Of a DNA stretch of 64,000 nucleotides, positions 1 to 64,000 are shown piece by piece (the first letter of the stretch is position 1; each line of letters begins with the position of its first letter). A program made the position numbers and the translations under genes. The stretch lies in assembly GCA_016218685.1 (NCBI GenBank), contig JACRDD010000004.1, forward strand, positions 372,001-436,000, given 5' to 3'. The notes beneath the pieces were generated by a model, which was not told the DNA's origin, searched no databases, and saw only the letters and a list, made by a program, of their open reading frames with translations. This DNA comes from Desulfobacterales bacterium (GTDB lineage: Bacteria > Desulfobacterota > Desulfobacteria > Desulfobacterales > Desulfosarcinaceae).

Positions 1-191
1 GTTTGCATTGGGCACCCATGGGCCCGTGACTCCCCGCGGCTTTATCCCAGGGGTGATCTTGGCTCATTGGCATACGTCTCCACCTTCCGGCCCGATGGCC
101 TATTCCTCATGGGGGTACTATCGGTCGCGGAATCGCCGATCTTGATGAAAAATTTAATGAAAATTTAAATTGGCGTTACGGAAAGGTCGGA

Positions 192-1112
192 TCACAACGC
201 TTCGGGGGTAAAGGCCACTACCTGATCGATGCTCTCGGCGTCGACCAGCAGCATCACCAGGCGGTCGATGCCCAGGGCGTTACCGGCCGCGGCAGGCATC
301 GCGGGCAGGGCAGCCAAGAACGCTTCGGGCGAGGGATAAACGGCCTTGCCGGCCGCGCGGCGCTGTTCGGTCTCGGCGGCAAAGCGACGGCGCTGTTCGG
401 CGGCATCGGTCAGTTCGCTGAAGCCGTTGCACAACTCCAGGCCGCCGATATAGAGCTCGAAGCGCTCGGCTACCTCGGGGCGGCCGGGCTTCAGGCGGGC
501 CAGGGCACCGCAGGCCGCCGGGTAATCGCACAGGAACACCGGCTGCCCCCACCCCAGGCGGGGTTCGATCATCAGGCCCATGACTTCGTCGAAACGGCCG
601 CACGCCAGGGCCTCGGCGGCGGAGCAATCCCCATGGCGCAGGAAAGCTTCGGCTACGCTCAGGCGCGGCCAGGGCGGGGTAAGGTCGATGGCCTGTCCCT
701 GGTAATCGATGCACGCAGGCAATCCCAGAGCCTGGGCCGCGTTGGGAATCAGCCCTTCGCACTGGGCCATGAGGTGGGTATAGTCGCAGCCCGCTGCGTA
801 CCACTCGAGCATGGTCATTTCGGGCAGGTGGCGTCGGCCGCGCTCGCCCTGGCGATAGCATTTGCAGATTTGATAGATCCTGGCGAACCCGGCGGCCAGC
901 AAGCGCTTCATGCACAGTTCCGGGGAGGTGTGCAGGTACCAGGCGCCGGCCGGCTGGGCGTCGATGTGCGCCTCGGGCGCCGGCGCTGGTATTCGGTTGG
1001 GGCTCTCCACCTCCAGATAACCCTGGGAGGCGAAAAAGGCGCGCACGGCGGCCAGCACGGCGGCCCGCCGGTGTAGATTGGCGTGGAGGCCATGCTGCCG
1101 GCTGAAGGTCAT
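192..1112 (-). CDS. epmA: EF-P lysine lysyltransferase-like protein (EpmA/PoxA/GenX)
   Basis: Class II lysyl-tRNA-synthetase-like protein of 306 aa without the anticodon-binding domain, close to the 325 aa of E. coli EpmA. This family attaches beta-lysine to a conserved lysine of elongation factor P in the cytoplasm. Visible class II signatures are the motif-2 stretch around CYRQGERGRRHLPEMTMLEW, the segment ELYIGGLELCNGFSEL that matches the EpmA substrate pocket, and the C-terminal motif 3 NALGIDRLVMLL. The start at 1112 is chosen because homology begins there; the open frame continues upstream but would overlap the preceding gene. It is the last gene of a minus-strand trio, 8 bases after the HDAC gene. 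No efp or epmB lies in the window, so the modification pathway cannot be confirmed here. Confidence 0.88.
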   Translation of the reverse strand: MTFSRQHGLHANLHRRAAVLAAVRAFFASQGYLEVESPNRIPAPAPEAHIDAQPAGAWYLHTSPELCMKRLLAAGFARIYQICKCYRQGERGRRHLPEMTMLEWYAAGCDYTHLMAQCEGLIPNAAQALGLPACIDYQGQAIDLTPPWPRLSVAEAFLRHGDCSAAEALACGRFDEVMGLMIEPRLGWGQPVFLCDYPAACGALARLKPGRPEVAERFELYIGGLELCNGFSELTDAAEQRRRFAAETEQRRAAGKAVYPSPEAFLAALPAMPAAAGNALGIDRLVMLLVDAESIDQVVAFTPEAL

Positions 1113-1120
1113 GGGACGTC

Positions 1121-2449
1121 CTAGTGCGGAACGGTGCTCTTGCGGATCAGGAAATTGTCCTCCGGGCGATCCTGCAGGAAGATATGGTTGAACCGATCCG
1201 CGGGTGCCGACTCGTACCACTGGTATGCCTGGGCCTTGCAGGCCGGGCAGGCCTTGCGCGGCAGATGGACCGCCAGCACGGTGCCGCGTTTTTCCGAAGA
1301 GGATTCGATGCGCAGGGCGCCGGCGCAATCATTGCATATCCGCACGGTTTCGTTTTGGGTTTCGTAGATGCTGTCCGTGTCGTAGAAAATGCGGCGGGAG
1401 CGCTGGCCGCAGTCGGGCTGCACGCGCGCGGCCTCGGCCAGGACTTTGCGCTGACGCCAGTTTTTGAGCACCTTGACCCCGGTCTGCTCGATGTAGCGCG
1501 ACGTTGCCGGGCTTTGCTGGTAGCGTTCCGGATCGTAGTCCGGCTCCGACAAGTGGCTGTAATCCAGACCGGCCATGGCCAGGATGATACCGGTATTGAC
1601 GTAGGGCAGGGCGCCCTCGATGGAGTAGCCGCCCTCCAGCACCGCGATGTCGGCTTGCAGCAGATCGGTCAGTTGGGCATAGCCCCGGGCGGAAAAATTC
1701 ATGTTGGTGATGGGATCGGAGTAGTGGTTGTCCTGGCCGGCCGAATTGATGATCAGTTCGGGTTTGAAATCGGCCAGGATGGGCAGCACCATCTCCTTGA
1801 TGGTGTACAGAAAGCCCTCGTCCGAAGTGTGGGGCGGCAACGGGATGTTGATGGTGGTACCCACGGCGTTGGGACCGCCCATTTCGTTGAGGAAACCCGA
1901 CCCGGGATAGAGCGTGCGGCCGTCCTGGTGGATGGAGATGAACAAGGTGTCCGGGTCGTGCCAATAAATGTCCTGGGTGCCGTCGCCGTGGTGACAGTCG
2001 GTATCCACGATGGCCACGCGGTCCACTCCGTAGGCCCGGCGCAGATACTCGATCATGATGGCTTCGATGTTGACGTTGCAAAACCCCCGGGCACCATGCA
2101 CCACACGGTTGGCGTGGTGGCCGGGCGGCCGCACCAGGGCAAAGCCCCGGTCCACCTTTTTGTCCATGACCGCCATGCCGATGGTCTTGGCCCCCCCGGC
2201 GCTGATGAAATGGGACTCGGTCATCACGGCCCAGGGGTCGGGCACGCAAAAATGGACGCGCTGCACATCCTTGACCGTCACCAGGTCCGGCTTGTACTCG
2301 ACGATGCCTTCGATATCCAGCAGCCCCTCCTCGAACACCTGGTCCTGGGTATAGAGCAGACGCTCCTCGCGTTCGGGGTGGGTGGGACTGATGGCCCAAT
2401 CGAAGGCCGGGAAGAAGACCAGACCGGTTTTATTCTTGGCGCGCAGCAT
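1121..2449 (-). CDS. HDAC-family (class II-like) deacetylase with C-terminal zinc-ribbon tail
   Basis: Protein of 442 aa of the arginase/deacetylase fold, a zinc hydrolase family that removes acyl groups from lysines, polyamines or other amines. The catalytic histidine pair is seen as RPPGHHAN (H111, H112). The zinc site is DTDCHHGDG (D151, H153) with the third ligand in SAGQD (D240), and the late glycine-rich loop is VLEGGYS. After the roughly 330-residue catalytic domain, a tail with ICNDC and CPAC pairs (about residues 370-412) looks like a treble-clef or zinc ribbon. The substrate cannot be told from sequence. It sits 12 bases after a hydantoinase-like gene and 8 bases before epmA, so the three are probably one transcript. 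ATG at 2449 has an AGGAA-type ribosome site. Confidence 0.85.
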   Translation of the reverse strand: MLRAKNKTGLVFFPAFDWAISPTHPEREERLLYTQDQVFEEGLLDIEGIVEYKPDLVTVKDVQRVHFCVPDPWAVMTESHFISAGGAKTIGMAVMDKKVDRGFALVRPPGHHANRVVHGARGFCNVNIEAIMIEYLRRAYGVDRVAIVDTDCHHGDGTQDIYWHDPDTLFISIHQDGRTLYPGSGFLNEMGGPNAVGTTINIPLPPHTSDEGFLYTIKEMVLPILADFKPELIINSAGQDNHYSDPITNMNFSARGYAQLTDLLQADIAVLEGGYSIEGALPYVNTGIILAMAGLDYSHLSEPDYDPERYQQSPATSRYIEQTGVKVLKNWRQRKVLAEAARVQPDCGQRSRRIFYDTDSIYETQNETVRICNDCAGALRIESSSEKRGTVLAVHLPRKACPACKAQAYQWYESAPADRFNHIFLQDRPEDNFLIRKSTVPH

Positions 2450-2461
2450 AGGGTTTCCTAT

Positions 2462-4153
2462 TTATAAATCTTCTCTTCGCAATTTGCCGGCAATGGGGTC
2501 GTAGCCGCGGATCAGGCCGGGCTTGATTTGGGCCCGGACGCGGATGTTCTTGCCGATGGTGTGGAAGCCCCGGATCATGTTGAACTGGTAGGCTTCGATC
2601 ACTTCCATTTCCAGGTGCTCGGGGTTGGCGCCGCGCTTGACGGCCTTGTCGCGCAGCAGTTGCAGCGCCAGCTCCTTGGCATCCTCCAGCGTAAAATTGT
2701 TGGTGATCTCTTTGTGAAATTGTTCGCCGGCCGCCACGGCCACCTGCTGGGCCGTATCGGCGAACAAGAGCACCTCGCTGGTGGTGCGCGCCAAGGCACA
2801 GCCGGTGGCATTGGCCACCTGCCAATGGGGCACCACCGAAACATTGCCATCGAACATACCCTTGAGCCGGTCGGCGAATTGCGGCGCGGGACCGCCCAGG
2901 ACCATCAGGTGGCGCGGCTTGATTTCGCTGCCTTCCCACAGCTCGTGCACGGTGTAGACCGGTTTGCTGTTGATGTCGGCGACCATCTGGGTTGCGGCGG
3001 CCATGATCTGACGGCAGGCCTGATCGAAGATCGCCAGGGCGGTCTCTTCCGGGGAGCGTTTCATCTTGCGGGCCAGCGCGTCGATCCCTGCCGCGGCGAG
3101 GCCATGGTCGCCGCCGTTGACCAGCCCCAGCACGCAAAAGGCATCGGTGGGTGTCGGCACCGGTCCGCCGTAGGTCATGGCGCGGCCCTGGCGGTCCGGC
3201 CCGATGGTCAGGCCGTTATCGGTCAACCGCACCACACTGTCGCCGCCCACGCCGATGGACTGGGTCTGCAAGGCGCGGATCAAGGTTTTGTACGGTCCGA
3301 TCTCGATGCCCAGGGGGGCCAGCAGCGGCACGCCGTCGATGAGCACGGCCATGTCGGTGGTGGTGCCGCCGATATCCAGCACGAGCGTGGCGCCGCTTTT
3401 CGGCGCGTAGGCCAGGGTTCCCATGACACTGGCCGACGGTCCGGACAGAATGGTGCGCGCCGGATCATCGAACGAGGAGTCGAAGCTCATGTTGCCACCG
3501 TCGGGCTTGAGGATGCGCAGTGGCACATCCAGTCCCTTTTTGGCCAGGGATAGCTTGACCGCCTCGAAAAACTGTTTGTGGATGGGATATACGGCCGCGT
3601 TGAGATAGGCGGTGGCCACGCGCCGGGGAAAGTTCAGACTGCCGGAGAGCTGGTGGCCCAGGAAAACCCTTTCGAAATGGGGTGCCATGGCCTCGGCAAT
3701 GCGCTTCTCATGGTCGGGGTTGTGCACCGAAAACTTGGTGGCCACACCGGCGTAGCGGATACCGGCTTTTTTAAGCGCCTTGATGGCGGTTTCCACCTCG
3801 CCTTCATCCAGCGGGGCGATCTCCCGGCCACGGTGATCCAAGGCTCCCTTTACCATATGATAATGGGGCCCGATGCGATAGAGCGCCGGGTCGATGCCCG
3901 GCCCGCCGGCGACAATCATTCCCACCGGGGGCAGTTTGTTCTGGACGATCAGGTTGGCGGCCAGGGTGGTGCTGAGGACCGCGCGCCGGATCTTCTTCAG
4001 GTCCACACCGTCGGTGAGGGCCTCAATTGCGGCCAGCACGGTTTCGAACAAGCGGCTTTCATCGGTCAGTACTTTGACTTCTTTTTCCAGTCCGTTTTCA
4101 CTGATGAGCACCGCATCGGTATGCGTACCGCCAACATCGAGTCCGATGATCAT
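2462..4153 (-). CDS. Hydantoinase/oxoprolinase family protein (HyuA-like)
   Basis: Protein of 563 aa with the ASKHA ATPase fold of the hydantoinase A/5-oxoprolinase family, enzymes that open cyclic amides with ATP. The N-terminus shows DVGGTHTDAV, the first phosphate loop, and a second nucleotide signature DIGGTTTDMAV lies near residue 260. It covers the A-type half only; no HyuB-like subunit follows, the next gene being an HDAC-family deacetylase after 12 bases. Stand-alone A-type proteins occur in this family, and their substrates are mostly unknown. It appears to be the first gene of the three-gene minus-strand unit that ends with epmA. No specific reaction is claimed. Confidence 0.82.
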   Translation of the reverse strand: MIIGLDVGGTHTDAVLISENGLEKEVKVLTDESRLFETVLAAIEALTDGVDLKKIRRAVLSTTLAANLIVQNKLPPVGMIVAGGPGIDPALYRIGPHYHMVKGALDHRGREIAPLDEGEVETAIKALKKAGIRYAGVATKFSVHNPDHEKRIAEAMAPHFERVFLGHQLSGSLNFPRRVATAYLNAAVYPIHKQFFEAVKLSLAKKGLDVPLRILKPDGGNMSFDSSFDDPARTILSGPSASVMGTLAYAPKSGATLVLDIGGTTTDMAVLIDGVPLLAPLGIEIGPYKTLIRALQTQSIGVGGDSVVRLTDNGLTIGPDRQGRAMTYGGPVPTPTDAFCVLGLVNGGDHGLAAAGIDALARKMKRSPEETALAIFDQACRQIMAAATQMVADINSKPVYTVHELWEGSEIKPRHLMVLGGPAPQFADRLKGMFDGNVSVVPHWQVANATGCALARTTSEVLLFADTAQQVAVAAGEQFHKEITNNFTLEDAKELALQLLRDKAVKRGANPEHLEMEVIEAYQFNMIRGFHTIGKNIRVRAQIKPGLIRGYDPIAGKLRREDL

Positions 4154-4615
4154 TGGCTAATCCTTGCGGTCTTGTGATTTGCGACCCCAATGCGAGCACA
4201 ACCTGCCGTTTGTGGATTGCAAAAAACCAGCGCCGCGCGATGAAGAGTGGTTTGTGGCCGAACCCATTTTAAAATCTGAATGCCAACCTGCGCCAAGCTA
4301 TATAAAAGCCTTCAAAAAGTCAAACCCGGTGAGCGATTGGCGGGACGTTTCCGCTACAGCATCTGCAGCCAGTGGAAGATCCCATCCCCAGGGTGTCTCC
4401 CAGATTCAGGTGGATCTCGGATGCTTGACAATTCGTAATAATTCCTGATTAATAATGCCAGCGCTATCCCAAAAACCGAATTGTAAGGGTTGCAGAGTCC
4501 GGTTCCGGATTTCACCCTGCCTATTAAATCCTCCAACCGGTTTCGTTGATATTCGGCAGGTGCCTCAGAGCCATATTGTCTGTTTTCGGACCATTGAAGG
4601 TAAGGAGCCGAGTGT
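4154..4615. other. Intergenic region between divergent genes
   Basis: About 460 bases between the hydantoinase start and the binding-protein start. Short open frames here lack ribosome sites and recognisable motifs. The only clear element is a sigma70-like promoter at 4425-4453 reading rightward. Confidence 0.5.
4425..4453 (+). promoter_or_regulatory. Sigma70-like promoter for binding protein and hybrid kinase
   Basis: A perfect -35 TTGACA at 4425-4430 is followed after 17 bases by ATTAAT at 4448-4453 (4 of 6 consensus positions). This gives a leader of about 155 bases before the ATG at 4616. The call is from pattern only. Confidence 0.5.
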
Positions 4616-5611
4616 ATGACGAAGAGGATACTTCTATTCCTGTTGACTCTTGGCGTTGCCCTGCTCGCGTTGGTCCCCTGCGCCTTTTCGGAAAAGTTCA
4701 AAGTGCTGGTGGTGATGAGTTATGAGGAAAACTATCCCTGGGTGGTGGAAATCCGCCAGGGCATCGAGTCGTTGCTATTGGATCAATCCCAAATCGAATA
4801 CTTTTACCTCAATACCAAAACCAATTGGGAGGGTGGCGCCGGCAGAGCCAAAAAGGCCTACGCGCTCTATCAGAGGATCAAGCCCGATGGCGTCATCGTG
4901 TCGGATGATGACGCCCAATCCATGTTCGTGATTCCCTATTTAAAAGATAAGGTGACCATTCCGATCGTTTTTTGCGGGGTCAATGCCGAGGCCAGCGAAT
5001 ATGGATATCCCGCCTCGAACGTGACCGGCGTCTTGGAACGCGAGCCGATGAAACAATCGCTGCTGCTGCTCCAGCAATTGGTCCCATCGGTTCAGAGATT
5101 CGGACTTATTTCAAAAAATAGCCCCACCGACAAGGCCGTTCAAAGGCAATTGAGTACCGAAAAAGAATCGTATCCCATTGCATATATAGGATCACGAGTC
5201 GTCGAGAGCATGCAGGCAGCGATTGTGGCGGTCGAAGAATTAAAATCGGAATGCGACGCTTTGCTTTATATCACCCTGGAAGGATTGCCGGATAAAAACG
5301 GAAAACAGCTTGCCGACCGGGAGATACTACCGGTTTTGGCAAAAACATTCGGCAAGCCGGTCATTACCAATGCCATGTACCGGGTCAAGTACGGAGCGCT
5401 CAGTGCTGTCGTAAAGACCGGTCAGGAGCACGGTAAGATTGCGGCTGAAATGCTTTTAGCACTGATGCGCGGCGCTCCGATTTCCGAAAACACGATCACT
5501 CAAAACCAGTTTGGCCAACGCATCATCAATGTCGACGCGATGGCAGCCTTGGGAATTCAACCCAAGCCACTGCTGATCCGAAGCGCAACCCTGGTTCGAA
5601 CCGAACGTTGA
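4616..5611 (+). CDS. Exported ABC-type substrate-binding protein (COG2984-like)
   Basis: Protein of 331 aa with an N-terminal signal peptide: KR, then a hydrophobic stretch to about residue 25 ending CAFSEKF. A two-lobed periplasmic binding fold of the ABC_sub_bind type follows, with lobe signatures VLVVMSYEENYPW, DGVIVSDDD, and NVTGVLE typical of the family. No permease or ATPase gene is adjacent. The next gene, 90 bases downstream, is a membrane hybrid histidine kinase, so this protein more likely presents a ligand to the kinase's periplasmic domain than feeds an ABC transporter. That is inference from context. An AAGGAG ribosome site lies just before the ATG. Confidence 0.82.
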   Translation: MTKRILLFLLTLGVALLALVPCAFSEKFKVLVVMSYEENYPWVVEIRQGIESLLLDQSQIEYFYLNTKTNWEGGAGRAKKAYALYQRIKPDGVIVSDDDAQSMFVIPYLKDKVTIPIVFCGVNAEASEYGYPASNVTGVLEREPMKQSLLLLQQLVPSVQRFGLISKNSPTDKAVQRQLSTEKESYPIAYIGSRVVESMQAAIVAVEELKSECDALLYITLEGLPDKNGKQLADREILPVLAKTFGKPVITNAMYRVKYGALSAVVKTGQEHGKIAAEMLLALMRGAPISENTITQNQFGQRIINVDAMAALGIQPKPLLIRSATLVRTER

Positions 5612-5701
5612 TCCATCGGCAGGCATGGAATCGAAATCGTGGCGGGATATTCCCGATACCCCCGTGGTGAGTTGACCATGGCCTCAATAGGGAGGTTGAT
5701 G

Positions 5702-8700
5702 ATGCCGGCTAAGCTGTTTCCTAAAAGCATCGTATCCAAACTGATCCTGCTCAATAGCATTATCCTCATTGCATTCGGCGGCTTCATCCTCTTCAACTTC
5801 ATTTTAACCCGGCAGATGGAACAAACGGTGATCGCCCTGGTGGACGAAGGCGTCGATCAAGTCATCGCCAATGCAACCTTCAGCCGGGAGCTCAATGCGC
5901 TATCTTCCGATATTCATCTGCTGGTCGGCACCTTTACGCTGGAACGGGAGAAACTCAAGACAGAATCCGAGCGGCTTGCCTCCAATCTCGAGAAGATCAC
6001 TCCTCCCATGGGGAAGCATCGGGTTTCTGATGAGCTTTTAAAGCAATACGCGGTCGCTTTCAATGATGTGTTGCGCCAATGCAGCCGGGTCGATGGGATT
6101 CTGCATCGGATCGAACCCCTCGAAATAGACCTCGATGATTCGTTCAATCGCATTGAAAACAAGGCCACCGAGGCCATCATAACGTTTAAAATGCAGGGAA
6201 GAGAATATGAAATCAGCTCGGTGGAGCAGATCAGCGCCCTTATTCCCGATCTGCGTTATCTGCTGCTGAAAACCAAGCTGCTGCTCACCGAGTCCCAGCG
6301 CGCGCATTTTAGAAGAGCCGCGGCCGATCGGGATGACGAGGCGCGCATCCTGGAAACGCTGCAAGAGATGGCCTCCTCGCTGTCCGCCGTGACCACCGCC
6401 GGTCAGGGGCTGGCCCCCCTGGGCAGTGAGGCCATGGCCCGAGTCCATGCGATGACCCAGGAGATCGGCATTCTCCACGAGGCCATGCGAGATCTTCAGG
6501 CCAATCTCGGCGCGCTCTATGCCAATCAGGATGTCGTGATGCGAACCATGGCCTCCGCGGGGGAGGATATCGGCAAAACCACAGCTCGGATGAGGGCCAA
6601 GGTGATAGGCAATGCGCGTTCATTCGGAAGCGTCATGGCCCTGCTCTCCCTGATTGTGATCGGCGTGACTTTGGCCGGCAGCATATATGGGATCAGGATA
6701 ACCAAGCCGATTCAGCAATTGACGCATCTGGCGGCCCTTATCGCGGCGGGTGATCTGGACAAAGAGATTGAAGCCAAAGGCGACGATGAGATTGCGCTTC
6801 TTTCGGTGAGCTTTGCCAAAATGCGGGATGCCATCCGGGAAAAGTTGAATGCCTTGGCCGAAAGCAACGAGACCATGGCCCGTGAAATAGGGCTTCGCCA
6901 GAGAACCGAAGAAGCATTGCGGCAGAGCGAAAGTAAATATAAGACCCTGTTGGAGAATTTACCCCAAAAGATTTTTTACAAAGATTGCGATTCGGTTTAC
7001 ATTTCATGCAACCAGAGCTATTGCAACGACCTGAATATTTCTCCTGAAGAAATTGCCGGCAAGACCGATCACGATTTTTTCCCAGCCCGATTGGCCGAGA
7101 AATACATCGCCGATGACCGGCGCATCGTCGCCAGCGGTAAAACCGAAGATATCGAAGAAACTTATATTTTGCATGGCCGAGAGATCATAATCAATACCGT
7201 CAAAACGCCCGTGAAAGCAGAAAATGGCGAGGTCATTGGTGTTCTAGGCATTTTTTGGGATATTACTGATAAAAAGCGCATCGAGGATGAGCTGCGCAAA
7301 TATGAACGCATCGTAGCCACTTCCAAAGATCTCATGGCGATGGTCGGCGCTGACTATGTTTACGAGGCAATCAACGAAGCCTACGTTACTTTCCATGGAA
7401 AACCCCGGGAAGAGATCGTCGGTCACGCCATGGCGGAACTCCTGGGGGATGATCTGTTCAAAAGGTCCGTGAAGCCTAATTTCGATAAATGCCTGAAGGG
7501 CCAAAAGATCAATTTCCAAGATGTGTTTGAGTTTCCTGAAATTGGCAAAAGATATCTGGATGTGACGTACTATCCATTCTTCGGACGACAGAACAAGGTC
7601 AGCGGTGTCGTGCTCAATATCCGTGATATCACCCAGACAAAATTGCTGGAGACCCAGCTCAACCAGGCTCAGAAGATGGAGGCCATCGGCACCCTGGCCG
7701 GCGGCATCGCCCACGATTTTAATAATATCCTGGGGGCGATCATCGGGTATACGGAGCTTTCGCTATTGGAGGTTTCCGAGCGCGCGGAGTTGAGAAATTA
7801 TTTGGACCAAGTGCTGACGGCCGCAGGCCGAGCCAAAGAGTTGGTTCAACAAATCCTATCGTTCAGCCGACAAAGCGAGCACCAGAAAAAGCCTCTCAAA
7901 ATTGAGCCCCTTGTAGAGGAAGTGACCAAAATGCTGAGGGCCTCCATACCCACGACCATCGAGATTCGAAGAGAAATCCATAAGACCGCTGGTGTCGTCA
8001 TGGCGGATGCTACGCAAATACATCAGGTCATCGTCAATCTTTGCACCAACTCTGCCCACGCCATGCGGGAAAAGGGCGGTGTCCTTACCATTGGCCTCGA
8101 CGATGTCGATGCCGATGCGCGATTGCGTGCCCAGTTTCCGGATCTGAAGGAAGAATCCTACGCCCGCCTGACCGTCAAAGATACCGGACATGGAATCCCC
8201 AGGGAATATTTGAACAGGATTTTCGAGCCCTATTTTACCACCAAGGACAAAGGCGTCGGCACCGGCCTGGGGCTGGCCGCGGTACATGGTATCGTCCAGA
8301 GCTACAATGGCGCCGTCGATGTCACCTCCACGGTTGGCGAGGGAACGGTTTTTACTATTTATTTGCCCAAAATCATTTCGAAAACAGCGATCGAAGCCGA
8401 TGTTATCGAACCCGCGGCACTGCCACGCGGTGAAGGCCGCGTTCTGTTGGTGGATGACGAGGAGCCGTTGCTAAGGGTCCTGCGGGATATGCTGGAACGC
8501 TTGGGTTATCAGGTTGTTGCCCATCAAAGCTCCCAGGTCGCCTTGGAAGCCTTCAGGACCGATGCGCATTCGTTCAATCTGGTGATCACCGATCAGACCA
8601 TGCCGAAAATGACGGGTCAGGAACTATCGCAACAAATCCTCAAGATCCGCCCCGGTGTCCCCATTATTTTGTGCACGGGCTTTAGCGAACTGATTGACGA

Positions 8701-8815
8701 GGCCACCGCCAAAAAGGTCGGAATTCGCGAATACCTCAAAAAGCCGATCAGTATGCGAAACTTGCACGATAGCATCCGTAAAGTAATTGCCCAAGGCGAA
8801 CAGGATCGGCACTAA
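5702..8815 (+). CDS. Membrane hybrid histidine kinase (HAMP-PAS-PAS-HisKA-HATPase-REC)
   Basis: Protein of about 1,037 aa. Order: TM1 about 9-33, a long helical periplasmic domain, TM2 about 310-330, HAMP about 330-383, PAS about 410-530, PAS about 535-655, HisKA with LAGGIAHDFNN near 668, HATPase with DTGHGI and GTGLGLA near 830-860, and a C-terminal receiver with LLVDDEE and phospho-acceptor region VITDQTMPKMTG. It autophosphorylates on the HisKA histidine and passes phosphate to its own receiver. No DNA-binding output is attached, so a separate phosphotransfer protein or regulator must exist. The frame is open back to a GTG at 5639, but AGGGAGG at 5689-5695 places the start at 5699 or 5702. 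It probably shares a transcript with the upstream binding protein. Confidence 0.88.
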   Translation: MPAKLFPKSIVSKLILLNSIILIAFGGFILFNFILTRQMEQTVIALVDEGVDQVIANATFSRELNALSSDIHLLVGTFTLEREKLKTESERLASNLEKITPPMGKHRVSDELLKQYAVAFNDVLRQCSRVDGILHRIEPLEIDLDDSFNRIENKATEAIITFKMQGREYEISSVEQISALIPDLRYLLLKTKLLLTESQRAHFRRAAADRDDEARILETLQEMASSLSAVTTAGQGLAPLGSEAMARVHAMTQEIGILHEAMRDLQANLGALYANQDVVMRTMASAGEDIGKTTARMRAKVIGNARSFGSVMALLSLIVIGVTLAGSIYGIRITKPIQQLTHLAALIAAGDLDKEIEAKGDDEIALLSVSFAKMRDAIREKLNALAESNETMAREIGLRQRTEEALRQSESKYKTLLENLPQKIFYKDCDSVYISCNQSYCNDLNISPEEIAGKTDHDFFPARLAEKYIADDRRIVASGKTEDIEETYILHGREIIINTVKTPVKAENGEVIGVLGIFWDITDKKRIEDELRKYERIVATSKDLMAMVGADYVYEAINEAYVTFHGKPREEIVGHAMAELLGDDLFKRSVKPNFDKCLKGQKINFQDVFEFPEIGKRYLDVTYYPFFGRQNKVSGVVLNIRDITQTKLLETQLNQAQKMEAIGTLAGGIAHDFNNILGAIIGYTELSLLEVSERAELRNYLDQVLTAAGRAKELVQQILSFSRQSEHQKKPLKIEPLVEEVTKMLRASIPTTIEIRREIHKTAGVVMADATQIHQVIVNLCTNSAHAMREKGGVLTIGLDDVDADARLRAQFPDLKEESYARLTVKDTGHGIPREYLNRIFEPYFTTKDKGVGTGLGLAAVHGIVQSYNGAVDVTSTVGEGTVFTIYLPKIISKTAIEADVIEPAALPRGEGRVLLVDDEEPLLRVLRDMLERLGYQVVAHQSSQVALEAFRTDAHSFNLVITDQTMPKMTGQELSQQILKIRPGVPIILCTGFSELIDEATAKKVGIREYLKKPISMRNLHDSIRKVIAQGEQDRH

Positions 8816-9045
8816 CGCGTTGGAATCCTTTTCCACGATGCCCATCGAATCGTTTGGCCAAGGTCGCGCATCGGGACCATCTTTCCGTCGGCCGCACCTG
8901 CCCGCCTTTATTGTTATTGACTCCAGCGCGACAGATGGGCTATCAGATTCGGTTCATGATAATGGCGCGGGCGGTCAAAAGCCGCCAGAACGAAACCGGC
9001 GTGGAGTGCATTGCCCGTAACGGTTTCGGGATGAGGATTGGTTCC

Positions 9046-10302
9046 ATGATTCAGCTCATACGCGGATTCAAAGACATTCTGCCAGGCGAAGTGGCCCTGT
9101 GGCAGCATATCGAGCGCACGGCTGCGGCCCTTTTCGCCGCCTTCGGTTTTGACGAGATCCGCGTGCCCATCATGGAAAAAACCGAGCTGTTCGCCCGGGG
9201 CATCGGCGAAGATACCGACATCGTCGAAAAAGAGATGTACACCCTGGACGACCGCGGCGGCGATAAGCTCACCTTGCGGCCCGAGGCCACCGCCTCCATC
9301 GTGCGCGCCTACATCCAGCACAAGCTTTATGCCGAAGATCCCTTGCGCAAATTCTACACCATCGGGCCCATGTTCCGGCGCGAGCGGCCCCAGAAGGGAC
9401 GCTACCGGCAGTTCTACCAGATCGACGTGGAGGCCTTCGGCATGGCCGGCCCCTACATCGACGTCCAGATGATCTACATGCTGCACCTGTTCTTCCAGCG
9501 CTTGGGGGTGAGCCGGACTCAGGCCCACCTCAACTCCCTGGGGTGCCCGGTGTGCCGGCCGCGTTTCCGCGAAGCCCTCACGGCACTGTTGAACAAGGTC
9601 GAAGATCGGTTGTGCGCCGACTGCCGGCGCCGGCAGGCGCGCAACCCCATGCGCGTTTTGGATTGCAAGGTGCCCACCTGCCGCGAGGCCGTGGCCGATG
9701 CGCCGGCCATCGTCGATTACCTGTGCGATGACTGCCAACGCCATTTCCAGAGCGTCACGGAAAATCTCACGCAGTTGGGCGTGCCCTTCGAACTGGACAG
9801 GCGTCTGGTGCGCGGCCTGGATTACTACACGCGCACCACCTTCGAGATCCAGACCGACGTGCTCGGCGCCCAGAGCGCCGTGGCCGGCGGCGGACGCTAC
9901 GACGGCCTGGTGGAGACGCTGGGCGGGCCGGCCACGCCGGCCATCGGCTTTGCCGTGGGCTTCGACCGGCTTGTGGAAGTATTGGGCCAGAGCCTGAAGA
10001 TTGAAAATCCCAAGCCGGCGCTCTTCATCGCGGCCCTGGGCGAAGCGGCCCGCCGGAAAGCCTTTTACTGGTGCGCCGAACTGGCCGCCGCCGGCATTTA
10101 TGTGGAGATGGAGCACGCGGACAAGAGCCTCAAGGCCCAGATGAAGCGCGCCGACCGCCTGGGCGCCGCCCGGGTGTTGATCGTGGGCGAGGCGGAGCTG
10201 GCCTCGGGAAAGGCCAACCTGCGCGATATGGCCACCAAAGTGCAGGCCGAGGTTGTGCTGGCGGGCCTGGTGGATACGCTCAAACAGCAATCGATCGTTT
10301 GA
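9046..10302 (+). CDS. hisS: Histidyl-tRNA synthetase
   Basis: Protein of 418 aa, a class II synthetase charging tRNA-His. Motifs seen: RGFKDILP at the N-terminus, motif 2 MFRRERPQKGRYRQFYQ, the histidine-specific LVRGLDYYTRTTFE, and motif 3 AIGFAVGFDRL. The C-terminal anticodon-binding domain starts near PALFIAALGE. Between motifs 2 and 3 are CPVC, CADC and CDDC pairs, as is common in the insertion domain of bacterial HisRS. The frame is open upstream to 8854, but homology starts with MIQLIRGFKD at 9046, behind a GAGG site at about 10 bases. It is followed after 39 bases by aspS, a pair often found together in bacteria. Confidence 0.95.
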   Translation: MIQLIRGFKDILPGEVALWQHIERTAAALFAAFGFDEIRVPIMEKTELFARGIGEDTDIVEKEMYTLDDRGGDKLTLRPEATASIVRAYIQHKLYAEDPLRKFYTIGPMFRRERPQKGRYRQFYQIDVEAFGMAGPYIDVQMIYMLHLFFQRLGVSRTQAHLNSLGCPVCRPRFREALTALLNKVEDRLCADCRRRQARNPMRVLDCKVPTCREAVADAPAIVDYLCDDCQRHFQSVTENLTQLGVPFELDRRLVRGLDYYTRTTFEIQTDVLGAQSAVAGGGRYDGLVETLGGPATPAIGFAVGFDRLVEVLGQSLKIENPKPALFIAALGEAARRKAFYWCAELAAAGIYVEMEHADKSLKAQMKRADRLGAARVLIVGEAELASGKANLRDMATKVQAEVVLAGLVDTLKQQSIV

Positions 10303-10341
10303 ATCATGACGGTTTTCGGACTTTAATAAGGAGTAAAAGAA

Positions 10342-12132
10342 GTGGCTGACCTGTTAGGCGACATGCGACGAACGCACCACTGCAACCAACTGGGTGCGGA
10401 TGACGCAGGGCTCGAAGTGGTGCTCATGGGCTGGGTGCAGCGCCGCCGGGATCATGGCGGCGTGATTTTCGTGGACCTGCGCGACCGGGAAGGTTTGACC
10501 CAGGTGGTCTTCAACCCCGATGTGCACGCCGAACCCCACGCCAAGGCCCATGTGCTGCGTAGCGAATTTGTGATCGGCGTGCGCGGCCGGGTGACGGCGC
10601 GGCCCGAGGGCATGGTCAATCCCAATCTGGCCACCGGCGCCATCGAAGTCATGGTCAGCGAACTGCGCATTCTGAACGTGGCCGAAAACCCGCCCTTCCT
10701 GATCGAAGAGAATGTGGAGGTGACCGAGGCCACCCGTCTCAAAAATCGCCACCTGGACCTGCGCCGACCCAAGCTGCAGAAGAACATTATCCTGCGCCAC
10801 AAGGCCGGGGCCGCCGTGCGCCAATACCTCAACGGCAACGGGTTCCTGGACATCGAAACGCCGTTTCTGACCCGCAGCACGCCCGAGGGCGCGCGCGACT
10901 ACCTGGTGCCCAGCCGCGTCAATCCCGGCCAGTTCTACGCCTTGCCCCAGTCGCCGCAACTCTTCAAGCAGTTGCTCATGGTCTCGGGCTTTGAGCGCTA
11001 CTACCAGATCGTGCGCTGCTTCCGGGACGAGGACCTGCGCGCCGACCGCCAGCCCGAGTTTACCCAGATCGATCTGGAGATGTCGTTTATCGGCGAAGAA
11101 GACATCATGGCCATTTCCGAAGGCTTGATCGCCTATGTCTTCCAGGAAGTGCTGGGCGTCACCGTTCCGCTGCCGCTGCCTCGGCTCACCTATGCCGAAG
11201 CCATGGATCGCTTCGGCCTGGACAAGCCCGATATCCGTTTCGGCATGGAGCTCAAAGAGGTTTCCGATATCGTCGCGGGTTCGGGTTTCAAGGTATTCGC
11301 CGACGTGGTCAAAAAAGGCGGGATCGTCAAAGCCCTCAACGCCAAGGGCTGCGTGGAGATGTCGCGCAAGGAGATCGACGACCTGACCCAGTTCGTGGCG
11401 GTCTACAAGGCCAAGGGCCTGGCCTGGATCAAGGTGCGCGAGGACGGCTGGCAGTCGCCCATCGCCAAGTTCTTCACCGACGAAGAGAAGGCGCGTCTGG
11501 CCGAGCGCATCGGCATGGAGGTCGGCGACCTGATCTTCTTCATGGCCGACCAGCCCAAGATCGCCAACGAAGCCCTGGGCCAGTTGCGCAACCACCTGGG
11601 CCATAAGCTCAAGCTGATCGACCCCCAGGCGTTCAAATTCACCTGGGTCACCCATTTTCCCATGTTCGAGTGGGACGAAACCGAAAAGCGCCACGAGGCC
11701 CTGCACCACCCCTTCACCGCGCCCCTGGAGGCCGACTACCATCTGCTGGAGAGCGAGCCGACCAAAGTGCGCTCCCGGGCCTACGACCTGGTGCTCAACG
11801 GCTTTGAAGTCGGCGGCGGCAGCATCCGTATCCACGACATGGCGCTGCAATCCCAGGTCTTTAAGATTCTGGGCATGGACCAGGCGACCTACGAAGGCAA
11901 GTTCGGCTTTCTGCTCGACGCCTTGAAATCCGGTGCGCCGCCCCACGGCGGACTGGCCTTCGGCTTCGACCGCCTGGTGATGCTCCTGTGCCGGGAAAGC
12001 TCCATCCGCGACGTGATCGCTTTCCCCAAAACCCAGAAGGCGGCCTGCCTGCTCACCGGAGCGCCTTCGGATGCGGCCCAGGCCCAACTCGACGAGCTAT
12101 CGCTGCGCATCAAGGCCACGGCCAAGGTGTAA
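10342..12132 (+). CDS. aspS: Aspartyl-tRNA synthetase, probably non-discriminating
   Basis: Protein of 596 aa, the bacterial type with an N-terminal OB-fold anticodon domain, a class II core and a GAD insertion of about 110 aa. Visible signatures include [18 protein letters not shown], motif 2 [17 protein letters not shown], and motif 3 [11 protein letters not shown]. The anticodon-binding loop reads RRRDHGG. A histidine at this place is the signature of non-discriminating enzymes such as that of Pseudomonas aeruginosa, which also charge tRNA-Asn with aspartate for later amidation by GatCAB; E. coli has leucine there. The non-discriminating role is therefore inference. The start is GTG with AAGGAG nine bases before it. 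Confidence 0.95.
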
Positions 12133-12144
12133 CCGCTGGCGTGT

Positions 12145-13005
12145 TCATCCTGTTTTGGTTTTTTCGGACGGTTCGGCATCGGCCACGGATTCGGGTGCCA
12201 TTTCAACGATGGCGTCAGGCTGATCGGAATCGGTGTAGGCTTTGGTTTCATCCATGGGGGTGACGTATTCCGGGTTCACCGGCTCGTCAGCGGCTTTTTC
12301 CGTCTCGCGTTTTTTCATGATCTGGTCGATGCCCTGCTGAATCGCCTGGGAGGTTTTCAGGATTGTCCGCTTGGCCGTCTGGGAACCGTTTTCCCAGGTT
12401 TTCTTCACGCTCTCCGGATTGAGACGGGTGCGCATCGCGTTGCGAAGGCCTTCGTACCCCTCGCGAACCTTGTAGGACAGCGATCCGCCCCGGAAGAAAC
12501 GATCGGTCAAATCATCGGGTTCGCTTTCCGCGGGACTCACCACCGGTTGATAGTCGGCCGGGACCATCACCAGGTCGGGGCCAAATTGCACATCGGCCAT
12601 ATCGATCTCCAGCACGCGATTTTCACTCAGCAGGATTTGCAGGATTCTGCCATCCTCCCGGTCGATGACCAGATCCGCCAGGGTCTCAATATGCTTGCCC
12701 GCATGGGTCGTGATCTTGCACCCCCGCAACGCCCTCAGGCTGCGCGGGGCAACCTCCGGCGGTACCACCCGACCCTCGCCCTGGCCGGAAACGATGACGA
12801 ATTCCCGGCTGAACTTCAGGATATCCCCGAATCCCACATAGACCTCCGGCTCCTTTCCGAAGGCGGCGGAGCGATAGGCGATCCCTTGGATGCGCTTGGC
12901 GCCCTTATCGATATAGACTTCGGTAACCCATCCCAGCCGCTGGCCCTCCTTCAACGCAATGACCATCGCGCCAAGAAGCTTTGTCGCTCTCTCTTTCGAT
13001 GACAT
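12145..13005 (-). CDS. PRC-barrel domain protein
   Basis: Protein of 286 aa with two consecutive PRC-barrel modules (about residues 10-85 and 90-170), small beta-barrels found in RNA-processing, photosynthetic and stress-linked proteins. The first contains GQRLGWVTEVYID and the second GCKITTHAGKHIETLADLVID. The remaining third is charged and probably flexible, with no further domain recognised. No signal peptide or membrane span is seen. AGGAGG six bases before the ATG at 13005 fixes the start; the open frame continues upstream without support. It converges on aspS with only 12 bases between the stop codons. The specific function is unknown. Confidence 0.75.
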   Translation of the reverse strand: MSSKERATKLLGAMVIALKEGQRLGWVTEVYIDKGAKRIQGIAYRSAAFGKEPEVYVGFGDILKFSREFVIVSGQGEGRVVPPEVAPRSLRALRGCKITTHAGKHIETLADLVIDREDGRILQILLSENRVLEIDMADVQFGPDLVMVPADYQPVVSPAESEPDDLTDRFFRGGSLSYKVREGYEGLRNAMRTRLNPESVKKTWENGSQTAKRTILKTSQAIQQGIDQIMKKRETEKAADEPVNPEYVTPMDETKAYTDSDQPDAIVEMAPESVADAEPSEKTKTG

Positions 13006-13520
13006 GGTCGTCCTCCTTTCTTGCGGCAGCGTGGCCGCATTCGGGTAAAATACAGTCAGGTGCGATCGGGTGTCCAACCAGGGCTTGCGAATTTCAATAA
13101 GATATTTCCAATATTTCTCTGTTCAAGTGCGCCGTCGATTTACGATGCTGCCGGCACGCATTTGGGTCGGCGGGCATCGGTTCGCAATGGGTGCATTTGG
13201 CGTTGGTTTGACCTGTTTGGATCGGATATAAAAGATCAACCTGATGGCGGCGGGTGAGGCTGCGGGGCGCCCCTCTTGTCCGATACCCGGATCTATGAAA
13301 TTGATCATGATGCGTGATATGCGTGCCGGGGTTTTCGCCGGTTGACCCACAAAGGTTCCCGACCAGACGCAAAGGCGCTTGGGTCACACCGGGGGGCATC
13401 TTGGGAGCAGTTCTGCTGGGCTGGATCCAGTGGATCGGCGGCGCCAGGCCGAGCGGTTCCGGGTGATGAGCAGCAAAGAAACCATAAAAGTTGAGAGCAC
13501 TTCAACGCAGCGAGGAGTAG
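13006..13520. other. Intergenic region without recognisable gene
   Basis: About 515 bases between two divergent starts. A 101-aa open frame on the minus strand (13094-13399) has no ribosome site and no family resemblance. The region must hold promoters for both flanking genes, but no convincing -35/-10 pair was found by eye. Confidence 0.4.
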
Positions 13521-14948
13521 ATGAAGAACTTGCCTAAGGTGATTCGATTGGAGGATGTGGCCGGCATTATCGCCGAACGATTCAAGGACAGGGAGATGAT
13601 CACCTGCTACATCGGGTCCAATGCGGCCACGCCCACGGCCGCCCTGCAGGCGTTGACCGACGCCGTAAAAAGCAATGCGCCACGACTGCCCTTCTTGAGG
13701 ATGGTGCACCTGCTGTTGCAGGGGCCGGTGCCCTACCTGGAGCAGGGCTTGCAAGACCGGGTGATGACCTATTCCATCTTCTCGGGCGGCGAGGTCCGCA
13801 ATGCGGCCAATAAAGGCCTGGCTTTTTACCTGCCCTGCACCCTGGCGAATCTGAACGTGCTGATCGGCAAGGGGCAAAACTTTGCACCGGATGTCGCCAT
13901 CGTTAAGGTCCGCCGGCACCCGCACACCGGCGAGTACAGCCTGGGACTTTCGGTGGAGGCACTGCACACGGCCATCGATCAGGCCAGGGTCGTCATCGCT
14001 GAAGTCGATCCCAGTATGCCCTACACGTTGGGCCAGAGCCTCGTGGATGAGCAATCCATCGATTTTCTCATCGAAGAGAAGATCCAGCCGGTCTACGAGC
14101 ATCCGGCCCCCGATTTTGAGCGCCTGTCGCCGGCCGAGCGCCGCATCGGTGCCCTGATCACCGAGCATTACATCCGCGATGGCGTCACCTTGCAAACCGG
14201 CATCGGTAAAATTCCGGATGCCGTGATCAGCATGATCGAAGATGCGGCCCCCAAGGACTTGGGTATCCAGACCGAGCTTTATGGCGACGGTCTGATGCGG
14301 TTGCAAAAGGCGGGGATCGTCACCAACCGCAGAAAAGGTGCAAATATGGGCTACAGCACGACCAGTCTGATTATGGGCTCGCGCGCCCTGTACGACTACG
14401 TCGATATGCGCTCGGGCGTCCAGATGCGGCCCTGCACCTATACCAATGCCGCTGAAACTATCCGCCTCAATCGGCCCTTCATCTCGGTCAACACGGCCAT
14501 CGGCGTGGATCTGTTCGGTAACGTGTGGGCCGATTTCATCGATCCGCGGCGCTACTACAGCGGCGTGGGCGGGCAACCCGACTTCATCCGCGCCATCAAC
14601 GAACCCGCGATCGGTGCCCCCATCATCGCCGTGGAAAGCCTGACCAACAAAGGCGAATCCAAAATCGTGCCCATGCATCCGCCGGGCATCAGCTTGACCG
14701 CCTCGGGCTATGACGGCATCGTGCTGGTCACCGAGTACGGCATCGCCGACCTGCGCGGCCTGACCTTCGGCGCCAAGGCCCTGGCCATCGCCTGGGTCGC
14801 CCACCCGCGTTTCCGGGAAGCGTTTTTGGCCCGGTTGCACGACGACCCCCTGATTACCAAACCGCATCGCTACAGACCCGGAAAGCTGCCGGAAGGCGTT
14901 CGCCTTTACGAAGGGGATATCGCCTTGGACTATCCCATCGACGGTTGA
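13521..14948 (+). CDS. Acetyl-CoA hydrolase/transferase family protein (CoA-transferase)
   Basis: Protein of 475 aa of family I CoA-transferases in the acetyl-CoA hydrolase, succinyl-CoA:acetate and 4-hydroxybutyrate CoA-transferase branch. Members move CoA between short-chain acids through a glutamyl-CoA intermediate. The candidate catalytic glutamate lies in QTELYGDG, and the glycine-rich CoA-binding signature GVGGQPDF is present, as are LQTGIGKIPDAV and TEYGIADLRG, typical of the C-terminal half. The length fits the 430-500 aa of the family. GAGGAG lies a few bases before the ATG. Acid specificity cannot be read from sequence. An anaerobe could use it to activate acetate or butyrate-type acids. 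Confidence 0.88.
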   Translation: MKNLPKVIRLEDVAGIIAERFKDREMITCYIGSNAATPTAALQALTDAVKSNAPRLPFLRMVHLLLQGPVPYLEQGLQDRVMTYSIFSGGEVRNAANKGLAFYLPCTLANLNVLIGKGQNFAPDVAIVKVRRHPHTGEYSLGLSVEALHTAIDQARVVIAEVDPSMPYTLGQSLVDEQSIDFLIEEKIQPVYEHPAPDFERLSPAERRIGALITEHYIRDGVTLQTGIGKIPDAVISMIEDAAPKDLGIQTELYGDGLMRLQKAGIVTNRRKGANMGYSTTSLIMGSRALYDYVDMRSGVQMRPCTYTNAAETIRLNRPFISVNTAIGVDLFGNVWADFIDPRRYYSGVGGQPDFIRAINEPAIGAPIIAVESLTNKGESKIVPMHPPGISLTASGYDGIVLVTEYGIADLRGLTFGAKALAIAWVAHPRFREAFLARLHDDPLITKPHRYRPGKLPEGVRLYEGDIALDYPIDG

Positions 14949-14954
14949 TCTCCC

Positions 14955-14987
14955 GGGCGATGGCCGCCATCCTGACGGCCATCGCCC
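14955..14987. terminator. Strong hairpin between convergent genes
   Basis: A perfect 12-bp inverted repeat, GGGCGATGGCCG and its complement, flanks a 9-base loop. It is followed on the plus strand by a pyrimidine-rich stretch with few consecutive T. It lies between the stop of the CoA-transferase gene and the stop of the MFS gene, so it can serve both. Confidence 0.65.
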
Positions 14988-15020
14988 TCGTCTTCTCCCT
15001 GTTCATGGGAAAGCATGAAA

Positions 15021-16313
15021 TCAGCCACTTCTATCGCTGCTGGCCGGCGGCTTGGCGAAAAGGATGGCCACCGAAGACAGCACGCTCACCACCGCAAAGA
15101 AGGTGAACGCCACATGGTAGCTCTGGGTGGCGTCATAGATCATCCCGGCAATGGCCGGACCGATGGCCGAACCGACCGCCACGAACATGCCCACCAGGCC
15201 CGATACGGTGGCAAAGGAAATCATCCCGAAGCATTCGGCGGTGATCAGCGACTGTGTCATGATGATGCTGCCCATGGTCAGGCCGAATATGAAAGTGCCC
15301 AGGTAGAGCACAACGGTATGGGTCGAATAGGCCAGGCCGAGAATCGCCGCGCCCTGCAAAAGAAGCAGGCCCATGGTTACATGCCGTTTGTCGAGCGGGT
15401 CGATGAACACACCCAGGATCAGCCGCCCCGCAATGCTGGCCGCAGCGGTCAGGCTCACCGCGGAAGCCGCGCCGGCCAGTCCCATGGATTTGGACAAGAA
15501 GGAGATCTGGTGCACCAGGTAAGCCACCTGGCAGATCATGGCCAGGAAAAAGGCCGAGACGATGGCCCAGAATGCTACCGTGCGCATGGCCTGGGTGCGC
15601 GTCCAATGCCTCATCTGGTGGTCATAGCGCAGCGCGGCGGCCACCTGGCCCTCCGCTTCATGCCCGGGCGCGCGGCCGTCGGGGAATTGCCCCACATCCG
15701 AGGGCCTCTGTTTGATAATGAATAAGGCCGCCGGGACGATGCCTATGCAGAACAGGGCCCCCAGACAAGGCAGCGCCAGCTGCAACCCCCAGCGCGCGAT
15801 CAGGAAGGTGGCCAGCGGCACCAGGACGATACCGCCGATGCTCAACCCGCACATCACCAGGCTCATTACCTTGCCGCGCCGGAGAATGAACCAGTTGACC
15901 AGCAGGGCATTGACCGGGATCAGCGAGGTGCCGCTCCAGCCCACCGCCATCAGCAGGTAGACCGCATACAGCTGCCACAGTGAGGTAATGCGGCTCAGCA
16001 GTACGAAGGCCAGGCCCACGGTCAGGGAGCCCATCACCAGCAACCGCCGGGGCCCGAAACGGTCGATCTGGCGGCCGATGAACATCCCGGAGATCCCGCT
16101 GGTGAAAAAGTAAAGCGTCACGGCCGATGATACCGACCCTTTGGACCATCCGTGGGCATGACAGAGTGGGTCCAGGAAGACGCCGTGGCCGTAAAAGCCG
16201 AGGCCGCTGGAGATGGCGAGAATCAAGGTGCCGGCCAACCCGATCCACCAGCCGTAAAAGATTCCCGGTCTGGACGACCGGTCGTTTGAGGCGGCTTGGC
16301 AATCCATCTCCAT
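15021..16313 (-). CDS. MFS transporter (oxalate/formate antiporter-like)
   Basis: Integral membrane protein of about 430 aa with 12 predicted spans. The inter-helix signature FIGRQIDRFGPRRLLVMG after TM2 is the MFS loop 2-3 motif, and the N-terminal GWWIGLAGTLILAISSGLGFYGHGVF resembles monocarboxylate and oxalate/formate family members. It moves a small solute, probably an organic acid, across the inner membrane. Substrate is inference from family and from the nearby CoA-transferase. The frame is open to 16388; ATG at 16313 or 16307 is preferred because the hydrophobic core starts soon after. It stands as a single gene between convergent and same-strand neighbours. Confidence 0.82.
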   Translation of the reverse strand: MEMDCQAASNDRSSRPGIFYGWWIGLAGTLILAISSGLGFYGHGVFLDPLCHAHGWSKGSVSSAVTLYFFTSGISGMFIGRQIDRFGPRRLLVMGSLTVGLAFVLLSRITSLWQLYAVYLLMAVGWSGTSLIPVNALLVNWFILRRGKVMSLVMCGLSIGGIVLVPLATFLIARWGLQLALPCLGALFCIGIVPAALFIIKQRPSDVGQFPDGRAPGHEAEGQVAAALRYDHQMRHWTRTQAMRTVAFWAIVSAFFLAMICQVAYLVHQISFLSKSMGLAGAASAVSLTAAASIAGRLILGVFIDPLDKRHVTMGLLLLQGAAILGLAYSTHTVVLYLGTFIFGLTMGSIIMTQSLITAECFGMISFATVSGLVGMFVAVGSAIGPAIAGMIYDATQSYHVAFTFFAVVSVLSSVAILFAKPPASSDRSG

Positions 16314-16483
16314 ATGCGGGCGATGCCTGTAACCAGAGGCGGTAAGAACGGCCGCTGTGCGGTTGGGGTTCGTTCCAGGTCGATCCAAACCTGTTTTTGG
16401 GAAGATACGCCCCTGCCGCTATCTGGCGCAAGCCTAAATTCCCGGTCCGCACCCAACAGAGGTTCAGCGGCATGCGGTGGTAT

Positions 16484-17533
16484 TTAATCCACGTGAATCA
16501 CCGCCATGGCGGCATTGAAGACGGCCCAAACCGGGTCACCCTTTTTGATCGCCAGTGATTTGCAGCTATATTCCGTGAGAATGGCGCACAATTCGGTCCT
16601 GTCGGAAATTTGAACCACAACTTCGGAATTGATCTTCCCTTTGATGATCCGAAGCACCGTCCCCTTGAATCGATTCTCGGCCGAACAAGCCGGCTCCTCG
16701 AGCCCCTTGTAAAGGATCACCCAGGGGGCTTTTACTTCCACTGCAACCAGGCATCCCGGCTTGAGGCCCAGCCGGAGCTGGCTATCCTTGGTGACAAGGG
16801 CATGAATGCTTTGACCATCGATCGAAATGATATCCAGGCCCGCCTGGATATCACCGATCCGAACCTTATCGATTTTGCCGAAGAAAGAGTTACGGGCGCT
16901 TGTCTTTCGTTTGTTTTCACGTTCGATATGCAGGCGCTCCACTTTTCGGATCTCTTCTTCTGAAAACAGGACATAGGAGGCGGCCAGGTTAGGGGTGGAA
17001 TGGCCCATAATGCGCTGCACCACCGGAAGCGGCACATTGCTTTGCATCAGTTCGATAGCCCGTGATCTTCGGATTGCTTCCGGGGTCCCCAATTCGCGGG
17101 GAATGCCGGCCGATTCCGCGCACGCGTAAAATTTACGGCGCACGTGGGCCGGATCGATTTTAAAAAGTTCTGGCGTGGCGTTTGAAAGCTGAAGTTCACC
17201 CAGGGTGGATTTGATTTCGTCGGCCAGCAATTCCGGTATCTGGACCTCCCGGGTGCCGGCCTTTTGCACATCACCCTTATGAAACAGGACTTTGCTGCTT
17301 GAAAAATCGATATCGTCGAGCGGGTGCAGACTGAGGATTTCATTAAGCCGTGCACCGGTATGGCGGATGAGGAGAAATATCAGCAGCACGCGCTTGCGCG
17401 ACAGTTTTCGCTGAATCCCCGAAGGGGCGCTTGCCCAGTTGCGAAAAGCGTTTTCAAGGCGCTGCAGTTCTACCGGATCGATGGATTTTTTGGTCGTTGC
17501 CGCGACCATGCCGGCATGACTGTCTGGTGTCAT
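16484..17533 (-). CDS. tunR: TunR-family tungstate/molybdate-responsive regulator (Xer-like domain + two TOBE/Mop domains)
   Basis: Protein of 349 aa joining a tyrosine-recombinase-like domain (about 15-205) to two molybdate-binding TOBE/Mop domains (about 216-275 and 287-347). Recombinase landmarks remain: R62 in HTGARLNEIL, a lysine near 91, R155, H178 in MGHST and Y187 at XerD spacing. The histidine of the HxxR box appears replaced by glutamate, which fits a DNA binder rather than a recombinase. The fusion matches TunR, described in sulfate-reducing deltaproteobacteria as a regulator of molybdate and tungstate uptake whose DNA-binding domain evolved from XerC/XerD. It is divergent from a MOT1 transporter 175 bases away. 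GGAGG lies about 11 bases before the ATG. Confidence 0.9.
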   Translation of the reverse strand: MTPDSHAGMVAATTKKSIDPVELQRLENAFRNWASAPSGIQRKLSRKRVLLIFLLIRHTGARLNEILSLHPLDDIDFSSSKVLFHKGDVQKAGTREVQIPELLADEIKSTLGELQLSNATPELFKIDPAHVRRKFYACAESAGIPRELGTPEAIRRSRAIELMQSNVPLPVVQRIMGHSTPNLAASYVLFSEEEIRKVERLHIERENKRKTSARNSFFGKIDKVRIGDIQAGLDIISIDGQSIHALVTKDSQLRLGLKPGCLVAVEVKAPWVILYKGLEEPACSAENRFKGTVLRIIKGKINSEVVVQISDRTELCAILTEYSCKSLAIKKGDPVWAVFNAAMAVIHVD

Positions 17534-17592
17534 GGGTCGATTTTCCTCCGTGCTGTGCTTCGATCGGCACCGGTCCTTTTATGAAAATATCC

Positions 17593-17622
17593 TTGACAGA
17601 AGCGGAATGGATAAGCTATTTC
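17593..17622 (+). promoter_or_regulatory. Sigma70-like promoter of the MOT1 transporter
   Basis: TTGACA at 17593-17598 and a weaker TATTTC at 17617-17622, 18 bases apart, reading toward the transporter. The inferred transcription start near 17630 leaves about 80 bases of leader, in which the inverted repeat at 17632-17659 lies. Confidence 0.5.
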
Positions 17623-17631
17623 ACATCAAAA

Positions 17632-17659
17632 TGGCACGATAATTAAATAATACATGCCA
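17632..17659. promoter_or_regulatory. Candidate TunR operator (28-bp interrupted palindrome)
   Basis: TGGCACG at 17632-17638 faces CATGCCA at 17653-17659, giving TGGCA/TGCCA arms around an AT-rich centre, 28 bases in all. TunR sites are reported to be about 30 bp. Its place just after the inferred transcription start would suit repression of the transporter. TGGCACG also resembles a sigma54 -24 box, but the required GC of a -12 box is absent. Confidence 0.5.
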
Positions 17660-17708
17660 CTAAGTCAAGCCCTTATTTAATCGGACAAAGTACCAAGCGA
17701 GGTGGGCC

Positions 17709-18968
17709 ATGTCGCAAGGAAACGAGGTGAAGGCAGGCGTCGTCGAAAGTGCAAATTTCCAGCCTGAAGCGACATCCAAGGGGGCATCGCTGTGGCGCGG
17801 CTTCCGCTTCGATCGGGTTGAACTCGCGGGATCTTTCGGCGATCTTGGCACTTTGCTGCCCATCGTCGTGGGCATGATCCTGATCAACAAGCTGAGCCCG
17901 ACCACCGTGTTCCTGTCCTTCGGCCTTTTTTACCTGATCACCGGTTTCTATTACCGTTTGCCCATCCCGGTGCAGCCACTAAAGGCCGTGGGAGCGATTG
18001 CCATCGCTTTTCCCAACCAGATCACCGAATCCGTGATTGGTGCCTCGGGGGTCATCTTTGGGGCGTTGCTGCTTTTGTTTGCCTTGACCGGCTTTGTCGA
18101 CAAACTGGCCAAAATATTCACCCAGCCGGTCGTCAGAGGCATTCAACTTGCGCTGGGTCTGGTTTTCCTGAGAAAGGGAATCGCACTGATCGTAGGCAAG
18201 AGTTTGTTCTTGTCCGGTACGGTGGGCAAATACCCCGATGCCAACATCAACCTGATTTTAGGCGCCGTCGTTTTCGCAATCGTGTTACTGCTGCTAGACA
18301 ATAAGAAGGTTCCGGCCGCCATCGCCGCCGTGGGCATAGGGATTATTGCAGGCTTCGCCTTGGGTGGCCTGGGGGACCAGAAACTATCGATAGGGCCAAC
18401 AAAAATCAGCTTGATGTCTTTTTCGCTCCACGATCTTTGGATCGCATTCATCATGCTGATTCTGCCGCAGATTCCGCTTACCATTGGCAATGCCTGTGTC
18501 GGCACGGCCGATTTGTGTTCGACCCTCTACCCAAAAGATCCGCTGCTGGCGAAGACGAGTGCGGGCAAGTTCGCCCTCACCATGGGCCTTGCAAACCTGC
18601 CGGTCGGATTTTTCGGGGCCGTTCCCATGTGCCATGGGACCGGCGGTTTGGCTGCCCACTACCGCTTCGGGGCCAGGACCGGAGGGGCACCCCTGATGAT
18701 CGGCGCCGCCCTGGTGATTTTGGCCCTTGTATTTGGCGAGGCCGGGTTAACATTCCTGACGCTTCTGCCCAATTCGGTTCTGGGCGTGCTTTTGATTTTC
18801 GCAGGTCTGGAGCTCTGTCCGCTCATCCGAAGCCTCAAAACCAATGAAGAATATTTCGTTGCGCTTCTGATCAGCGGGATCTCTCTGGCCGTGCCGAATA
18901 TGGCGTGGGCCTTTGGGATCGGTATTGTAGTGGACCTTTTCATTCGAAAGGCCGGAATTAAGATTTGA
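17709..18968 (+). CDS. MOT1-type molybdate (sulfate-like) transporter
   Basis: Membrane protein of 419 aa with 10-11 hydrophobic spans, of the MOT1 branch of SulP-like anion transporters that carry molybdate without the STAS domain. Family landmarks: the N-terminal ELAGSFGDLGTLLPI, the segment PIPVQPLKAVGAIAI, QIPLTIGNACVGTADL, and PMCHGTGGLAAHYRFGARTGG. It would bring molybdate, and possibly tungstate, across the inner membrane. The divergent tunR gene and the palindrome between them point to metal-oxyanion control. GAGG stands six bases before the ATG. A small zinc-finger gene follows after 16 bases and may be cotranscribed. Confidence 0.9.
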   Translation: MSQGNEVKAGVVESANFQPEATSKGASLWRGFRFDRVELAGSFGDLGTLLPIVVGMILINKLSPTTVFLSFGLFYLITGFYYRLPIPVQPLKAVGAIAIAFPNQITESVIGASGVIFGALLLLFALTGFVDKLAKIFTQPVVRGIQLALGLVFLRKGIALIVGKSLFLSGTVGKYPDANINLILGAVVFAIVLLLLDNKKVPAAIAAVGIGIIAGFALGGLGDQKLSIGPTKISLMSFSLHDLWIAFIMLILPQIPLTIGNACVGTADLCSTLYPKDPLLAKTSAGKFALTMGLANLPVGFFGAVPMCHGTGGLAAHYRFGARTGGAPLMIGAALVILALVFGEAGLTFLTLLPNSVLGVLLIFAGLELCPLIRSLKTNEEYFVALLISGISLAVPNMAWAFGIGIVVDLFIRKAGIKI

Positions 18969-18984
18969 TCGAGAGGAACGGATT

Positions 18985-19251
18985 ATGGCTGTGGGTTGGT
19001 CCCGGGATGGGGCCGTACAGGATCAAATCGATGCCAATGTCCAAGACGCCGTCAAGCTGGCCAGGAGTCGGTTGAACGATGGCGCCAGCTTAACCCATTG
19101 CGAGGCGTGCGGGGCCGAGATTCCAGCGGCCCGGCGCAAGGCAATCCCCGGGGTTCGCCTGTGTGTCGGCTGTCAATCCGATCTGGAAAAGCAGCAGCAG
19201 ACGCCTGCCGGCTACAATCGACGCGGGAGTAAAGACAGCCAGTTGAAGTAA
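18985..19251 (+). CDS. Small DksA/TraR-type C4 zinc-finger protein
   Basis: Protein of 88 aa. Four cysteines in CEAC (C39, C42) and CVGC (C60, C63) form the TraR/DksA zinc-finger signature, with IPGVRLCVGCQ typical of short TraR-like proteins of about 70-90 aa such as YbiI. Longer DksA proteins bind in the RNA polymerase secondary channel; short ones lack most of the coiled coil. Role here is unknown. It starts 16 bases after the MOT1 transporter, so it is probably on the same transcript, and it converges with the kinase operon ending at 19289. Confidence 0.75.
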   Translation: MAVGWSRDGAVQDQIDANVQDAVKLARSRLNDGASLTHCEACGAEIPAARRKAIPGVRLCVGCQSDLEKQQQTPAGYNRRGSKDSQLK

Positions 19252-19288
19252 ACGCTTCTTCGCCAGCCGGACGGGCGTGCTCGGGCCT

Positions 19289-21619
19289 TCACGTCTGGTC
19301 CAGGACCTCTCTGAGTTTGGCGGCCAGCGCTCCCATGGAGAACGGCTTCTGGATGTAGTGGACGCCAGGAGCCAGCACGCCATGCTGCGCGATCACGTCG
19401 GCCGTGTAGCCGGACATGAACAACCGCTTGAGGTTCGGATAAACAGATAGCAGGTGTTGGGCCAGCTCGCTTCCGTTCATCTCGGGCATGATCACGTCGG
19501 TCATCAGCAGGTGAACCTGACCGGCATGCTCACGGGCAAGGTCGAGGGCTCGGCCCGGCCCGTTTGCCGCCAGCACCGTGTATCCCTGGCGTTCGAGAAT
19601 TATCTTCGTCATTTTCAGAATCGCCGGCTCGTCTTCCACCAGCAGGATAGTTTCACTTCCCTGCGCATCGAGCGCCACCGGATCTTTCTTGCGGCTCCGA
19701 TCTTCCACCGTTTGGAGCCGGGGCAAGTAGATCCTGAACGTCGTCCCTTTGCCGGGCTCGCTGTAAACATTAATGAATCCATTGTTCTGCTTGACGATAC
19801 CGTATACCGTTGCAAGACCAAGGCCGGTGCCCTTATCCACATCCTTGGTGGTGAAAAAAGGCTCGAAAAGATTGGCCAGGATCTCATGGCCCATGCCGCA
19901 GCCATCGTCACTGACCGCCAGCAGGACAAAATCTCCGGGGACAGCGTCCGGATGCATGGCGCAATAAGCGTCGTCAATCGTCACCTTGCTCGTCTCGATG
20001 GTAATCTTGCCAAAATCGGCGATGGCATCCCGGGCGTTCACGCACAGGTTGGCCAGAATCTGATCGATTTGCGACGGGTCCATTTTGATGGGCCACAGGC
20101 CGGTTCCCGGCAGCCAGGCCAAGTCGATATGCTCGCCGATGAGCCGCCGGAGCATTTTGAGCATCCCCTCGACTGTTTCGTTCAAATCGAGCTCCTGGGG
20201 CGCAATGGTCTGCTTGCGGGCAAACGCCAGCAACTGCCGGGTGACATCGGCGGAACGGTTGGCGGCCTTAAGGATTTCCTTAAGGTTGTCCTGGAGTGGA
20301 TCGGAGGCGGGCAGCTTGGCGAGGGTCAGCTCCGTATAGCCTAGAATCACGCCAAGCATGTTGTTGAAATCGTGGGCCACGCCGCCGGCCAGGCGCCCGA
20401 CGGACTCCATCTTCTGCGCCTGGTTCAGCTGGGCTTGGAGTTTTTCCCGTTCTTCTTCCGCCCGCCTGCGATCGGTGATGTCGTCAACGTGAACCAGGAC
20501 GAAATCCGGCGGCACGAAGGCGTAAGTGATAAACACGAGCCTTCCGGGCATAAAATGCGCCGACATCCATTCGTTGCGGATGACGCTTTGTTCACCGTAG
20601 CAACGCTGCATGTTTTTAAGGATATCGGAGCCTTCCGGATATATCTCCTTTGCAGCTTTGCCGATGAATCGGGAGGCGTTGTCGCCGGTGGTGATTCTTG
20701 CGGCCTCATTGCAATCCTTAAGGATGAAATCGTCATCGCATTTTTGCCAGGTAAAGGTAGGTATGGGGCTTCCCTGATACTGGGCCTTGAAGCGGGCTTC
20801 GCTGACCCGCAAGGCCTCTTCTGCATTTTTGCGTTCGGTGATGTTCTTTGAAATGCATAAGGCGACAATGACCTCGCCCTGTTCATTTAAGATCGGCTTT
20901 ACAGTGGTGATGTAGTATTGGTCGCCATCCGGGCGCGGCACGCGGACCTCGATAATTTTGGCGACTTTGTTTTCGAACACCCACTTGACGGCCGCGAAGC
21001 GTTTTTCCGCTTCATCCTTTGCAAAGACATCCCAAATTCTTTTGCCGATGATCTCTTCCTGTTTTCGGCCCACGCCGACGGCAAACGCCTTGTTCACATA
21101 GCGGTACTGCCCATCTGGATTAAAAGCGAAAATGGGATCACTGGACTCATCCAGCAGGATGCGATGTTTTTCTTCACTCTCCCGCAATGCTTCTTGCGAT
21201 GCAAGCAGTTTGCGCTCGGTTTCGATGGTATGGAATACCCGTGCCAGGACGCCGGGCAGGCGGTCATTCAACTCCAGGTCCTTGACCAGGTAGTCTGCGG
21301 CACCGAGCTTCATCATCTCCACGGCCAGCCGTTCGTCGCCCTGGCCCGTCATGATGATAAAGTGGGCCTGGATGCCTTGCTGGGATAGCGCATGGACGAT
21401 GTCGCGTCCGGTCATATCGGGCAGCTTCTGGTCCAGCAGGAGCACCAGGGAGGGTTCCGCCGCAGCGCGTTCAACGGCCGCGGCCCCATTTGCGACGCCT
21501 TGGGCGTCGAAACCCGCCTTGCTCAGCGATTTGACGATCAGGGTGCGCAGCCCCTCATCGTCTTCAACCACCAGCACACGCCTGGGCGTTGCACTGGCAG
21601 CTCTGGTTATCTTATCCAT
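19289..21619 (-). CDS. Soluble hybrid histidine kinase (REC-PAS-PAS-HisKA-HATPase-REC)
   Basis: Protein of 776 aa without membrane spans. Order: receiver about 13-130 with LVVEDDEG and LLLDQKLPDMTG, PAS about 145-265, PAS about 275-385, HisKA with LAGGVAHDFNNML near 408, HATPase with DDGCGM and GTGLGLATVYG near 530-600, and a second receiver about 655-770 with LLVEDEPAI and MTDVIMPEMNG. The leading receiver suggests it is phosphorylated by another kinase, probably one encoded just upstream, before relaying to its own C-terminal receiver. It is the last gene of a four-gene signalling operon, 21 bases after a single-domain receiver. AGGAG lies eight bases before the ATG. Confidence 0.88.
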   Translation of the reverse strand: MDKITRAASATPRRVLVVEDDEGLRTLIVKSLSKAGFDAQGVANGAAAVERAAAEPSLVLLLDQKLPDMTGRDIVHALSQQGIQAHFIIMTGQGDERLAVEMMKLGAADYLVKDLELNDRLPGVLARVFHTIETERKLLASQEALRESEEKHRILLDESSDPIFAFNPDGQYRYVNKAFAVGVGRKQEEIIGKRIWDVFAKDEAEKRFAAVKWVFENKVAKIIEVRVPRPDGDQYYITTVKPILNEQGEVIVALCISKNITERKNAEEALRVSEARFKAQYQGSPIPTFTWQKCDDDFILKDCNEAARITTGDNASRFIGKAAKEIYPEGSDILKNMQRCYGEQSVIRNEWMSAHFMPGRLVFITYAFVPPDFVLVHVDDITDRRRAEEEREKLQAQLNQAQKMESVGRLAGGVAHDFNNMLGVILGYTELTLAKLPASDPLQDNLKEILKAANRSADVTRQLLAFARKQTIAPQELDLNETVEGMLKMLRRLIGEHIDLAWLPGTGLWPIKMDPSQIDQILANLCVNARDAIADFGKITIETSKVTIDDAYCAMHPDAVPGDFVLLAVSDDGCGMGHEILANLFEPFFTTKDVDKGTGLGLATVYGIVKQNNGFINVYSEPGKGTTFRIYLPRLQTVEDRSRKKDPVALDAQGSETILLVEDEPAILKMTKIILERQGYTVLAANGPGRALDLAREHAGQVHLLMTDVIMPEMNGSELAQHLLSVYPNLKRLFMSGYTADVIAQHGVLAPGVHYIQKPFSMGALAAKLREVLDQT

Positions 21620-21640
21620 ATTGATGACTCCTGGTGGCGA

Positions 21641-22087
21641 TTAATGCTCTCCGTTGACTTGCGGCACCTGCACCACGGACAAGAAGAGCCCCAACTGCCG
21701 GATAGCGTTTACGAACGCATCGTAGGCCACCGGCTTGGTGATGTAGCTGCTGCATCCAAGGGCGTGGCAATGGGCCACCTCGCGCGGATCGTCGGTGGTG
21801 GTGATCATGATCACGGGGATTTTGCGCAATTCCGGGTCAGCCTTGATCCGTTCGAGAACCTGGGTGCCATCTATCCTGGGCATGCGAATGTCCAGCAGCA
21901 AAACATAGGCCTTGCCGGATTGGCGGTGCGGCCCGCCGCCCTTGCGAAAAAGAAAATCCGAGATCTCCTGACCATCCTTGAAATGTTGAATCTCATTGGC
22001 GATACCGGCCCGGGCGAGGTTTTTGCGGATCAGCCCGGCGTGACCTTCGTCGTCTTCGGCAACGAGAATGATGACCTCTATGTTCAT
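21641..22087 (-). CDS. Single-domain response regulator (Rcp1-like)
   Basis: Protein of 148 aa that is only a receiver domain. The acidic pair is in LVAEDDEGH, the phospho-acceptor aspartate in LLLDIRMPRIDG, the threonine switch in MITTTDD and the lysine in YITKP. The insertion after the first helices and the GCSSYITKP ending resemble Rcp1-type receivers, which pair with phytochrome-like kinases. The preceding gene encodes a kinase with just such a phytochrome-type core. It probably shuttles phosphate from that kinase to the receiver at the front of the next kinase. This relay is inference from gene order (gaps of 38 and 21 bases). Confidence 0.88.
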   Translation of the reverse strand: MNIEVIILVAEDDEGHAGLIRKNLARAGIANEIQHFKDGQEISDFLFRKGGGPHRQSGKAYVLLLDIRMPRIDGTQVLERIKADPELRKIPVIMITTTDDPREVAHCHALGCSSYITKPVAYDAFVNAIRQLGLFLSVVQVPQVNGEH

Positions 22088-22125
22088 TTCTGGAACTCCT
22101 TTATTGGGTAGCAGATTTCTCCCGA

Positions 22126-24267
22126 TTACTGTTTGCGCTTGGCATTCGGCAGCGTCACGTGGAACCGGCTGCCTCCGCCGGGACGCGATTCCACCCGGAT
22201 CTGGCCATCCAGCCGGCCGAGAATCTGGCGGACAAGGGTCAGTCCCAGACCTTCGCCTTCCGGCCCGGAGGGGTCGATACGATGGAAGAGTTCAAAGATA
22301 TTCTCTCGATCTTCCGGGGCAATGCCGATGCCGTTGTCTTCAACGCAGTAGCACGCTTGACCGTGTTCGATGGCACCGCTGATCCGTATTTCGCCCGGCC
22401 GTGCCGGATCGAGGAACTTCAGCGCGTTGTCCACAAGGTTTGCGAACACCTGGGTGAGTTGAACCTCATCCCCCAGGCAGGCGGGCAAATCGGATACGCG
22501 CAGCGCGACGCCGGCTTGCTTGGCCGTAAATTCGAAAGAGGCGACGACCCGGGTGACCAGTCGGTTCATGTCCAGCGGCCCGATGGTCAGCGCGGCCCGG
22601 CCCAAACGGGACAACTTGAGCAACCCTTTGAGCAGGGCGTCCATCTGCCGCGTGCTGTTCCGGATGTAGCCAAGGGCGCTGGTCATCTCCGGCAGGGCCG
22701 CCCGTACCGCGGCCGCAAGAGCGTCCGGAGAAGCATCCCCGGCGGCCAGGGCGTTTTGGACTGCCTCCACGGCATAGGCCAGCTCCCGACCGTAACCGTC
22801 CACATTTACCAGTGGCGAGCGCAGGTCGTGGGAGGCTGCGTAGACGATCTGCTCGAGTTCTTTGTTTTTGGCCGCGATACGTTGCTCGGCCTGCTTGCGT
22901 TCGGTGATATCGGAGAACACCACGGCAAAGGTGCCTTTGGCCGGTGAAAATGCCCGCGCTTCGAAATAGCGGCCAATCTCCTGGGCATAGTTTTCGAAGG
23001 ATATCGGCTCACCGGTCAGCGCCACCCGGCCATAGGTATCGATCCAGTGCTGCTCGGTGTCGGGCATCACCTCTTTGACGGTGTGGCCGATCAAATCCTG
23101 GGCCCGGGCGCCGGTCAGTTTTTCAAAGGCCGGGTTGATTTCGATGAACCGGTAATCCAGGGGCCGGCCGTCGGCGTCGTAGATCATCTCGTGCAGGGCA
23201 AATCCCGTGGTCATGTTTTCAAAGAGCAGTTTGAACTTGTGCTCACTCTCGCGCTGCCGGGCCTCGGAAAGGTACAGCGTCCGGTATTGGGCCTTTTTGT
23301 GGCGCTGCCAGGCGACCAGCCCGATGGCGGCGAGGGCACCGGCCATGGCCAGAAACAAGACCAGGATCTCCACGGAGCGGATACGCCATTCGGCAAAGAC
23401 TTCGGCCGTGTCCTGCTTGGCCATCATAAGCCAGGTCGAATCGGGGACCGGCAGAATGACCGACAGCACCTCGGCGCCGCGATAGTCCGTGCCCTGGAAC
23501 ACGCCTTGCCGGCCCAGCACGGCCATGACCGCGGGCACATCGGTGCGGGTCAGGGGGATGCGCAGCTTGAGGGCCGTATCCGGCTGATGGCGCAGGTCGT
23601 TGAGGAACAGCACGTCCTGGCCGTCTCGCCGGATCAGCAGGGTTTCGGCGGTCTTGCTCGGGGTGGGCCAGGACCGGATCAGGGGAAAGAGAAACCGGTT
23701 GGCATCGCTGACCAGGACGACGGCGCCCAACGGCGACCCATCCGACGCGGCGCCGGTAAAGATCGGAGCGATGACCTGGATATAAGGCGCCGGCGTGTGC
23801 GCACCGAGGTACAACTCGGTGAGAATGGGCTTGCGGTTGTGCAACGCAGCAGTCAGGGCGGTGGTTGGTCCTTCGGGCATCTGCGTTTCACCGCTCGGGC
23901 GCAGCAGCGTCTTGCCCTGGGGGTCAACCAGTATGATGTGGGCGTAATGGGCCTTGAGACTGCGGAACCGGAACAGAAACGGCTGGGCATTGGCGTCACT
24001 CGGATCGGCGAGGAAACGGGCCACGCCCTGGGCAAAAAAGGGACTCTCCGTCATGACGGCGGCGTCGGCCAGGCGCTCGGCGCGCCAGGCCGCGAGCTGG
24101 TCCGCCTTGAGCCGGCCGATGGAACTCAGTTGCGCTTCGGCGGCGCGCTGAACCGCCTGCTTCTGGCTGCGATAGAACCATGTGCCGCCGGCAACCACGA
24201 CCGCCAGGGCCGCCGCCAGGGCAACCGCCATCCAGCGGGGAAATGAGTTCGTCTCGTCATACATCAT
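22126..24267 (-). CDS. Membrane sensor histidine kinase with phytochrome-type kinase core
   Basis: Protein of 713 aa: TM1 about 13-30, an extracytoplasmic sensor of about 270 aa (probably Cache-like), TM2 about 300-322, PAS about 345-460, HisKA with ASHDLRSPL near 479 and HATPase with DNALKFL, EDNGIGI and GEGLGLTLV to the end. The ASHDLRSPL form of the H-box and the C-terminal layout match phytochrome-like and bacteriophytochrome-type kinases that use single receivers. The sensor and PAS portions are very similar to those of the frameshifted gene just upstream, but the kinase core is of a different type. Its ATG overlaps the end of that upstream gene by 11 bases, which suggests translational coupling. 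Confidence 0.87.
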   Translation of the reverse strand: MMYDETNSFPRWMAVALAAALAVVVAGGTWFYRSQKQAVQRAAEAQLSSIGRLKADQLAAWRAERLADAAVMTESPFFAQGVARFLADPSDANAQPFLFRFRSLKAHYAHIILVDPQGKTLLRPSGETQMPEGPTTALTAALHNRKPILTELYLGAHTPAPYIQVIAPIFTGAASDGSPLGAVVLVSDANRFLFPLIRSWPTPSKTAETLLIRRDGQDVLFLNDLRHQPDTALKLRIPLTRTDVPAVMAVLGRQGVFQGTDYRGAEVLSVILPVPDSTWLMMAKQDTAEVFAEWRIRSVEILVLFLAMAGALAAIGLVAWQRHKKAQYRTLYLSEARQRESEHKFKLLFENMTTGFALHEMIYDADGRPLDYRFIEINPAFEKLTGARAQDLIGHTVKEVMPDTEQHWIDTYGRVALTGEPISFENYAQEIGRYFEARAFSPAKGTFAVVFSDITERKQAEQRIAAKNKELEQIVYAASHDLRSPLVNVDGYGRELAYAVEAVQNALAAGDASPDALAAAVRAALPEMTSALGYIRNSTRQMDALLKGLLKLSRLGRAALTIGPLDMNRLVTRVVASFEFTAKQAGVALRVSDLPACLGDEVQLTQVFANLVDNALKFLDPARPGEIRISGAIEHGQACYCVEDNGIGIAPEDRENIFELFHRIDPSGPEGEGLGLTLVRQILGRLDGQIRVESRPGGGSRFHVTLPNAKRKQ

Positions 24268-25513
24268 CGGTTCGCCTGTTGTTCTGGGGCGGGGCGGCGG
24301 CCTCGGTGTCCAATGGCAGGAATATCTTGAAGATGCTTCCCCGGCCGAGCTCGCTTTCCAGGGTGATGCAGCCGTTATGGGCCTTCACGGCACCCAGGGC
24401 CACGGAGAGCCCCAGGCCGCGTCCGGTAAACTTGGTGGAGTAAAACGGGTCGAAAAGCTTTTCGAAATCGCTTTGCGCAATGCCGCAACCGGTGTCCTTG
24501 ACTTCCAGGCAGGCGTACCCCGGCGCATTGGGCTGAAACTCGACCGGCCGGCGATGGGTGGTGGCGATATCCGCCGGGGACGCGCGCCGGACGTTCAGGG
24601 AGACGATGCCCGGTCGGCTGTGCATGGCTTCCCAGGCATTGACGACCAGCGCGTGAAGCATTTGGCGGATTTGGCCGGCGTCCGCCTTGACCACCGGACC
24701 CGGCTCGGGTAGATCGGTTTCCATAGTCACATGCTTCGGAAGGTCGGCCAGAAGGCCGGGCAGTAACCCGCGGCACGCCTCGGACAGGTCCAGCGGTTGG
24801 CGCCAGCCGACCGTCATACCCAAGTAGGTCAGCATCATGCCGGCCAACTCCGCAGCGCGACTGGCCGCGTTCATGGCTGACGTAAGCGCTTCGGTAGGGC
24901 CGGATTGGCCGGGCAGATCCGCAATGGCGATTTCCAGGTTTCCCATGACGATGGTCATAAGGTTGTTATAATGATGGGCGATGCCTCCGGCCATGCGTTC
25001 CAGGCTTTCAATCTTCTTAAGGTGGCTGAGTCTGAGCGTTTCTTCCGCCCGCTTGCGTTCGGTGATATCGGAGAACACCGTGGCAAACATGGGTGGGGCA
25101 GGGGAAAAGGCCCGCACATCGAAATATCGACCGATCTCCTGAGCATAATTCTCGAAGGATACAGGCTCGCCGGATTGGGCCACCTTGCCAAAGGTCTCTA
25201 TCCAGTACGGCTCGGTTTTGGGCAGGACCTCTTTCACGGTGCGCCCGATCAAATTCTGGGCCTGGAGGCCGGTCAGTTTTTCAAAGGCCGGGTTGATTTC
25301 GATGAACCGGTAATCCACCGGCTGGCCGTTGGGGTCATAGATCATTTCGTGCAAAGCAAATCCAGTGGTCATGTTTTCAAAGAGCTGCCGGAACTTTTGC
25401 TCGCTCTCCAGCAGCCGGGCTTCGGCGCGGAAAAGGGTTTCGTAATAGACATTTTTGCGCCGCTGCCAGGCGACCAGACCCATGGCCACGACCCCCCCCT
25501 GCCATGGCTGCAA
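24257..25513 (-). CDS. C-terminal half of a frameshifted sensor histidine kinase (PAS-HisKA-HATPase)
   Basis: This open frame carries the end of TM2 (VVAMGLVAWQRRKN), a PAS domain with NMTTGFALHEMIYD, a HisKA with MAGGIAHHYNN and an HATPase with DTGCGI and GRGLGLSVALG. Comparison with the paralogue at 22126-24267 shows that it is continuous with the frame at 25377-26429. The break is in a run of eight G on the coding strand (25492-25499); seven G would restore the join. The first residues listed from 25513 precede the break and are not expected to be a true start. Either the gene is inactive, or it switches by slippage, or the extra base is a sequence error. Confidence 0.75.
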   Translation of the reverse strand: MQPWQGGVVAMGLVAWQRRKNVYYETLFRAEARLLESEQKFRQLFENMTTGFALHEMIYDPNGQPVDYRFIEINPAFEKLTGLQAQNLIGRTVKEVLPKTEPYWIETFGKVAQSGEPVSFENYAQEIGRYFDVRAFSPAPPMFATVFSDITERKRAEETLRLSHLKKIESLERMAGGIAHHYNNLMTIVMGNLEIAIADLPGQSGPTEALTSAMNAASRAAELAGMMLTYLGMTVGWRQPLDLSEACRGLLPGLLADLPKHVTMETDLPEPGPVVKADAGQIRQMLHALVVNAWEAMHSRPGIVSLNVRRASPADIATTHRRPVEFQPNAPGYACLEVKDTGCGIAQSDFEKLFDPFYSTKFTGRGLGLSVALGAVKAHNGCITLESELGRGSIFKIFLPLDTEAAAPPQNNRRTDDV

Positions 25514-26429
25514 ATAGTGCCAGGATCAGAAAAGCCCGCAGGCGCCATTCGGCAAAGACTTCCGCCTTGTCCTGCTTGGCCACCATAAACCAGGGCGAAT
25601 CCGGGACCGGGAGCAGCACCGCCAGCACCGCCACACCCCGATAGTCCTTGCCTTGAAATACCCCTTGCCGGCCAAGCACAGCCATGACCGCTGGCACATC
25701 GGTGCGGCTCAGGGGAATACGCTGTTTAAGCACCGCGTCCGGCTGATGGCGCAGATCGTTGAGGAACAGCGCACTCTCGCCGTCCCGCCGGACCAAAAGG
25801 GTTTCGGCGGTTTTGCTCGGCGTGGGCCAGGACTGGATCAGGGGATAGAGAAACTGGGATGCATCGCTGATCAGAACGACCGCGCCCAGGGGCGGCGCAT
25901 CCGGCGCATCGCCGGAAAAGATGGGCGCGACCACGCTCAGATACGGCCCAGAGGTTTGCGTCCCGATGTACAGTTCGCCGAGAACGGACTTGCGCCCGCG
26001 CAGCGCAGCCGCCAGGGCCGCCCCGCAGTCCTTGTGCATGGTCGTTTCTCCGGTCAGGCTTAGAAGAACGATCCCGTGCGGGTCAACCAACAGGGCATCG
26101 ATGTATTGGTAATGGGCCTGAAGACTGCGCAACCGAGAGCTTAGCGGCTGAGTATTCGCGTCGTCCGGATTGGCCAGGAAGCGGGCCACGCCCTGGGCCA
26201 AAAACTGACTTTCCATCAATACGGCGGCGTCACCCAGGCGTTCCGCGCGCCAGGCGGCGATCTGATCCACCTTAAGGCGTGCGATGGAGGTCAGTTGCTC
26301 TTCAGCAGCCAACTGTAAGGCCTGCTCCTGGTCGTGGTAGAACCATGCGCCACCGATTATCAGCATCAGCAGGGCTGTTGCCTGGGCAACCGCCATCCAG
26401 CGGGGAAACGCTTTCATCGTGCTGTTCAT
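25377..26429 (-). CDS. N-terminal half of the frameshifted sensor histidine kinase (membrane sensor)
   Basis: Encodes TM1 (about 12-30) and an extracytoplasmic sensor of about 270 aa, then the beginning of TM2 ending LFAAMAGG. After the G8 tract the frame continues for about 40 unrelated residues to a stop at 25377. The sensor is a close paralogue of the one at 22126-24267: AAWRAERL, QGVARFLA, SWPTPSKTAETLL and FLNDLRHQPD recur in both. If translated as it stands, it would give a membrane-anchored sensor without a kinase. It is the first gene of the signalling operon. The whole 24257-26429 stretch corresponds to one ancestral kinase gene of about 720 codons. Confidence 0.75.
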   Translation of the reverse strand: MNSTMKAFPRWMAVAQATALLMLIIGGAWFYHDQEQALQLAAEEQLTSIARLKVDQIAAWRAERLGDAAVLMESQFLAQGVARFLANPDDANTQPLSSRLRSLQAHYQYIDALLVDPHGIVLLSLTGETTMHKDCGAALAAALRGRKSVLGELYIGTQTSGPYLSVVAPIFSGDAPDAPPLGAVVLISDASQFLYPLIQSWPTPSKTAETLLVRRDGESALFLNDLRHQPDAVLKQRIPLSRTDVPAVMAVLGRQGVFQGKDYRGVAVLAVLLPVPDSPWFMVAKQDKAEVFAEWRLRAFLILALFAAMAGGGRGHGSGRLAAAQKCLLRNPFPRRSPAAGERAKVPAAL

Positions 26430-26632
26430 GATCGGTTCGCCTGCCGTTTAGGCGGTTGTCCATCCAAAACCGTTGTTCGGCTGAACCCAAGCGAGGTCTT
26501 CCAGTATCGCTTTTCCACGCATATCTTACTCCGCTCTATTGGGCCGGCGCAATTCTTACTTGTGCGTTCAAGGACGATGGCGCCTGCCCTGACGCGATGG
26601 ACCGACGGCGTGCGGATTTCCTGTTCAGCTTT

Positions 26633-28225
26633 TTAAATGGAACGGCCGGCGGCGATCTCCCGTTTGAGTGCCAGCTTGTCTACCTTGCCGCTGCCGAGCA
26701 TGGGCAGCAGTTCGCGGATGACAAAGCGCTTGGGGACTTTGTAGTTGGCCATCTTGGAGCGGCACAGGGCCTCGAGTTCTTCGATGCCGACGGTTTGGCC
26801 GGGCATGGGCATGACATAAGCCCAGCCGACCTCCTGATAAAGATCGTCGGGCACCGCCACCACCGCGGCGAAGAGCACCTTGTCATGGGATTCGAGCAGC
26901 TCTTCGATTTCGCGCGGATAGACGTTCTCCCCGCCGGTTTTGAACATTTCGCTGATGCGGCCGGCGATGGTGATGTAGCCGCGGGCGTCGCGCGAGGCCA
27001 GGTCGCCGGTATAGTACCAGCCCTGGGCGTCGATCACGGCGGCGGTCTCCTGTGGACGGTTGAGGTAGCCCTGCATGAGAAACGGGCCGCGCACGGCGAT
27101 CTCGCCGATCCTGCCGTCGGGCAGCTCGCGGCGTTGGGGGTCCACGATCTTAAGCTCGAAGGGTTCGGCGATGGCGCCGGCGGTCTTCATCAGGGTGGCG
27201 CGGTCGTCCCCCGGCCGGGTGTAGGTGACGAAACCACACACCTCCGTGCTGCCGTAGCCGGTGATCATGGCCGCCTGGTTCTGGCCGCAGACATGGCCGA
27301 GCAGATCCATCATGATCTTGGGGGCGGCAGCCCCGGCCCAGATAAACGCGCGGATGCTGCTGAAGTCGGTGGTGAAAAAGCCAGGATCTTTGAACTGCAA
27401 GAGGAACATGACCGGTATCTGGCCCAGCACGGTGATCTTTTCCTGCTGGATGACGCGCAGGCTTTCGCCCGGATCGAACTTGTCCATGAAGATCAGGGTG
27501 CCGCCGCCCATGATCATAGCAAAGCCGATCTCCACATCGGCGGCCACATGGTTGATGGGGAAATGCAGCAGGGCCCGGTCGCCGGCGGTCATGTGGAAGT
27601 ATTCGATCTCCCGGCGGATGTTTGCGATGATGCTGCGGTGCGTGTGCACCACGCCCTTGGGTTTGCCGGTGGAGCCGGAGGTATACATGACGAGCATGGG
27701 GTCGTCCGGTTGCACGCGGAGGGCGCGCGCTTCGAGGGCCGCCGACAGTTCGGGCCGCTCGGCGCGCACGAAGTCGGCATACGCCACGCTGCCTGCGATG
27801 GGCGCCCCGATGACGATCACCTGCTTGAGACAGTCGAACTCGGCGGCCAGCGCGCCCAGGGTATCGCCCAGATCCTTATCGAGGTAGGTGCGCACGGCGA
27901 CCAGGACGGCGGGCCGGCAGTCGGCGATTTGGTAGCGTAGTTCGTCCAGGGTGTACTTGGGGGTCAACCCGAGCCACCGGGCGCCGATTTTGGCGGCCGC
28001 CATGTAGGTGATCGGAAATTCGTTGCGCGCCATGGAGAGCATGGCCACGCACTGCCCGTGCTCGACCCCGGCGGCCAGGAAGGCCTTGGCCGCCAAGTCT
28101 ATTTCCTGCTGAAACTGCTTCCAGGTCAGCCGCTCACTGCCGAACACCAGGGCTTCGCCATCGGGTTTTTCCCGGGCCCATTTTTCCACATAGTGCCAGG
28201 TCAGATCCATTTTGTGTGGGACCAT
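26633..28225 (-). CDS. AMP-dependent acyl-CoA synthetase/ligase
   Basis: Protein of 530 aa of the ANL superfamily, activating a carboxylic acid through an acyl-adenylate and joining it to CoA. The AMP-binding P-loop MYTSGSTGKPKGVVHTH lies near residue 178, the A5 motif GYGSTEVCG near 325 and the A7 motif YYTGDLASRDARGYITIAGRISE near 400. The C-terminal lysine region GSGKVDKLALKRE is present. The acid is not identifiable, but medium- or long-chain fatty or cyclic acids are typical of this branch. AGGAGGAG just before ATG 28225 fixes the start. It lies 10 bases after a MaoC-like dehydratase gene, so the two probably work in one fatty-acyl pathway. Confidence 0.87.
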   Translation of the reverse strand: MVPHKMDLTWHYVEKWAREKPDGEALVFGSERLTWKQFQQEIDLAAKAFLAAGVEHGQCVAMLSMARNEFPITYMAAAKIGARWLGLTPKYTLDELRYQIADCRPAVLVAVRTYLDKDLGDTLGALAAEFDCLKQVIVIGAPIAGSVAYADFVRAERPELSAALEARALRVQPDDPMLVMYTSGSTGKPKGVVHTHRSIIANIRREIEYFHMTAGDRALLHFPINHVAADVEIGFAMIMGGGTLIFMDKFDPGESLRVIQQEKITVLGQIPVMFLLQFKDPGFFTTDFSSIRAFIWAGAAAPKIMMDLLGHVCGQNQAAMITGYGSTEVCGFVTYTRPGDDRATLMKTAGAIAEPFELKIVDPQRRELPDGRIGEIAVRGPFLMQGYLNRPQETAAVIDAQGWYYTGDLASRDARGYITIAGRISEMFKTGGENVYPREIEELLESHDKVLFAAVVAVPDDLYQEVGWAYVMPMPGQTVGIEELEALCRSKMANYKVPKRFVIRELLPMLGSGKVDKLALKREIAAGRSI

Positions 28226-28235
28226 AACTCCTCCT

Positions 28236-29123
28236 CTAGGCCCGCACCGCCTCGATGCGGGCATATCCGTGGTTGACGGCCCGGCCGCCGCTTGCATTCA
28301 GCACCGCAAAGAAAAGATCCCGGCCGCCGGGATCGCTGCGCCGCTCGTTCAACTGCACCGTGATGGTTTCGCCGGGCAGCACCATGGCGCTGAACCGGCA
28401 ACTGAGCGCCTTGAGGCCGCGCGGGTCGCCGCCGCCTTCGCGGTTGACGATCTCCCGCGCCGCCAGCGCCAGCGTGGCCGTGCCCTGGAGAATGATATCA
28501 GGCAGCCCCACGGCGCGGGCAAACTGCACGGAGGTGTGGATCGGGAAGTAAATGCCGGTGCATCCGTCGTAGATAAAGGGCGCCACGGGATCGATAGCGA
28601 TCGGCGCCTGCCAGTCGACGGGTGCCTCGGGTCGCGCCCGGGGCGCGCTGGGGATATCCGGCCCGCCCTGTCCGGCCCCGTCGCAGGTCACGCCCCGCAG
28701 CAGGCCGCCGTTGTATTCGGTGAAAACCGGGGCCCCCGCGGCGTCGCAGGCATCCAGCCGGATGACCGCCTGGGTGCCGGCCCGGTGGGGCAGGATGGCG
28801 GCGATCTGCCCCCGAATAGTGAGGCTGTCGCCGGGTTTCAGGGGGCGATGAAAGACCAGGTGTTCGGAATAATGGACCTGGGTCCGCAGGGCCTCCAGGG
28901 GCAATCCCTGGTCGGGCAGAAATTCGGGCAAGCGCTCGAAGATGGGCCAGGTGAGGGCCACGGCCTGCATGGGCGGCGCCAGGGTGCCGCCGGCCCGCTG
29001 GTCATCGAAATACCAGGGATTGCGATCCTGCACGGCGGCCGCATAGTTCATGCATTGGCGCCAGCCGACGGTGCAGCGGTACTCTTTCAAGGGGGTGCCG
29101 ACGATGGCCGGATCGATCTGCAT
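28236..29123 (-). CDS. MaoC/FAS1-type hot-dog dehydratase-like protein
   Basis: Protein of 295 aa that looks like two fused hot-dog folds. The N-terminal half resembles the FAS1-type dehydratase domain (NYAAAVQDRNPWYFDD, TLAPPMQAVALTW). The C-terminal half resembles MaoC, with DGCTGIYFPIHTSVQFARAVGLPDIILQGTATLALAAREI; the HTSVQFARAVGLPD segment is the MaoC active-site region. Such proteins hydrate enoyl-CoA or act on related thioesters. No signal peptide is seen. It is followed 10 bases later by an acyl-CoA ligase, supporting a role in acyl-CoA metabolism. The exact substrate is unknown. Confidence 0.75.
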   Translation of the reverse strand: MQIDPAIVGTPLKEYRCTVGWRQCMNYAAAVQDRNPWYFDDQRAGGTLAPPMQAVALTWPIFERLPEFLPDQGLPLEALRTQVHYSEHLVFHRPLKPGDSLTIRGQIAAILPHRAGTQAVIRLDACDAAGAPVFTEYNGGLLRGVTCDGAGQGGPDIPSAPRARPEAPVDWQAPIAIDPVAPFIYDGCTGIYFPIHTSVQFARAVGLPDIILQGTATLALAAREIVNREGGGDPRGLKALSCRFSAMVLPGETITVQLNERRSDPGGRDLFFAVLNASGGRAVNHGYARIEAVRA

Positions 29124-29203
29124 GATTTCCTTCCCGGCCGGAAAAGCACCCGGCCCACGTGAAGTTGACGGTCAGCTACACCCGATGCGCCTTCGAAAAG
29201 CGC

Positions 29204-29521
29204 TTACGGCGCAACATAGGTGCAGCAATAGTCCGTAAGGCGCTTTACTTTCAAACTGAATTTCGATTGGGCCGGCACTTCGAAGCTCTGGCCGCCTTCA
29301 ATGGTTTGCCAACCGGCGGCACCGGGAATCAACACCTCGAGCCTGCCGTCCAAAATCTCCATGATCTCTTTTTCCGCCGTGCCGAATTCATAATCCCCGG
29401 GAAACATGATCCCCAGCGTCTTCTTGGCGCCGTCCGCAAAGATCACCGTGCGGCTGGTAACTTTGCCATCGAAGTAGATGTTGGCTTTTTTCACGATGGT
29501 CACGTTCTTGAAATCCTGCAT
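29204..29521 (-). CDS. ppnP: Pyrimidine/purine nucleoside phosphorylase
   Basis: Protein of 105 aa, the exact size class of PpnP (formerly DUF1255/YaiE). This small cupin splits many purine and pyrimidine nucleosides with phosphate. Characteristic segments are [34 protein letters not shown] and [12 protein letters not shown] near the C-terminus, and the cupin strands are complete. GGAG precedes the ATG at good distance. It stands alone on its strand, 80 bases after the dehydratase gene start and 219 bases before the rhodanese gene end, so it may have its own promoter. Confidence 0.93.
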
Positions 29522-29740
29522 GATTCAACTCCTTCATTGGTCTATCGATACCGTTCACCTCAATGCCGCTGTATGCAATCCCAAATCCAACCCCGCACCA
29601 CGCTTTCTGTGGCACACCGGCCCTGGATCTATCAGGTTACCTATAACACTTGTGCCGCATCAACAACTCCAGTTATCACTTTTAGCAAGGATCATTGAAA
29701 CGCGAATTTGGCTGGGTAAAAGCATGGGCAGGATCATTTT

Positions 29741-30166
29741 TTAAGACACCGGTACGAGTTTGTATGCTTTAGCCGTCCAATCGAGGATTCCGCCGCTCAG
29801 ATGGTAGATCTGGGTAAAGCCCAGTTCGTCGAAAATTTTCAGCGCCTTTTTGCTGCGGTTGCCGCTGCGGCAGTAGACCAGGTAGGTTTTGCCGCGATCC
29901 AGGCGATCCAGAATCGATTTGAACTGAGGGCTGTAATAGTCGATGGAGACCGCTCCGGCAATGTGCCCCTGGGCAAATTCGGCCGGGGTGCGGATATCCA
30001 GGATAAGGAAGTCGGGATTGCCCTGGTGCGCTGCGATCAATGCCTGCGCTTCCGTAGCGGAGTACTCGTTGATGTTCGCAACCGCAACACCGATGCCGCC
30101 CAGCAGGAGAACCAGCAGGGTCAGCAGGGTGGTGCGGGCAGTATTGTTCTTTGGATTGTAAATCAT
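29741..30166 (-). CDS. Exported rhodanese-like protein
   Basis: Protein of 141 aa. Residues 11-30 form a hydrophobic signal or anchor (LLTLLVLLLGGIGVAVA). A single rhodanese domain follows, with the family markers LILDIRTPAEFAQGHIAGAVSID and the active-site loop YCRSGNRS, whose cysteine is the sulfur-carrying residue. It is thus probably an active sulfurtransferase in the periplasm or on the membrane. AAGGAG lies a few bases before the ATG. It is divergent from the selenoprotein msrA across a gap of about 500 bases. Its physiological sulfur acceptor is unknown. Confidence 0.88.
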   Translation of the reverse strand: MIYNPKNNTARTTLLTLLVLLLGGIGVAVANINEYSATEAQALIAAHQGNPDFLILDIRTPAEFAQGHIAGAVSIDYYSPQFKSILDRLDRGKTYLVYCRSGNRSKKALKIFDELGFTQIYHLSGGILDWTAKAYKLVPVS

Positions 30167-30663
30167 TCAGTCGCTCCTTTCTGAACTTATTCGACGCTTT
30201 CACGGAACCGGGCCGGCAACCGATTACGGGGAAAGGATCGCGATATATCCTGACTTCCGGTCAAGGGCTGCCGTTGGAGGCACGATTCCAAAACACGATC
30301 CCAACAATAGCACCGGTATCGCAAATCACAATGGGCGCTCCGGGCGCCTGTTCGGGAATCCATACCCGATTGTGGCCGTTCCTATTTTTAGCGGATTCAA
30401 GACAGAATTCCCAAAGATCCCATCGAAAGAGAAGGCGGCGCAGCGCTGCCAGGGCCAGCGGTCGCCGCAGTCGCCTTGCTTGACACGCGCCGGCGGCGTC
30501 TCAATTGTTATAAAACACTCCAGAACATTCCATCGGTTCAATGCCCAGGACCGTGGCGGCGGGCATGGTGGAAGATTGGACGCCATGCACCCATGGCAGG
30601 CCTTGAAGGTGAGAGGACGGTTAAAATGGCTTTCGGAAAGCTTGTGCCGCAGGAGGTGTGATC
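30167..30663. other. Intergenic region upstream of msrA
   Basis: About 500 bases between the divergent rhodanese and msrA starts. Open frames here show no family resemblance. A TTGACA near 30479 and a TATAAA near 30507 are too far apart for a normal promoter, so no firm element is called. Confidence 0.4.
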
Positions 30664-31464
30664 TTGAGACGCTTTGCCGTGATGATTCCCGGGGTACTGC
30701 TCTGGCTGAGTGCCGCGCTGCCGGGTTGGGGCGAAACACCGAAAATGAACGGCACCGTGCCAGCGGCGCCGCCAAAGGAGCCTGTGATGTTCGTGGATGA
30801 CCTTAATACCGTTACTGATTCGACGATTCCGCCGATCGACCGGGCGGTCCCGGAGTTATTCGAAACCGCCGCCTTCGGCCTGGGCTGATTCTGGGGCGTT
30901 GAAGCCCGGTTCGGGCTGATCGAAGGGGTTCTGCGCACCCGGGTGGGTTATGCCGGCGGCACGACCGCCAACCCCGATTATGGTCACATCGGCGACCACA
31001 CCGAGACCGTGCAGGTGGATTACGATCCGGAGCGTATTTCCTACACGGAGCTGCTGGCCATCTTCTGGCAGAGTCATGATCCCACCGGCCGGGCCTGGTC
31101 CCAGCAGTACCGCAATGCCGTTTTTTATGGCGACGAAGCCCAGCGCCGTCTGGCATTGGAGAGCAAAGCAGCCCTGGGAAAAAAACTCGGCAAATCGGTT
31201 CACACCGACATCGTCCCCTTGCAACGCTTCACATGGGCCGAGGACTATCACCAGAAGTATCTGCTGAAATCAGAACACGAACTGGTTCGTGAGTTGCAGG
31301 GCATCTACCCGCGCCAGAGGGATTTCGACAACTCCGCGGCCGTGGCCCGACTCAATGGCTATGTGGGTGGCAACGGCAGCCGTGAGCAGCTAGCCCGGGA
31401 AATCGACCAACTGGGCTTGAGCGAGCGGGGCAAAAAGCTCCTGATGCGCCTGGTGCGTCCGTGA
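30664..31464 (+). CDS. msrA: Exported selenoprotein peptide methionine sulfoxide reductase A (Sec at TGA 30886-30888)
   Basis: Two open segments, before and after an in-frame TGA at 30886-30888, form one MsrA. The TGA falls in GLG-U-FWGVEARF where the family has GCFWGVE, exactly the catalytic cysteine, so it is read as selenocysteine. The rest is complete: RVGYAGGTTANPDYGHIGDHTE, FWQSHDPT, and EDYHQKYL. There is no cysteine in the whole protein, so no resolving residue. A hydrophobic leader (MIPGVLLWLSAALPGWG) predicts export. AGGAGG at 30651-30656 favours TTG at 30664 (7 bases) over GTG at 30658. It would repair oxidised methionine S-sulfoxides in the cell envelope. A tool that stops at TGA will report only two fragments (30658-30888 and a downstream piece). 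Confidence 0.88.
30903..30917 (+). promoter_or_regulatory. Candidate bacterial SECIS hairpin apex
   Basis: AGCCCG at 30903-30908 pairs with CGGGCT at 30912-30917 around GTT, so the apex can be read as a GGTTC loop on a five-pair stem. It begins 14 bases after the TGA. Bacterial SECIS elements lie within the reading frame about 15-40 bases after the UGA with a G-containing apical loop that SelB binds; E. coli fdhF has GGTCT. Confidence 0.6.
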
Positions 31465-31545
31465 AGTGGTGGCCTGCTCATCAAGGGCGGCATCGCTGCC
31501 GGGGATAGTGTTTGGGGCCGCTCAGGCAACACGCCGTGGCGCAAA

Positions 31546-32544
31546 TTACGCATCGGCATTCCAGATTCGCGCCCATACCCAGAGCAACCGTTCTGCGCCG
31601 CGTTCGACCCGGATGCGCTCGCTTACCGTGGGCACGGCATGCGGATTGCCCATCTCGGCCACCTTGAATTGGAAGAAATAGGCCGGTTCCAGGCCCATGC
31701 GCAGATCGGCGACGACGATGGCGCGATGGCGTTTGTGGACGGAATAAAAGCCGTGGGTGAACCATTGCAGGCGCTGCACCGGCCAGTGGTCGTTGAGGCC
31801 CGCCAGCAGTTGTTCATCGCTGGGGTAGTGGTTGAAACGAATGTCCCGCTCTTCGTCCAGCAGGGAGTAAAAGCCTTCGTAGTATCCGCGTTCGTCCATC
31901 ACGACCACCCGCCACAAGAGCGTGTTGAAGGGCATCGGGACCGTGAGGATGCTGTGGTAGGCGACATTCTGGCGCGCCAGGGCGTGTCGTACGGTGTCGT
32001 TGACATGCAGCTTGGCGCCGATGCTCCAGGCCAGGTAAAGGGTGCTCAGAGCCAGGCAGACGGTGTTGGCCCGATGGCCGCGCAGGCCCTTGCGGGACAT
32101 GATGCCGGCGGCCAATACGCCGCCAATCAAGGGAAGCGAATAGGCCGGGTCGATAATAAAGATGGTGGACCACATGACCGGCGGTGTGGACAGCGGCCAT
32201 AGGATCTGGGTGCCGTAGACCGTCAGGCAGTCCAGCAGCACGTGGGTGATCAAGGCCAGAAAGACCAGCATCACCCAGCGGGGGCGGTGTTCCTGCGTGC
32301 CCGGGTGGATTTTGAGAATCAACCATACGAAAAGCGGGGTGAGGGCGGTCAGCACGAAGAGTGAGTGGCTGAAGGCGCGATGGTAGGTGAACTCTTTGAC
32401 GGCGTCGCCGAAGGGGATCAGCACGTCCAGATCCGGAAACAGGCCGCACAGGCCGCCCCATAAAATGGCGCGGTTACCGATGCGCCGACCCAGGGTGGCT
32501 TCTCCGACGGCTGCGCCCAGCGCGATTTGAGTGATGGTATCCAT
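31546..32544 (-). CDS. Membrane metal-dependent hydrolase (YdjM/DUF457 family)
   Basis: Protein of 332 aa of the LexA-regulated YdjM type. The N-terminal metal site is MDTITQIALGAAVGEA with GLFPDLDVL and YHRAFSHSL, and ITHVLLDCLTVYGTQILWPL follows, giving the histidine and aspartate ligands seen in the family. At least four membrane spans follow (about 70-220). The C-terminal third is soluble, about 130 aa, with no recognised domain. The substrate is unknown. ATG at 32544 is chosen because the family N-terminus starts there; the open frame continues upstream without support. It converges with msrA (81 bases between stops). Confidence 0.83.
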   Translation of the reverse strand: MDTITQIALGAAVGEATLGRRIGNRAILWGGLCGLFPDLDVLIPFGDAVKEFTYHRAFSHSLFVLTALTPLFVWLILKIHPGTQEHRPRWVMLVFLALITHVLLDCLTVYGTQILWPLSTPPVMWSTIFIIDPAYSLPLIGGVLAAGIMSRKGLRGHRANTVCLALSTLYLAWSIGAKLHVNDTVRHALARQNVAYHSILTVPMPFNTLLWRVVVMDERGYYEGFYSLLDEERDIRFNHYPSDEQLLAGLNDHWPVQRLQWFTHGFYSVHKRHRAIVVADLRMGLEPAYFFQFKVAEMGNPHAVPTVSERIRVERGAERLLWVWARIWNADA

Positions 32545-32690
32545 GGCAATAGTCGCTTTTAACGTATGCGCGCATTCCCACGCTGAGCGTGTAACCGCAA
32601 CTGATCTTGGGTCGTTTGATTTTCCACCGCGCGAGACCGCCGGTGGGCCGGCCCGACTCCGGTCATAGTAAGGATTGCGGGCGGGAATGC

Positions 32691-32721
32691 AAAAGAGCCC
32701 TGTCATAGAGAAAGGGCAGGG
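32691..32721 (-). terminator. Terminator-like hairpin, minus strand
   Basis: CCCTG at 32698-32702 pairs with CAGGG at 32717-32721 (7 pairs with a wobble), with a 10-base loop. On the minus strand it is followed by CTCTTTTGC. It ends a short transcript upstream of the hydrolase gene, or is an attenuator in that gene's leader. Confidence 0.45.
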
Positions 32722-32785
32722 GGTCGATTAAAGTTTCGGGGTACGCGTGGCGATAAGCACCTGTCGGGGCTCGCGATGGTCGGCT

Positions 32786-32866
32786 TCAAGCCCCGGGCCG
32801 CCCTTGGACGTTGACATATGAACCTTGGGTCTGGTATTGATGCCCACAACTTAGAAAGCGTTGCAT
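32786..32866 (-). CDS. Possible 26-aa small ORF with strong ribosome site
   Basis: ATG at 32866 is preceded by GAGGAGGG at about six bases, one of the better ribosome sites in the window. The frame encodes 26 residues (MQRFLSCGHQYQ... to GRPGA) and stops at 32786-32788. There is no resemblance to a known family. A GC-rich hairpin and a terminator follow, so it could be a leader peptide or part of a small RNA. It is too short to judge by codon use. Confidence 0.25.
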   Translation of the reverse strand: MQRFLSCGHQYQTQGSYVNVQGRPGA

Positions 32867-33108
32867 GAGTTTCCCTCCTCTTCCAATCCGCCTTCTACAA
32901 AAAATCCAGGACATGGCATTTCAATCCTGACTTTGAGACACATTTGATGGGACGGCCCCTGCCAAGGAATATCGGGCGAGGGGAATGATGTCCCGGAGTC
33001 GCGCGAGGGGATCCACCAGCGCGGCAACGTCATTCCTGTCAAGCGTCACAACCAGGTTGAAACCATTGCATTGTTCAATATTCAAAAAGAAAGAAGTTAC
33101 AAAAATTC

Positions 33109-34737
33109 ATGATTAAACGTTTGAAGATTATTCCGATCGGCGGCTTGGGCGAAATCGGCAAGAACATGACCTTGCTGCAATATGGCCGCAACATGATCAT
33201 CGTCGATTGCGGGGTCATGTTCCCCGAAAACGACTTGCACGGCATCGATCTGGTGCTGCCCGACTTCGAATACGTTATTAAGAACAAGAAGTTTTTGCGC
33301 GGGATCGTGTTGACCCACGGTCACATGGACCATGTCGGCGGACTGCCCTATTTGCTCAAGCATGTGAACGCGCCGGTGTACGGCACAGATCTGACCCTGG
33401 GCATCGTGCGCCGTCAGTTGGAGGAGGCCGGCCTGGAGCAGGTGGCCCTGGAACGGATCGACGACACCCAAACCATCCATCTGGGGCCGTTTGGGGTGAG
33501 CCCCTTTGCGGTGGCTCATTCGATTCCCGCTTCGGTCGGCCTGGTCATCGATACGCCCGTGGGCGCGGTGGTGCACACCGGGGATTACAAGCTGGATGAA
33601 ACGCCGGCCGGCGGCCGCACCACGGATTTAAAGCGGTTGCGGGCATTGACGCCCAACGGCGTGCTGGCTCTGCTGGCGGACAGCACCAACTCCGATCGGC
33701 CGGGCCGCACGCCCACCGAGCAGTTGGTGACCTCGGCGCTGGATGTTCTGTTTGCCGAAGCCGGCGTCGGCCGCATCATCATCGCCACCTTCTCTTCGGT
33801 GCTGGCGCGCTTTCAGGAGATCGTCCACCTGGCCGAAAAGCATCACCGCAAGATCGCCATGACCGGGCGCAGTCTCATCCAGAATACCGAGCTGGCGCGG
33901 GAACTGGGCTACCTCAAAATTCCCAAGGGCATGCTGGTGGACATCAAGACGGAGGTGCCGGAAGGCGAACTGGTTATTTTGTCCACCGGTTCCCAAGGCG
34001 AGCCCAATTCGGCCCTCAACCGCATGGCCCGCGGCGAACACCGCGACGTGCAGGTGCATGCGGGCGACACGATCATCGTCTCCGGCGGCGCCATCGAGGG
34101 CAACGAAGAACATGTGGGCCGGATGCTCAACCTGCTGTTCGGCCGCGGCGCCAACGTCATTTACGGGAAACTCGCCCAGGTGCACGTCTCCGGTCACGGC
34201 AGCCGTGAAGACATGCGCATCATGCTCGAAGCCGTCCAGCCGCGCTTTTTGATCCCCGTGCACGGGCACACCCGCCACCTGCACCTGCATTCCCGCTTGG
34301 CGCAACAAAACGGGATCGGCGCCGATGCCATCTTTATTCTGAAAAACGGATCGACCTGGGTCAGCGACGGCAAAACCGCCTGGCTGGGAGAACCGGTACC
34401 GGTTAAAGATGTCTACGTGGATGGCTCCCTGATCGGTGAAATCGGCGATCTGGTGGTGCGTGATCGGGAGCGCCTGTCGCAAAACGGCTTTGTCTTGTGT
34501 TATGTGCCCGTCGACAGGCAGCGCCGCTTGGCCGGCGAAGTGCGGCTGGTCAGTCAGGGTTTTTTGCAGATGGATGCTTCCAAAGGTCTGATGGAAAAGG
34601 CCCGGCGCAACTTGAAGCGGACTTTGAAGGAAACCGGCTGCCGGCACCAGGACAGCATTCGCAAGAACCTGCAAGATTTTTTCTACGACCAAACGCAGTG
34701 CCGCCCCGTCATTTTGCCCCACGTCGTGCGGGTGTGA
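33109..34737 (+). CDS. rnj: Ribonuclease J
   Basis: Protein of 542 aa of the metallo-beta-lactamase/beta-CASP family, a zinc ribonuclease with 5'-3' exonuclease and endonuclease activity in mRNA decay and rRNA maturation. The motifs are IIPIGGLGEIGKNM at the start, HGHMDHVGGLP near residue 68, VAHSIPASVG, HTGDYKLD, the beta-CASP segment STNSDRPGRTPTE, LSTGSQGEPNSAL and the C-terminal HVSGHGSREDM and PVHGHTRHL. The length fits RNase J1/J2 (about 555 aa), with a shortened tail. It is monocistronic and convergent with the glutamate-synthase operon. A hairpin terminator lies just beyond its stop, inside the neighbouring coding end. Confidence 0.93.
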   Translation: MIKRLKIIPIGGLGEIGKNMTLLQYGRNMIIVDCGVMFPENDLHGIDLVLPDFEYVIKNKKFLRGIVLTHGHMDHVGGLPYLLKHVNAPVYGTDLTLGIVRRQLEEAGLEQVALERIDDTQTIHLGPFGVSPFAVAHSIPASVGLVIDTPVGAVVHTGDYKLDETPAGGRTTDLKRLRALTPNGVLALLADSTNSDRPGRTPTEQLVTSALDVLFAEAGVGRIIIATFSSVLARFQEIVHLAEKHHRKIAMTGRSLIQNTELARELGYLKIPKGMLVDIKTEVPEGELVILSTGSQGEPNSALNRMARGEHRDVQVHAGDTIIVSGGAIEGNEEHVGRMLNLLFGRGANVIYGKLAQVHVSGHGSREDMRIMLEAVQPRFLIPVHGHTRHLHLHSRLAQQNGIGADAIFILKNGSTWVSDGKTAWLGEPVPVKDVYVDGSLIGEIGDLVVRDRERLSQNGFVLCYVPVDRQRRLAGEVRLVSQGFLQMDASKGLMEKARRNLKRTLKETGCRHQDSIRKNLQDFFYDQTQCRPVILPHVVRV

Positions 34738-34756
34738 CGGAGCTGGATTCCCGCGC

Positions 34757-37432
34757 CTATGCCAAGGCCGGCAGAACCGGCCTTTTCCAATCCTCCCCCC
34801 ACTCCTCCACGGCCGTCGCCGCTCTTCCCAGAACATCGAGCTTGACGGCCCGCACCTTGCGGTAAACCGAGGCATAGTCCCTTTTTTGGCCGTCCACCCG
34901 CAGCAGATCGCTTTCAATGGAAATGCCGAACAGTCTTTCGTTCTCTTTTAGGTAGGGAAGCATCAGTTCCCAGTCGGCCGGCGTCAATTGGGCGAACTCG
35001 CCGCCGTTGAGTTGCTCTTCTACAACGAGGTGGTGCGGATCTCTCATATAGATTGCACCGCCCGAGGCGAGCGAATAAAGATTGGAGCCGGGATAGGGGT
35101 TTGCCAGGGAAACCACCTTCCCATCCAAATCGAATTCGATACCGTTCAGAATCACAAACCCGCCACCATTCAAAGGATCGCCAGCCATAAAGGACTCGGC
35201 CAGATAGTCGAGGCAGGTGCCGTTGATGACCACCCGGGGTCGTCCGACGGCATTGATCACCGGGCGGCCGGCGGCGTTGCCCAGGACATACACCTCTCCG
35301 CCCTTGGCGCCGTACATGAAGGTCTGCCCTACATCACCGTAAATCACCAGTTTGCCGCGTTTGATGATCTGGGCCAACTGGTCCTGGGCATTGCCGTGAA
35401 CATGAATTTCAAGCCCGTCGATGCCCGATGCCAGATAATCGCCGGAGCTGTCATAGACATCGATCCGCACCCCGTCGGACTCCTTGGACAGTCCGCATCC
35501 CGTAAACCGCTGCCCTTTGTAGCCATAGCAGATGAACTGCTTCCACCCCAGGGCATAGGCGTCGCAGATCAGGCGCGCGTCGCAGGTGTCGCCCTCCGGC
35601 GGAAACGCTTTGGCATTGAGCACGCAAATGCGCTCGTCCCCTTGGGGGGGCCTCAGCGTTCTGCGGGTTTCCCAATCGATATAGCGATAGAGGCTTTGGC
35701 TGTTCGCATTCATCTTGGGCGAAGCCGCAAATAGGGCGGTTAGGCTCTTTTCGAGGATGCTCAGCACCGAACTGCGTTTCTTCTCTCCGGTGCCGATCCG
35801 GCGGTCATGAAGAAAAGTCAGCAGCTCGATGGCTTTGGTTTTGGCGGAATCGCTTTTCGCAGACCGGGCTAGGAGCTCCTCGCACAGTTGCACCAGCGAA
35901 GCATAAGGCCAGGTGGGCAGCAACGCCTGGCAGCGGCGTTTCAAATCCGCGGTGTCCGGGGCGGCCAGGCCTGCTTGCACCAGAGCGAAGATCTCGGCGG
36001 ACTTTTCGGATACGGCTAACCCTTGCGCCGGCCGAAAGTGGTTCTGGCCCTTGGGCGTGCGGACCACCTCCCCGAACTTGTTAGTGCAGATCAGCTCCTT
36101 GGACCCGTCACCCTTGCCGGCGTCCCTGACCGTAAACATAAACGAGCCGCCGTCGGTGGCGCTGCCCCCCCGGGCGTTCCAATATTTATCGGCCACCGGG
36201 CAAAAGCGGTCGTCTTCGGCAGCCAGGTTTTGCAGGGTTGCATCGATGGCCTGTTTTTCCGAACAGATCAGGCCGATTTGCACCGCGCCCTCCTGAAGGG
36301 CGAACACCTGGGGCCGCAGCATGGCGGTATCCGTGATGCCGATGAGCTGGAAGAACTTTTCATAGGGATTGTTGCGGGCGATGATAAAAAACCAGGGGCC
36401 GTCCGGAGAGGCGTGGATATGGGCCGACTGAATGCGGCGGTAAATGCGCTGCTTTTCCGGAGGCAATTGATCGAAGTCATGCTCGGTGGTCGGCGCCATG
36501 GCCTCGATGATGTACTCCATGGGATAGCCGAAGGTGCGGTGCAGAAGATCCAGCAACAGTACGGATACTTCGGTATCCGTTAGAAATTGAGGATGGATGT
36601 TGTGCTGCTGCAGGTACTCGCTGACGGCGTGATAGTTGGCGAAATCGCCGTTGTGCACCAAGGCCTCGTCCATGCCGATGAAAGGATGCGCGCCGCCGGG
36701 GTGCCAGACCCGCCCTTTGGTGGGATAGCGTTGATGGGCGATCCACCCATGGGCCTTGAAATCGTCCAGAAGATAATATTCGACGACTTTTTCGGCATAG
36801 CCGACGATCTTCAAGATCATCAAATTACGGCCATGGGAGAGCACAAAGGCCTGCTTTTCCCCCAGGGAGGCGTAAAAGCGCTGATTGATGCGGATGGAGT
36901 TCTGGAAGATGAATTCGTCTTCGGCCTTGGCCGGGGTCAGATCCTCGAATCCGTTCGCTTCGACGAAGCGTCCCAGAACATCTCGTTTAACCCGCACAAA
37001 GTAACGCCACACATCGGGCGGTCTGACATCCAGACCTGGTACGTCGCGGTAGTCATCGACCGTGGGAATCCGTCCGGCCTTGTGGACTTCCAAAAAAGGC
37101 GCGATATACTCCTTTTCCACTTGCGGCCGGGCTGCGGTATCGAGCAGCGCCACCTGAAGCATGTAATGGGAATCCAAAACCTCCTGGCTGACCCCCAGGC
37201 TCTGCGCCGACAGCCCGACGGCGGCAATGCCACCGCCTTTGCCGTTGCCGCGGTTGTGCATCTGTACGGAAGGTTCATAAATATGACGCCCCCGAACCGG
37301 AATGGACGCAATGAATCCGGTGACGCCGCAACCACCCTCTTCCGCGGACTTTTTAAGGTCCACGCCGCCACGGGGCAGTTTTGCCCTGGAATCGAGAAAT
37401 TTATCGACGATCGAATGATAACGAGATCGCAT
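34757..37432 (-). CDS. Glutamate synthase-type glutaminase fused to GXGXG domain
   Basis: Protein of 891 aa. The N-terminal class II glutamine amidotransferase has its nucleophile in GGCGVTGF at C35. The preceding 34 residues ending EEGG look like a propeptide, as in GltB (36-42 aa), so the cysteine must be freed by cleavage. Glutaminase markers QMHNRGNGKGGG, AHQRYPTKG and LVHNGDFANY follow. The C-terminal third is a GXGXG beta-helix (IDGLEIHVHGNAQDQL, GDVGQTFMYGAKGGEVYV) that in GltB structurally supports the synthase domain. The FMN synthase domain is missing here but encoded just upstream (37444-38994). GGAG before ATG 37432 fixes the start, overlapping the upstream stop. It is the last gene of the six-gene operon. 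Confidence 0.82.
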   Translation of the reverse strand: MRSRYHSIVDKFLDSRAKLPRGGVDLKKSAEEGGCGVTGFIASIPVRGRHIYEPSVQMHNRGNGKGGGIAAVGLSAQSLGVSQEVLDSHYMLQVALLDTAARPQVEKEYIAPFLEVHKAGRIPTVDDYRDVPGLDVRPPDVWRYFVRVKRDVLGRFVEANGFEDLTPAKAEDEFIFQNSIRINQRFYASLGEKQAFVLSHGRNLMILKIVGYAEKVVEYYLLDDFKAHGWIAHQRYPTKGRVWHPGGAHPFIGMDEALVHNGDFANYHAVSEYLQQHNIHPQFLTDTEVSVLLLDLLHRTFGYPMEYIIEAMAPTTEHDFDQLPPEKQRIYRRIQSAHIHASPDGPWFFIIARNNPYEKFFQLIGITDTAMLRPQVFALQEGAVQIGLICSEKQAIDATLQNLAAEDDRFCPVADKYWNARGGSATDGGSFMFTVRDAGKGDGSKELICTNKFGEVVRTPKGQNHFRPAQGLAVSEKSAEIFALVQAGLAAPDTADLKRRCQALLPTWPYASLVQLCEELLARSAKSDSAKTKAIELLTFLHDRRIGTGEKKRSSVLSILEKSLTALFAASPKMNANSQSLYRYIDWETRRTLRPPQGDERICVLNAKAFPPEGDTCDARLICDAYALGWKQFICYGYKGQRFTGCGLSKESDGVRIDVYDSSGDYLASGIDGLEIHVHGNAQDQLAQIIKRGKLVIYGDVGQTFMYGAKGGEVYVLGNAAGRPVINAVGRPRVVINGTCLDYLAESFMAGDPLNGGGFVILNGIEFDLDGKVVSLANPYPGSNLYSLASGGAIYMRDPHHLVVEEQLNGGEFAQLTPADWELMLPYLKENERLFGISIESDLLRVDGQKRDYASVYRKVRAVKLDVLGRAATAVEEWGEDWKRPVLPALA
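34764..34786 (+). terminator. RNase J terminator inside convergent coding end
   Basis: AAGGCCGG at 34764-34771 and CCGGCCTT at 34777-34784 pair perfectly around CAGAA and are followed by TT. The hairpin lies 27 bases after the RNase J stop and within the last codons of the convergent glutaminase gene. Confidence 0.5.
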
Positions 37433-37443
37433 GCATGCTCCTG

Positions 37444-38994
37444 TCAAATATACATTCGCTTTCGGGGCGCCGGCTGGTATTGGGCTCTTTCTTCTGCTTC
37501 CAGATAGTCCAGATGAACGAGTAAATCGGAACGGCCCACCAACTCCCGAATAGTGCTGAAGCCTAATTGGCGCAATAATTCACACCATTGCTTGCGCCAA
37601 GCCATATACATGTTGACGATCCGTTGCTCGGCATAAGCTTCGGAAATCATCTGGCCCAGTTCGCTGTCGGTGGAGGCGATGCCCCGGGCGCAGCCACGTC
37701 CGCTTTCGCAGTTGCCGCAACGCACACATTCGAGGGCCACCAGTTCGGCGGTGCCGATGACCACGCCGTCGGCTCCCAGCGCGATGGCTTTGGCCACATC
37801 CATGGCATTGCGGATGCCGCCGCTGGCGATCAGACAGACTTCTTCCCGGATGCCTTCGTCCTTGAGAAACTGATGGACTTTGGGGATGGCATATTCGATG
37901 GGCATGGCGATATTCTTCTTGGCGATATCCGGGGCCGCGCCGGTTCCGCCGTAGCTGCCGTCGATATGCACGATATGCGCGCCCGCGTAATAGCTGCCCA
38001 CGGCCACCATATCCACATCCGTGGGCGTGGAGACTTTAACGGAGACGATGGCCCGCGGGTTGACCTCCTTGACCCAGTCCACATGCTTCTTGTGATCTTC
38101 CACCGAATAGACGCTGTGAAAGGGAAAGGGAGAAAAGAGCGAATTGCCCACCACGGTCTCGCGCATGGCGGCCACTTCAGGGGTCACCTTGTCACCCAGC
38201 AAATGCCCGCCCAGACCGGGTTTGGCGCCCTGGGCATACTTGAACTCGATCACCGGCGCAAAGCGCATGGTCTCTTCACGCACCCCGAAAAGTCCCGTGG
38301 CCACCTGGGTGATGACAAAATCGGCGTAGGGCATAAACTCCTTGGGGTAGCCGCCCTCGCCCGTACAGGTCAGGGTATTCAAGCGTTGGGCGGCCCGGGC
38401 CCGGCCGGTCAAGGCCGATAACGCCATCGAGCCATAAGACATGCCTCCGCTATAACAAGGCAGGGACAAACGCCTTTCCGGCCGGCCGTCCTTGCGCTTG
38501 TTCAGGTCAAGGCTCAGATCCAGGGCCGCGTCGCCGATCCGCCGGTACTGGGCCGGGTCGGGCCGTTTGAACCGGATCTTGTCGAACCCGCCGCCGGAGT
38601 ATCCCAGATTGTATTCCAGATCCACCACCGGGAGGTTGCCGCTTTCGGCCATTTCCCAATGGGCGATCAGCATTTCAGAAGGCCAGCGATAATCTCCCAG
38701 GGTTTCCAGAATCGGGTTCAGCCGCAGAGTCAAGGCTTGCTGGGGGCAGCGGTCGATGCAATAAAAATCATTTTGCTTGCATGCAAATCCAATGCACTTG
38801 TGCTCCACCGGCCGCATGGGTTTTGAGAAGTTCTCGTAGCGCGGATGGACGCCGTACGGGCAGAGTTTTGCGCACAACCCGCAGGAAATACAGGCCGAAC
38901 TTCTTTTAAGCGTATACTTCCCGATGGTGTTGCGAAAACGCGATCGGGCTTCCCTGATGGGCGGCAATGGCTGTTTTTGAGTTTGTTGGGTCAT
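37444..38994 (-). CDS. Ferredoxin-type FMN glutamate synthase domain protein (archaeal-type GltB core)
   Basis: Protein of 516 aa. The N-terminus binds iron-sulfur clusters: CISCGLCAKLCPYGV, then cysteines in CIGFACKQNDFYCIDRCP. The rest is the glutamate synthase TIM barrel with intact FMN and 2-oxoglutarate landmarks: CYSGGMSYGSM, TCTGEGG, EFKYAQGAKPGLGGHLLG, SVEDHKKHVDW, DGSYGGTGAAP, and CVRCGNC near the C-terminus. It should make glutamate from 2-oxoglutarate with ammonia from the partner glutaminase and electrons from ferredoxin-like donors; no GltD is present. It lies 3 bases after its degenerate paralogue and overlaps the start of the glutaminase gene. Confidence 0.85.
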   Translation of the reverse strand: MTQQTQKQPLPPIREARSRFRNTIGKYTLKRSSACISCGLCAKLCPYGVHPRYENFSKPMRPVEHKCIGFACKQNDFYCIDRCPQQALTLRLNPILETLGDYRWPSEMLIAHWEMAESGNLPVVDLEYNLGYSGGGFDKIRFKRPDPAQYRRIGDAALDLSLDLNKRKDGRPERRLSLPCYSGGMSYGSMALSALTGRARAAQRLNTLTCTGEGGYPKEFMPYADFVITQVATGLFGVREETMRFAPVIEFKYAQGAKPGLGGHLLGDKVTPEVAAMRETVVGNSLFSPFPFHSVYSVEDHKKHVDWVKEVNPRAIVSVKVSTPTDVDMVAVGSYYAGAHIVHIDGSYGGTGAAPDIAKKNIAMPIEYAIPKVHQFLKDEGIREEVCLIASGGIRNAMDVAKAIALGADGVVIGTAELVALECVRCGNCESGRGCARGIASTDSELGQMISEAYAEQRIVNMYMAWRKQWCELLRQLGFSTIRELVGRSDLLVHLDYLEAEERAQYQPAPRKRMYI

Positions 38995-38997
38995 GGG

Positions 38998-40410
38998 TTA
39001 TCCTAGTCCAGGCACTTTGCGTTCACCGAAGATGGGCCCGAAATGATCTTTTTCCAGATTCTCGAACCACATGGAGCGGCCCACCTCCCCGCGCAGCCGC
39101 CGGGCCTCGCGGATGCCCATGGCGCCCATCAGTTCGATCAATTGGCTCTGCCAGGCGGCGATGAGATTGACGATTCGGTCGCTGCCCCACACAGCATCCA
39201 AAGGTTCATCCAGTTTGACCGGGCAGGAGAGCCCGTTGCTGCACCTACCGCACAGCCGGCACTCCAGCGCAATCAAGAGGGCATGATCGGCGGTCACGGC
39301 GTCGGCACCGCAAAGGATGGCCTTGGCCATATGCTCGGCCATGGCGATGCCGCCCGAAAACACCAGGTTGATCTTCTGCCGGGCCCCCTGGGCCACCAGC
39401 TTCAGGTGGACCTCCCGGATCATCTCCTTCAAAAACCGAGGCTGGACGGCATTCAGCTCATTGCCGTGATCGTCCGCGTAAAAGTGCAGACTATCCACGC
39501 CACTATGGACCAACTCCGCGGCACGCGCCGGCGCGTTGCGGTCAAGCGCCATGCCCACCAGGAGGACTACATCCGGATGAATGGTCCGAACCGTGTTCAT
39601 GGCGACTTCGATTCCGGGTGCATCGGCCAACTCTACGACCCGGCTGTTGCGGATGGTCTCGCCGTATTGCGCGATATTCTCCTGGGTCAGACAGGGAATC
39701 AGGTGGCCGGCATAGGGCGCCAGCGCTGGGGAAAGATCCTGGGGGTGGACGAACATCAGCGTACCCAGCGCCTTGGCCGCCCTGGCCATGGGCAGCAAAA
39801 CATGGTCGTTGATCAAAAGCTCTGGCGACAACCGAAAAAGCAAAGGCAACGGCAGTTCCAATAGCGGCGGTGTTTCCGAGGCCAAGGACATGTCCGCATT
39901 GAATTCAAGCCGCGTCTCCCGCCGGGAGAGCTCGAAACAGGTATTGATATACTCCCGGCCGTGGATACCGTCGCGCGTTGGACGGACGATTTCGGACATG
40001 TCGGTCCACATTGCATCGAATCCGGTCCCCACAAACGGGCCGCGGTATCCGGCGCCGGAAACCGGTATCTTGCCCGTATGGGCCTGGTACCACAACCGGT
40101 GCAGGTTTTCCGCGCGCCAGTATGCATCACCCAGGGTGCGGTAGTCCGGATTGATGGTCCGCGAAAAAATTCCCTTGGTGCATTCCTGGACACAGCGAAA
40201 ACAACTCATGCAGGTGTACAGGTACTCGGGCTCTTCCATCGCGCTCATGTGCAGAAGATTTTCCTTGAAGATATTGTAGACGCACTTCTTCTTCACGCAC
40301 TTCCGGCAGGAGCCTGCGCAGTTCTCGCGAAACTCGACCGTCGCGTATTTTCCGATGGGATGAAAGCGCGGAGGAGCGGTTTTGGTATGGATATGGTACT
40401 TTTGAGGCAT
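38998..40410 (-). CDS. Glutamate-synthase-like iron-sulfur flavoprotein, divergent paralogue
   Basis: Protein of 470 aa with an N-terminal cysteine-rich part (CAGSCRKCVKKKC, CMSCFRCVQEC), binding one or two 4Fe-4S clusters. A divergent glutamate-synthase barrel follows. The C-terminal FMN-side part is kept (INLVFSGGIAMAEHMAKAILCGADAV and LECRLCGRCSNGLSCPV). The stretches of the intact paralogue corresponding to YAQGAKPGLGG and GGTGAAP cannot be found, so it probably does not make glutamate. It could pass electrons, hold the complex together, or act on another substrate; the choice is open. It is followed after 3 bases by the intact paralogue and lies 79 bases after metF. Confidence 0.78.
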   Translation of the reverse strand: MPQKYHIHTKTAPPRFHPIGKYATVEFRENCAGSCRKCVKKKCVYNIFKENLLHMSAMEEPEYLYTCMSCFRCVQECTKGIFSRTINPDYRTLGDAYWRAENLHRLWYQAHTGKIPVSGAGYRGPFVGTGFDAMWTDMSEIVRPTRDGIHGREYINTCFELSRRETRLEFNADMSLASETPPLLELPLPLLFRLSPELLINDHVLLPMARAAKALGTLMFVHPQDLSPALAPYAGHLIPCLTQENIAQYGETIRNSRVVELADAPGIEVAMNTVRTIHPDVVLLVGMALDRNAPARAAELVHSGVDSLHFYADDHGNELNAVQPRFLKEMIREVHLKLVAQGARQKINLVFSGGIAMAEHMAKAILCGADAVTADHALLIALECRLCGRCSNGLSCPVKLDEPLDAVWGSDRIVNLIAAWQSQLIELMGAMGIREARRLRGEVGRSMWFENLEKDHFGPIFGERKVPGLG

Positions 40411-40489
40411 GAATTTCTCCGTAACGATTCTACTACTCAGATACGGAACATTAAGGAAGAAGTATCAAAGGGAAGTCGAATTCTTCCGG

Positions 40490-41413
40490 TTACGGCCGAG
40501 GCAGAAGACCGGCTTCGGAGACGATCCGCTCGACGACATCCTCCCACTCGATGGCCATCAAATGGATGCCATGAACCCCCTGGATTTCACGAAGCGCGGC
40601 AATGGTTTCCAGGCAGATTTTGATACCTTCCTCGGCCACCTTTGGTTTTGCGACGCCTTCCATACGCTTGATCAGGCCCTCGGGGACGTCCATTCCCGCC
40701 ACCCGCGTGGCCATGTATTTGGCCATGCCTACGGATTTCATGGGGGTCACGCCGGCCAGAATATGAACCTTTTCGGTCAACCCTTCGTCCTGAGCCATTT
40801 TCATCCAGGCCTTGAAGCGCGCCAGGTTATAAACGCATTGGGTCTGGATAAAATCAGCGCCGGCATCGATTTTTTTGGCCAGCCGCATCACCCGGTATTC
40901 GAAGGGATCGGCAAAGGGGTTGGCGGCCGCGCCGATAAACATTCGCGGTGCTCCCTTGAGCTCGAACCCGCTCATGTCCTGACCTTGTTCGCGCATGGTC
41001 TGTACGGTGCGCACCAGGTTCATCGAGTCGATATCAAAGACGTTCAAGGCATCCGGTTGGCTGCCGAAGGTCTGGTGATCTCCTGAAAGACAGAGAATAT
41101 TTGTGATGCCCAGGGAGTAAGCGCCCATTATGTCCGATTGCAGCGCAATGCGGTTGCGATCCCGGGTGACCATCTGCATGACCGGTTCGATACCCATGGT
41201 CACCAGGTGCGCACAGGCGGCGATACTGGACATCCGGACAATGGCCGTTTGATTGTCGGTGACATTCACGGCATCGACGCACCCCTTTAACAGTTCGCCC
41301 TTTTTGCGGACGATCTCGGCATCGGCACCACGGGGCGGTCCACATTCCGCGGTCACGGCAAACCCACCACTATTCAAGACCCGCTGCAATTTTCCGGTGG
41401 ATTCGATTTTCAT
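40490..41413 (-). CDS. metF: Methylenetetrahydrofolate reductase
   Basis: Protein of 307 aa of the MetF TIM-barrel family, converting 5,10-methylene-THF to 5-methyl-THF with FMN or FAD. Visible features: an early AECGPPRGAD strand with the conserved glutamate, NVTDNQTAIVRMS, NILCLSGDHQ, IGAAANPFADP and the FIQTQCVYNLARF segment. Its ATG overlaps the stop of the preceding metV by four bases (ATGA), a mark of tight coupling. In anaerobes MetF-MetV complexes serve the methyl branch of the Wood-Ljungdahl pathway and take electrons from ferredoxin or NADH through partner proteins. Membership of that pathway here is inference. Confidence 0.9.
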   Translation of the reverse strand: MKIESTGKLQRVLNSGGFAVTAECGPPRGADAEIVRKKGELLKGCVDAVNVTDNQTAIVRMSSIAACAHLVTMGIEPVMQMVTRDRNRIALQSDIMGAYSLGITNILCLSGDHQTFGSQPDALNVFDIDSMNLVRTVQTMREQGQDMSGFELKGAPRMFIGAAANPFADPFEYRVMRLAKKIDAGADFIQTQCVYNLARFKAWMKMAQDEGLTEKVHILAGVTPMKSVGMAKYMATRVAGMDVPEGLIKRMEGVAKPKVAEEGIKICLETIAALREIQGVHGIHLMAIEWEDVVERIVSEAGLLPRP

Positions 41414-42078
41414 AGCATATGATCCTCTCTGATGAGTTTGCGCGGCCCGGAAGATAAACTGGCGGCCCAGTTTTTCGGAGGAAGATAAACCCGCAAATTA
41501 TCCATCTGCCCCAGGGCCTTGAGGCGTTCGATGATCAAGTGCCAGGCGCAATCGATGTCGGAACTCACTTCGCAATGGCCGTTTTGGGAGCCGCCGCACG
41601 GCCCGTTGAGCAATTTCTTGGCGCAGCGCGTGAACGGGCAAATACCGCCGAATACCGCCAGCTTGCAATCGCCACACCCCGAACACTCCTCGGTGAAAAG
41701 GCCCGGCTTTTCCAGAACCCCCATAAAGGTGGTGTTCACGCCAGGCAGCACGGGGGCGGTAGTAAAACGCCGCGCCATGGCCTGCACGCCGGCGCCGCAA
41801 GCCAAAGAGAGAATGGCCTGGTTGCGGCTTACAGCCTGCGCGCTTTCCTGGATAAATTCGTCTTCGCACTGGCGCTCTACGGTCTGCTCCTCGATTTCGA
41901 TTCGCTTGCCCTCTGTTTTGCAAACCAGGCGCAAGGCCGAAGCCAAAACAGCCACCTCATCCTCGCCCCCGGCAAAACAGGTTTTAACGCAAGTGCCGCA
42001 CCCCAAAATCAGGACTTTCTGGTAAGGTGCGATGATCTGCTTGATTTCCGAAATTGGTTTTTGTTCTCCGACGATCAT
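41410..42078 (-). CDS. metV: Methylenetetrahydrofolate reductase C-terminal-domain protein (MetV)
   Basis: Protein of 222 aa, the MetV zinc/iron-sulfur subunit that pairs with MetF. The N-terminal half has LILGCGTCVKTCFAGG and LACGAGVQAM. The C-terminal half has the cysteine-rich MTHFR_C signature CSGCGDCKLAVFGGICPFTRC and GPCGG with NGHCEV. It is thought to bring electrons to MetF. Its last four bases overlap the metF start. It is preceded by an MvhD-like gene 76 bases upstream, as in several acetogens and sulfate reducers where similar small proteins link MetFV to heterodisulfide-reductase-like complexes. Confidence 0.88.
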   Translation of the reverse strand: MIVGEQKPISEIKQIIAPYQKVLILGCGTCVKTCFAGGEDEVAVLASALRLVCKTEGKRIEIEEQTVERQCEDEFIQESAQAVSRNQAILSLACGAGVQAMARRFTTAPVLPGVNTTFMGVLEKPGLFTEECSGCGDCKLAVFGGICPFTRCAKKLLNGPCGGSQNGHCEVSSDIDCAWHLIIERLKALGQMDNLRVYLPPKNWAASLSSGPRKLIREDHML

Positions 42079-42154
42079 CCTTCGACTCCGTTCGAGACCG
42101 GATCGGGTCTCCTTATTGTTCCTGGGTTAGCCCTTGGAAACAGCGAACAATGAA

Positions 42155-42589
42155 TCAAACCAGCGCGACATCGGACCGGGAGCGCGCAGCCGCCGGGTTT
42201 GGACCCAAGGCAGCCGCCACCGAAAGCGCCTCCTGGATGAATCGTTTGGCACTCCGAGCGTCTCCGGCAGCCACATTAAAGAGCGCCAAGCGCCTGCCAT
42301 CCATTCCGATTTCATCCAACAAGGCCTTTATCCACGCCACCCGCTTTTTGGCCCGCAGGTTGCCTTCCACATACCGGCATGCGCCTTCGGCGCAGACCAG
42401 CACCACCACGGCGTCGGCGCCGGCTTCGAAAGCACGCATCAGGAAAACATCCTTGACCATGCTTGAACACGGCAGTTTGATAAAATTCAACTCGCCGCTC
42501 GCGCTTGCCACCGCCGGCAGCGCATCGCCGTCGCCGAAGACATTGATGCAGTGAAAAACAGTAATTTTGGATTGGGATTTCTGGCTCAT
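42155..42589 (-). CDS. Hydrogenase iron-sulfur subunit-like protein (MvhD/FlpD family)
   Basis: Protein of 144 aa like MvhD/FlpD, which carries a 2Fe-2S cluster and hands electrons to HdrA-type proteins. Conserved parts are KLPCSSMVKDVFLMRAFEAGADAVVVLVCAEGACRYVEGN and the following RVAWIKALLDEIGMDGRRL. Only three family cysteines are clear, in LPCSS and CAEGAC. The N-terminal CxxC region of typical MvhD is replaced by FHCINVFGDGD, so cluster binding may differ. It is first in the operon with metV and metF. ATG at 42589 follows an AT-rich leader with a terminator-like hairpin. Confidence 0.78.
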   Translation of the reverse strand: MSQKSQSKITVFHCINVFGDGDALPAVASASGELNFIKLPCSSMVKDVFLMRAFEAGADAVVVLVCAEGACRYVEGNLRAKKRVAWIKALLDEIGMDGRRLALFNVAAGDARSAKRFIQEALSVAAALGPNPAAARSRSDVALV

Positions 42590-42641
42590 ATTATTTTCAT
42601 TAACTTATTTAGAAATTAATTAGCCTGGCTAATGCATAAAG

Positions 42642-42678
42642 AAAGGCGCCTCTACGATCGTTGCGCAGAGACGCCTTT
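42642..42678 (-). terminator. Terminator-like hairpin in the operon leader
   Basis: AAAGGCG-C-CTCT at 42642-42653 pairs with AGAG-A-CGCCTTT at 42667-42678, eleven pairs around one mismatch. On the minus strand it is followed by CTTTATG. It lies between the promoter at 42741-42769 and the ATG at 42589, so it may be an attenuator for the metF/glutamate-synthase operon. Confidence 0.5.
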
Positions 42679-42740
42679 GTCCAAGCTAAAGCGAGATTAA
42701 ATTTCAGACATCATTGTCCGAAGTAGAAACTGAATAGTAT

Positions 42741-42769
42741 TCATATTCTGCTCGTGAATTATTTGTCAA
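42741..42769 (-). promoter_or_regulatory. Sigma70-like promoter of the MvhD-metV-metF operon
   Basis: On the minus strand TTGACA at 42769-42764 is followed after 18 bases by TATGAA. The inferred start gives a leader of about 145 bases that includes the hairpin at 42642-42678. Confidence 0.45.
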
Positions 42770-42871
42770 GGCTTTTAAAATGGCGATTCACTACCAGCCG
42801 CGCAGCCCGATAAAGAGGGATTACTGCCTTCAGGGATTGGAATAGAGTTGAAACCGAAAATTTCAGGCAAG

Positions 42872-42903
42872 AAAAAAAGGGCTTAGACGTTTCGTCCAAA
42901 CCC
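42872..42903 (-). terminator. Rho-independent terminator of tRNA-Asn
   Basis: On the minus strand, just after the tRNA, GGGtTTgGACG pairs with CGTCtAAgCCC around an AAA loop, and seven T follow immediately. A clear intrinsic terminator for the tRNA transcript. Confidence 0.75.
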
Positions 42904-42914
42904 TTTATTTATTC

Positions 42915-42990
42915 TGGCTCCCTGAGTAGGACTTGAACCTACAACCTAGTGGTTAACAGCCACCCGCTCTGCCGATTGAGCTATCAGGGA
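42915..42990 (-). tRNA. tRNA-Asn (GTT)
   Basis: The 76 bases fold as a full cloverleaf. The acceptor stem TCCCTGA pairs with TCAGGGA, the discriminator is G, and CCA is encoded. The D arm contains AGCTCAATCGGCAGAGC, the anticodon loop is CTGTTAACC with GTT, and the T arm has GGTTCAAGTCC. A promoter and a terminator flank it. With an AspRS of the non-discriminating type nearby, this tRNA may be charged by the Asp-tRNA amidation route. Confidence 0.97.
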
Positions 42991-43033
42991 TCGAGTCTTG
43001 GAACGCGCTTATGGGCGCCCCGAAGAAAGTGGC

Positions 43034-43062
43034 TTTTTAATAAAGCCGTCTGTGATTGTCAA
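43034..43062 (-). promoter_or_regulatory. Promoter of tRNA-Asn
   Basis: TTGACA at 43062-43057 on the minus strand, 17 bases, then TAAAAA at 43039-43034. The tRNA begins about 44 bases further on. Confidence 0.55.
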
Positions 43063-43266
43063 CTAATTTTAGGCGCTATTCTATCACTTTGGCGTGGACG
43101 ACAGGTACGCTGGGCAAAGCGCTCGGCTCCCCGCCCCAGCCACCTTTTATTCAAAAACGTTTGGCCACGGTTCGTCCGCAAGTCCTTATGGCGCGAAGAT
43201 TTTACGGCGCTTCGGCCGGCCTCGGAGCAGGCGCCAAATGGGGGGCGGTCCCTGCAACGGCCATGC

Positions 43267-43725
43267 CTACTCCCGTTGTTTCGGCCGAATCGTCAGCACA
43301 GGGCAATGGGCCGTGCGGACCACCTTTTCCGCCACCGATCCGGTCATAAGCCGATTGAAGCCCGAATGGCCGTGGGTGGCCATGACGATCAAGTCGGCGC
43401 CTTCCTGTTTGGCCAGGTGCACGATTTCGTGAGCCGGCTGGCCCTCGATCAGTCGCACCTGGCAGCGCAGGTTGCCGGGTATCAAGCCCGCCAGCATTTC
43501 ATCCAAATGCCGGCGCACTTCCGTCTGCATGCTGTTCATCAACAAGTCCACCTTGGATTGAATGTCGGGCTTCGAATAAGCGCCCGAGATCAGCGGTCGG
43601 ACATTCACATGGACCACGATCAACTCCGCAGCGAATTTTTCGGCCGCTTCGATGGCGGCCTTAAGCCCTTCTTGGGAAGCATCGCTGAAATCGGTAGGAG
43701 CGATGATTTTCCTGATCGGGAACAT
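43267..43725 (-). CDS. Universal stress protein (UspA family)
   Basis: Protein of 152 aa of the Usp fold. The N-terminal [12 protein letters not shown] and the C-terminal ATP-binding signature [21 protein letters not shown] (G-2x-G-9x-G-S form) are complete, so it should bind ATP. Such proteins respond to stress and energy limitation; the specific task is unknown. AGGAGG five bases before ATG 43725 sets the start. It is a single gene between tRNA-Asn and a divergent lipoprotein gene. Confidence 0.92.
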
Positions 43726-44182
43726 AAATCCTCCTTTCATTGAAAGAATCTAAAGCAAGCGCTGACCCTTTTTAACACGGAGACATGTGTAGCATCCAAG
43801 ACGGTGGCAGCCATTGAATTTGAAAATAATAACGCAATCGCGGTTAAAAAGAACAGACTTTTCAAAAGGCTTTTAACCCCGAGGGGCACCTTAAGCGGCA
43901 GTACATCTTCGGCGCAAGCCGCATTTACCTGGTGTCTGAATCCGGTTGCCTGTTACCATATCTGCACACATGGCCGGCTTGTTTGGTGACAACGCGGCCG
44001 TTGCATCGCGATGACGTCTGCAACGGTTTGTTATCACAACTTTTATCAGGCCAGTCCCTGTGCCTCGAACAGGCACGCCTTGTGCTTGTCGCAGACCGAG
44101 GCGCTACCGGTTGATTGGGTACGAGCGGGCATCATGATCGGGCGCCGGCCCACCATCAGGCTTCGTCGAATCAGGAGGCAGT
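43726..44182. other. Intergenic region with two perfect hairpins
   Basis: About 460 bases between the divergent Usp and lipoprotein genes. Two inverted repeats stand upstream of the lipoprotein start: CCGTTGCA/TGCAACGG (43998-44026) followed by TTTGTT, and GTGCCT/AGGCAC (44060-44076). They may form a structured leader. No known riboswitch class was recognised, and no gene is supported. Confidence 0.4.
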
Positions 44183-45724
44183 ATGCGGTCATTGCGATTG
44201 TCCTTTGGCAAATTGGTTTTCCCCGTTCTGATGCTGTCGTTTCTTTGGACGGCCTGCGGCGGCGGAGGAGGCGGCTCCGATGGAAATACGCACGCTGCTT
44301 CGGCCCCGGTGATCGAGCGCTTTGCGGCCGAACCCGGCTACCTGGTGTCGGGTAGCGGCGATGGTGCTTCGCTGGTCTGGCAGGTAACCAACGCCGATCG
44401 CTTGACCATTACCCCCGATGTGGGCGCGGTTAGCGGTGCCAGCGGCAGCACGGCCGTGCATCCCGCGGTCACGACCACCTACACGCTTCTGGTCGAGAAC
44501 GATGAAGGCGACGACAGTGCCACCGTAGTCGTGGCGGTGGGTGCCATCGAACCGGCCGGCGATCAGGCCTATGGCGATGTCCCGGCCGGGCTCCCGGCGC
44601 GGCTGAGCGTGGGGCTCGTGGAGGACCCGGGCCTGACCTGGATGCGTGACAGCGGCGTGGCCTGGGACATGCGCTATCATTACTTCGTCAAGGGTTGGCG
44701 CAACAACTGGGGCTGGGACGCCACCAACAGCGGCCAATGGGGGCTGGATTTCATGCGTGAATGCGACGACCACGGCTTCCTGCCCGTGGTGCAGTATTAC
44801 TGCATGAACGGCTATTCCGATTACAACGAGAGCATTTTCCTATCCACGGCGCAGAATACTTCCACCATGGCGGATTACTTCGATGATTTCAAGGTGCTGA
44901 TGCAGCGCTGCAAGGAGTTCGATAAGCCCGTGCTGGTACTGATGGAAGGCGACGGCTACGCCTATATGCAGATTCAATCCGGCGACAATCCCGACGCCTA
45001 TGCGGCCGTGGCCGCCACCGGCATGCCGGAGCTCGCGGGGTTGCCCAATACCGCCGCGGGCTGGGGCCTGGCATTTTTGAGGATCCGCCAGGCTGTGGGC
45101 GCCGACAAGGTGATCCTGGGCATGCACATCTCCGGTTGGGCCACCGGGAAGGATATCGCCTACTACCAGACCGGCATCCCGTTGCAGCCCGAAGTGGACC
45201 AGGCCTATGCTTTCCTGGCCGAGCTGGGACTGGCGGCCAATGTCACCGGCCAGACTTACGATGTGCTGGTGGGCGACCCCCTGGATCGTGACTCGGGATT
45301 CTATGAAGTCAATCAGGGACTCGGCCAGGCGCGCTGGTGGGATGCCTCCGACGATGCGCCGATCGACAGCAAAAGCTTCAACCGTTATGCCGAATGGATG
45401 CGGCTCTGGAACATCAAGTCCCGGAAGCGCTGGGTGCTCTGGCAAATACCGCTGGGCAATTCCAACCACCTCAACGTTTGGAACGACGGCGGCCCGCGCC
45501 AGGGCTACAAAGACAACCGGCCCGAATACTTCTTCGCCAACGGCACCGACCATCTGCGCAAGTTCGCCGATGCCGGCACCATCGCCCTGCTCTTCGGTCC
45601 CGGCGCCGCCGGCCAATCCTACTGCACCAACGACGTTTACACCGACGGCCAACTCTTCATGCAGAGCCGGGCCGGAGACATCCTCAATGCGGGCGGCGTA
45701 CCCATCGTTACGGACGGAAATTAA
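44183..45724 (+). CDS. Large lipoprotein with Ig-like and TIM-barrel-like regions, function unknown
   Basis: Protein of 513 aa. The signal ends in the lipobox LWTAC (C25), followed by six glycines, so it is a lipid-anchored surface or outer-membrane protein. Residues about 35-125 form an Ig-like domain (FAAEPGYLVSGSG ... TTTYTLLVENDEGDDS). The remaining 370 aa are rich in aromatic residues and acids and read like a glycoside-hydrolase-type barrel (MRDSGVAWDMRYHYF, PVVQYYCMNGY, PVLVLMEGDGYAYM, RWVLWQIPLGNSNHLNVW). No catalytic family could be assigned; a polysaccharide-related role is only a guess. AGGAGG lies six bases before the ATG. A single gene. Confidence 0.75.
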   Translation: MRSLRLSFGKLVFPVLMLSFLWTACGGGGGGSDGNTHAASAPVIERFAAEPGYLVSGSGDGASLVWQVTNADRLTITPDVGAVSGASGSTAVHPAVTTTYTLLVENDEGDDSATVVVAVGAIEPAGDQAYGDVPAGLPARLSVGLVEDPGLTWMRDSGVAWDMRYHYFVKGWRNNWGWDATNSGQWGLDFMRECDDHGFLPVVQYYCMNGYSDYNESIFLSTAQNTSTMADYFDDFKVLMQRCKEFDKPVLVLMEGDGYAYMQIQSGDNPDAYAAVAATGMPELAGLPNTAAGWGLAFLRIRQAVGADKVILGMHISGWATGKDIAYYQTGIPLQPEVDQAYAFLAELGLAANVTGQTYDVLVGDPLDRDSGFYEVNQGLGQARWWDASDDAPIDSKSFNRYAEWMRLWNIKSRKRWVLWQIPLGNSNHLNVWNDGGPRQGYKDNRPEYFFANGTDHLRKFADAGTIALLFGPGAAGQSYCTNDVYTDGQLFMQSRAGDILNAGGVPIVTDGN

Positions 45725-45791
45725 TCCGGTGTCGATCCTGTTCTAATTGATTCGACCGTGATCATCTTTCCGACCCGGTCTCCTTTTCTGT

Positions 45792-46361
45792 CTATGACGT
45801 CATGCCCCGCAAGCCCACGAAGCTGCGGGCCAGCTCGATCTCCCCCATATGCCGCAGGCCGTGCTGGTAGATCCAGCATTCGATGCCGTCGAGCACAGTG
45901 ATCCCCTGCTCTCCGGCCACGCGCGCGCTGAAGGTGCTGGCGATCTGCGGCGGAAACGGCCGCGGCACCACCAACCGCCCCAGTTCCGCAGGCGCCAGGC
46001 GTGCCAGCCACGCCTCGGTGTGCGCGAAAACGGCCCGCATATAGTCGATGAAGGCCGGGTAGTCACCGATCTGCTGGAACTGCATCTCCGCCACCGTGCG
46101 GTGCTTGCCGTGGTCGGCAATCGCCGGCCGGATGCGCCGTTCCCACGCCTCGCTCCAGACGGGCGGCTCTCCGCTGAGCGTCATCAGCGCCGTGTCGAGC
46201 AAATGGATATAGTGAAACAGACTGAACGCCATGGGCAGGATGCCCTCGCGCTCCCGATGATTCACCTGCGCCGCCGTCATCGTGGCCGTAGCCTCCTCAT
46301 ACAGCGAAAACATCGCCCGCATCCGCCGCCGCAAAGAATCGAGAATCAGTTCGTTGCTCAT
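45792..46361 (-). CDS. DinB-family protein
   Basis: Protein of 189 aa with a four-helix-bundle pattern of the DinB/YfiT metal-dependent family. Candidate metal ligands are histidines in SLFHYIHLLD and YQHGLRHMGEIE; the latter matches the DinB C-terminal HxxxH motif. Such proteins act as thiol- or bacillithiol-dependent transferases or have unknown roles. GAGGAGG before ATG 46361 sets the start. It converges with the lipoprotein gene. Confidence 0.7.
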   Translation of the reverse strand: MSNELILDSLRRRMRAMFSLYEEATATMTAAQVNHREREGILPMAFSLFHYIHLLDTALMTLSGEPPVWSEAWERRIRPAIADHGKHRTVAEMQFQQIGDYPAFIDYMRAVFAHTEAWLARLAPAELGRLVVPRPFPPQIASTFSARVAGEQGITVLDGIECWIYQHGLRHMGEIELARSFVGLRGMTS

Positions 46362-46741
46362 TGAATCCTCCTCATTAGACACAAATGATGCCATGTCTCG
46401 ACCAATGACACCATACCCCTTTCACAAGCAGTTTCAATAGGCCTTATGGCAACCCAAACGTTCTTACCTGTCTTCGCGTCTCAGTATCGAGGAGCTTGAG
46501 CGGTGGCGCCGTCGTGCCTCATGAAACATCGGGCTTCCATGGCCCACGATCATCGGTGATACAGACACGCAGTACTTGGCGATCATTCCACGGCGCCATT
46601 GACAGACAGCCCCTGCTGAATAATTGTTTGTCACGCTTGGCGGCCGGCTAGACGTTTAGGCCGACCGGCGATTAGACAGGCTCTCTGAAAAGGTCAAATT
46701 CACCAAAGGCAGCGGTCGTCCCTTGCCGCGAGGAGATAATC
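46362..46741. other. Intergenic region, possible gene remnant
   Basis: About 380 bases between divergent genes. A short stop-bounded frame at 46441-46524 on the plus strand reads LSIEELERWRRRAS at its end, which looks like a protein C-terminus, but it has no start or ribosome site. Nothing else was recognised. Confidence 0.3.
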
Positions 46742-47725
46742 ATGAAAGCTTTCGTGTGTACCGAATTCGGTCCGGCGGACAATTGTAACGTTCAGGAGAT
46801 CGATCCGCGTTCGCCCGATAAGGATCAGGTGTTGATCGAGGTAAAGAGCGCATCGCTCAATTTTCCGGATGCCCTGATGATCGAGGGCCGCTATCAGGTC
46901 AAACCGCCGCTGCCGTTCAGCCCGGGAATGGATCTGGCGGGCATCGTGCGCCAGGTGGGGGAAGGGGTCACCCATGTGGCCGCGGGTGACCGGGTGATCG
47001 CCTTTTCGGGTGTGGGCGCGTTTGCGGAAATGTGCCTGGCGACCAAGGACAAGGTGGTGCCCATGCCCGCCGACATGTCGTTTGAGGCGGCAGCGGCGTA
47101 TGGGATCACCTACGCCACTGCCATTCACGGGTTCCGGGAGTGTGGCCGGCTTCAACCCCATGAAACCGTGCTGGTGCTGGGGGCGGCCGGCGGCGTGGGC
47201 ATCGCCGCCATCGAGGTGGCCAAGGCCATGGGCGCGCGGGTGATCGCGGCGGCGGCCACCGATGACAAGCTGGCCCTTTGCCGGAAGATGGGGGCCGATA
47301 TGACCATCAATTACAGCACCGAGGATTTACGCGCCCGAACCATGGAGCTGACCGGCGGCAAGGGCGCGGATGTGGTCTTCGATCCGGTGGGCGGCGATTA
47401 CACCATGAATGCGTTCCGCGCCACGGCCTGGGGCGGCCGTCTGCTGGTGGTTGGCTTTGCCGCCGGCGACATCCCCAAAATACCGCTCAACTACGCCTTG
47501 CTCAGCGAACGGGCCATCGTTGGCGTCTTCTGGGGGGCCTGGGCCGCCCGCGACCCGGAAGGACAGCACCGCAACATGGAAACCATGGCCCGCTGGTTCG
47601 CGGAAGGCAAAATCAATCCGGTGATCGACTCGACCATTTCGCTGGCGCAGATTCCCGAAGCCATCAAGCGTTTGACCTCCCGCCAGGTCAAGGGCAAGGT
47701 GGTCGTCCGGATCGGCGAAAATTAG
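46742..47725 (+). CDS. NADPH:quinone reductase-like zinc-less MDR oxidoreductase
   Basis: Protein of 327 aa of the medium-chain dehydrogenase/reductase superfamily, quinone-reductase branch. The catalytic domain shows SLNFPDALMIEGRYQVKPPLPFSPGMDLAGIV with the FPDALMI pattern of QOR proteins, and the zinc ligands are absent. The Rossmann fold has VLVLGAAGGVGIAAIEVAKAMGARVIA, which fits NADPH. It reduces quinones or enoyl-type compounds; the true substrate is unknown. GAGG lies eight bases before the ATG. A second MDR gene of another branch follows after 63 bases. Confidence 0.87.
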   Translation: MKAFVCTEFGPADNCNVQEIDPRSPDKDQVLIEVKSASLNFPDALMIEGRYQVKPPLPFSPGMDLAGIVRQVGEGVTHVAAGDRVIAFSGVGAFAEMCLATKDKVVPMPADMSFEAAAAYGITYATAIHGFRECGRLQPHETVLVLGAAGGVGIAAIEVAKAMGARVIAAAATDDKLALCRKMGADMTINYSTEDLRARTMELTGGKGADVVFDPVGGDYTMNAFRATAWGGRLLVVGFAAGDIPKIPLNYALLSERAIVGVFWGAWAARDPEGQHRNMETMARWFAEGKINPVIDSTISLAQIPEAIKRLTSRQVKGKVVVRIGEN

Positions 47726-47788
47726 CGCTTCTCGAAAATTAGCATCTCTCAAAGATCGACAGGATCGCGCAAAGGAAGGCAGGACCCC

Positions 47789-48790
47789 ATGACCGAAAAA
47801 AATATTCAAGTGCTTCTGGCCCGTCGTCCGGAAGGCCAGGTACAGACGAGCGACTTTAAAATCGTGGAGACGCCGCTGCCGGATATCGCCGACGGCCAAT
47901 TGCTGGTGCGCAACCACTATCTCTCCCTGGACCCTTACATGCGCGGCCGCATGAGCGCTGCCAAATCCTATGCCCAATCGGTAAATATCGGCGAGGTGAT
48001 GGTCGGCGGCACGGTGGGACAGGTGGTGGCCTCCCGGCATGCTGGATTCAAGGTCGGCGACCATGTGGTAGGCTTCCTGGGCTGGCAACTTTATGGGGTC
48101 AGCGACGGCACCGCACTGATTCGGATCGACACAAGCGGCATCCCCTTGAGCGCCTACCTGGGCGTGATGGGCATGCCGGGAGCCACGGCTTATGTGGGGT
48201 TGATGGATATCGGCCAGCCCAAACCCGGCGAGACCGTGGTGGTCTCGGCGGCCTCGGGGGCCGTCGGCAGCGTGGTCGGACAGATCGCCAAAATCAAGGG
48301 CTGCCGGGCGGTGGGCATTGCCGGCGGTCCGGATAAGTGCACCTATGTCGTTAAGGAATTGGGTTTCGATGCCTGCATCGACTACAAGCAGGGGCGGTTG
48401 GCCGAAGATCTGGCCAAAGCCGCGCCCAAGGGCATCGATGTTTACTTTGAGAATGTCGGCGGGCCGATCTTCGACACGGTTCTTACGCGCATGAATCCCT
48501 TCGGACGCATTCCCTTGTGCGGCTTGATCTCCCAATACAACGCCATCGAACCGTACGGCCTGAAGAATGTCGGCAGTCTTCTGATCAACCGCATCAAGCT
48601 GCAGGGCTTCATCGTCTCCGACCACCTGGTGCGCTGGCCCGAGGCTTTCGAGGATATCGGCCAGTGGCTTAAGGAAGGCCGGATCAAATATCGCGAAAGC
48701 ATCGCCCAGGGCATCGAGAACGCCCCGGCAGCCTTCATCGGTCTGTTGGCCGGGAAGAATTTCGGCAAACAGTTGGTCAAGCTCATTTAG
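47789..48790 (+). CDS. NADP-dependent MDR oxidoreductase (CurA/leukotriene B4 reductase-like)
   Basis: Protein of 333 aa of the MDR superfamily, double-bond reductase branch. Landmarks are LVRNHYLSLDPYMRGRM near residue 45, GFLGWQLYGV, the nucleotide fold VVSAASGAVGSVVGQIAKIKGCRAVGIAGG, VDVYFENVGG-like KGIDVYFENVGGPIFDTVL and the late GFIVSDHL segment. It would reduce alpha,beta-unsaturated ketones or aldehydes with NADPH. AAGGAAGG precedes the ATG. It converges with the flavin reductase gene (9 bases between stops). Confidence 0.88.
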   Translation: MTEKNIQVLLARRPEGQVQTSDFKIVETPLPDIADGQLLVRNHYLSLDPYMRGRMSAAKSYAQSVNIGEVMVGGTVGQVVASRHAGFKVGDHVVGFLGWQLYGVSDGTALIRIDTSGIPLSAYLGVMGMPGATAYVGLMDIGQPKPGETVVVSAASGAVGSVVGQIAKIKGCRAVGIAGGPDKCTYVVKELGFDACIDYKQGRLAEDLAKAAPKGIDVYFENVGGPIFDTVLTRMNPFGRIPLCGLISQYNAIEPYGLKNVGSLLINRIKLQGFIVSDHLVRWPEAFEDIGQWLKEGRIKYRESIAQGIENAPAAFIGLLAGKNFGKQLVKLI

Positions 48791-48799
48791 AAGCCAAGG

Positions 48800-49360
48800 C
48801 TATTTCAAAGCTTTTCCGGAGCTCCAGGCCTGGCCGATTCTTTCGCCCACGGACCAATAGCCATTGTCCGGCATGGTCAGGGTGAAGGGCTTGATCTTCT
48901 GAACATCCAGTCGGCCGTCGGTCATGTATTTTTCTTCGGTGAAAAGCTCTTTGGGCTCTCCGATATAAAGCGTGTCGGCCGGCAGCGCGACGGTTTGCAC
49001 CACCTCACAGGCCATGCGGACCGGGCACTCGGCGATCAGCGGCGCCTTGGATAACTGGCCGTAGAAGACTTCGAAAATCTGGGATTTGTCGCGTTTGGCG
49101 CCCGTGACCAGGCCGCAGTAATCGGTCTTCTCCATCAGGGAGACATCGGGAATATTGATGCTGAACTGCCGGTTTTCTTCGATGCCCTGGTTGGTGTGAT
49201 GGCGGCCCAATGCTACCGCGAACAAAGGCGGTTTGGCATTGACCCGCGATACCCAGGCCACGGCCATGAAGTTGGCTTTGCCTGCCACCACCGCACCCAC
49301 CAACACCATCGGCATGGGATACAAAAATGCCGCGCCATTATCCAATTTGATTCTGGCCAT
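48800..49360 (-). CDS. Flavin reductase-like FMN-binding protein
   Basis: Protein of 186 aa of the flavin-reductase/FMN-binding split-barrel family. The N-terminus has PMPMVLVGAVVAGKANFMAVAWVSRVNAKPP, typical of family members that bind FMN, and NQGIEENRQFSINIP follows. It either reduces free flavins or holds FMN as a small flavoredoxin; both occur in sulfate reducers. The NAD(P)H site cannot be seen. It lies 81 bases after the hydroxyacid dehydrogenase gene on the same strand (from its start). Confidence 0.85.
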   Translation of the reverse strand: MARIKLDNGAAFLYPMPMVLVGAVVAGKANFMAVAWVSRVNAKPPLFAVALGRHHTNQGIEENRQFSINIPDVSLMEKTDYCGLVTGAKRDKSQIFEVFYGQLSKAPLIAECPVRMACEVVQTVALPADTLYIGEPKELFTEEKYMTDGRLDVQKIKPFTLTMPDNGYWSVGERIGQAWSSGKALK

Positions 49361-49441
49361 GGTTCATCCTTTCGATTCAGTGGTTGATTTCCCAAAAACG
49401 CCTATCAGCGGATACATCTATACCAGTGGCGGCCGTGGCGA

Positions 49442-50335
49442 TCAATCCAGGCCGGCCTCGGCGCGCACTTCGGCGGCGATGGCCGTCCAGTCCTGTTCGG
49501 CCCGGCCGTGGGCCAGCGCGGCCAGGAAACGGCTTTCGAGCACCTCGGCAAAGCGCATGGGCGCGGCCGCTTCGGCGGCGGTGGTCTTGATCAAACGGAT
49601 ATCCTTGAGCCCCAGGGGAAGCTTGAACAGGGGCGGGCTGAAAGTACCTTCCAGGATCTGGCGCCCATAGTTCTGGTAGATCGGACAGGCGAAGCTGGTC
49701 TGGGTCAGGGCGGTCATCAGCGTTTGGGCATCGCCGCCGTTCTTTTCGACGAAGGCGGCGGCTTCGGCCATGCTTTCGATGGCTGCGGCAATCAGGAAGT
49801 TGGCGCCCAGTTTGGCCACGTTGGCCTGGGCCGGGTCCGGGCCGAAGTCGAACACCCGCGCCCCCAGCCGTTCGAGCAGCGGCAGGGCCCGGGCCTTGCC
49901 TTCGGCCGGGCCGGCGACGAAGTAGGTCTGCTTGCGGGCCCGCACGGCATCCGGTCGGCCCATGACCGGAGCGGCCACGTAATATCCGTTGAAGTCGGTC
50001 TGCTGCCGGGCCAGGCGCGCAGCCGTGCGTGGCAGGATGGTGCTCATGGAGACATGCACCCCGCCCGAGCCCAGGCGCCGGGCCAGTTCTCCTTCCGGCC
50101 CGACGACGGCCTCGAGGGCCGGATCGTCGGCGACGCAACTGAGCACCAGGCCGCTTGTTTCGGCCACCTCCCACGGCTGTTCGACGGCCTGGGCGCCGGC
50201 TTTGAGCAGTGGTGCGCATTTTTGCCTATCGCGGTTGTAGATGCGCAGTCGGAAGCCGTCGGCCAGAAGGTTCTCGGCCATGGGGGCGCCCAGCATGCCG
50301 GTGCCGATGAATCCGATGGTTTGCTTGTCTTGCAT
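49442..50335 (-). CDS. Beta-hydroxyacid dehydrogenase family (3-hydroxyisobutyrate dehydrogenase-like)
   Basis: Protein of 297 aa with the Rossmann signature TIGFIGTGMLGAPMAENLLADGF at the N-terminus and the family helix KLGANFLIAAAIESMAEAAAF, where the lysine after the first Rossmann half is the conserved catalytic lysine of this superfamily (KLGAN). Members oxidise beta-hydroxy acids or reduce small semialdehydes with NAD(P). The exact substrate cannot be told. AAAGGAACG before ATG 50335 sets the start. It lies on the same strand as the flavin reductase gene. Confidence 0.87.
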   Translation of the reverse strand: MQDKQTIGFIGTGMLGAPMAENLLADGFRLRIYNRDRQKCAPLLKAGAQAVEQPWEVAETSGLVLSCVADDPALEAVVGPEGELARRLGSGGVHVSMSTILPRTAARLARQQTDFNGYYVAAPVMGRPDAVRARKQTYFVAGPAEGKARALPLLERLGARVFDFGPDPAQANVAKLGANFLIAAAIESMAEAAAFVEKNGGDAQTLMTALTQTSFACPIYQNYGRQILEGTFSPPLFKLPLGLKDIRLIKTTAAEAAAPMRFAEVLESRFLAALAHGRAEQDWTAIAAEVRAEAGLD

Positions 50336-50485
50336 CGTCGTTCCTTTCGTCCAGGTTGGCGTGAATGGCAACAAGCTAATACCGAATCGGATAAAGTCCG
50401 CAAACCGCCCCGTTTCTTGAATCGCCGAATCTTGTATCTATATTGAACACCAATAACCTAAAATACTTCGTGAATGGAAGCCTGC

Positions 50486-51517
50486 ATGGAAACGATATTC
50501 AAATGGATCACGGGAGACAGAGAAGCTCTCGAGCCGAGGGACGATGCGTCCGCTTCGCGGCAAGCCGATGACCGGGATGTGGAACTTTTAGATGCCTATT
50601 CGCGGGCCGTTGTGGCCGTGGTGGAATCCGTGGGCCCGGCGGTGGTCAGCATTGCCGTCGGCAACCAACCCTCGGACCACGCCGCCGAGCCAATCGGTGC
50701 CGGGTCCGGAGTGGTGATCGCCCCGGACGGCTATATCCTGACCAACGATCACGTCGTCCAAAAGGCCAAGTCCCTTTCGGTCAGCCTCACGGATGGCACC
50801 AGCCTTGCGGCCACGCTCATCGGCAGCGATCCGGCCACGGATCTGGCCGTGATTCGCGCCAACGCCGCCTATCTGCCCTCTTGTACGCTGGGCAGCTCCG
50901 ACCGGCTCAGGGTCGGTCAACTGGTCATTGCCATGGGCAATCCCTTCGGGTTTCAGTCCACCGTCTCCACCGGTGTGGTCAGCGCCCTGGGACGCGCCTT
51001 GCGCAGCACCCAGGGCCGCCTGATCGAGAACATCATTCAACATACGGCCCCCTTGAACCCCGGGAATTCCGGCGGAGCGCTGGTCAATTCCGCCGGCGAA
51101 GTGGTGGGCATCAACACGGCGATCATCGCCATGGCCCAGGGCATCGGCTTCTCGATCCCGGCCAACACAGCCCAATGGGTGGTCTCCCAGATCCTGACCC
51201 ACGGCCGGGTACGGCGGGGAGCGTTCGGGATTGCCGCCCGGCAACGGCCGCTGGATCGGCGTCTGGTTCGCTTTCACGGATTGAAGAAGAATTATGCCGT
51301 GGAAGTCATCTCCGTGGAATCCAATGGCCCGGCCGGACGTGCCGGTCTGCGGAAGGGCGATTTGATCGTGGGCGTCAACGGCTCCGCAGTTCAAAGCGTG
51401 GATGACCTGCATCGTTTCCTTTCGGATTGGCCCATCGGACAGCCGGCGGAAATCGACATCCTGCGTGGCGCGGGTCGCGAAGTCCTGGGCATCGTCCCCC
51501 TGGAAGCCTCGGCCTAG
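50486..51517 (+). CDS. HtrA/DegP-like serine protease with PDZ domain, no visible signal peptide
   Basis: Protein of about 343 aa of the trypsin-like HtrA family. The catalytic triad is complete: histidine in LTNDHVV, aspartate in TDLAVIRA and serine in NPGNSGGAL. A PDZ domain covers about the last 90 residues (VESNGPAGRAGLRKGDLIVGVNG). Unlike DegP/DegS, no hydrophobic N-terminal segment is seen (METIFKWITGDREALEP), so it may be cytoplasmic or anchored otherwise. An upstream ATG at 50474 would add four residues. It is a single gene, divergent from the hydroxyacid dehydrogenase. Confidence 0.85.
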   Translation: METIFKWITGDREALEPRDDASASRQADDRDVELLDAYSRAVVAVVESVGPAVVSIAVGNQPSDHAAEPIGAGSGVVIAPDGYILTNDHVVQKAKSLSVSLTDGTSLAATLIGSDPATDLAVIRANAAYLPSCTLGSSDRLRVGQLVIAMGNPFGFQSTVSTGVVSALGRALRSTQGRLIENIIQHTAPLNPGNSGGALVNSAGEVVGINTAIIAMAQGIGFSIPANTAQWVVSQILTHGRVRRGAFGIAARQRPLDRRLVRFHGLKKNYAVEVISVESNGPAGRAGLRKGDLIVGVNGSAVQSVDDLHRFLSDWPIGQPAEIDILRGAGREVLGIVPLEASA

Positions 51518-51534
51518 CCTATTATTTGCGTGCC

Positions 51535-51894
51535 TCAAAACTGCTTCGCATGCGCGACGGGCCGCACCTCAATGGACCCGCCGGCGGGCAGTGTCGGGAT
51601 GCGCAGGGCGATGGCGATGGCTTCGTCGAGGTCGTTGCACTCCACCAGGTGGTAGCCGCCGATCTGCTCTTTGGTCTCCGCGAACGGGCCGTCGGTGATG
51701 GCCGGCCGGCCGTTCTTCAGGCGGACGCTCGTGGCCGACGAACTTTGCTTCAGCTTTGCGCCGGCGCGGTAGTGGCCGCTTTTTACGAGCTCCTGTTCCA
51801 ACGTCTGGTAGGCGCTCATGATTTCCGCCCGCTGAGATTCGGGAAGCGCTTCCCAGCGCTGCTCATCGAAGCAACACATCAGCAAATATTGCAT
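51535..51894 (-). CDS. YciI-family (DGPF domain) protein
   Basis: Protein of 119 aa of the YciI/DGPF family: MQYLLMCCFDE at the start, [20 protein letters not shown] in the middle and GSIEVRPV near the end. These small proteins of a ferredoxin-like fold are typical partners of ECF42-type sigma factors; their biochemical role is not settled. It is the third gene after the sigma factor on this strand, separated from the VOC gene by 73 bases that hold a perfect 14-bp hairpin. Confidence 0.88.
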   Translation of the reverse strand: MQYLLMCCFDEQRWEALPESQRAEIMSAYQTLEQELVKSGHYRAGAKLKQSSSATSVRLKNGRPAITDGPFAETKEQIGGYHLVECNDLDEAIAIALRIPTLPAGGSIEVRPVAHAKQF

Positions 51895-51917
51895 GGATCG
51901 TTCTCCTTCTGGATTCC

Positions 51918-51950
51918 GGCGAAGGTCGGCGTTGTGCGCCGACCTTCGCC
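51918..51950. repeat. Perfect 14-bp inverted repeat between VOC and YciI genes
   Basis: GGCGAAGGTCGGCG (51918-51931) and its exact complement (51937-51950) around a five-base loop. No T tract follows on either strand, so it may be a processing or stabilising hairpin within the operon rather than a terminator. Confidence 0.6.
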
Positions 51951-51967
51951 GTCTGAAACGGCTACAC

Positions 51968-52441
51968 TTACGCCTGCTTCAAGGTTTCGATGTCCAGCTT
52001 GGTCATCTTGAGCAGGGCCTGCATGACGCGTCCCGCTTTGGCGGGGTCCTTGTCCAGCAGCAGTTCTTCTAACACGTTGGGCACGATCTGCCAGGAGACG
52101 CCGTACTTATCTCTGAGCCAGCCGCACGACTCTTTTTCTCCGCCCGCGGAGAGTTTCTCCCACAGCTCGTCCACTTCGGCCTGGTTCTGGCAATTGGCGA
52201 TGAAGGAGATGGCCGGCGTGAAGGTGAACATCGGGCCGCCGTTCAACGCCAGGAAGGCTTGGCCGTCGAGTTCGAAACCGATGGCCATGACCGACCCCTG
52301 GGGTCTTCCGGAGACTTCCGCGCTGGCTTTGTCATAGCGGGAAACGCTGTTGATTTTAGAGTTTTTGAAAATGGAGGCGTAAAACTGGACCGCCTCCTCC
52401 GCCTCGCTGTCGAACCACAAACAGGGTGTGAATTTATTCAT
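51968..52441 (-). CDS. VOC-family (PhnB/glyoxalase-like) protein
   Basis: Protein of 157 aa of the vicinal-oxygen-chelate superfamily, PhnB/3-demethylubiquinone-9 methyltransferase-like branch. Markers are [42 protein letters not shown] and [11 protein letters not shown]. The enzyme role is unknown. Its ATG overlaps the upstream YciI stop (ATGA, 52438-52441), and GGAGG lies just before. Together with the flanking YciI genes it forms one ECF42-linked operon. A fused YciI-VOC relative lies at 54513-55400. Confidence 0.88.
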
Positions 52442-52830
52442 GATGCCTCCTTTCGGCGCCGCTCGCTTTCGGCAATCATCGCTGCCAGGTCCTCGACGGG
52501 CCGGATCTCGAAGGGGCCGGCCTTTACGCCCGGGTGTCTGGACATCAGTTGGATGGCATGATTCAGGTCCCGGGCTTCGAGCACGAGGATGCCGCCGATC
52601 TGTTCCTTGGTTTCGGTGAAGGGACCGTCGGTGGTAGATACTTTGCCGTCGCGCCAGCGCAGGGTGATCGTGTCGCGGGCGCTGGCCAGCGCTTCGCCGC
52701 CCGCGAAGTGGCCGTTCTTGCGCAGAACGTCGTCGTAGGCAAAGCATTCGTCCATCATCGCGTTGCGTTGGCGTTCGGGCGTTGCGTTCCACTTGTCTTC
52801 GTCTATGTATCCCAAGCATATGTATTTCAT
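52438..52830 (-). CDS. YciI-family (DGPF domain) protein
   Basis: Protein of 130 aa: [11 protein letters not shown], then [31 protein letters not shown], and [11 protein letters not shown] near the end, with a short charged C-terminal extension. AGGAGG six bases before ATG 52830 sets the start. It is the first gene after the TGTCGA-N17-CGAC element at 52892-52918 and overlaps the VOC gene by four bases. It is probably a direct target of the sigma factor encoded immediately upstream. Confidence 0.9.
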
Positions 52831-52891
52831 GGTTGCCTCCTGGTGACTCGATTGCATCGCGTCTTTGTTTTTTGGGTGCTTTCATCGGATA

Positions 52892-52918
52892 GTCGTTCGA
52901 CACGGCCCAAAATCGACA
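52892..52918 (-). promoter_or_regulatory. Candidate ECF42 promoter for the YciI-VOC-YciI operon
   Basis: On the minus strand TGTCGA (52918-52913), 17 bases, CGAC (52895-52892). As I recall, published ECF42 promoters have TGTCGA at -35 and CGA/TC at -10. The same element with the same spacing stands at 54411-54437 on the other strand. Confidence 0.65.
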
Positions 52919-52939
52919 AGCTGGAAAAAGCAGCCGATT

Positions 52940-54190
52940 TCAATCCGAAAGCGCCTCCAGTCGCCCCAGAAGAAATCTTCGCTCCGGTCCTTGCCGCGTC
53001 AGCCCCAAGGCACGTTCGTAAGCGGAACGAGCCTGGGCCGTTCTTCCGAGTCGCCGGCACAGGTCGGCCTGGGCCGCATGCGCCAGGTGATAGTCCGAAA
53101 GCGCGCCACTAGCCAGGAGGGCATCGATCAACGCCAGGCCCGCTTCCGGTCCGTCGCGCATGGCCACCGCCACGGCGCGGTTAAGGGTCACCACCGGCGA
53201 CGGTTCCAGGCGCTGCAACAGGTCGTAATAACTGACGATCCTCCCCCAATCGGTAGCCGACACGTCGGTGGCCCGGGCATGCACCGCGGCAATGGCCGCC
53301 TGGAGCGTATAGGTACCGAACCGGCGCGATGCGAGCGCCTGTTCCACCAGCGTAAGGCCTTCGTCGATCTGTGCCCGGTTCCAAAGGGTGCGGTCCTGGT
53401 TCTCCAACAGGATCAAATCGCCGGAGGGCGAGGTGCGCGCCTCACGCCGGGACTCCTGCAACAGCATCAGCGCCAGCAGGCCGACCGCTTCGGGCTCGGG
53501 CAGCAACCCGGCCAGCACCCGGCCCAGGCGAAGGGCTTCGCCCGAAAGGTCCGGCCGGGTCAGCGACGTGCCCGACGAGGCGGCATACCCTTCGTTGAAC
53601 ACGAGATAGATCACGCGCAGCACGGCATCGAGCCGCTCCGGCAGCTCTTTGGCGGCCGGCACCCGGTAAGGAATCCGGGCCTCCCGGATTTTGGCTTTGG
53701 CGCGCACGATGCGCTGGGCCAGCGTGGGCAGGGGAGTCAGAAAAGCGTGGGCGATCTCTTCGGTGCTCAGCGCGCACACCTCGCGCAGGGTCAGGGCCAC
53801 CTGGGCATCCGGCGAAAGGGCCGGGTGACAGCAGGCGAAGATCAGGCGCAAGAGGTCATCGGCTACGCTCTCGATCGCGTCCACCGGGAAATCGTTTCCC
53901 GGGGCCGCCGGCGGCCGCGCAAGATCGTCCAAGGCGTCGAAGCGGGCGCGCCGCCGAAGATGGTCGATGGCCTTGAAACGCCCCACCGACACCAGCCAGG
54001 CCCTGGGGCTGGCGGGAACGCCCTCCGACGGCCACTGTTCCAGGGCCGCCCGGAAGGCCTCATGCAGCGCCTCCTCGGCCAGGTCGAAATCGCCGAGCCG
54101 TCGAATCAGGGTGGCAAAGACCCGGCGCGACTCGGCACGGTAGATCGCCTCCACCGTTGCCCGCATTCGATCGGCAAGATCTGTGCTCAC
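52940..54190 (-). CDS. ECF42-type RNA polymerase sigma factor with long C-terminal extension
   Basis: Protein of 416 aa. The sigma-70 region 2 is seen in RLGDFDLAEEALHEAFRAALEQWP and GRFKAIDHLRRRAR, region 4 in TLREVCALSTEEIAHAFLTPLPTLAQRIVRAKAKIRE. About 230 more residues follow (ERLDAVLRVIYLVFNEGY ... DWGRIVSYYDLLQRLEPSPVVTLNRAVAVA), the helical, TPR-like extension (DUF6596) that defines this ECF group. No anti-sigma gene is adjacent, as is usual for ECF42, where the extension is thought to control activity. GTG at 54190 or ATG at 54166 may be the start. YciI/VOC genes lie on both sides behind matching promoter elements. Confidence 0.92.
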   Translation of the reverse strand: MSTDLADRMRATVEAIYRAESRRVFATLIRRLGDFDLAEEALHEAFRAALEQWPSEGVPASPRAWLVSVGRFKAIDHLRRRARFDALDDLARPPAAPGNDFPVDAIESVADDLLRLIFACCHPALSPDAQVALTLREVCALSTEEIAHAFLTPLPTLAQRIVRAKAKIREARIPYRVPAAKELPERLDAVLRVIYLVFNEGYAASSGTSLTRPDLSGEALRLGRVLAGLLPEPEAVGLLALMLLQESRREARTSPSGDLILLENQDRTLWNRAQIDEGLTLVEQALASRRFGTYTLQAAIAAVHARATDVSATDWGRIVSYYDLLQRLEPSPVVTLNRAVAVAMRDGPEAGLALIDALLASGALSDYHLAHAAQADLCRRLGRTAQARSAYERALGLTRQGPERRFLLGRLEALSD

Positions 54191-54512
54191 CGGCCCTGCT
54201 CCCGGGATGCCGGCCTCAGGAAAGCGTCATATTGGATTGGCTTGGGCGGGACGAATTTCGGGTGTTCCTTTCCGGGCATGGCCCATTTTAAAAAAGGATA
54301 ATGAAGATCCGCTTTTTGGCAAGAATGCCCTCCCGGCGGCATCGACCGGTTGCGATGCGCCGGTCCGATTCCTACCCTTGTCCTGCCGGTCGAATAAATC
54401 CGACCAACGATGTCGAAATCGCCGGGCACCATTCGACTGTTATACAAAGCAGCGGCCCAAGCGGTCTTTCGGGCCGCACCGTCGTCCGACATTTCAACGA
54501 AAGGAGCCTGCC
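54191..54512. other. Intergenic region between sigma gene and YciI-VOC fusion
   Basis: About 320 bases, open in the frame of the fusion gene but without a family-like sequence. It holds the candidate ECF42 promoter at 54411-54437; no clear promoter for the sigma gene itself was found. Confidence 0.5.
54411..54437 (+). promoter_or_regulatory. Candidate ECF42 promoter for the YciI-VOC fusion
   Basis: TGTCGA at 54411-54416 and CGAC at 54434-54437, 17 bases apart, about 75 bases before the ATG at 54513. Same boxes and spacing as the element at 52892-52918. Confidence 0.65.
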
Positions 54513-55400
54513 ATGCGTTTCATGATAATTGTCAAAGCCACCAAAGAATCAGAAGCCGGCCAAATGCCGGAAGAAGCCTTGATCGCCGAAATGGCCAAGT
54601 ACCATGAGGAACTGGCCGCCGCCGGCGTGCTGCGCGATGCCTCCGGTTTGCACTCCAGCGCCAAAGGGTGGCGCATCCAATACGCGGGCAAGGAGCGCAC
54701 CTTCGTCGATGGGCCCTTTGTCGAAGCCAAGGAGCTCATCGCCGGCTACACGATCATTGAAGTCAACTCCCGGGAAGAGGCAGTCCAATGGACCCGCCGA
54801 TTTCCCAATCCGGCCATCAATGCCAAGCAGGGCGAGATCGAAGTGCGCCAGATGTTCGAACTGGAGGATTTCGGCCCCAGCGAAGGTATCGAACGTTTTC
54901 GCAAAATCGGCATGGGAAACAATATCCAACCCGTCCAGCCCATTCCCTGCGGCATGCACACGGTGACGCCCCATATCGTCTGTGCCGGGGCGGCCGAGGC
55001 CATCGAGTTTTACAAAAAGGCCTTCAATGCCGAAGAAGTGATGCGGGTCCCGGGGCCGGCGGGCAAACTGGTTCATGCCCAGATCCGCATCGGCGATTCC
55101 ACCGTGATGCTGGTGGACGAGTTCGCCGAATGGGAATCCTTCGGGCCCAAAACCCTCAAGGGCTCGCCGGTGACCATCCATCTTTATGTCGAAGAGGTCG
55201 ATAAGTTTTTCGCCAGGGCCGTGGAAGCCGGAGCGAAGATAATTATGCCGCTGGAGAACACATTCTGGGGCGATCGCTATGGGGTCCTGCTCGATCCCTT
55301 CGGCCATCACTGGTCCTTGGCCACCCATGTGCGCAATGTGAGTCCGGAAGAGCTCCGGCAGGCGGCGCACAAGATGTTCAACGATTCGACGCCCCACTGA
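54513..55400 (+). CDS. YciI (DGPF)-VOC fusion protein
   Basis: Protein of 295 aa with two parts. Residues 1-120 are a YciI/DGPF domain (MRFMIIVKATKESEAGQMP, RTFVDGPFVEAKELIAGYTIIEV, GEIEVRQMFELEDF). Residues about 145-280 are a PhnB-like VOC domain (VTPHIVCAGAAEAIEFYKKAF, GDRYGVLLDPFGHHWSLATH). A linker of about 25 aa joins them. The separate YciI and VOC genes 2 kb away make the same pair of domains, which suggests that they act together. AAGGAG before ATG 54513 sets the start although the frame is open to 54183. Transcription is probably from the ECF42-type element 75 bases upstream. Catalytic role unknown. Confidence 0.9.
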   Translation: MRFMIIVKATKESEAGQMPEEALIAEMAKYHEELAAAGVLRDASGLHSSAKGWRIQYAGKERTFVDGPFVEAKELIAGYTIIEVNSREEAVQWTRRFPNPAINAKQGEIEVRQMFELEDFGPSEGIERFRKIGMGNNIQPVQPIPCGMHTVTPHIVCAGAAEAIEFYKKAFNAEEVMRVPGPAGKLVHAQIRIGDSTVMLVDEFAEWESFGPKTLKGSPVTIHLYVEEVDKFFARAVEAGAKIIMPLENTFWGDRYGVLLDPFGHHWSLATHVRNVSPEELRQAAHKMFNDSTPH

Positions 55401-55411
55401 AAAGCGAGCGT

Positions 55412-55427
55412 CCGGGCATAGGCCCGG
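55412..55427. terminator. GC-rich hairpin between convergent genes
   Basis: CCGGGC (55412-55417) pairs with GCCCGG (55422-55427) around ATAG, between the fusion gene and the helicase gene. There is no T tract, so termination is only possible, not certain. Confidence 0.3.
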
Positions 55428-55484
55428 GCGCGCATCCCTTCGGCTTGGAGCGCAACTTCCCTGGTGCGTCGTCGATTTGTTCGG

Positions 55485-57953
55485 TTATAGCTGTGCGAGA
55501 CGTTCAAGGTGCGCCAGCACCATCTTGATTTCTGCGTAGGAGCAATCGTGGCCGAGCGCCATTTTTAGCTCCTTTAATGATTTTGTGTGGATACCGGCAA
55601 TCTTCTGCTCGACTGCCTGCCGTTTCTCATGGGCCACGACCCGGTCGATCTCCAATTGCCCCTGGGCCACGAAAAAGGCCAGGTGTCTTTCAATGGTGGT
55701 GGTGCTCAGGCCCCGCCGGGCCGCGACCTGGTGGATGGTCAGGCCCCCCTGGAACAGTTCGAGGCTGGCTTGTTTGGTATCTTCCTTGGCCGCGGACGCT
55801 TCCTTGGGTTTGTCCGCCGGTTTCGGGGTTGCGGGTTCCGGCAAGGATACCGTCTCGATTCCGTGCCGGCGGCGGTACTCCGCCACCAGGGCCGTCAGTT
55901 CAGGCCCGAAGCGGGCCGCCAGGCGCTTGCCGATGCCCTTGATCTTCTTCAGCGACGTCAGGCTGTCGGGCAGGTGCACCGCGATCTGCACCAAGGTTTT
56001 CTGGTGCAGAATCTGGTAGTGGGCCACGCCCTCTTCGGCGGCCTTTTCCTTGCGCCATTGCCGCAAGGCATCGAACAGCTCGGGATGGCCTACATCCGCC
56101 TGGGAGTAGGTGGCCGTCTCGGCTTTGGGTTTGGGTTGATCCACGGCGATGGCTGCGGTCGAGAGCGCCCGCAGGTAGCGGTCGGGGGCGAACACCTCCC
56201 TCAGGGCGTTCACGCCGGCCCGCTTTACCGTGCTCTCCTCGCGCAACTGTTTGAGGGCGTCGTGAATGTTCTTGCGGACTTCCTTGTTGTCCGATTCGAC
56301 AGTGATGTTCTCGATCCAGGGCGAAAGGATCGTTGCGAACTTCTCCTCGAAGTACACGGCCGCTTTGTTCAGTCGATCCAGGATGGCGCCATCGGCCGAC
56401 GGCAACCCCGCGGCGTTGAACATGCCTTGCAACTGGCGTTTAAACTTTTCGCCCACCTCACAGATATCCGTCGTGGTGCGTTGGTGGATCTCGGCGACAT
56501 CGCCGCCGCCCGAGAGCTGTAGAATTTTGGCATTGCCCCGCAGCAGTCCGGCCACGCGGCCGATCAGCCAGCGCATGCGGTCGAAGGTGAAGCACTCCAG
56601 CAGCAATTGCTGTTGATAACGGTTTTGGGCGGCTGCCAAGGCTTCGGCCGAAGGGGTTTGAGCGACCACTTCGCTGACGAAACGCTTCACGGACGGATCG
56701 GTTTTGACGGTAACCGCGGTCAGCGGCGCGCTGAGCACCATGCCCTCCAGGGTCCGGCAGCGGCTCAAGGCCACGTAGACCTGGCCATGGGCGAAGGCCG
56801 CCTGGGCGTCGATGACCGCCTTGTCGAAGGTGAGCCCCTGGCTCTTGTGGATGGTGATGGCCCAGGCCAGCTTGAGCGGATATTGGCGGAAAGTGCCGAT
56901 GACCTTCTGGGAGATTTCGGCCGTTTCAGGGTCGATGGTGTATTCGATATTCTCCCAGGTGGTTTTCTCCACCGTGATCGCCTCCGCATCCCCCGGGCAG
57001 CGCACCTCGATGCTGCCGCTCGATATGCCCGTGACTTTGCCGATCTTGCCATTGAAATAGGCCTTGTCGACCGACATGTCGTTGCGGATGAACATCACCT
57101 GGGCGCCGGTTTTTACTTCCAGGGTGGCGGCGGTGGGAAAGGCCTGCTCCGGGAAATCGCCTTCGGATTCGGCATCGAAAAGGCGGCTTTGGCCCTTGAG
57201 GGCTTTGAGCTTGGCCGCGTTGATGGCCTCGGCGCCGCTGTTGTGGGTGCACAGGGTGATGTAGCCGTCGCCCTCCTTGGGCGTGAAACCGGGGATGTGC
57301 CGGGCGTTGAGCTGCCGGAGGGTCTCCGGATCGAGCCGGTTGTCGCGGACGCGATTGAGCAGTTCGATAAAGCGCTGGTCCGATTGGCGGTAGATATGTT
57401 TGAGCTCGATGGGGATCAGCTCGGTGCGGCCCAGCGCGGTGCTGCTGAAGAAATAGGGCGAGGCGTAGTACTCTTTGAGCATCTGCCACTCCGCCTGCTT
57501 GACCACCGGCGCCAGCTGCTGCAGGTCGCCGATCATCAACAGCTGTACCCCGCCGAACGGCAGATCCGAGCGGCGGTAGCGCCGCAGCACGCTGTCCACG
57601 CCGTCGAGCAGGTCCGCGCGCACCATGCTGATCTCGTCGATCACCAAAAGGTCGAGGCTGCGGATGATGTTCTTCTTTTCCCGCCGGATGCGGTGCTGGC
57701 CGGTATGCACCTCGCTGCCGGGCAGGAACGGGCCGAACGGCAACTGGAAAAACGAGTGCAGGGTGACGCCGCCGGCATTGATGGCTGCAACGCCCGTGGG
57801 GGCTGTCACCACCATGCGTTTGGGCGTCTTGCTCTTGATGGCGTGCAAAAAGGTGGTTTTGCCCGTGCCGGCCTTGCCGGTCAGGAAGATATGGCAGTTG
57901 GTGTTCCGGACGAACTCTTCGGCCAATTGGAGCTCGGGGTTGGGGTTGTTCAT
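55485..57953 (-). CDS. Pif1-like helicase with HRDC and C-terminal helix-turn-helix domain
   Basis: Protein of 822 aa. The N-terminal 450 residues are a superfamily 1 Pif1/RecD-like helicase: Walker A LTGKAGTGKTTFLHAI, Walker B LLVIDEISMVRADLLD, GDLQQLAPV and the late motif TIHKSQGLTFDKAVID with VYVALSRCRTLEGM. A HRDC-like nucleic-acid domain lies about 620-700 (LKKIKGIGKRLAARFGPEL), and a HTH_40 helix-turn-helix tail, as in some RecQ proteins, about 725-822 (QGGLTIHQVAARRGLSTTTIERHLAFF). It unwinds DNA 5' to 3', perhaps at G-quadruplexes or during recombination; the biological target is inferred from the family. Single gene, convergent with the YciI-VOC fusion. Confidence 0.87.
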   Translation of the reverse strand: MNNPNPELQLAEEFVRNTNCHIFLTGKAGTGKTTFLHAIKSKTPKRMVVTAPTGVAAINAGGVTLHSFFQLPFGPFLPGSEVHTGQHRIRREKKNIIRSLDLLVIDEISMVRADLLDGVDSVLRRYRRSDLPFGGVQLLMIGDLQQLAPVVKQAEWQMLKEYYASPYFFSSTALGRTELIPIELKHIYRQSDQRFIELLNRVRDNRLDPETLRQLNARHIPGFTPKEGDGYITLCTHNSGAEAINAAKLKALKGQSRLFDAESEGDFPEQAFPTAATLEVKTGAQVMFIRNDMSVDKAYFNGKIGKVTGISSGSIEVRCPGDAEAITVEKTTWENIEYTIDPETAEISQKVIGTFRQYPLKLAWAITIHKSQGLTFDKAVIDAQAAFAHGQVYVALSRCRTLEGMVLSAPLTAVTVKTDPSVKRFVSEVVAQTPSAEALAAAQNRYQQQLLLECFTFDRMRWLIGRVAGLLRGNAKILQLSGGGDVAEIHQRTTTDICEVGEKFKRQLQGMFNAAGLPSADGAILDRLNKAAVYFEEKFATILSPWIENITVESDNKEVRKNIHDALKQLREESTVKRAGVNALREVFAPDRYLRALSTAAIAVDQPKPKAETATYSQADVGHPELFDALRQWRKEKAAEEGVAHYQILHQKTLVQIAVHLPDSLTSLKKIKGIGKRLAARFGPELTALVAEYRRRHGIETVSLPEPATPKPADKPKEASAAKEDTKQASLELFQGGLTIHQVAARRGLSTTTIERHLAFFVAQGQLEIDRVVAHEKRQAVEQKIAGIHTKSLKELKMALGHDCSYAEIKMVLAHLERLAQL

Positions 57954-58261
57954 TGGATCGTTTCCGAATCTAAAACTCAGGGTTCCATGGCGGTGCGTCA
58001 GCGGTTTGAAGCAACCAAGCGAACATATAGAAGCGGCCCTGCCGTGTCAATGCCGGCGGCAAACCGGGTGCATCTCTTGGCCCGCGAGGCCATGTTTGAA
58101 TTCAGCACATAGCCATCCGTATTAACCTGCATTAGTGTTGATGGCGCGAGACCCGATGCGCGAAGGTGCGACCTGCTCAAGTTTGTGCCCCCTGGCTGCT
58201 TTTCGAATACTCCGCTGCGTTCAAGCCGCTGAGGGATTCGGAGCCCATAAGGACATCCCCC
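57954..58261. other. Intergenic region
   Basis: About 310 bases between the divergent helicase gene and the hybrid kinase. No gene, repeat or clear promoter was recognised. Confidence 0.4.
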
Positions 58262-58381
58262 ATGAATAACGACACGCTTTTGGCCGATCAAGTTCGAAAA
58301 CTATATGACAGCACGGTGTTTGGCTCGGCCGCGACACTGATCAACGGGTCCATCCTCGTCCTGGTGCGCGCGATCACGTGA
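58262..58381 (+). CDS. Detached N-terminus of the hybrid kinase (frameshifted)
   Basis: ATG at 58262 with AAGGA eight bases before it encodes 39 residues (LADQVRKLYDSTVFGSAATLINGSILVLV) that look like the first helix of a membrane sensor continuing in the next gene. Its stop TGA overlaps the GTG of the next frame (GTGA at 58378-58381). In the other frame the text reads RDHVSTLNL, the natural continuation. The shift maps to GCGCGCG at 58366-58372; removing two bases restores one gene from 58262 to 60474. Confidence 0.55.
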   Translation: MNNDTLLADQVRKLYDSTVFGSAATLINGSILVLVRAIT

Positions 58382-60474
58382 GCACCTTGAACTTATGTCT
58401 GTGGCTGGGGGCGGCGCTGCTCGTCAGTATGATCCGCTTGTCGCTTTACAAGGGCTACCGCAAAGCCCGGCCGCATCCGAACGAAGCGCAAAAATGGAAA
58501 AACCTATTTATCGCTTCGCTCTCTCTGTCCGGCATCGTCTGGGGTGCCACGGCCATCTTTCTTTTTCCACCGGGCGCTACCGCCCACCAGGCATTCATCG
58601 CTTTTGTCAGCGGAGGGATGGTGGCCGGCGCAGTCGGCTCGTTTACCGCCGTGCTAAGCGCCTATTACCTGTTCAGCGCGGCCGCCTTGGTACCGATCAT
58701 CGTCCGTTTCTTTCTTATGGGCAGCGAAATCCATATTGCCATGGGGACCATGACCTTGCTCTTTCTTGCGATCATGTCCATGACGGCCCTGCGCACCCAC
58801 CGTGACTACCTCGCGCTGCTTGCTTTGAGATATGAAAACCGCGATCTCGTCGAAGGGCTGCGGCAGGAGGTCCGTCAACGCACCCAAGCCGAAGAGGACC
58901 TGCTGACAAGGAACCAGCAGATCGAAGAGATGGCCCAGGAAGCGTTGCGCCGGGGTGAGGAAAAGTATCGCGAACTGGTGGAAAATATAAACGATGTCTT
59001 GTTTACCATCGCCCCGGATTACCGAACGGCCTACATCAGCCCCATGGTTGAAGTGCTGTTCGGCTACCGGCCTGAAGAAATAGTGGGCCGACCTTTCTGG
59101 GAATTGGTCAATGCAAACGACCGGGCCCGAATTCAGGTTGATTTCGAAAAAGCGATTGGCAAGGAGGCCAGAGCCAACGAGTATCGCTTCGTGAGCAAGT
59201 CGGGCCAGATCAAATGGTGCCGGGTCAGCGTCCGTTCCATAGCCGAAAATGGCGGTGCCAGCATCCAAGGCGTCCTGGCCGATATCACCCAATCTAAATA
59301 TCTGGAGGAACAATTGCAGCGGGCCCACAAGATGGAAGCCCTTGGGTTCCTGGCCGGCGGCGTGGCCCACGATTTGAACAACATTTTAAGTGGTATTGTC
59401 AGCTATCCGGACTTGCTGCTGCTCGATCTGCCCCGGGACAGCCCGTTGCACGAACCGCTGGTCACCATCAGGTCCTCGGGCGAAAGGGCCGCCGCCATTG
59501 TTCAAGACCTTTTGACGCTCGCCCGTCGAGGCGTTTCCTCCACGGCGCTTCTAAATTTAAACGCCATCATCGAGAGCTACCTGCGATCCCCCGAATTCAT
59601 AACGCTGAAAGCGCTTTTTCCGGAAATACGCGTCGAAAAGAATTTGCAGCCCGACCTTTTGAATGTGATCGGTTCAGAGGCGCACTTGTCCAAAACCTTG
59701 ATGAACCTGGTTTCGAATGCGGCCGAGGCCATGCCGAACGGCGGCACCATCACCATCCGCTCGGCCAACCAATACTTAGACCAAACCGTTACCGGGTTCG
59801 AAACCGTCGTCGAAGGCGAATATGTCGTGATCAGCGTCACCGATGCCGGTGTCGGGATCGCGGAAGAGGATCTGGAAAGGATTTTTGAGCCGTTTTACAC
59901 CAGGAAAGTGATGGGGCGCAGCGGGTCCGGGCTCGGCATGGCCGTGGTTTGGGGCACGGTAAAGGATCACGGTGGCTACATCAACGTCCGGAGCCGCAAA
60001 GGCGCGGGATCCAGTTTCGAACTGTATTTTCCGGCCACGCGCAGGTCATTGCCTGAAACCCAGAAGGTTTCATATGAATCCTATGCGGGCCGCGGCGAAT
60101 CGATCCTGGTGATCGATGATGTGAAACATCAGCGTGAGATTGCCGTGATGATGCTTGGCCGCCTGGGCTATCGCGCCGAAGCGGTGGCCGGCGGCGAAGC
60201 GGCGATCGACTATCTGGCCCGCAAGCAGGTCGACCTGCTTATCCTCGATATGATCATGGCACCGGGGATGGACGGCTTGGAAACCTACCAGCAAGTTTTG
60301 AAAATCAACCCGCGGCAGAAAGCGATCATCGTCAGCGGGTATTCGGAAACCGACCGGGTCAGTCAAACCCAGGCCCTGGGGGCTGGGGAGTATATTCGAA
60401 AGCCCTACACCCTTGAGTCCATCGGCCTGGCGATAAAAAAAGAGCTGGCGCGGCAGTGGCAAGGGGGGAAGTGA
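58378..60474 (+). CDS. Membrane hybrid histidine kinase (PAS-HisKA-HATPase-REC)
   Basis: Protein of 698 aa as read from GTG 58378. Five or so membrane spans (about 5-140) form a MASE-like sensor with WGATAIFLFPPGATAHQAFIAFVSGGMVAGAVGS. A PAS follows about 190-310, then HisKA with LAGGVAHDLNNILSG near 325, HATPase with NAAEAMPNGG and GSGLGMAVVWG, and a receiver (about 573-690) with ILVIDDVKHQ and LLILDMIMAPGMDG. There is no ribosome site before 58378, whereas 58262 has one, so the real gene probably starts at 58262 and the two frames are one (see the preceding entry). It converges with the chalcone-isomerase-like gene (6 bases between stops). Confidence 0.87.
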   Translation: MSTLNLCLWLGAALLVSMIRLSLYKGYRKARPHPNEAQKWKNLFIASLSLSGIVWGATAIFLFPPGATAHQAFIAFVSGGMVAGAVGSFTAVLSAYYLFSAAALVPIIVRFFLMGSEIHIAMGTMTLLFLAIMSMTALRTHRDYLALLALRYENRDLVEGLRQEVRQRTQAEEDLLTRNQQIEEMAQEALRRGEEKYRELVENINDVLFTIAPDYRTAYISPMVEVLFGYRPEEIVGRPFWELVNANDRARIQVDFEKAIGKEARANEYRFVSKSGQIKWCRVSVRSIAENGGASIQGVLADITQSKYLEEQLQRAHKMEALGFLAGGVAHDLNNILSGIVSYPDLLLLDLPRDSPLHEPLVTIRSSGERAAAIVQDLLTLARRGVSSTALLNLNAIIESYLRSPEFITLKALFPEIRVEKNLQPDLLNVIGSEAHLSKTLMNLVSNAAEAMPNGGTITIRSANQYLDQTVTGFETVVEGEYVVISVTDAGVGIAEEDLERIFEPFYTRKVMGRSGSGLGMAVVWGTVKDHGGYINVRSRKGAGSSFELYFPATRRSLPETQKVSYESYAGRGESILVIDDVKHQREIAVMMLGRLGYRAEAVAGGEAAIDYLARKQVDLLILDMIMAPGMDGLETYQQVLKINPRQKAIIVSGYSETDRVSQTQALGAGEYIRKPYTLESIGLAIKKELARQWQGGK

Positions 60475-60480
60475 ATAGCG

Positions 60481-61083
60481 CTACTTGCCGGCGGCCTTGC
60501 CCAGGAGTTCGCTTCCCAGCTTTTGCAGGGCCTGCTCGCTGCGCTCGCCCAGCCAGATACCGAACAAGGCTTTTTTGATCGGCATGCCCGGGATGGTGAC
60601 GATGGCGTGCGCGCTTCCGTTTTTGAAGGTCTGCACACCGACCCCTTGCCTATAGACAATCTCAAACAGATCGCCTTCCTGGATCTTCTCGGAAAAGGTG
60701 CTCAGAAACAGGTCGATCTCTTTTTGGATCGGCGCCGTGTTGCCCCTCGTGGATTCGGCGAATCCGGTGAGGGTAGCTTCGGTGAATCTCTCCGCGGTGA
60801 GCAGTGAAGAGACGATCTTGATCCGCAGCATCATGGTCTCATCGGCATCGATGATCTCCTGGGCATTGCCGCTCTTGTTCTTTAGATAAAGACCGGCCAC
60901 GTAGATATCCTTCTTGACGATCCCGGCCAATTTCTTGACCCGCACGCCCGCGCCGTTCAGTAGCAGGGTTTCGTCTCCGACTGCAAGGGTGTCGGGAAGA
61001 TCCACGCCTTTGACGTTGAGCGCATAGGAGAAAGCAACGCTCGCCAGAACAATCAGCAACGCCAGACAAAAACCCTTTAACAT
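60481..61083 (-). CDS. Exported chalcone isomerase-like protein
   Basis: Protein of 200 aa with a signal peptide (about 1-22, FCLALLIVLASVAFSYA). The rest is the bacterial chalcone-isomerase-like fold: NGAGVRVKKLAGIVKKDIYVAGLYLKNKS, ETMMLRIKIVSSLLTAERFTEA and FGIWLGERSEQALQKLGSELLG. Bacterial members lack flavonoid chemistry, and their role, probably binding of fatty acids or redox carriers in the periplasm, is not settled. GGAGGG before ATG 61083 sets the start; the longer open frame is unsupported. Confidence 0.85.
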   Translation of the reverse strand: MLKGFCLALLIVLASVAFSYALNVKGVDLPDTLAVGDETLLLNGAGVRVKKLAGIVKKDIYVAGLYLKNKSGNAQEIIDADETMMLRIKIVSSLLTAERFTEATLTGFAESTRGNTAPIQKEIDLFLSTFSEKIQEGDLFEIVYRQGVGVQTFKNGSAHAIVTIPGMPIKKALFGIWLGERSEQALQKLGSELLGKAAGK

Positions 61084-61270
61084 CGCTTCCCTCCTTGGTG
61101 TGCAGCCTGCGCATGGCAGGTCGCTAGCTGCCATGGTGCTCCCGGATTCCTTGAAAAGGTCCGGGATTCGTTTCTGGAATCGGTCGATACAGAGTGTCAA
61201 TTTCGGAAAATGTAAACTGACATGCCATTTCTAAAGCCTGGCGGCTTGGCTGTCAAACGCTTTTTGCGGG

Positions 61271-62449
61271 TCATTGCACAGCTTTCAGAGCCCCTTCCCA
61301 GCGGCGGGCGATCCAGCGCAGGGCGCCCAGCATCAAACCGCCGCTGCCCGCGGCCAGCAGGCCGATGACCCGGATGCGGCTGCTCCAATCCAGCGAGATG
61401 AGGGCCATGGCCGCGGCGCCGGCCACGAAGTAGACAAAAATCATCAGGGACGACGCGGTGCCCACGTCCTGGCTGACCTGTTCCAGTACCAGGTTGTTGC
61501 TTAACGGCCGGGTCAGACCGAGGCAGTAGGTGACCAGGAACATCGCCACGGCAAAGGGCAGGGGGCCCCGGGGGCCGATCAGCCAAATGGCCGGGCCGCC
61601 GGCGGCGATACCGGCAAACCCGACCCACAGGAGGGGCAAGCCCGGCATGCGGCGGGTCAGACGGCTGCATGTAAAGGCGCCAAGCATCATGGCCAGGGCG
61701 TTGCCGCCGAAGAAAAAGCCGAACATCTGGGGATCGATCTCAAAATAGGAGATATATATGGCGGGGGAGCCGGCGATGAAGGCGAAGATGGGCGTCATGA
61801 GCAGCGCCATCAAGATATTGAGGGTGATGAAACGCTTGTTTTGGAACAGCCCCAGGTAGCGTCCCAGGATCTGTCCGAGGGTGGCCGGGACCTTGTTTTG
61901 CAAAGGTTCGGGCATGCGCAGGACGCCGACCCAGGCCAGCACGGCCCAGGCGGCCTGGATAAAGAAAATCCAGCGCCAGTCCAGCCACTTGAGCACCCAT
62001 CCGCCCAGCACGGGGGCCAGCATGGGCGCCAAGGCCACGATGACGCCCAGGTGGGCCAGCAGTCGCTGCCGCTCGCGGGCCGCAAACAGATCCTTGGCAA
62101 TGGCCATGGAGAGGGCCGAGCCTGACGCGGCGCCCAGGGCCTGGAGCATGCGAAAAGCGATCAGGTGGCCCACCCCCTGGGACAGCCCGCACAAGAGGCT
62201 GGCCAGAATATAGAGCGCGATGCCGACGAGCAAGAGCGGGCGGCGGCCGTAACTGTCCGATATGGGACCATAGGCCAGCAGCGCGACGCTGAAGCAGACG
62301 AAGAACAAGACCAGGGTCAGGTTGATGGTGGCCAGTTCGACGCCCCAGGCGGCTTGGAGCGTGGGCAGGGCCGGCAGGTACATGTCCGTGGAGATGGGCG
62401 GGAAGGCGGCCAGCAGGGCGAGCAGCAGTAAGGTGCGGATATAAGACAT
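61271..62449 (-). CDS. Bcr/CflA-family multidrug efflux MFS transporter
   Basis: Membrane protein of about 392 aa with 12 spans of the DHA1 group. Markers are FPPISTDMYLPALPTLQ in TM1, the loop YGPISDSYGRRPLLLVG after TM2 and FRMLQALGAASGSALSMAIAKDLF in TM4-5, the classic Bcr/CflA segment. It expels drugs or metabolites by proton antiport. ATG 62449 with GGAAG upstream is preferred over an upstream ATG at 62494. It is divergent from an RND efflux operon. Confidence 0.88.
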   Translation of the reverse strand: MSYIRTLLLLALLAAFPPISTDMYLPALPTLQAAWGVELATINLTLVLFFVCFSVALLAYGPISDSYGRRPLLLVGIALYILASLLCGLSQGVGHLIAFRMLQALGAASGSALSMAIAKDLFAARERQRLLAHLGVIVALAPMLAPVLGGWVLKWLDWRWIFFIQAAWAVLAWVGVLRMPEPLQNKVPATLGQILGRYLGLFQNKRFITLNILMALLMTPIFAFIAGSPAIYISYFEIDPQMFGFFFGGNALAMMLGAFTCSRLTRRMPGLPLLWVGFAGIAAGGPAIWLIGPRGPLPFAVAMFLVTYCLGLTRPLSNNLVLEQVSQDVGTASSLMIFVYFVAGAAAMALISLDWSSRIRVIGLLAAGSGGLMLGALRWIARRWEGALKAVQ

Positions 62450-62647
62450 GGGCCGAACTTCCGGTTGGTCGGGCGTTTTGTAAAGGGTTTTCATACCCCA
62501 GTCCGGGCATGCACACAAGCTGCCGAATGCGGATATAAGCCGGGTGGGTTGTGCAAACCCTGGGAAAACAGTAAAAGGATGGTGGCCGCCCGCGTGCGCG
62601 CGGTGAATTCAACGGTGGAACTCGAAGATGAAGGCTCCGGACGACTT

Positions 62648-63826
62648 ATGAAGAACAGGATAGTATCCCGGGACGTTGAACATAAGGCCGATTTTTTCAT
62701 CGGCTTCTGGTGCTTGATGATGGTGATGCTGTGGAGCGGATGCTCCGGCGACGCGCCCCCAGCAGCCGGTGCCAAGCGTCCGGCGGCGGCCATGCCGGTC
62801 ACGGTGGCCGATGTGGTGGAACAGACGGTCCCCATCGCCCTGGAGGCCGTGGGGCAGGCGGAGGCCTACACCACCGTCACGATCAAAGCGCAGGTGGAAG
62901 GCGAATTGATCGCCGTGCATCTGCGGGAGGGGCAGTGTGTCCGCGCCGGCGACGCGCTCTTCAATATCGATGCCCGGCCGTTCGAGGCCCAGCTCAAGCA
63001 GATGCAGGCCAATCTGGCCAAAGACAAGGCCCTGCTGGAAAACGCGCGCGCCGTGCGCCAGCGCGCCGCTTCGCTCGTGGATAAGGGCAATGTTTCCAGG
63101 GAACGCTACGATCAGTCCGTGGCCGATGTGGCCGCCTTCGAAGCCACGGTCCAGGCCGACGAAGCGGCCGTGGAAAAGGCGCGCCTCCAGTTGGCCTACT
63201 GTGCCATCCGCGCCCCCATCGACGGGTGCGCCGGCGAAGTGTTTGTCGACCGGGGCAATCTGGTCAAAGCCAACGATGCCGAGCACCCCCTGGTGGTGAT
63301 CCGGCAAATCGACCCGATCCTGGTGGCCTTTTCGGTTCCGGAACGCCACCTGCCGGAGGTGAAGAAATATGCGGCCAAAGGCAAGCTCGTCGTGCGCGCG
63401 GCCATGGCCGGCCGGGAGGATGCCGCGGTCGAAGGCCAACTGACCTTCGTGGACAACAGCGTCAACGCCGGCACCGGGACCATTTTGCTCAAGGCCACCT
63501 TCGCCAATGGGAACCAGGCGCTCTGGCCGGGGCAATTTGTGGACGTCAGCCTGCAACTCGCCGCGCAACCCAACGCGGTGGTGGTGCCCTCCCAGGCCGT
63601 GCAAACCGGCCAGAACGGACCCTATGTGTATTCGCTGAAAGCCGATCAGACCGTCGAGCTTCGGTCGGTACGGGTGGATCGCGCCGCAGGTGGATGGACG
63701 GTCATTGCCGAAGGGGTTCGGCCCGGTGACAAGGTCGTCACCGGCGGCCAGTTGCGGCTCGTCCCCGGTGCGACGGTCAAAATCGTAGCCGGTGTCCAGG
63801 ATCGGAAAGGGGCGCCGCAGCCATGA
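62648..63826 (+). CDS. RND efflux periplasmic adaptor lipoprotein (HlyD/AcrA family)
   Basis: Protein of about 392 aa from ATG 62648. The signal ends in a lipobox (LWSGC), making it an inner-membrane-anchored adaptor. The lipoyl/barrel-sandwich halves are [40 protein letters not shown] and [25 protein letters not shown], with a coiled-coil hairpin between them (about 100-175) and a beta-barrel and membrane-proximal domain to the end. It links the RND pump to an outer-membrane channel. The frame is open to 62465, but the signal begins here. Its stop overlaps the pump gene start (ATGA). Confidence 0.9.
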
Positions 63827-64000
63827 ACATTTGCGCGCCTTTCATCCGGCGGCCGGTGATGACCACCCTGATCATGGCCGGGCTGCTGATCTTCGGGGTC
63901 GTGGCCTACCGGTTACTGCCGGTCAGCGAATTGCCCAACGTCGATTTCCCCACGCTGCAAGTGTCGGCCAGCCTGCCGGGCGCCAGCCCGGAAACCATGG
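63823..64000 (+). CDS. RND multidrug efflux permease, N-terminal part (runs off the window)
   Basis: Only 59 codons are present: [57 protein letters not shown], the hallmark start of AcrB/MdtB-type pumps with TM1 and the [11 protein letters not shown] loop. The ATG overlaps the adaptor stop by four bases, so the two are translationally coupled. The remaining roughly 1,000 residues lie beyond the window. With this N-terminus an MdtB/MuxB-like or AcrB-like subfamily cannot be distinguished. Confidence 0.92.

Follow-up and report, generated by a model that had tools for sequence, protein, structure and literature searches.

The closest described relative of the gene reported here is the MsrA of Clostridium (Alkaliphilus) oremlandii (CoMsrA; PDB 4lwj-4lwm, 4u66 and 4w8c), which, according to the parts of PMC4333827 drawn on here, contains one catalytic selenocysteine (Sec) and no cysteine, is reduced by glutaredoxin and not by thioredoxin, and loses its activity without its helical domain. 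Excerpts of PMC4479559 also name glutaredoxin as the reductant and describe a dimer linked via the catalytic residues, likely through a diselenide in the native protein. MsrA is listed among the prokaryotic selenoprotein families in a 2026 review (PMC13188914, in part), and a table of PMC2398784 (in part) gives a figure of 9 for Sec-containing MsrA in ocean metagenomes; the term "signal peptide" does not occur in the searched portions of these two sources, nor do "periplasm" and "exported" in those of the review. A paper on the finding of selenoproteins covers three Desulfosarcina genomes, its accessible portion holding nothing on their MsrA (PMC12013277). As for enzymes and envelope proteins present in more than one compartment, the excerpted literature describes animal Msr proteins that reach different compartments through alternative first exons (PMC1431549) and Salmonella genes (OmpX, PagC, YfhG) in which a downstream in-frame start, detected by Ribo-RET, removes the signal peptide or lipoprotein N-terminus (PMC11005335). 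The Salmonella dual starts rest on ribosome profiling, whereas the case made below is comparative only and concerns a selenoprotein. Among titles and abstract starts of the open-access literature, neither an exported nor a dual-start Sec-MsrA was found.

In the window (the whole stretch of 64,000 nucleotides that was analysed), one frame is interrupted by a single TGA (Table 1), and the 266 residues obtained by reading this codon as an amino acid include no cysteine, both as the earlier note had described. The TGA aligns without gaps with the catalytic residue 16 of CoMsrA. With the TGA read as a residue, the protein scored 149 bits against PF01625 (cut-off 23.7) and 129.5 bits against TIGR00401 (cut-off 108.1). 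Most of the first score came from the piece after the TGA alone (135.5 bits), and no Pfam family was detected at E<=0.001 in the 74 residues preceding it; the earlier description of both halves as full MsrA thus holds for the second part and was overstated for the first, because those 74 residues are signal and linker. The C-terminal helical domain, which had gone unmentioned, matched PF20939 ("Selenoprotein methionine sulfoxide reductase A, helical domain") with 26.3 bits (cut-off 23.7), and four of six aligned members matched it at E<=0.001.

Table 1. Coordinates of the features described. Positions are those of the window unless a locus (L), genome (G) or contig (C) is given.
Feature	Location	Strand	Remarks
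Upstream Shine-Dalgarno sequence AGGAGG	30651..30656	+	7 nt before TTG 30664; duplex energy -13.1
Sec-MsrA gene, long form of 266 aa	30664..31464	+	TTG start; Sec at residue 75; stop TGA 31462-31464
Signal-peptide-like N-terminus MRRFAVMIPGVLLWLSAALPGWGE	30664..30735	+	12-residue hydropathy 2.32; putative extent and cleavage site
Internal Shine-Dalgarno sequence AAAGGAG	30774..30780	+	6 nt before internal ATG
Internal in-frame ATG (Met42)	30787..30789	+	exactly 33 codons ahead of Sec; putative start of a 225-aa signal-less form
MsrA catalytic domain	30868..31281	+	Pfam match, residues 69-206
In-frame TGA (Sec75)	30886..30888	+	catalytic position, GUFWG
Bacterial SECIS-type hairpin	30903..30917	+	stem AGCCC/GGGCT, loop GGTTC
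C-terminal helical domain PF20939	31330..31425	+	residues 223-254; modelled helices 205-263
Sensor-kinase-like protein	24257-26429		named by eye
Rhodanese-domain protein	29741-30166	-	divergent; adjoins the Sec-MsrA gene; signal-like N-terminus by eye
Cys MsrAB of the same genome	L005:1363-2523 (C45)		signal-like N-terminus; one of 18 MsrAB genes examined
Molybdopterin-type proteins of five relatives	L168:7934-8978, L169:4958-6356, L170:5114-6158, L171:1224-2445, L177:5960-7016		named by eye; near Sec-MsrA
FxVxUYDVG ORFs	L247:1566-1853, L248:1496-1783, L249:1415-1708, L250:1129-1419	+	one in-frame TGA each
FxVxUYDVG ORFs	L251:1259-1573, L252:1022-1306, L253:1010-1384	-	one in-frame TGA each
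VPGUxxT thioredoxin-like ORF	L254 (G037:C7:12643-13053)		TGA in VPGU
selC-selB cassettes	L257-L264		G052, G045, G007, G017, G019, G046, G042, G039
tRNA-Sec-like gene	L266:519-606 (G034:C128)		anticodon GCA

CoMsrA was also the closest solved structure, aligned over 193 gapless residues (window residues 67-259 with 8-200, 183 bits). Both proteins present the catalytic Sec in a GUFWG motif, lack any other Cys and carry the C-terminal helical domain, and the window residues aligned with Y47, E55, H137 and Y140 of CoMsrA are identical. A structure model built from six sequences (mean pLDDT 72, pTM 0.65), of low confidence at residues 1-50 and at residues 194-198, the latter part of the active site, retrieved CoMsrA chains at ranks 1 to 7 in Foldseek (TM-score by target 0.82-0.83). 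As judged from its sequence, which combines the MsrA profile, G[C/U]FWG, Sec, no resolving Cys and PF20939, the window gene is a one-selenocysteine MsrA of the CoMsrA (1-Cys selenoprotein) type, and it almost certainly carries its Sec by means of the in-frame stop codon. The earlier note had called an exported form lacking any cysteine unusual; a Cys-free MsrA with a single Sec is already known and crystallised (CoMsrA; PMC4333827, in part), so this is not the unusual part, and the difference lies in export. CoMsrA has 209 residues with Sec at residue 16, and therefore no signal, whereas the window protein has 74 residues ahead of its Sec, among which are a signal-like N-terminus and a further potential start.

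Relatives of this gene were widespread. TGA-containing matches were present in 17 of 60 genomes (the window's own included; two of the 17 were partial), and in unselected searches the TGA was found inside 28 of 29 matches in the phylum (395 genomes, E<=1e-35) and inside 51 of 52 in the class (389 genomes, E<=1e-40), two overlapping sets that both contain the window's own gene. Of the two exceptions, the one in G207 is an ordinary Cys MsrA and the one in G054 a partial match beginning past the catalytic site. From 85 candidate loci, 78 members were retained after removal of three duplicates (L044-L046) and four off-pattern rows, namely a partial match from query residue 108 (L029), a truncated one (L030), one with a second TGA (L204) and an ordinary Cys MsrA (L211); within these 78 the TGA is present by construction of the pattern. 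Genus labels were assigned by hand for 52 genera, with two Planctomycetota records (L047 and L048, among the best 80 loci) labelled separately. On a quick tree without bootstrap, the 78 Sec rows lay on one side of a branch separating them from 17 Cys MsrA rows (SH-aLRT 99). No Cys was encoded from codon -33 to the end in 60 of the 78, and at any one position counted from Sec, Cys occurred in at most three members. This breadth, absent from the earlier note, would make the exported one-Sec MsrA a family across some 50 genera and no curiosity. Among the rows set aside, L204 (G418:C238) is a Sec-MsrA in which a second TGA replaces the Trp of UFW, either a sequencing error or a second recoding. 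Another locus, L112, was considered as a Cys member of the helical-domain family and rejected: it is an ordinary MsrA that stops early despite a far C-terminal match.

The signal peptide proposed for the window protein is matched by a signal-like N-terminus, and by a rough rule on hydropathy and start codon such N-termini were found in 68 of the 78 members, with a lipobox-like motif in 26; the call of export here means hydropathy and lipobox patterns, not SignalP, under a rule of our own choice. By this rule export would be family-wide and would set the family apart from CoMsrA. Compared with its two nearest relatives, the extension of the window protein gave rough dN/dS values of 0.38 and 0.33, a count that points to its conservation as protein, and over 15 pairs of our choosing the approximate ratio was below 1 in 12 and above 1 in three. 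The N-termini of L027, L192, L197 and L198 (NRRTFL, GRRDFA, RRTFLK and TRRSFL) are RRxF-like and by eye resemble twin-arginine signals, which, if true, would mean export of a folded selenoprotein.

What appears to be new here is the strong Shine-Dalgarno (SD) sequence with an in-frame ATG that many members carry between signal and enzyme, an arrangement that the earlier note did not mention. An ATG lies exactly 33 codons before Sec in 31 of the 78 members, Met being the commonest residue at that position, followed by Thr (7). The median SD energy before these ATGs was -7.1, against -2.7 for 201 in-frame and -2.6 for 368 out-of-frame downstream ATGs (p about 1e-12, kinship ignored). With start positions and a cut-off of -6 of our own choice, 37 of 78 members, belonging to 26 of 52 genera, had an ATG within codons -40 to -21 preceded by an SD of energy <=-6, compared with 19 of 707 equally sized control windows (2.7%). 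The 31 ATGs at -33, unselected on SD, had a mean energy of -6.87, compared with -4.31 +- 0.42 in synonymous shuffles, which keep protein and codon usage fixed (0/1000 shuffles). Taking one member per genus, the one way in which kinship was handled, 16 of 20 SDs were strong where 6.4 were expected (0/1000). No SD excess was detected at in-frame ATGs downstream of Sec (20 strong in 200, 22.9 expected). Those at -60 to -42 were also above shuffles (14 strong in 71, 5.7 expected), although this control is not clean, because some ATGs there are perhaps true upstream starts.

A second start with its own SD is thus beyond chance at the level of the family, whereas the internal SD of the window gene alone does not exceed its synonymous shuffles (p 0.158). 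In the same single-gene test only three of 56 genes reached p<0.05, and the case for the internal start is therefore collective. The residues encoded at the internal SD vary (KE, TEA, KEG, SEA) while the SD is kept. In favour of the internal start, it is also retained, at -34, by L025, a member of the same genus that lacks a signal-like segment. The RNA around the 37 strong internal starts was less structured than that around 185 control ATGs (median -9.9 vs -12.9 kcal/mol, p 1e-4); at the internal site of the window gene, the fold of 60 nt (-12.4) is near the control median, and hence not specially open.

From these comparisons we propose, with a probability of roughly 0.58, that one selenoprotein gene gives rise to an exported and a cytosolic isoform through two starts, with the UGA decoded as Sec. 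Initiation at TTG 30664 would yield the form with the signal peptide, presumably exported, and initiation at ATG 30787, with its own SD, a form of 225 residues that would be retained in the cytoplasm as the whole folded enzyme; no part of residues 1-50 was modelled with confidence, so that initiation at the internal ATG leaves the modelled fold complete. Calculated with Cys in place of Sec, the masses are 29.8 kDa for the long form before processing and 25.4 kDa for the short one. Both forms would come from one mRNA with the same Sec codon and SECIS and so serve two compartments, UGA codon 75 being read in each by SelB and tRNA-Sec at the hairpin 14 nt downstream. By analogy with CoMsrA, the selenolate would reduce Met-S-sulfoxide and, because no resolving Cys is present, be recycled by an outside thiol or through an Se-Se dimer; glutaredoxin or thioredoxin might do this in the cytoplasm, while a DsbD/TlpA-type donor would be needed outside it. 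For the anaerobe Sec-MsrA family at large, we consider the chances slightly better than even that this widespread enzyme is made from two starts on one mRNA, with shared Sec codon and SECIS, for both the envelope (as a periplasmic protein or lipoprotein) and the cytoplasm, and that exported Cys-type MsrAB may be as well. Two questions follow, namely by what route a selenoenzyme lacking Cys could be recycled once it is outside the cytoplasm, and whether internal initiation serves bacteria as a means of sending a repair selenoenzyme to two compartments. Gene-calling programs that end the frame at the TGA, or that pick a single start, hide both the Sec and the possible dual start.

The explanation that competes best with dual initiation is that of an enzyme exported only, in which the internal SD and ATG are little used and are either left over from an ancestral gene without a signal or a side effect of linkers rich in Lys, Glu and Met. 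It fits the 41 of 78 members in which no strong internal start was found and the 19 changes of the trait on the quick tree, by which the trait is labile, as well as the window gene itself, with its unexceptional shuffle test and an upstream SD (-13.1) far stronger than the internal one (-6.3). Against it stands the excess of SD strength at fixed protein sequence, which no shuffle equalled and which persisted with one member per genus, and the internal SD is stronger than the upstream one in 23 of the 34 members that have both. Moreover, among 46 other exported-type genes from the window, the 18 neighbourhoods and the best 80 loci, a comparable site with SD <=-6 was seen in only five and one with SD <=-7 in none; this comparison used a wider span of 45 codons and somewhat different rules. 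We regard exclusive export as less likely than not.

Much less probable is an enzyme confined to the cytoplasm, with the internal ATG as the sole real start and the upstream signal-like frame untranslated. The members with the stronger internal SD would suit it, as would some upstream ATGs that lack an SD and the absence of a signal-like segment from L025; the AGGAGG 7 nt before the upstream start of the window gene, the prevalence of signal-like N-termini and lipobox-like motifs in the family and the evolution of the extension as protein in most pairs all speak against it.

The hairpin and the Sec machinery bear on the decoding of the UGA. The GC hairpin with a G-containing apical loop that had been noted 14 bases after the TGA was found there, with G at loop positions 1 and 2. 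Across the 78 relatives, its degenerate codon positions hardly vary: the third base in the stem is C in 78/78 at codon 6, G in 59/59 four-fold codons at codon 7 and G in 74/78 at codon 9, the remaining four-fold columns having entropies of 1.1-1.9 bits. The loop G at column 23 occurs in all 78. Pairs 17-31 and 18-30 vary on both sides (A-U and C-G; U-A and G-C), and 49 doubly changed paired cells were counted, where shuffles averaged 20 (0/1000 reached 49) and no slid register gave more than 19; the number of pair types was no greater than in shuffles (296/1000). At least 4 bp form in the tested register in 66 of 78 members (5 bp in the window) and only 2-3 bp in nine, while L227, L235 and L238, with AGG/GGA instead of CGG/GGG, form their stem in a shifted register. 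For 74 nt of the window, the minimum-energy fold favours an overlapping alternative hairpin (z -1.88; 11/200 shuffles equally good), RNAalifold on the 78 members gave a different, weak stem, and the Rfam search for SECIS returned two sub-threshold matches, the SECIS family not among them.

Of the Sec machinery whose presence the earlier note had asked about, SelB (367 bits), SelA (611) and SelD (382, its gene itself with one TGA) were each found over the cut-off, and selC was not found in the window's assembly, which comprises 3.8 Mb and is 64.6% complete. The four sub-cut-off matches were two tRNA-Ser, a tRNA-Leu and a tRNA-Phe, none of them within the stretches around selA, selB and selD. 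The 5.5-kb selC neighbourhood of a sister species had no match in the assembly in a search run without a positive control, which fits a stretch missing from the assembly but is no proof of it. A tRNA-Sec over the cut-off was detected in 51 of 60 relatives' genomes (the window's own counted in the 60, not in the 51), and ARAGORN called a tRNA-SeC in two genomes of the same genus. A pseudogene, with a genuine stop codon or a sequencing error at the TGA, for which the failure to find selC in this assembly could be cited, is thus extremely improbable, as the TGA recurs inside nearly all family matches, the hairpin is frozen at synonymous positions and SelA, SelB and SelD are all encoded in the genome, a conservation that speaks against it at the level of the family.

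A counterpart of the internal start was seen in exported-type Cys MsrAB, which share the signal-like N-terminus and the MsrA fold with Sec-MsrA and differ in having a catalytic Cys, a MsrAB-type frame of about 370-410 residues and a position on the opposite side of the tree branch. Immediately before the MsrA domain, 10 of 18 signal-like Cys MsrAB genes had an ATG preceded by a strong SD, with 5.0 strong ones expected among the 16 having an ATG there (count test 1/1000, mean-energy test 30/1000). The pattern appears weaker than in Sec-MsrA, and its presence here means that the trait may be a general one of envelope Msr genes.

No reductant gene adjoining Sec-MsrA was identified in an all-against-all comparison of the ORFs of 18 neighbourhoods (25 groups examined). 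Besides MsrA and its antisense frame, ORF groups reached at most seven of the 18 loci, the seven-locus groups all belonging to one genus (g4). A sensor-kinase-like group (five loci, four genera) and a molybdopterin-type group (five loci, two genera) were considered and are not obvious thiol donors. The proteins of the latter group, located near Sec-MsrA in five relatives, presumably resemble enzymes of the molybdopterin sulfite-oxidase/MsrP type. The rhodanese-domain protein next to the window gene was in none of the listed neighbourhood groups. NF041383 (VPGUxxT thioredoxin-like), considered as a fused partner, was rejected at 40.3 bits (cut-off 275), with the match falling on the MsrA part, and none of the 60 genomes passed its cut-off.

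Other Sec-related loci were observed in the relatives. In seven of them, small exported-type ORFs of 95-125 residues as read contain one in-frame TGA in FxVxUYDVG, those of L247-L249 directly downstream of msrAB. Nothing over the cut-off was found for these ORFs with Pfam (four of the seven) or NCBIfam (three), and their resemblance to HMA metal-binding (seleno)proteins (NF041115) is weak, at 21-38 bits against a cut-off of 95, which makes them a candidate unnamed selenoprotein family. In addition, a separate VPGUxxT thioredoxin-like ORF (L254) matches the first 136 positions of NF041383 with 191 bits, under the cut-off, and the later part of that profile is the part matching the small YDVG ORFs and MsrA.

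Eight relatives showed a cassette in which a divergent tRNA-Sec (45.6-55.6 bits, anticodon TCA) lies upstream of a selB, at a distance of up to about 0.5 kb, and this selB has a lower score than the usual one. Six of these genomes also have a usual tRNA-Sec (73-77 bits), and in G017 and G019 no other tRNA-Sec over the cut-off was found. Finally, one further genome carries the tRNA-Sec-like gene L266 (53 bits), called tRNA-Cys by ARAGORN, at about 1.5 kb from a partial match resembling selB; its product may be a tRNA of the Sec type that reads Cys codons, a form of recoding known in the literature.
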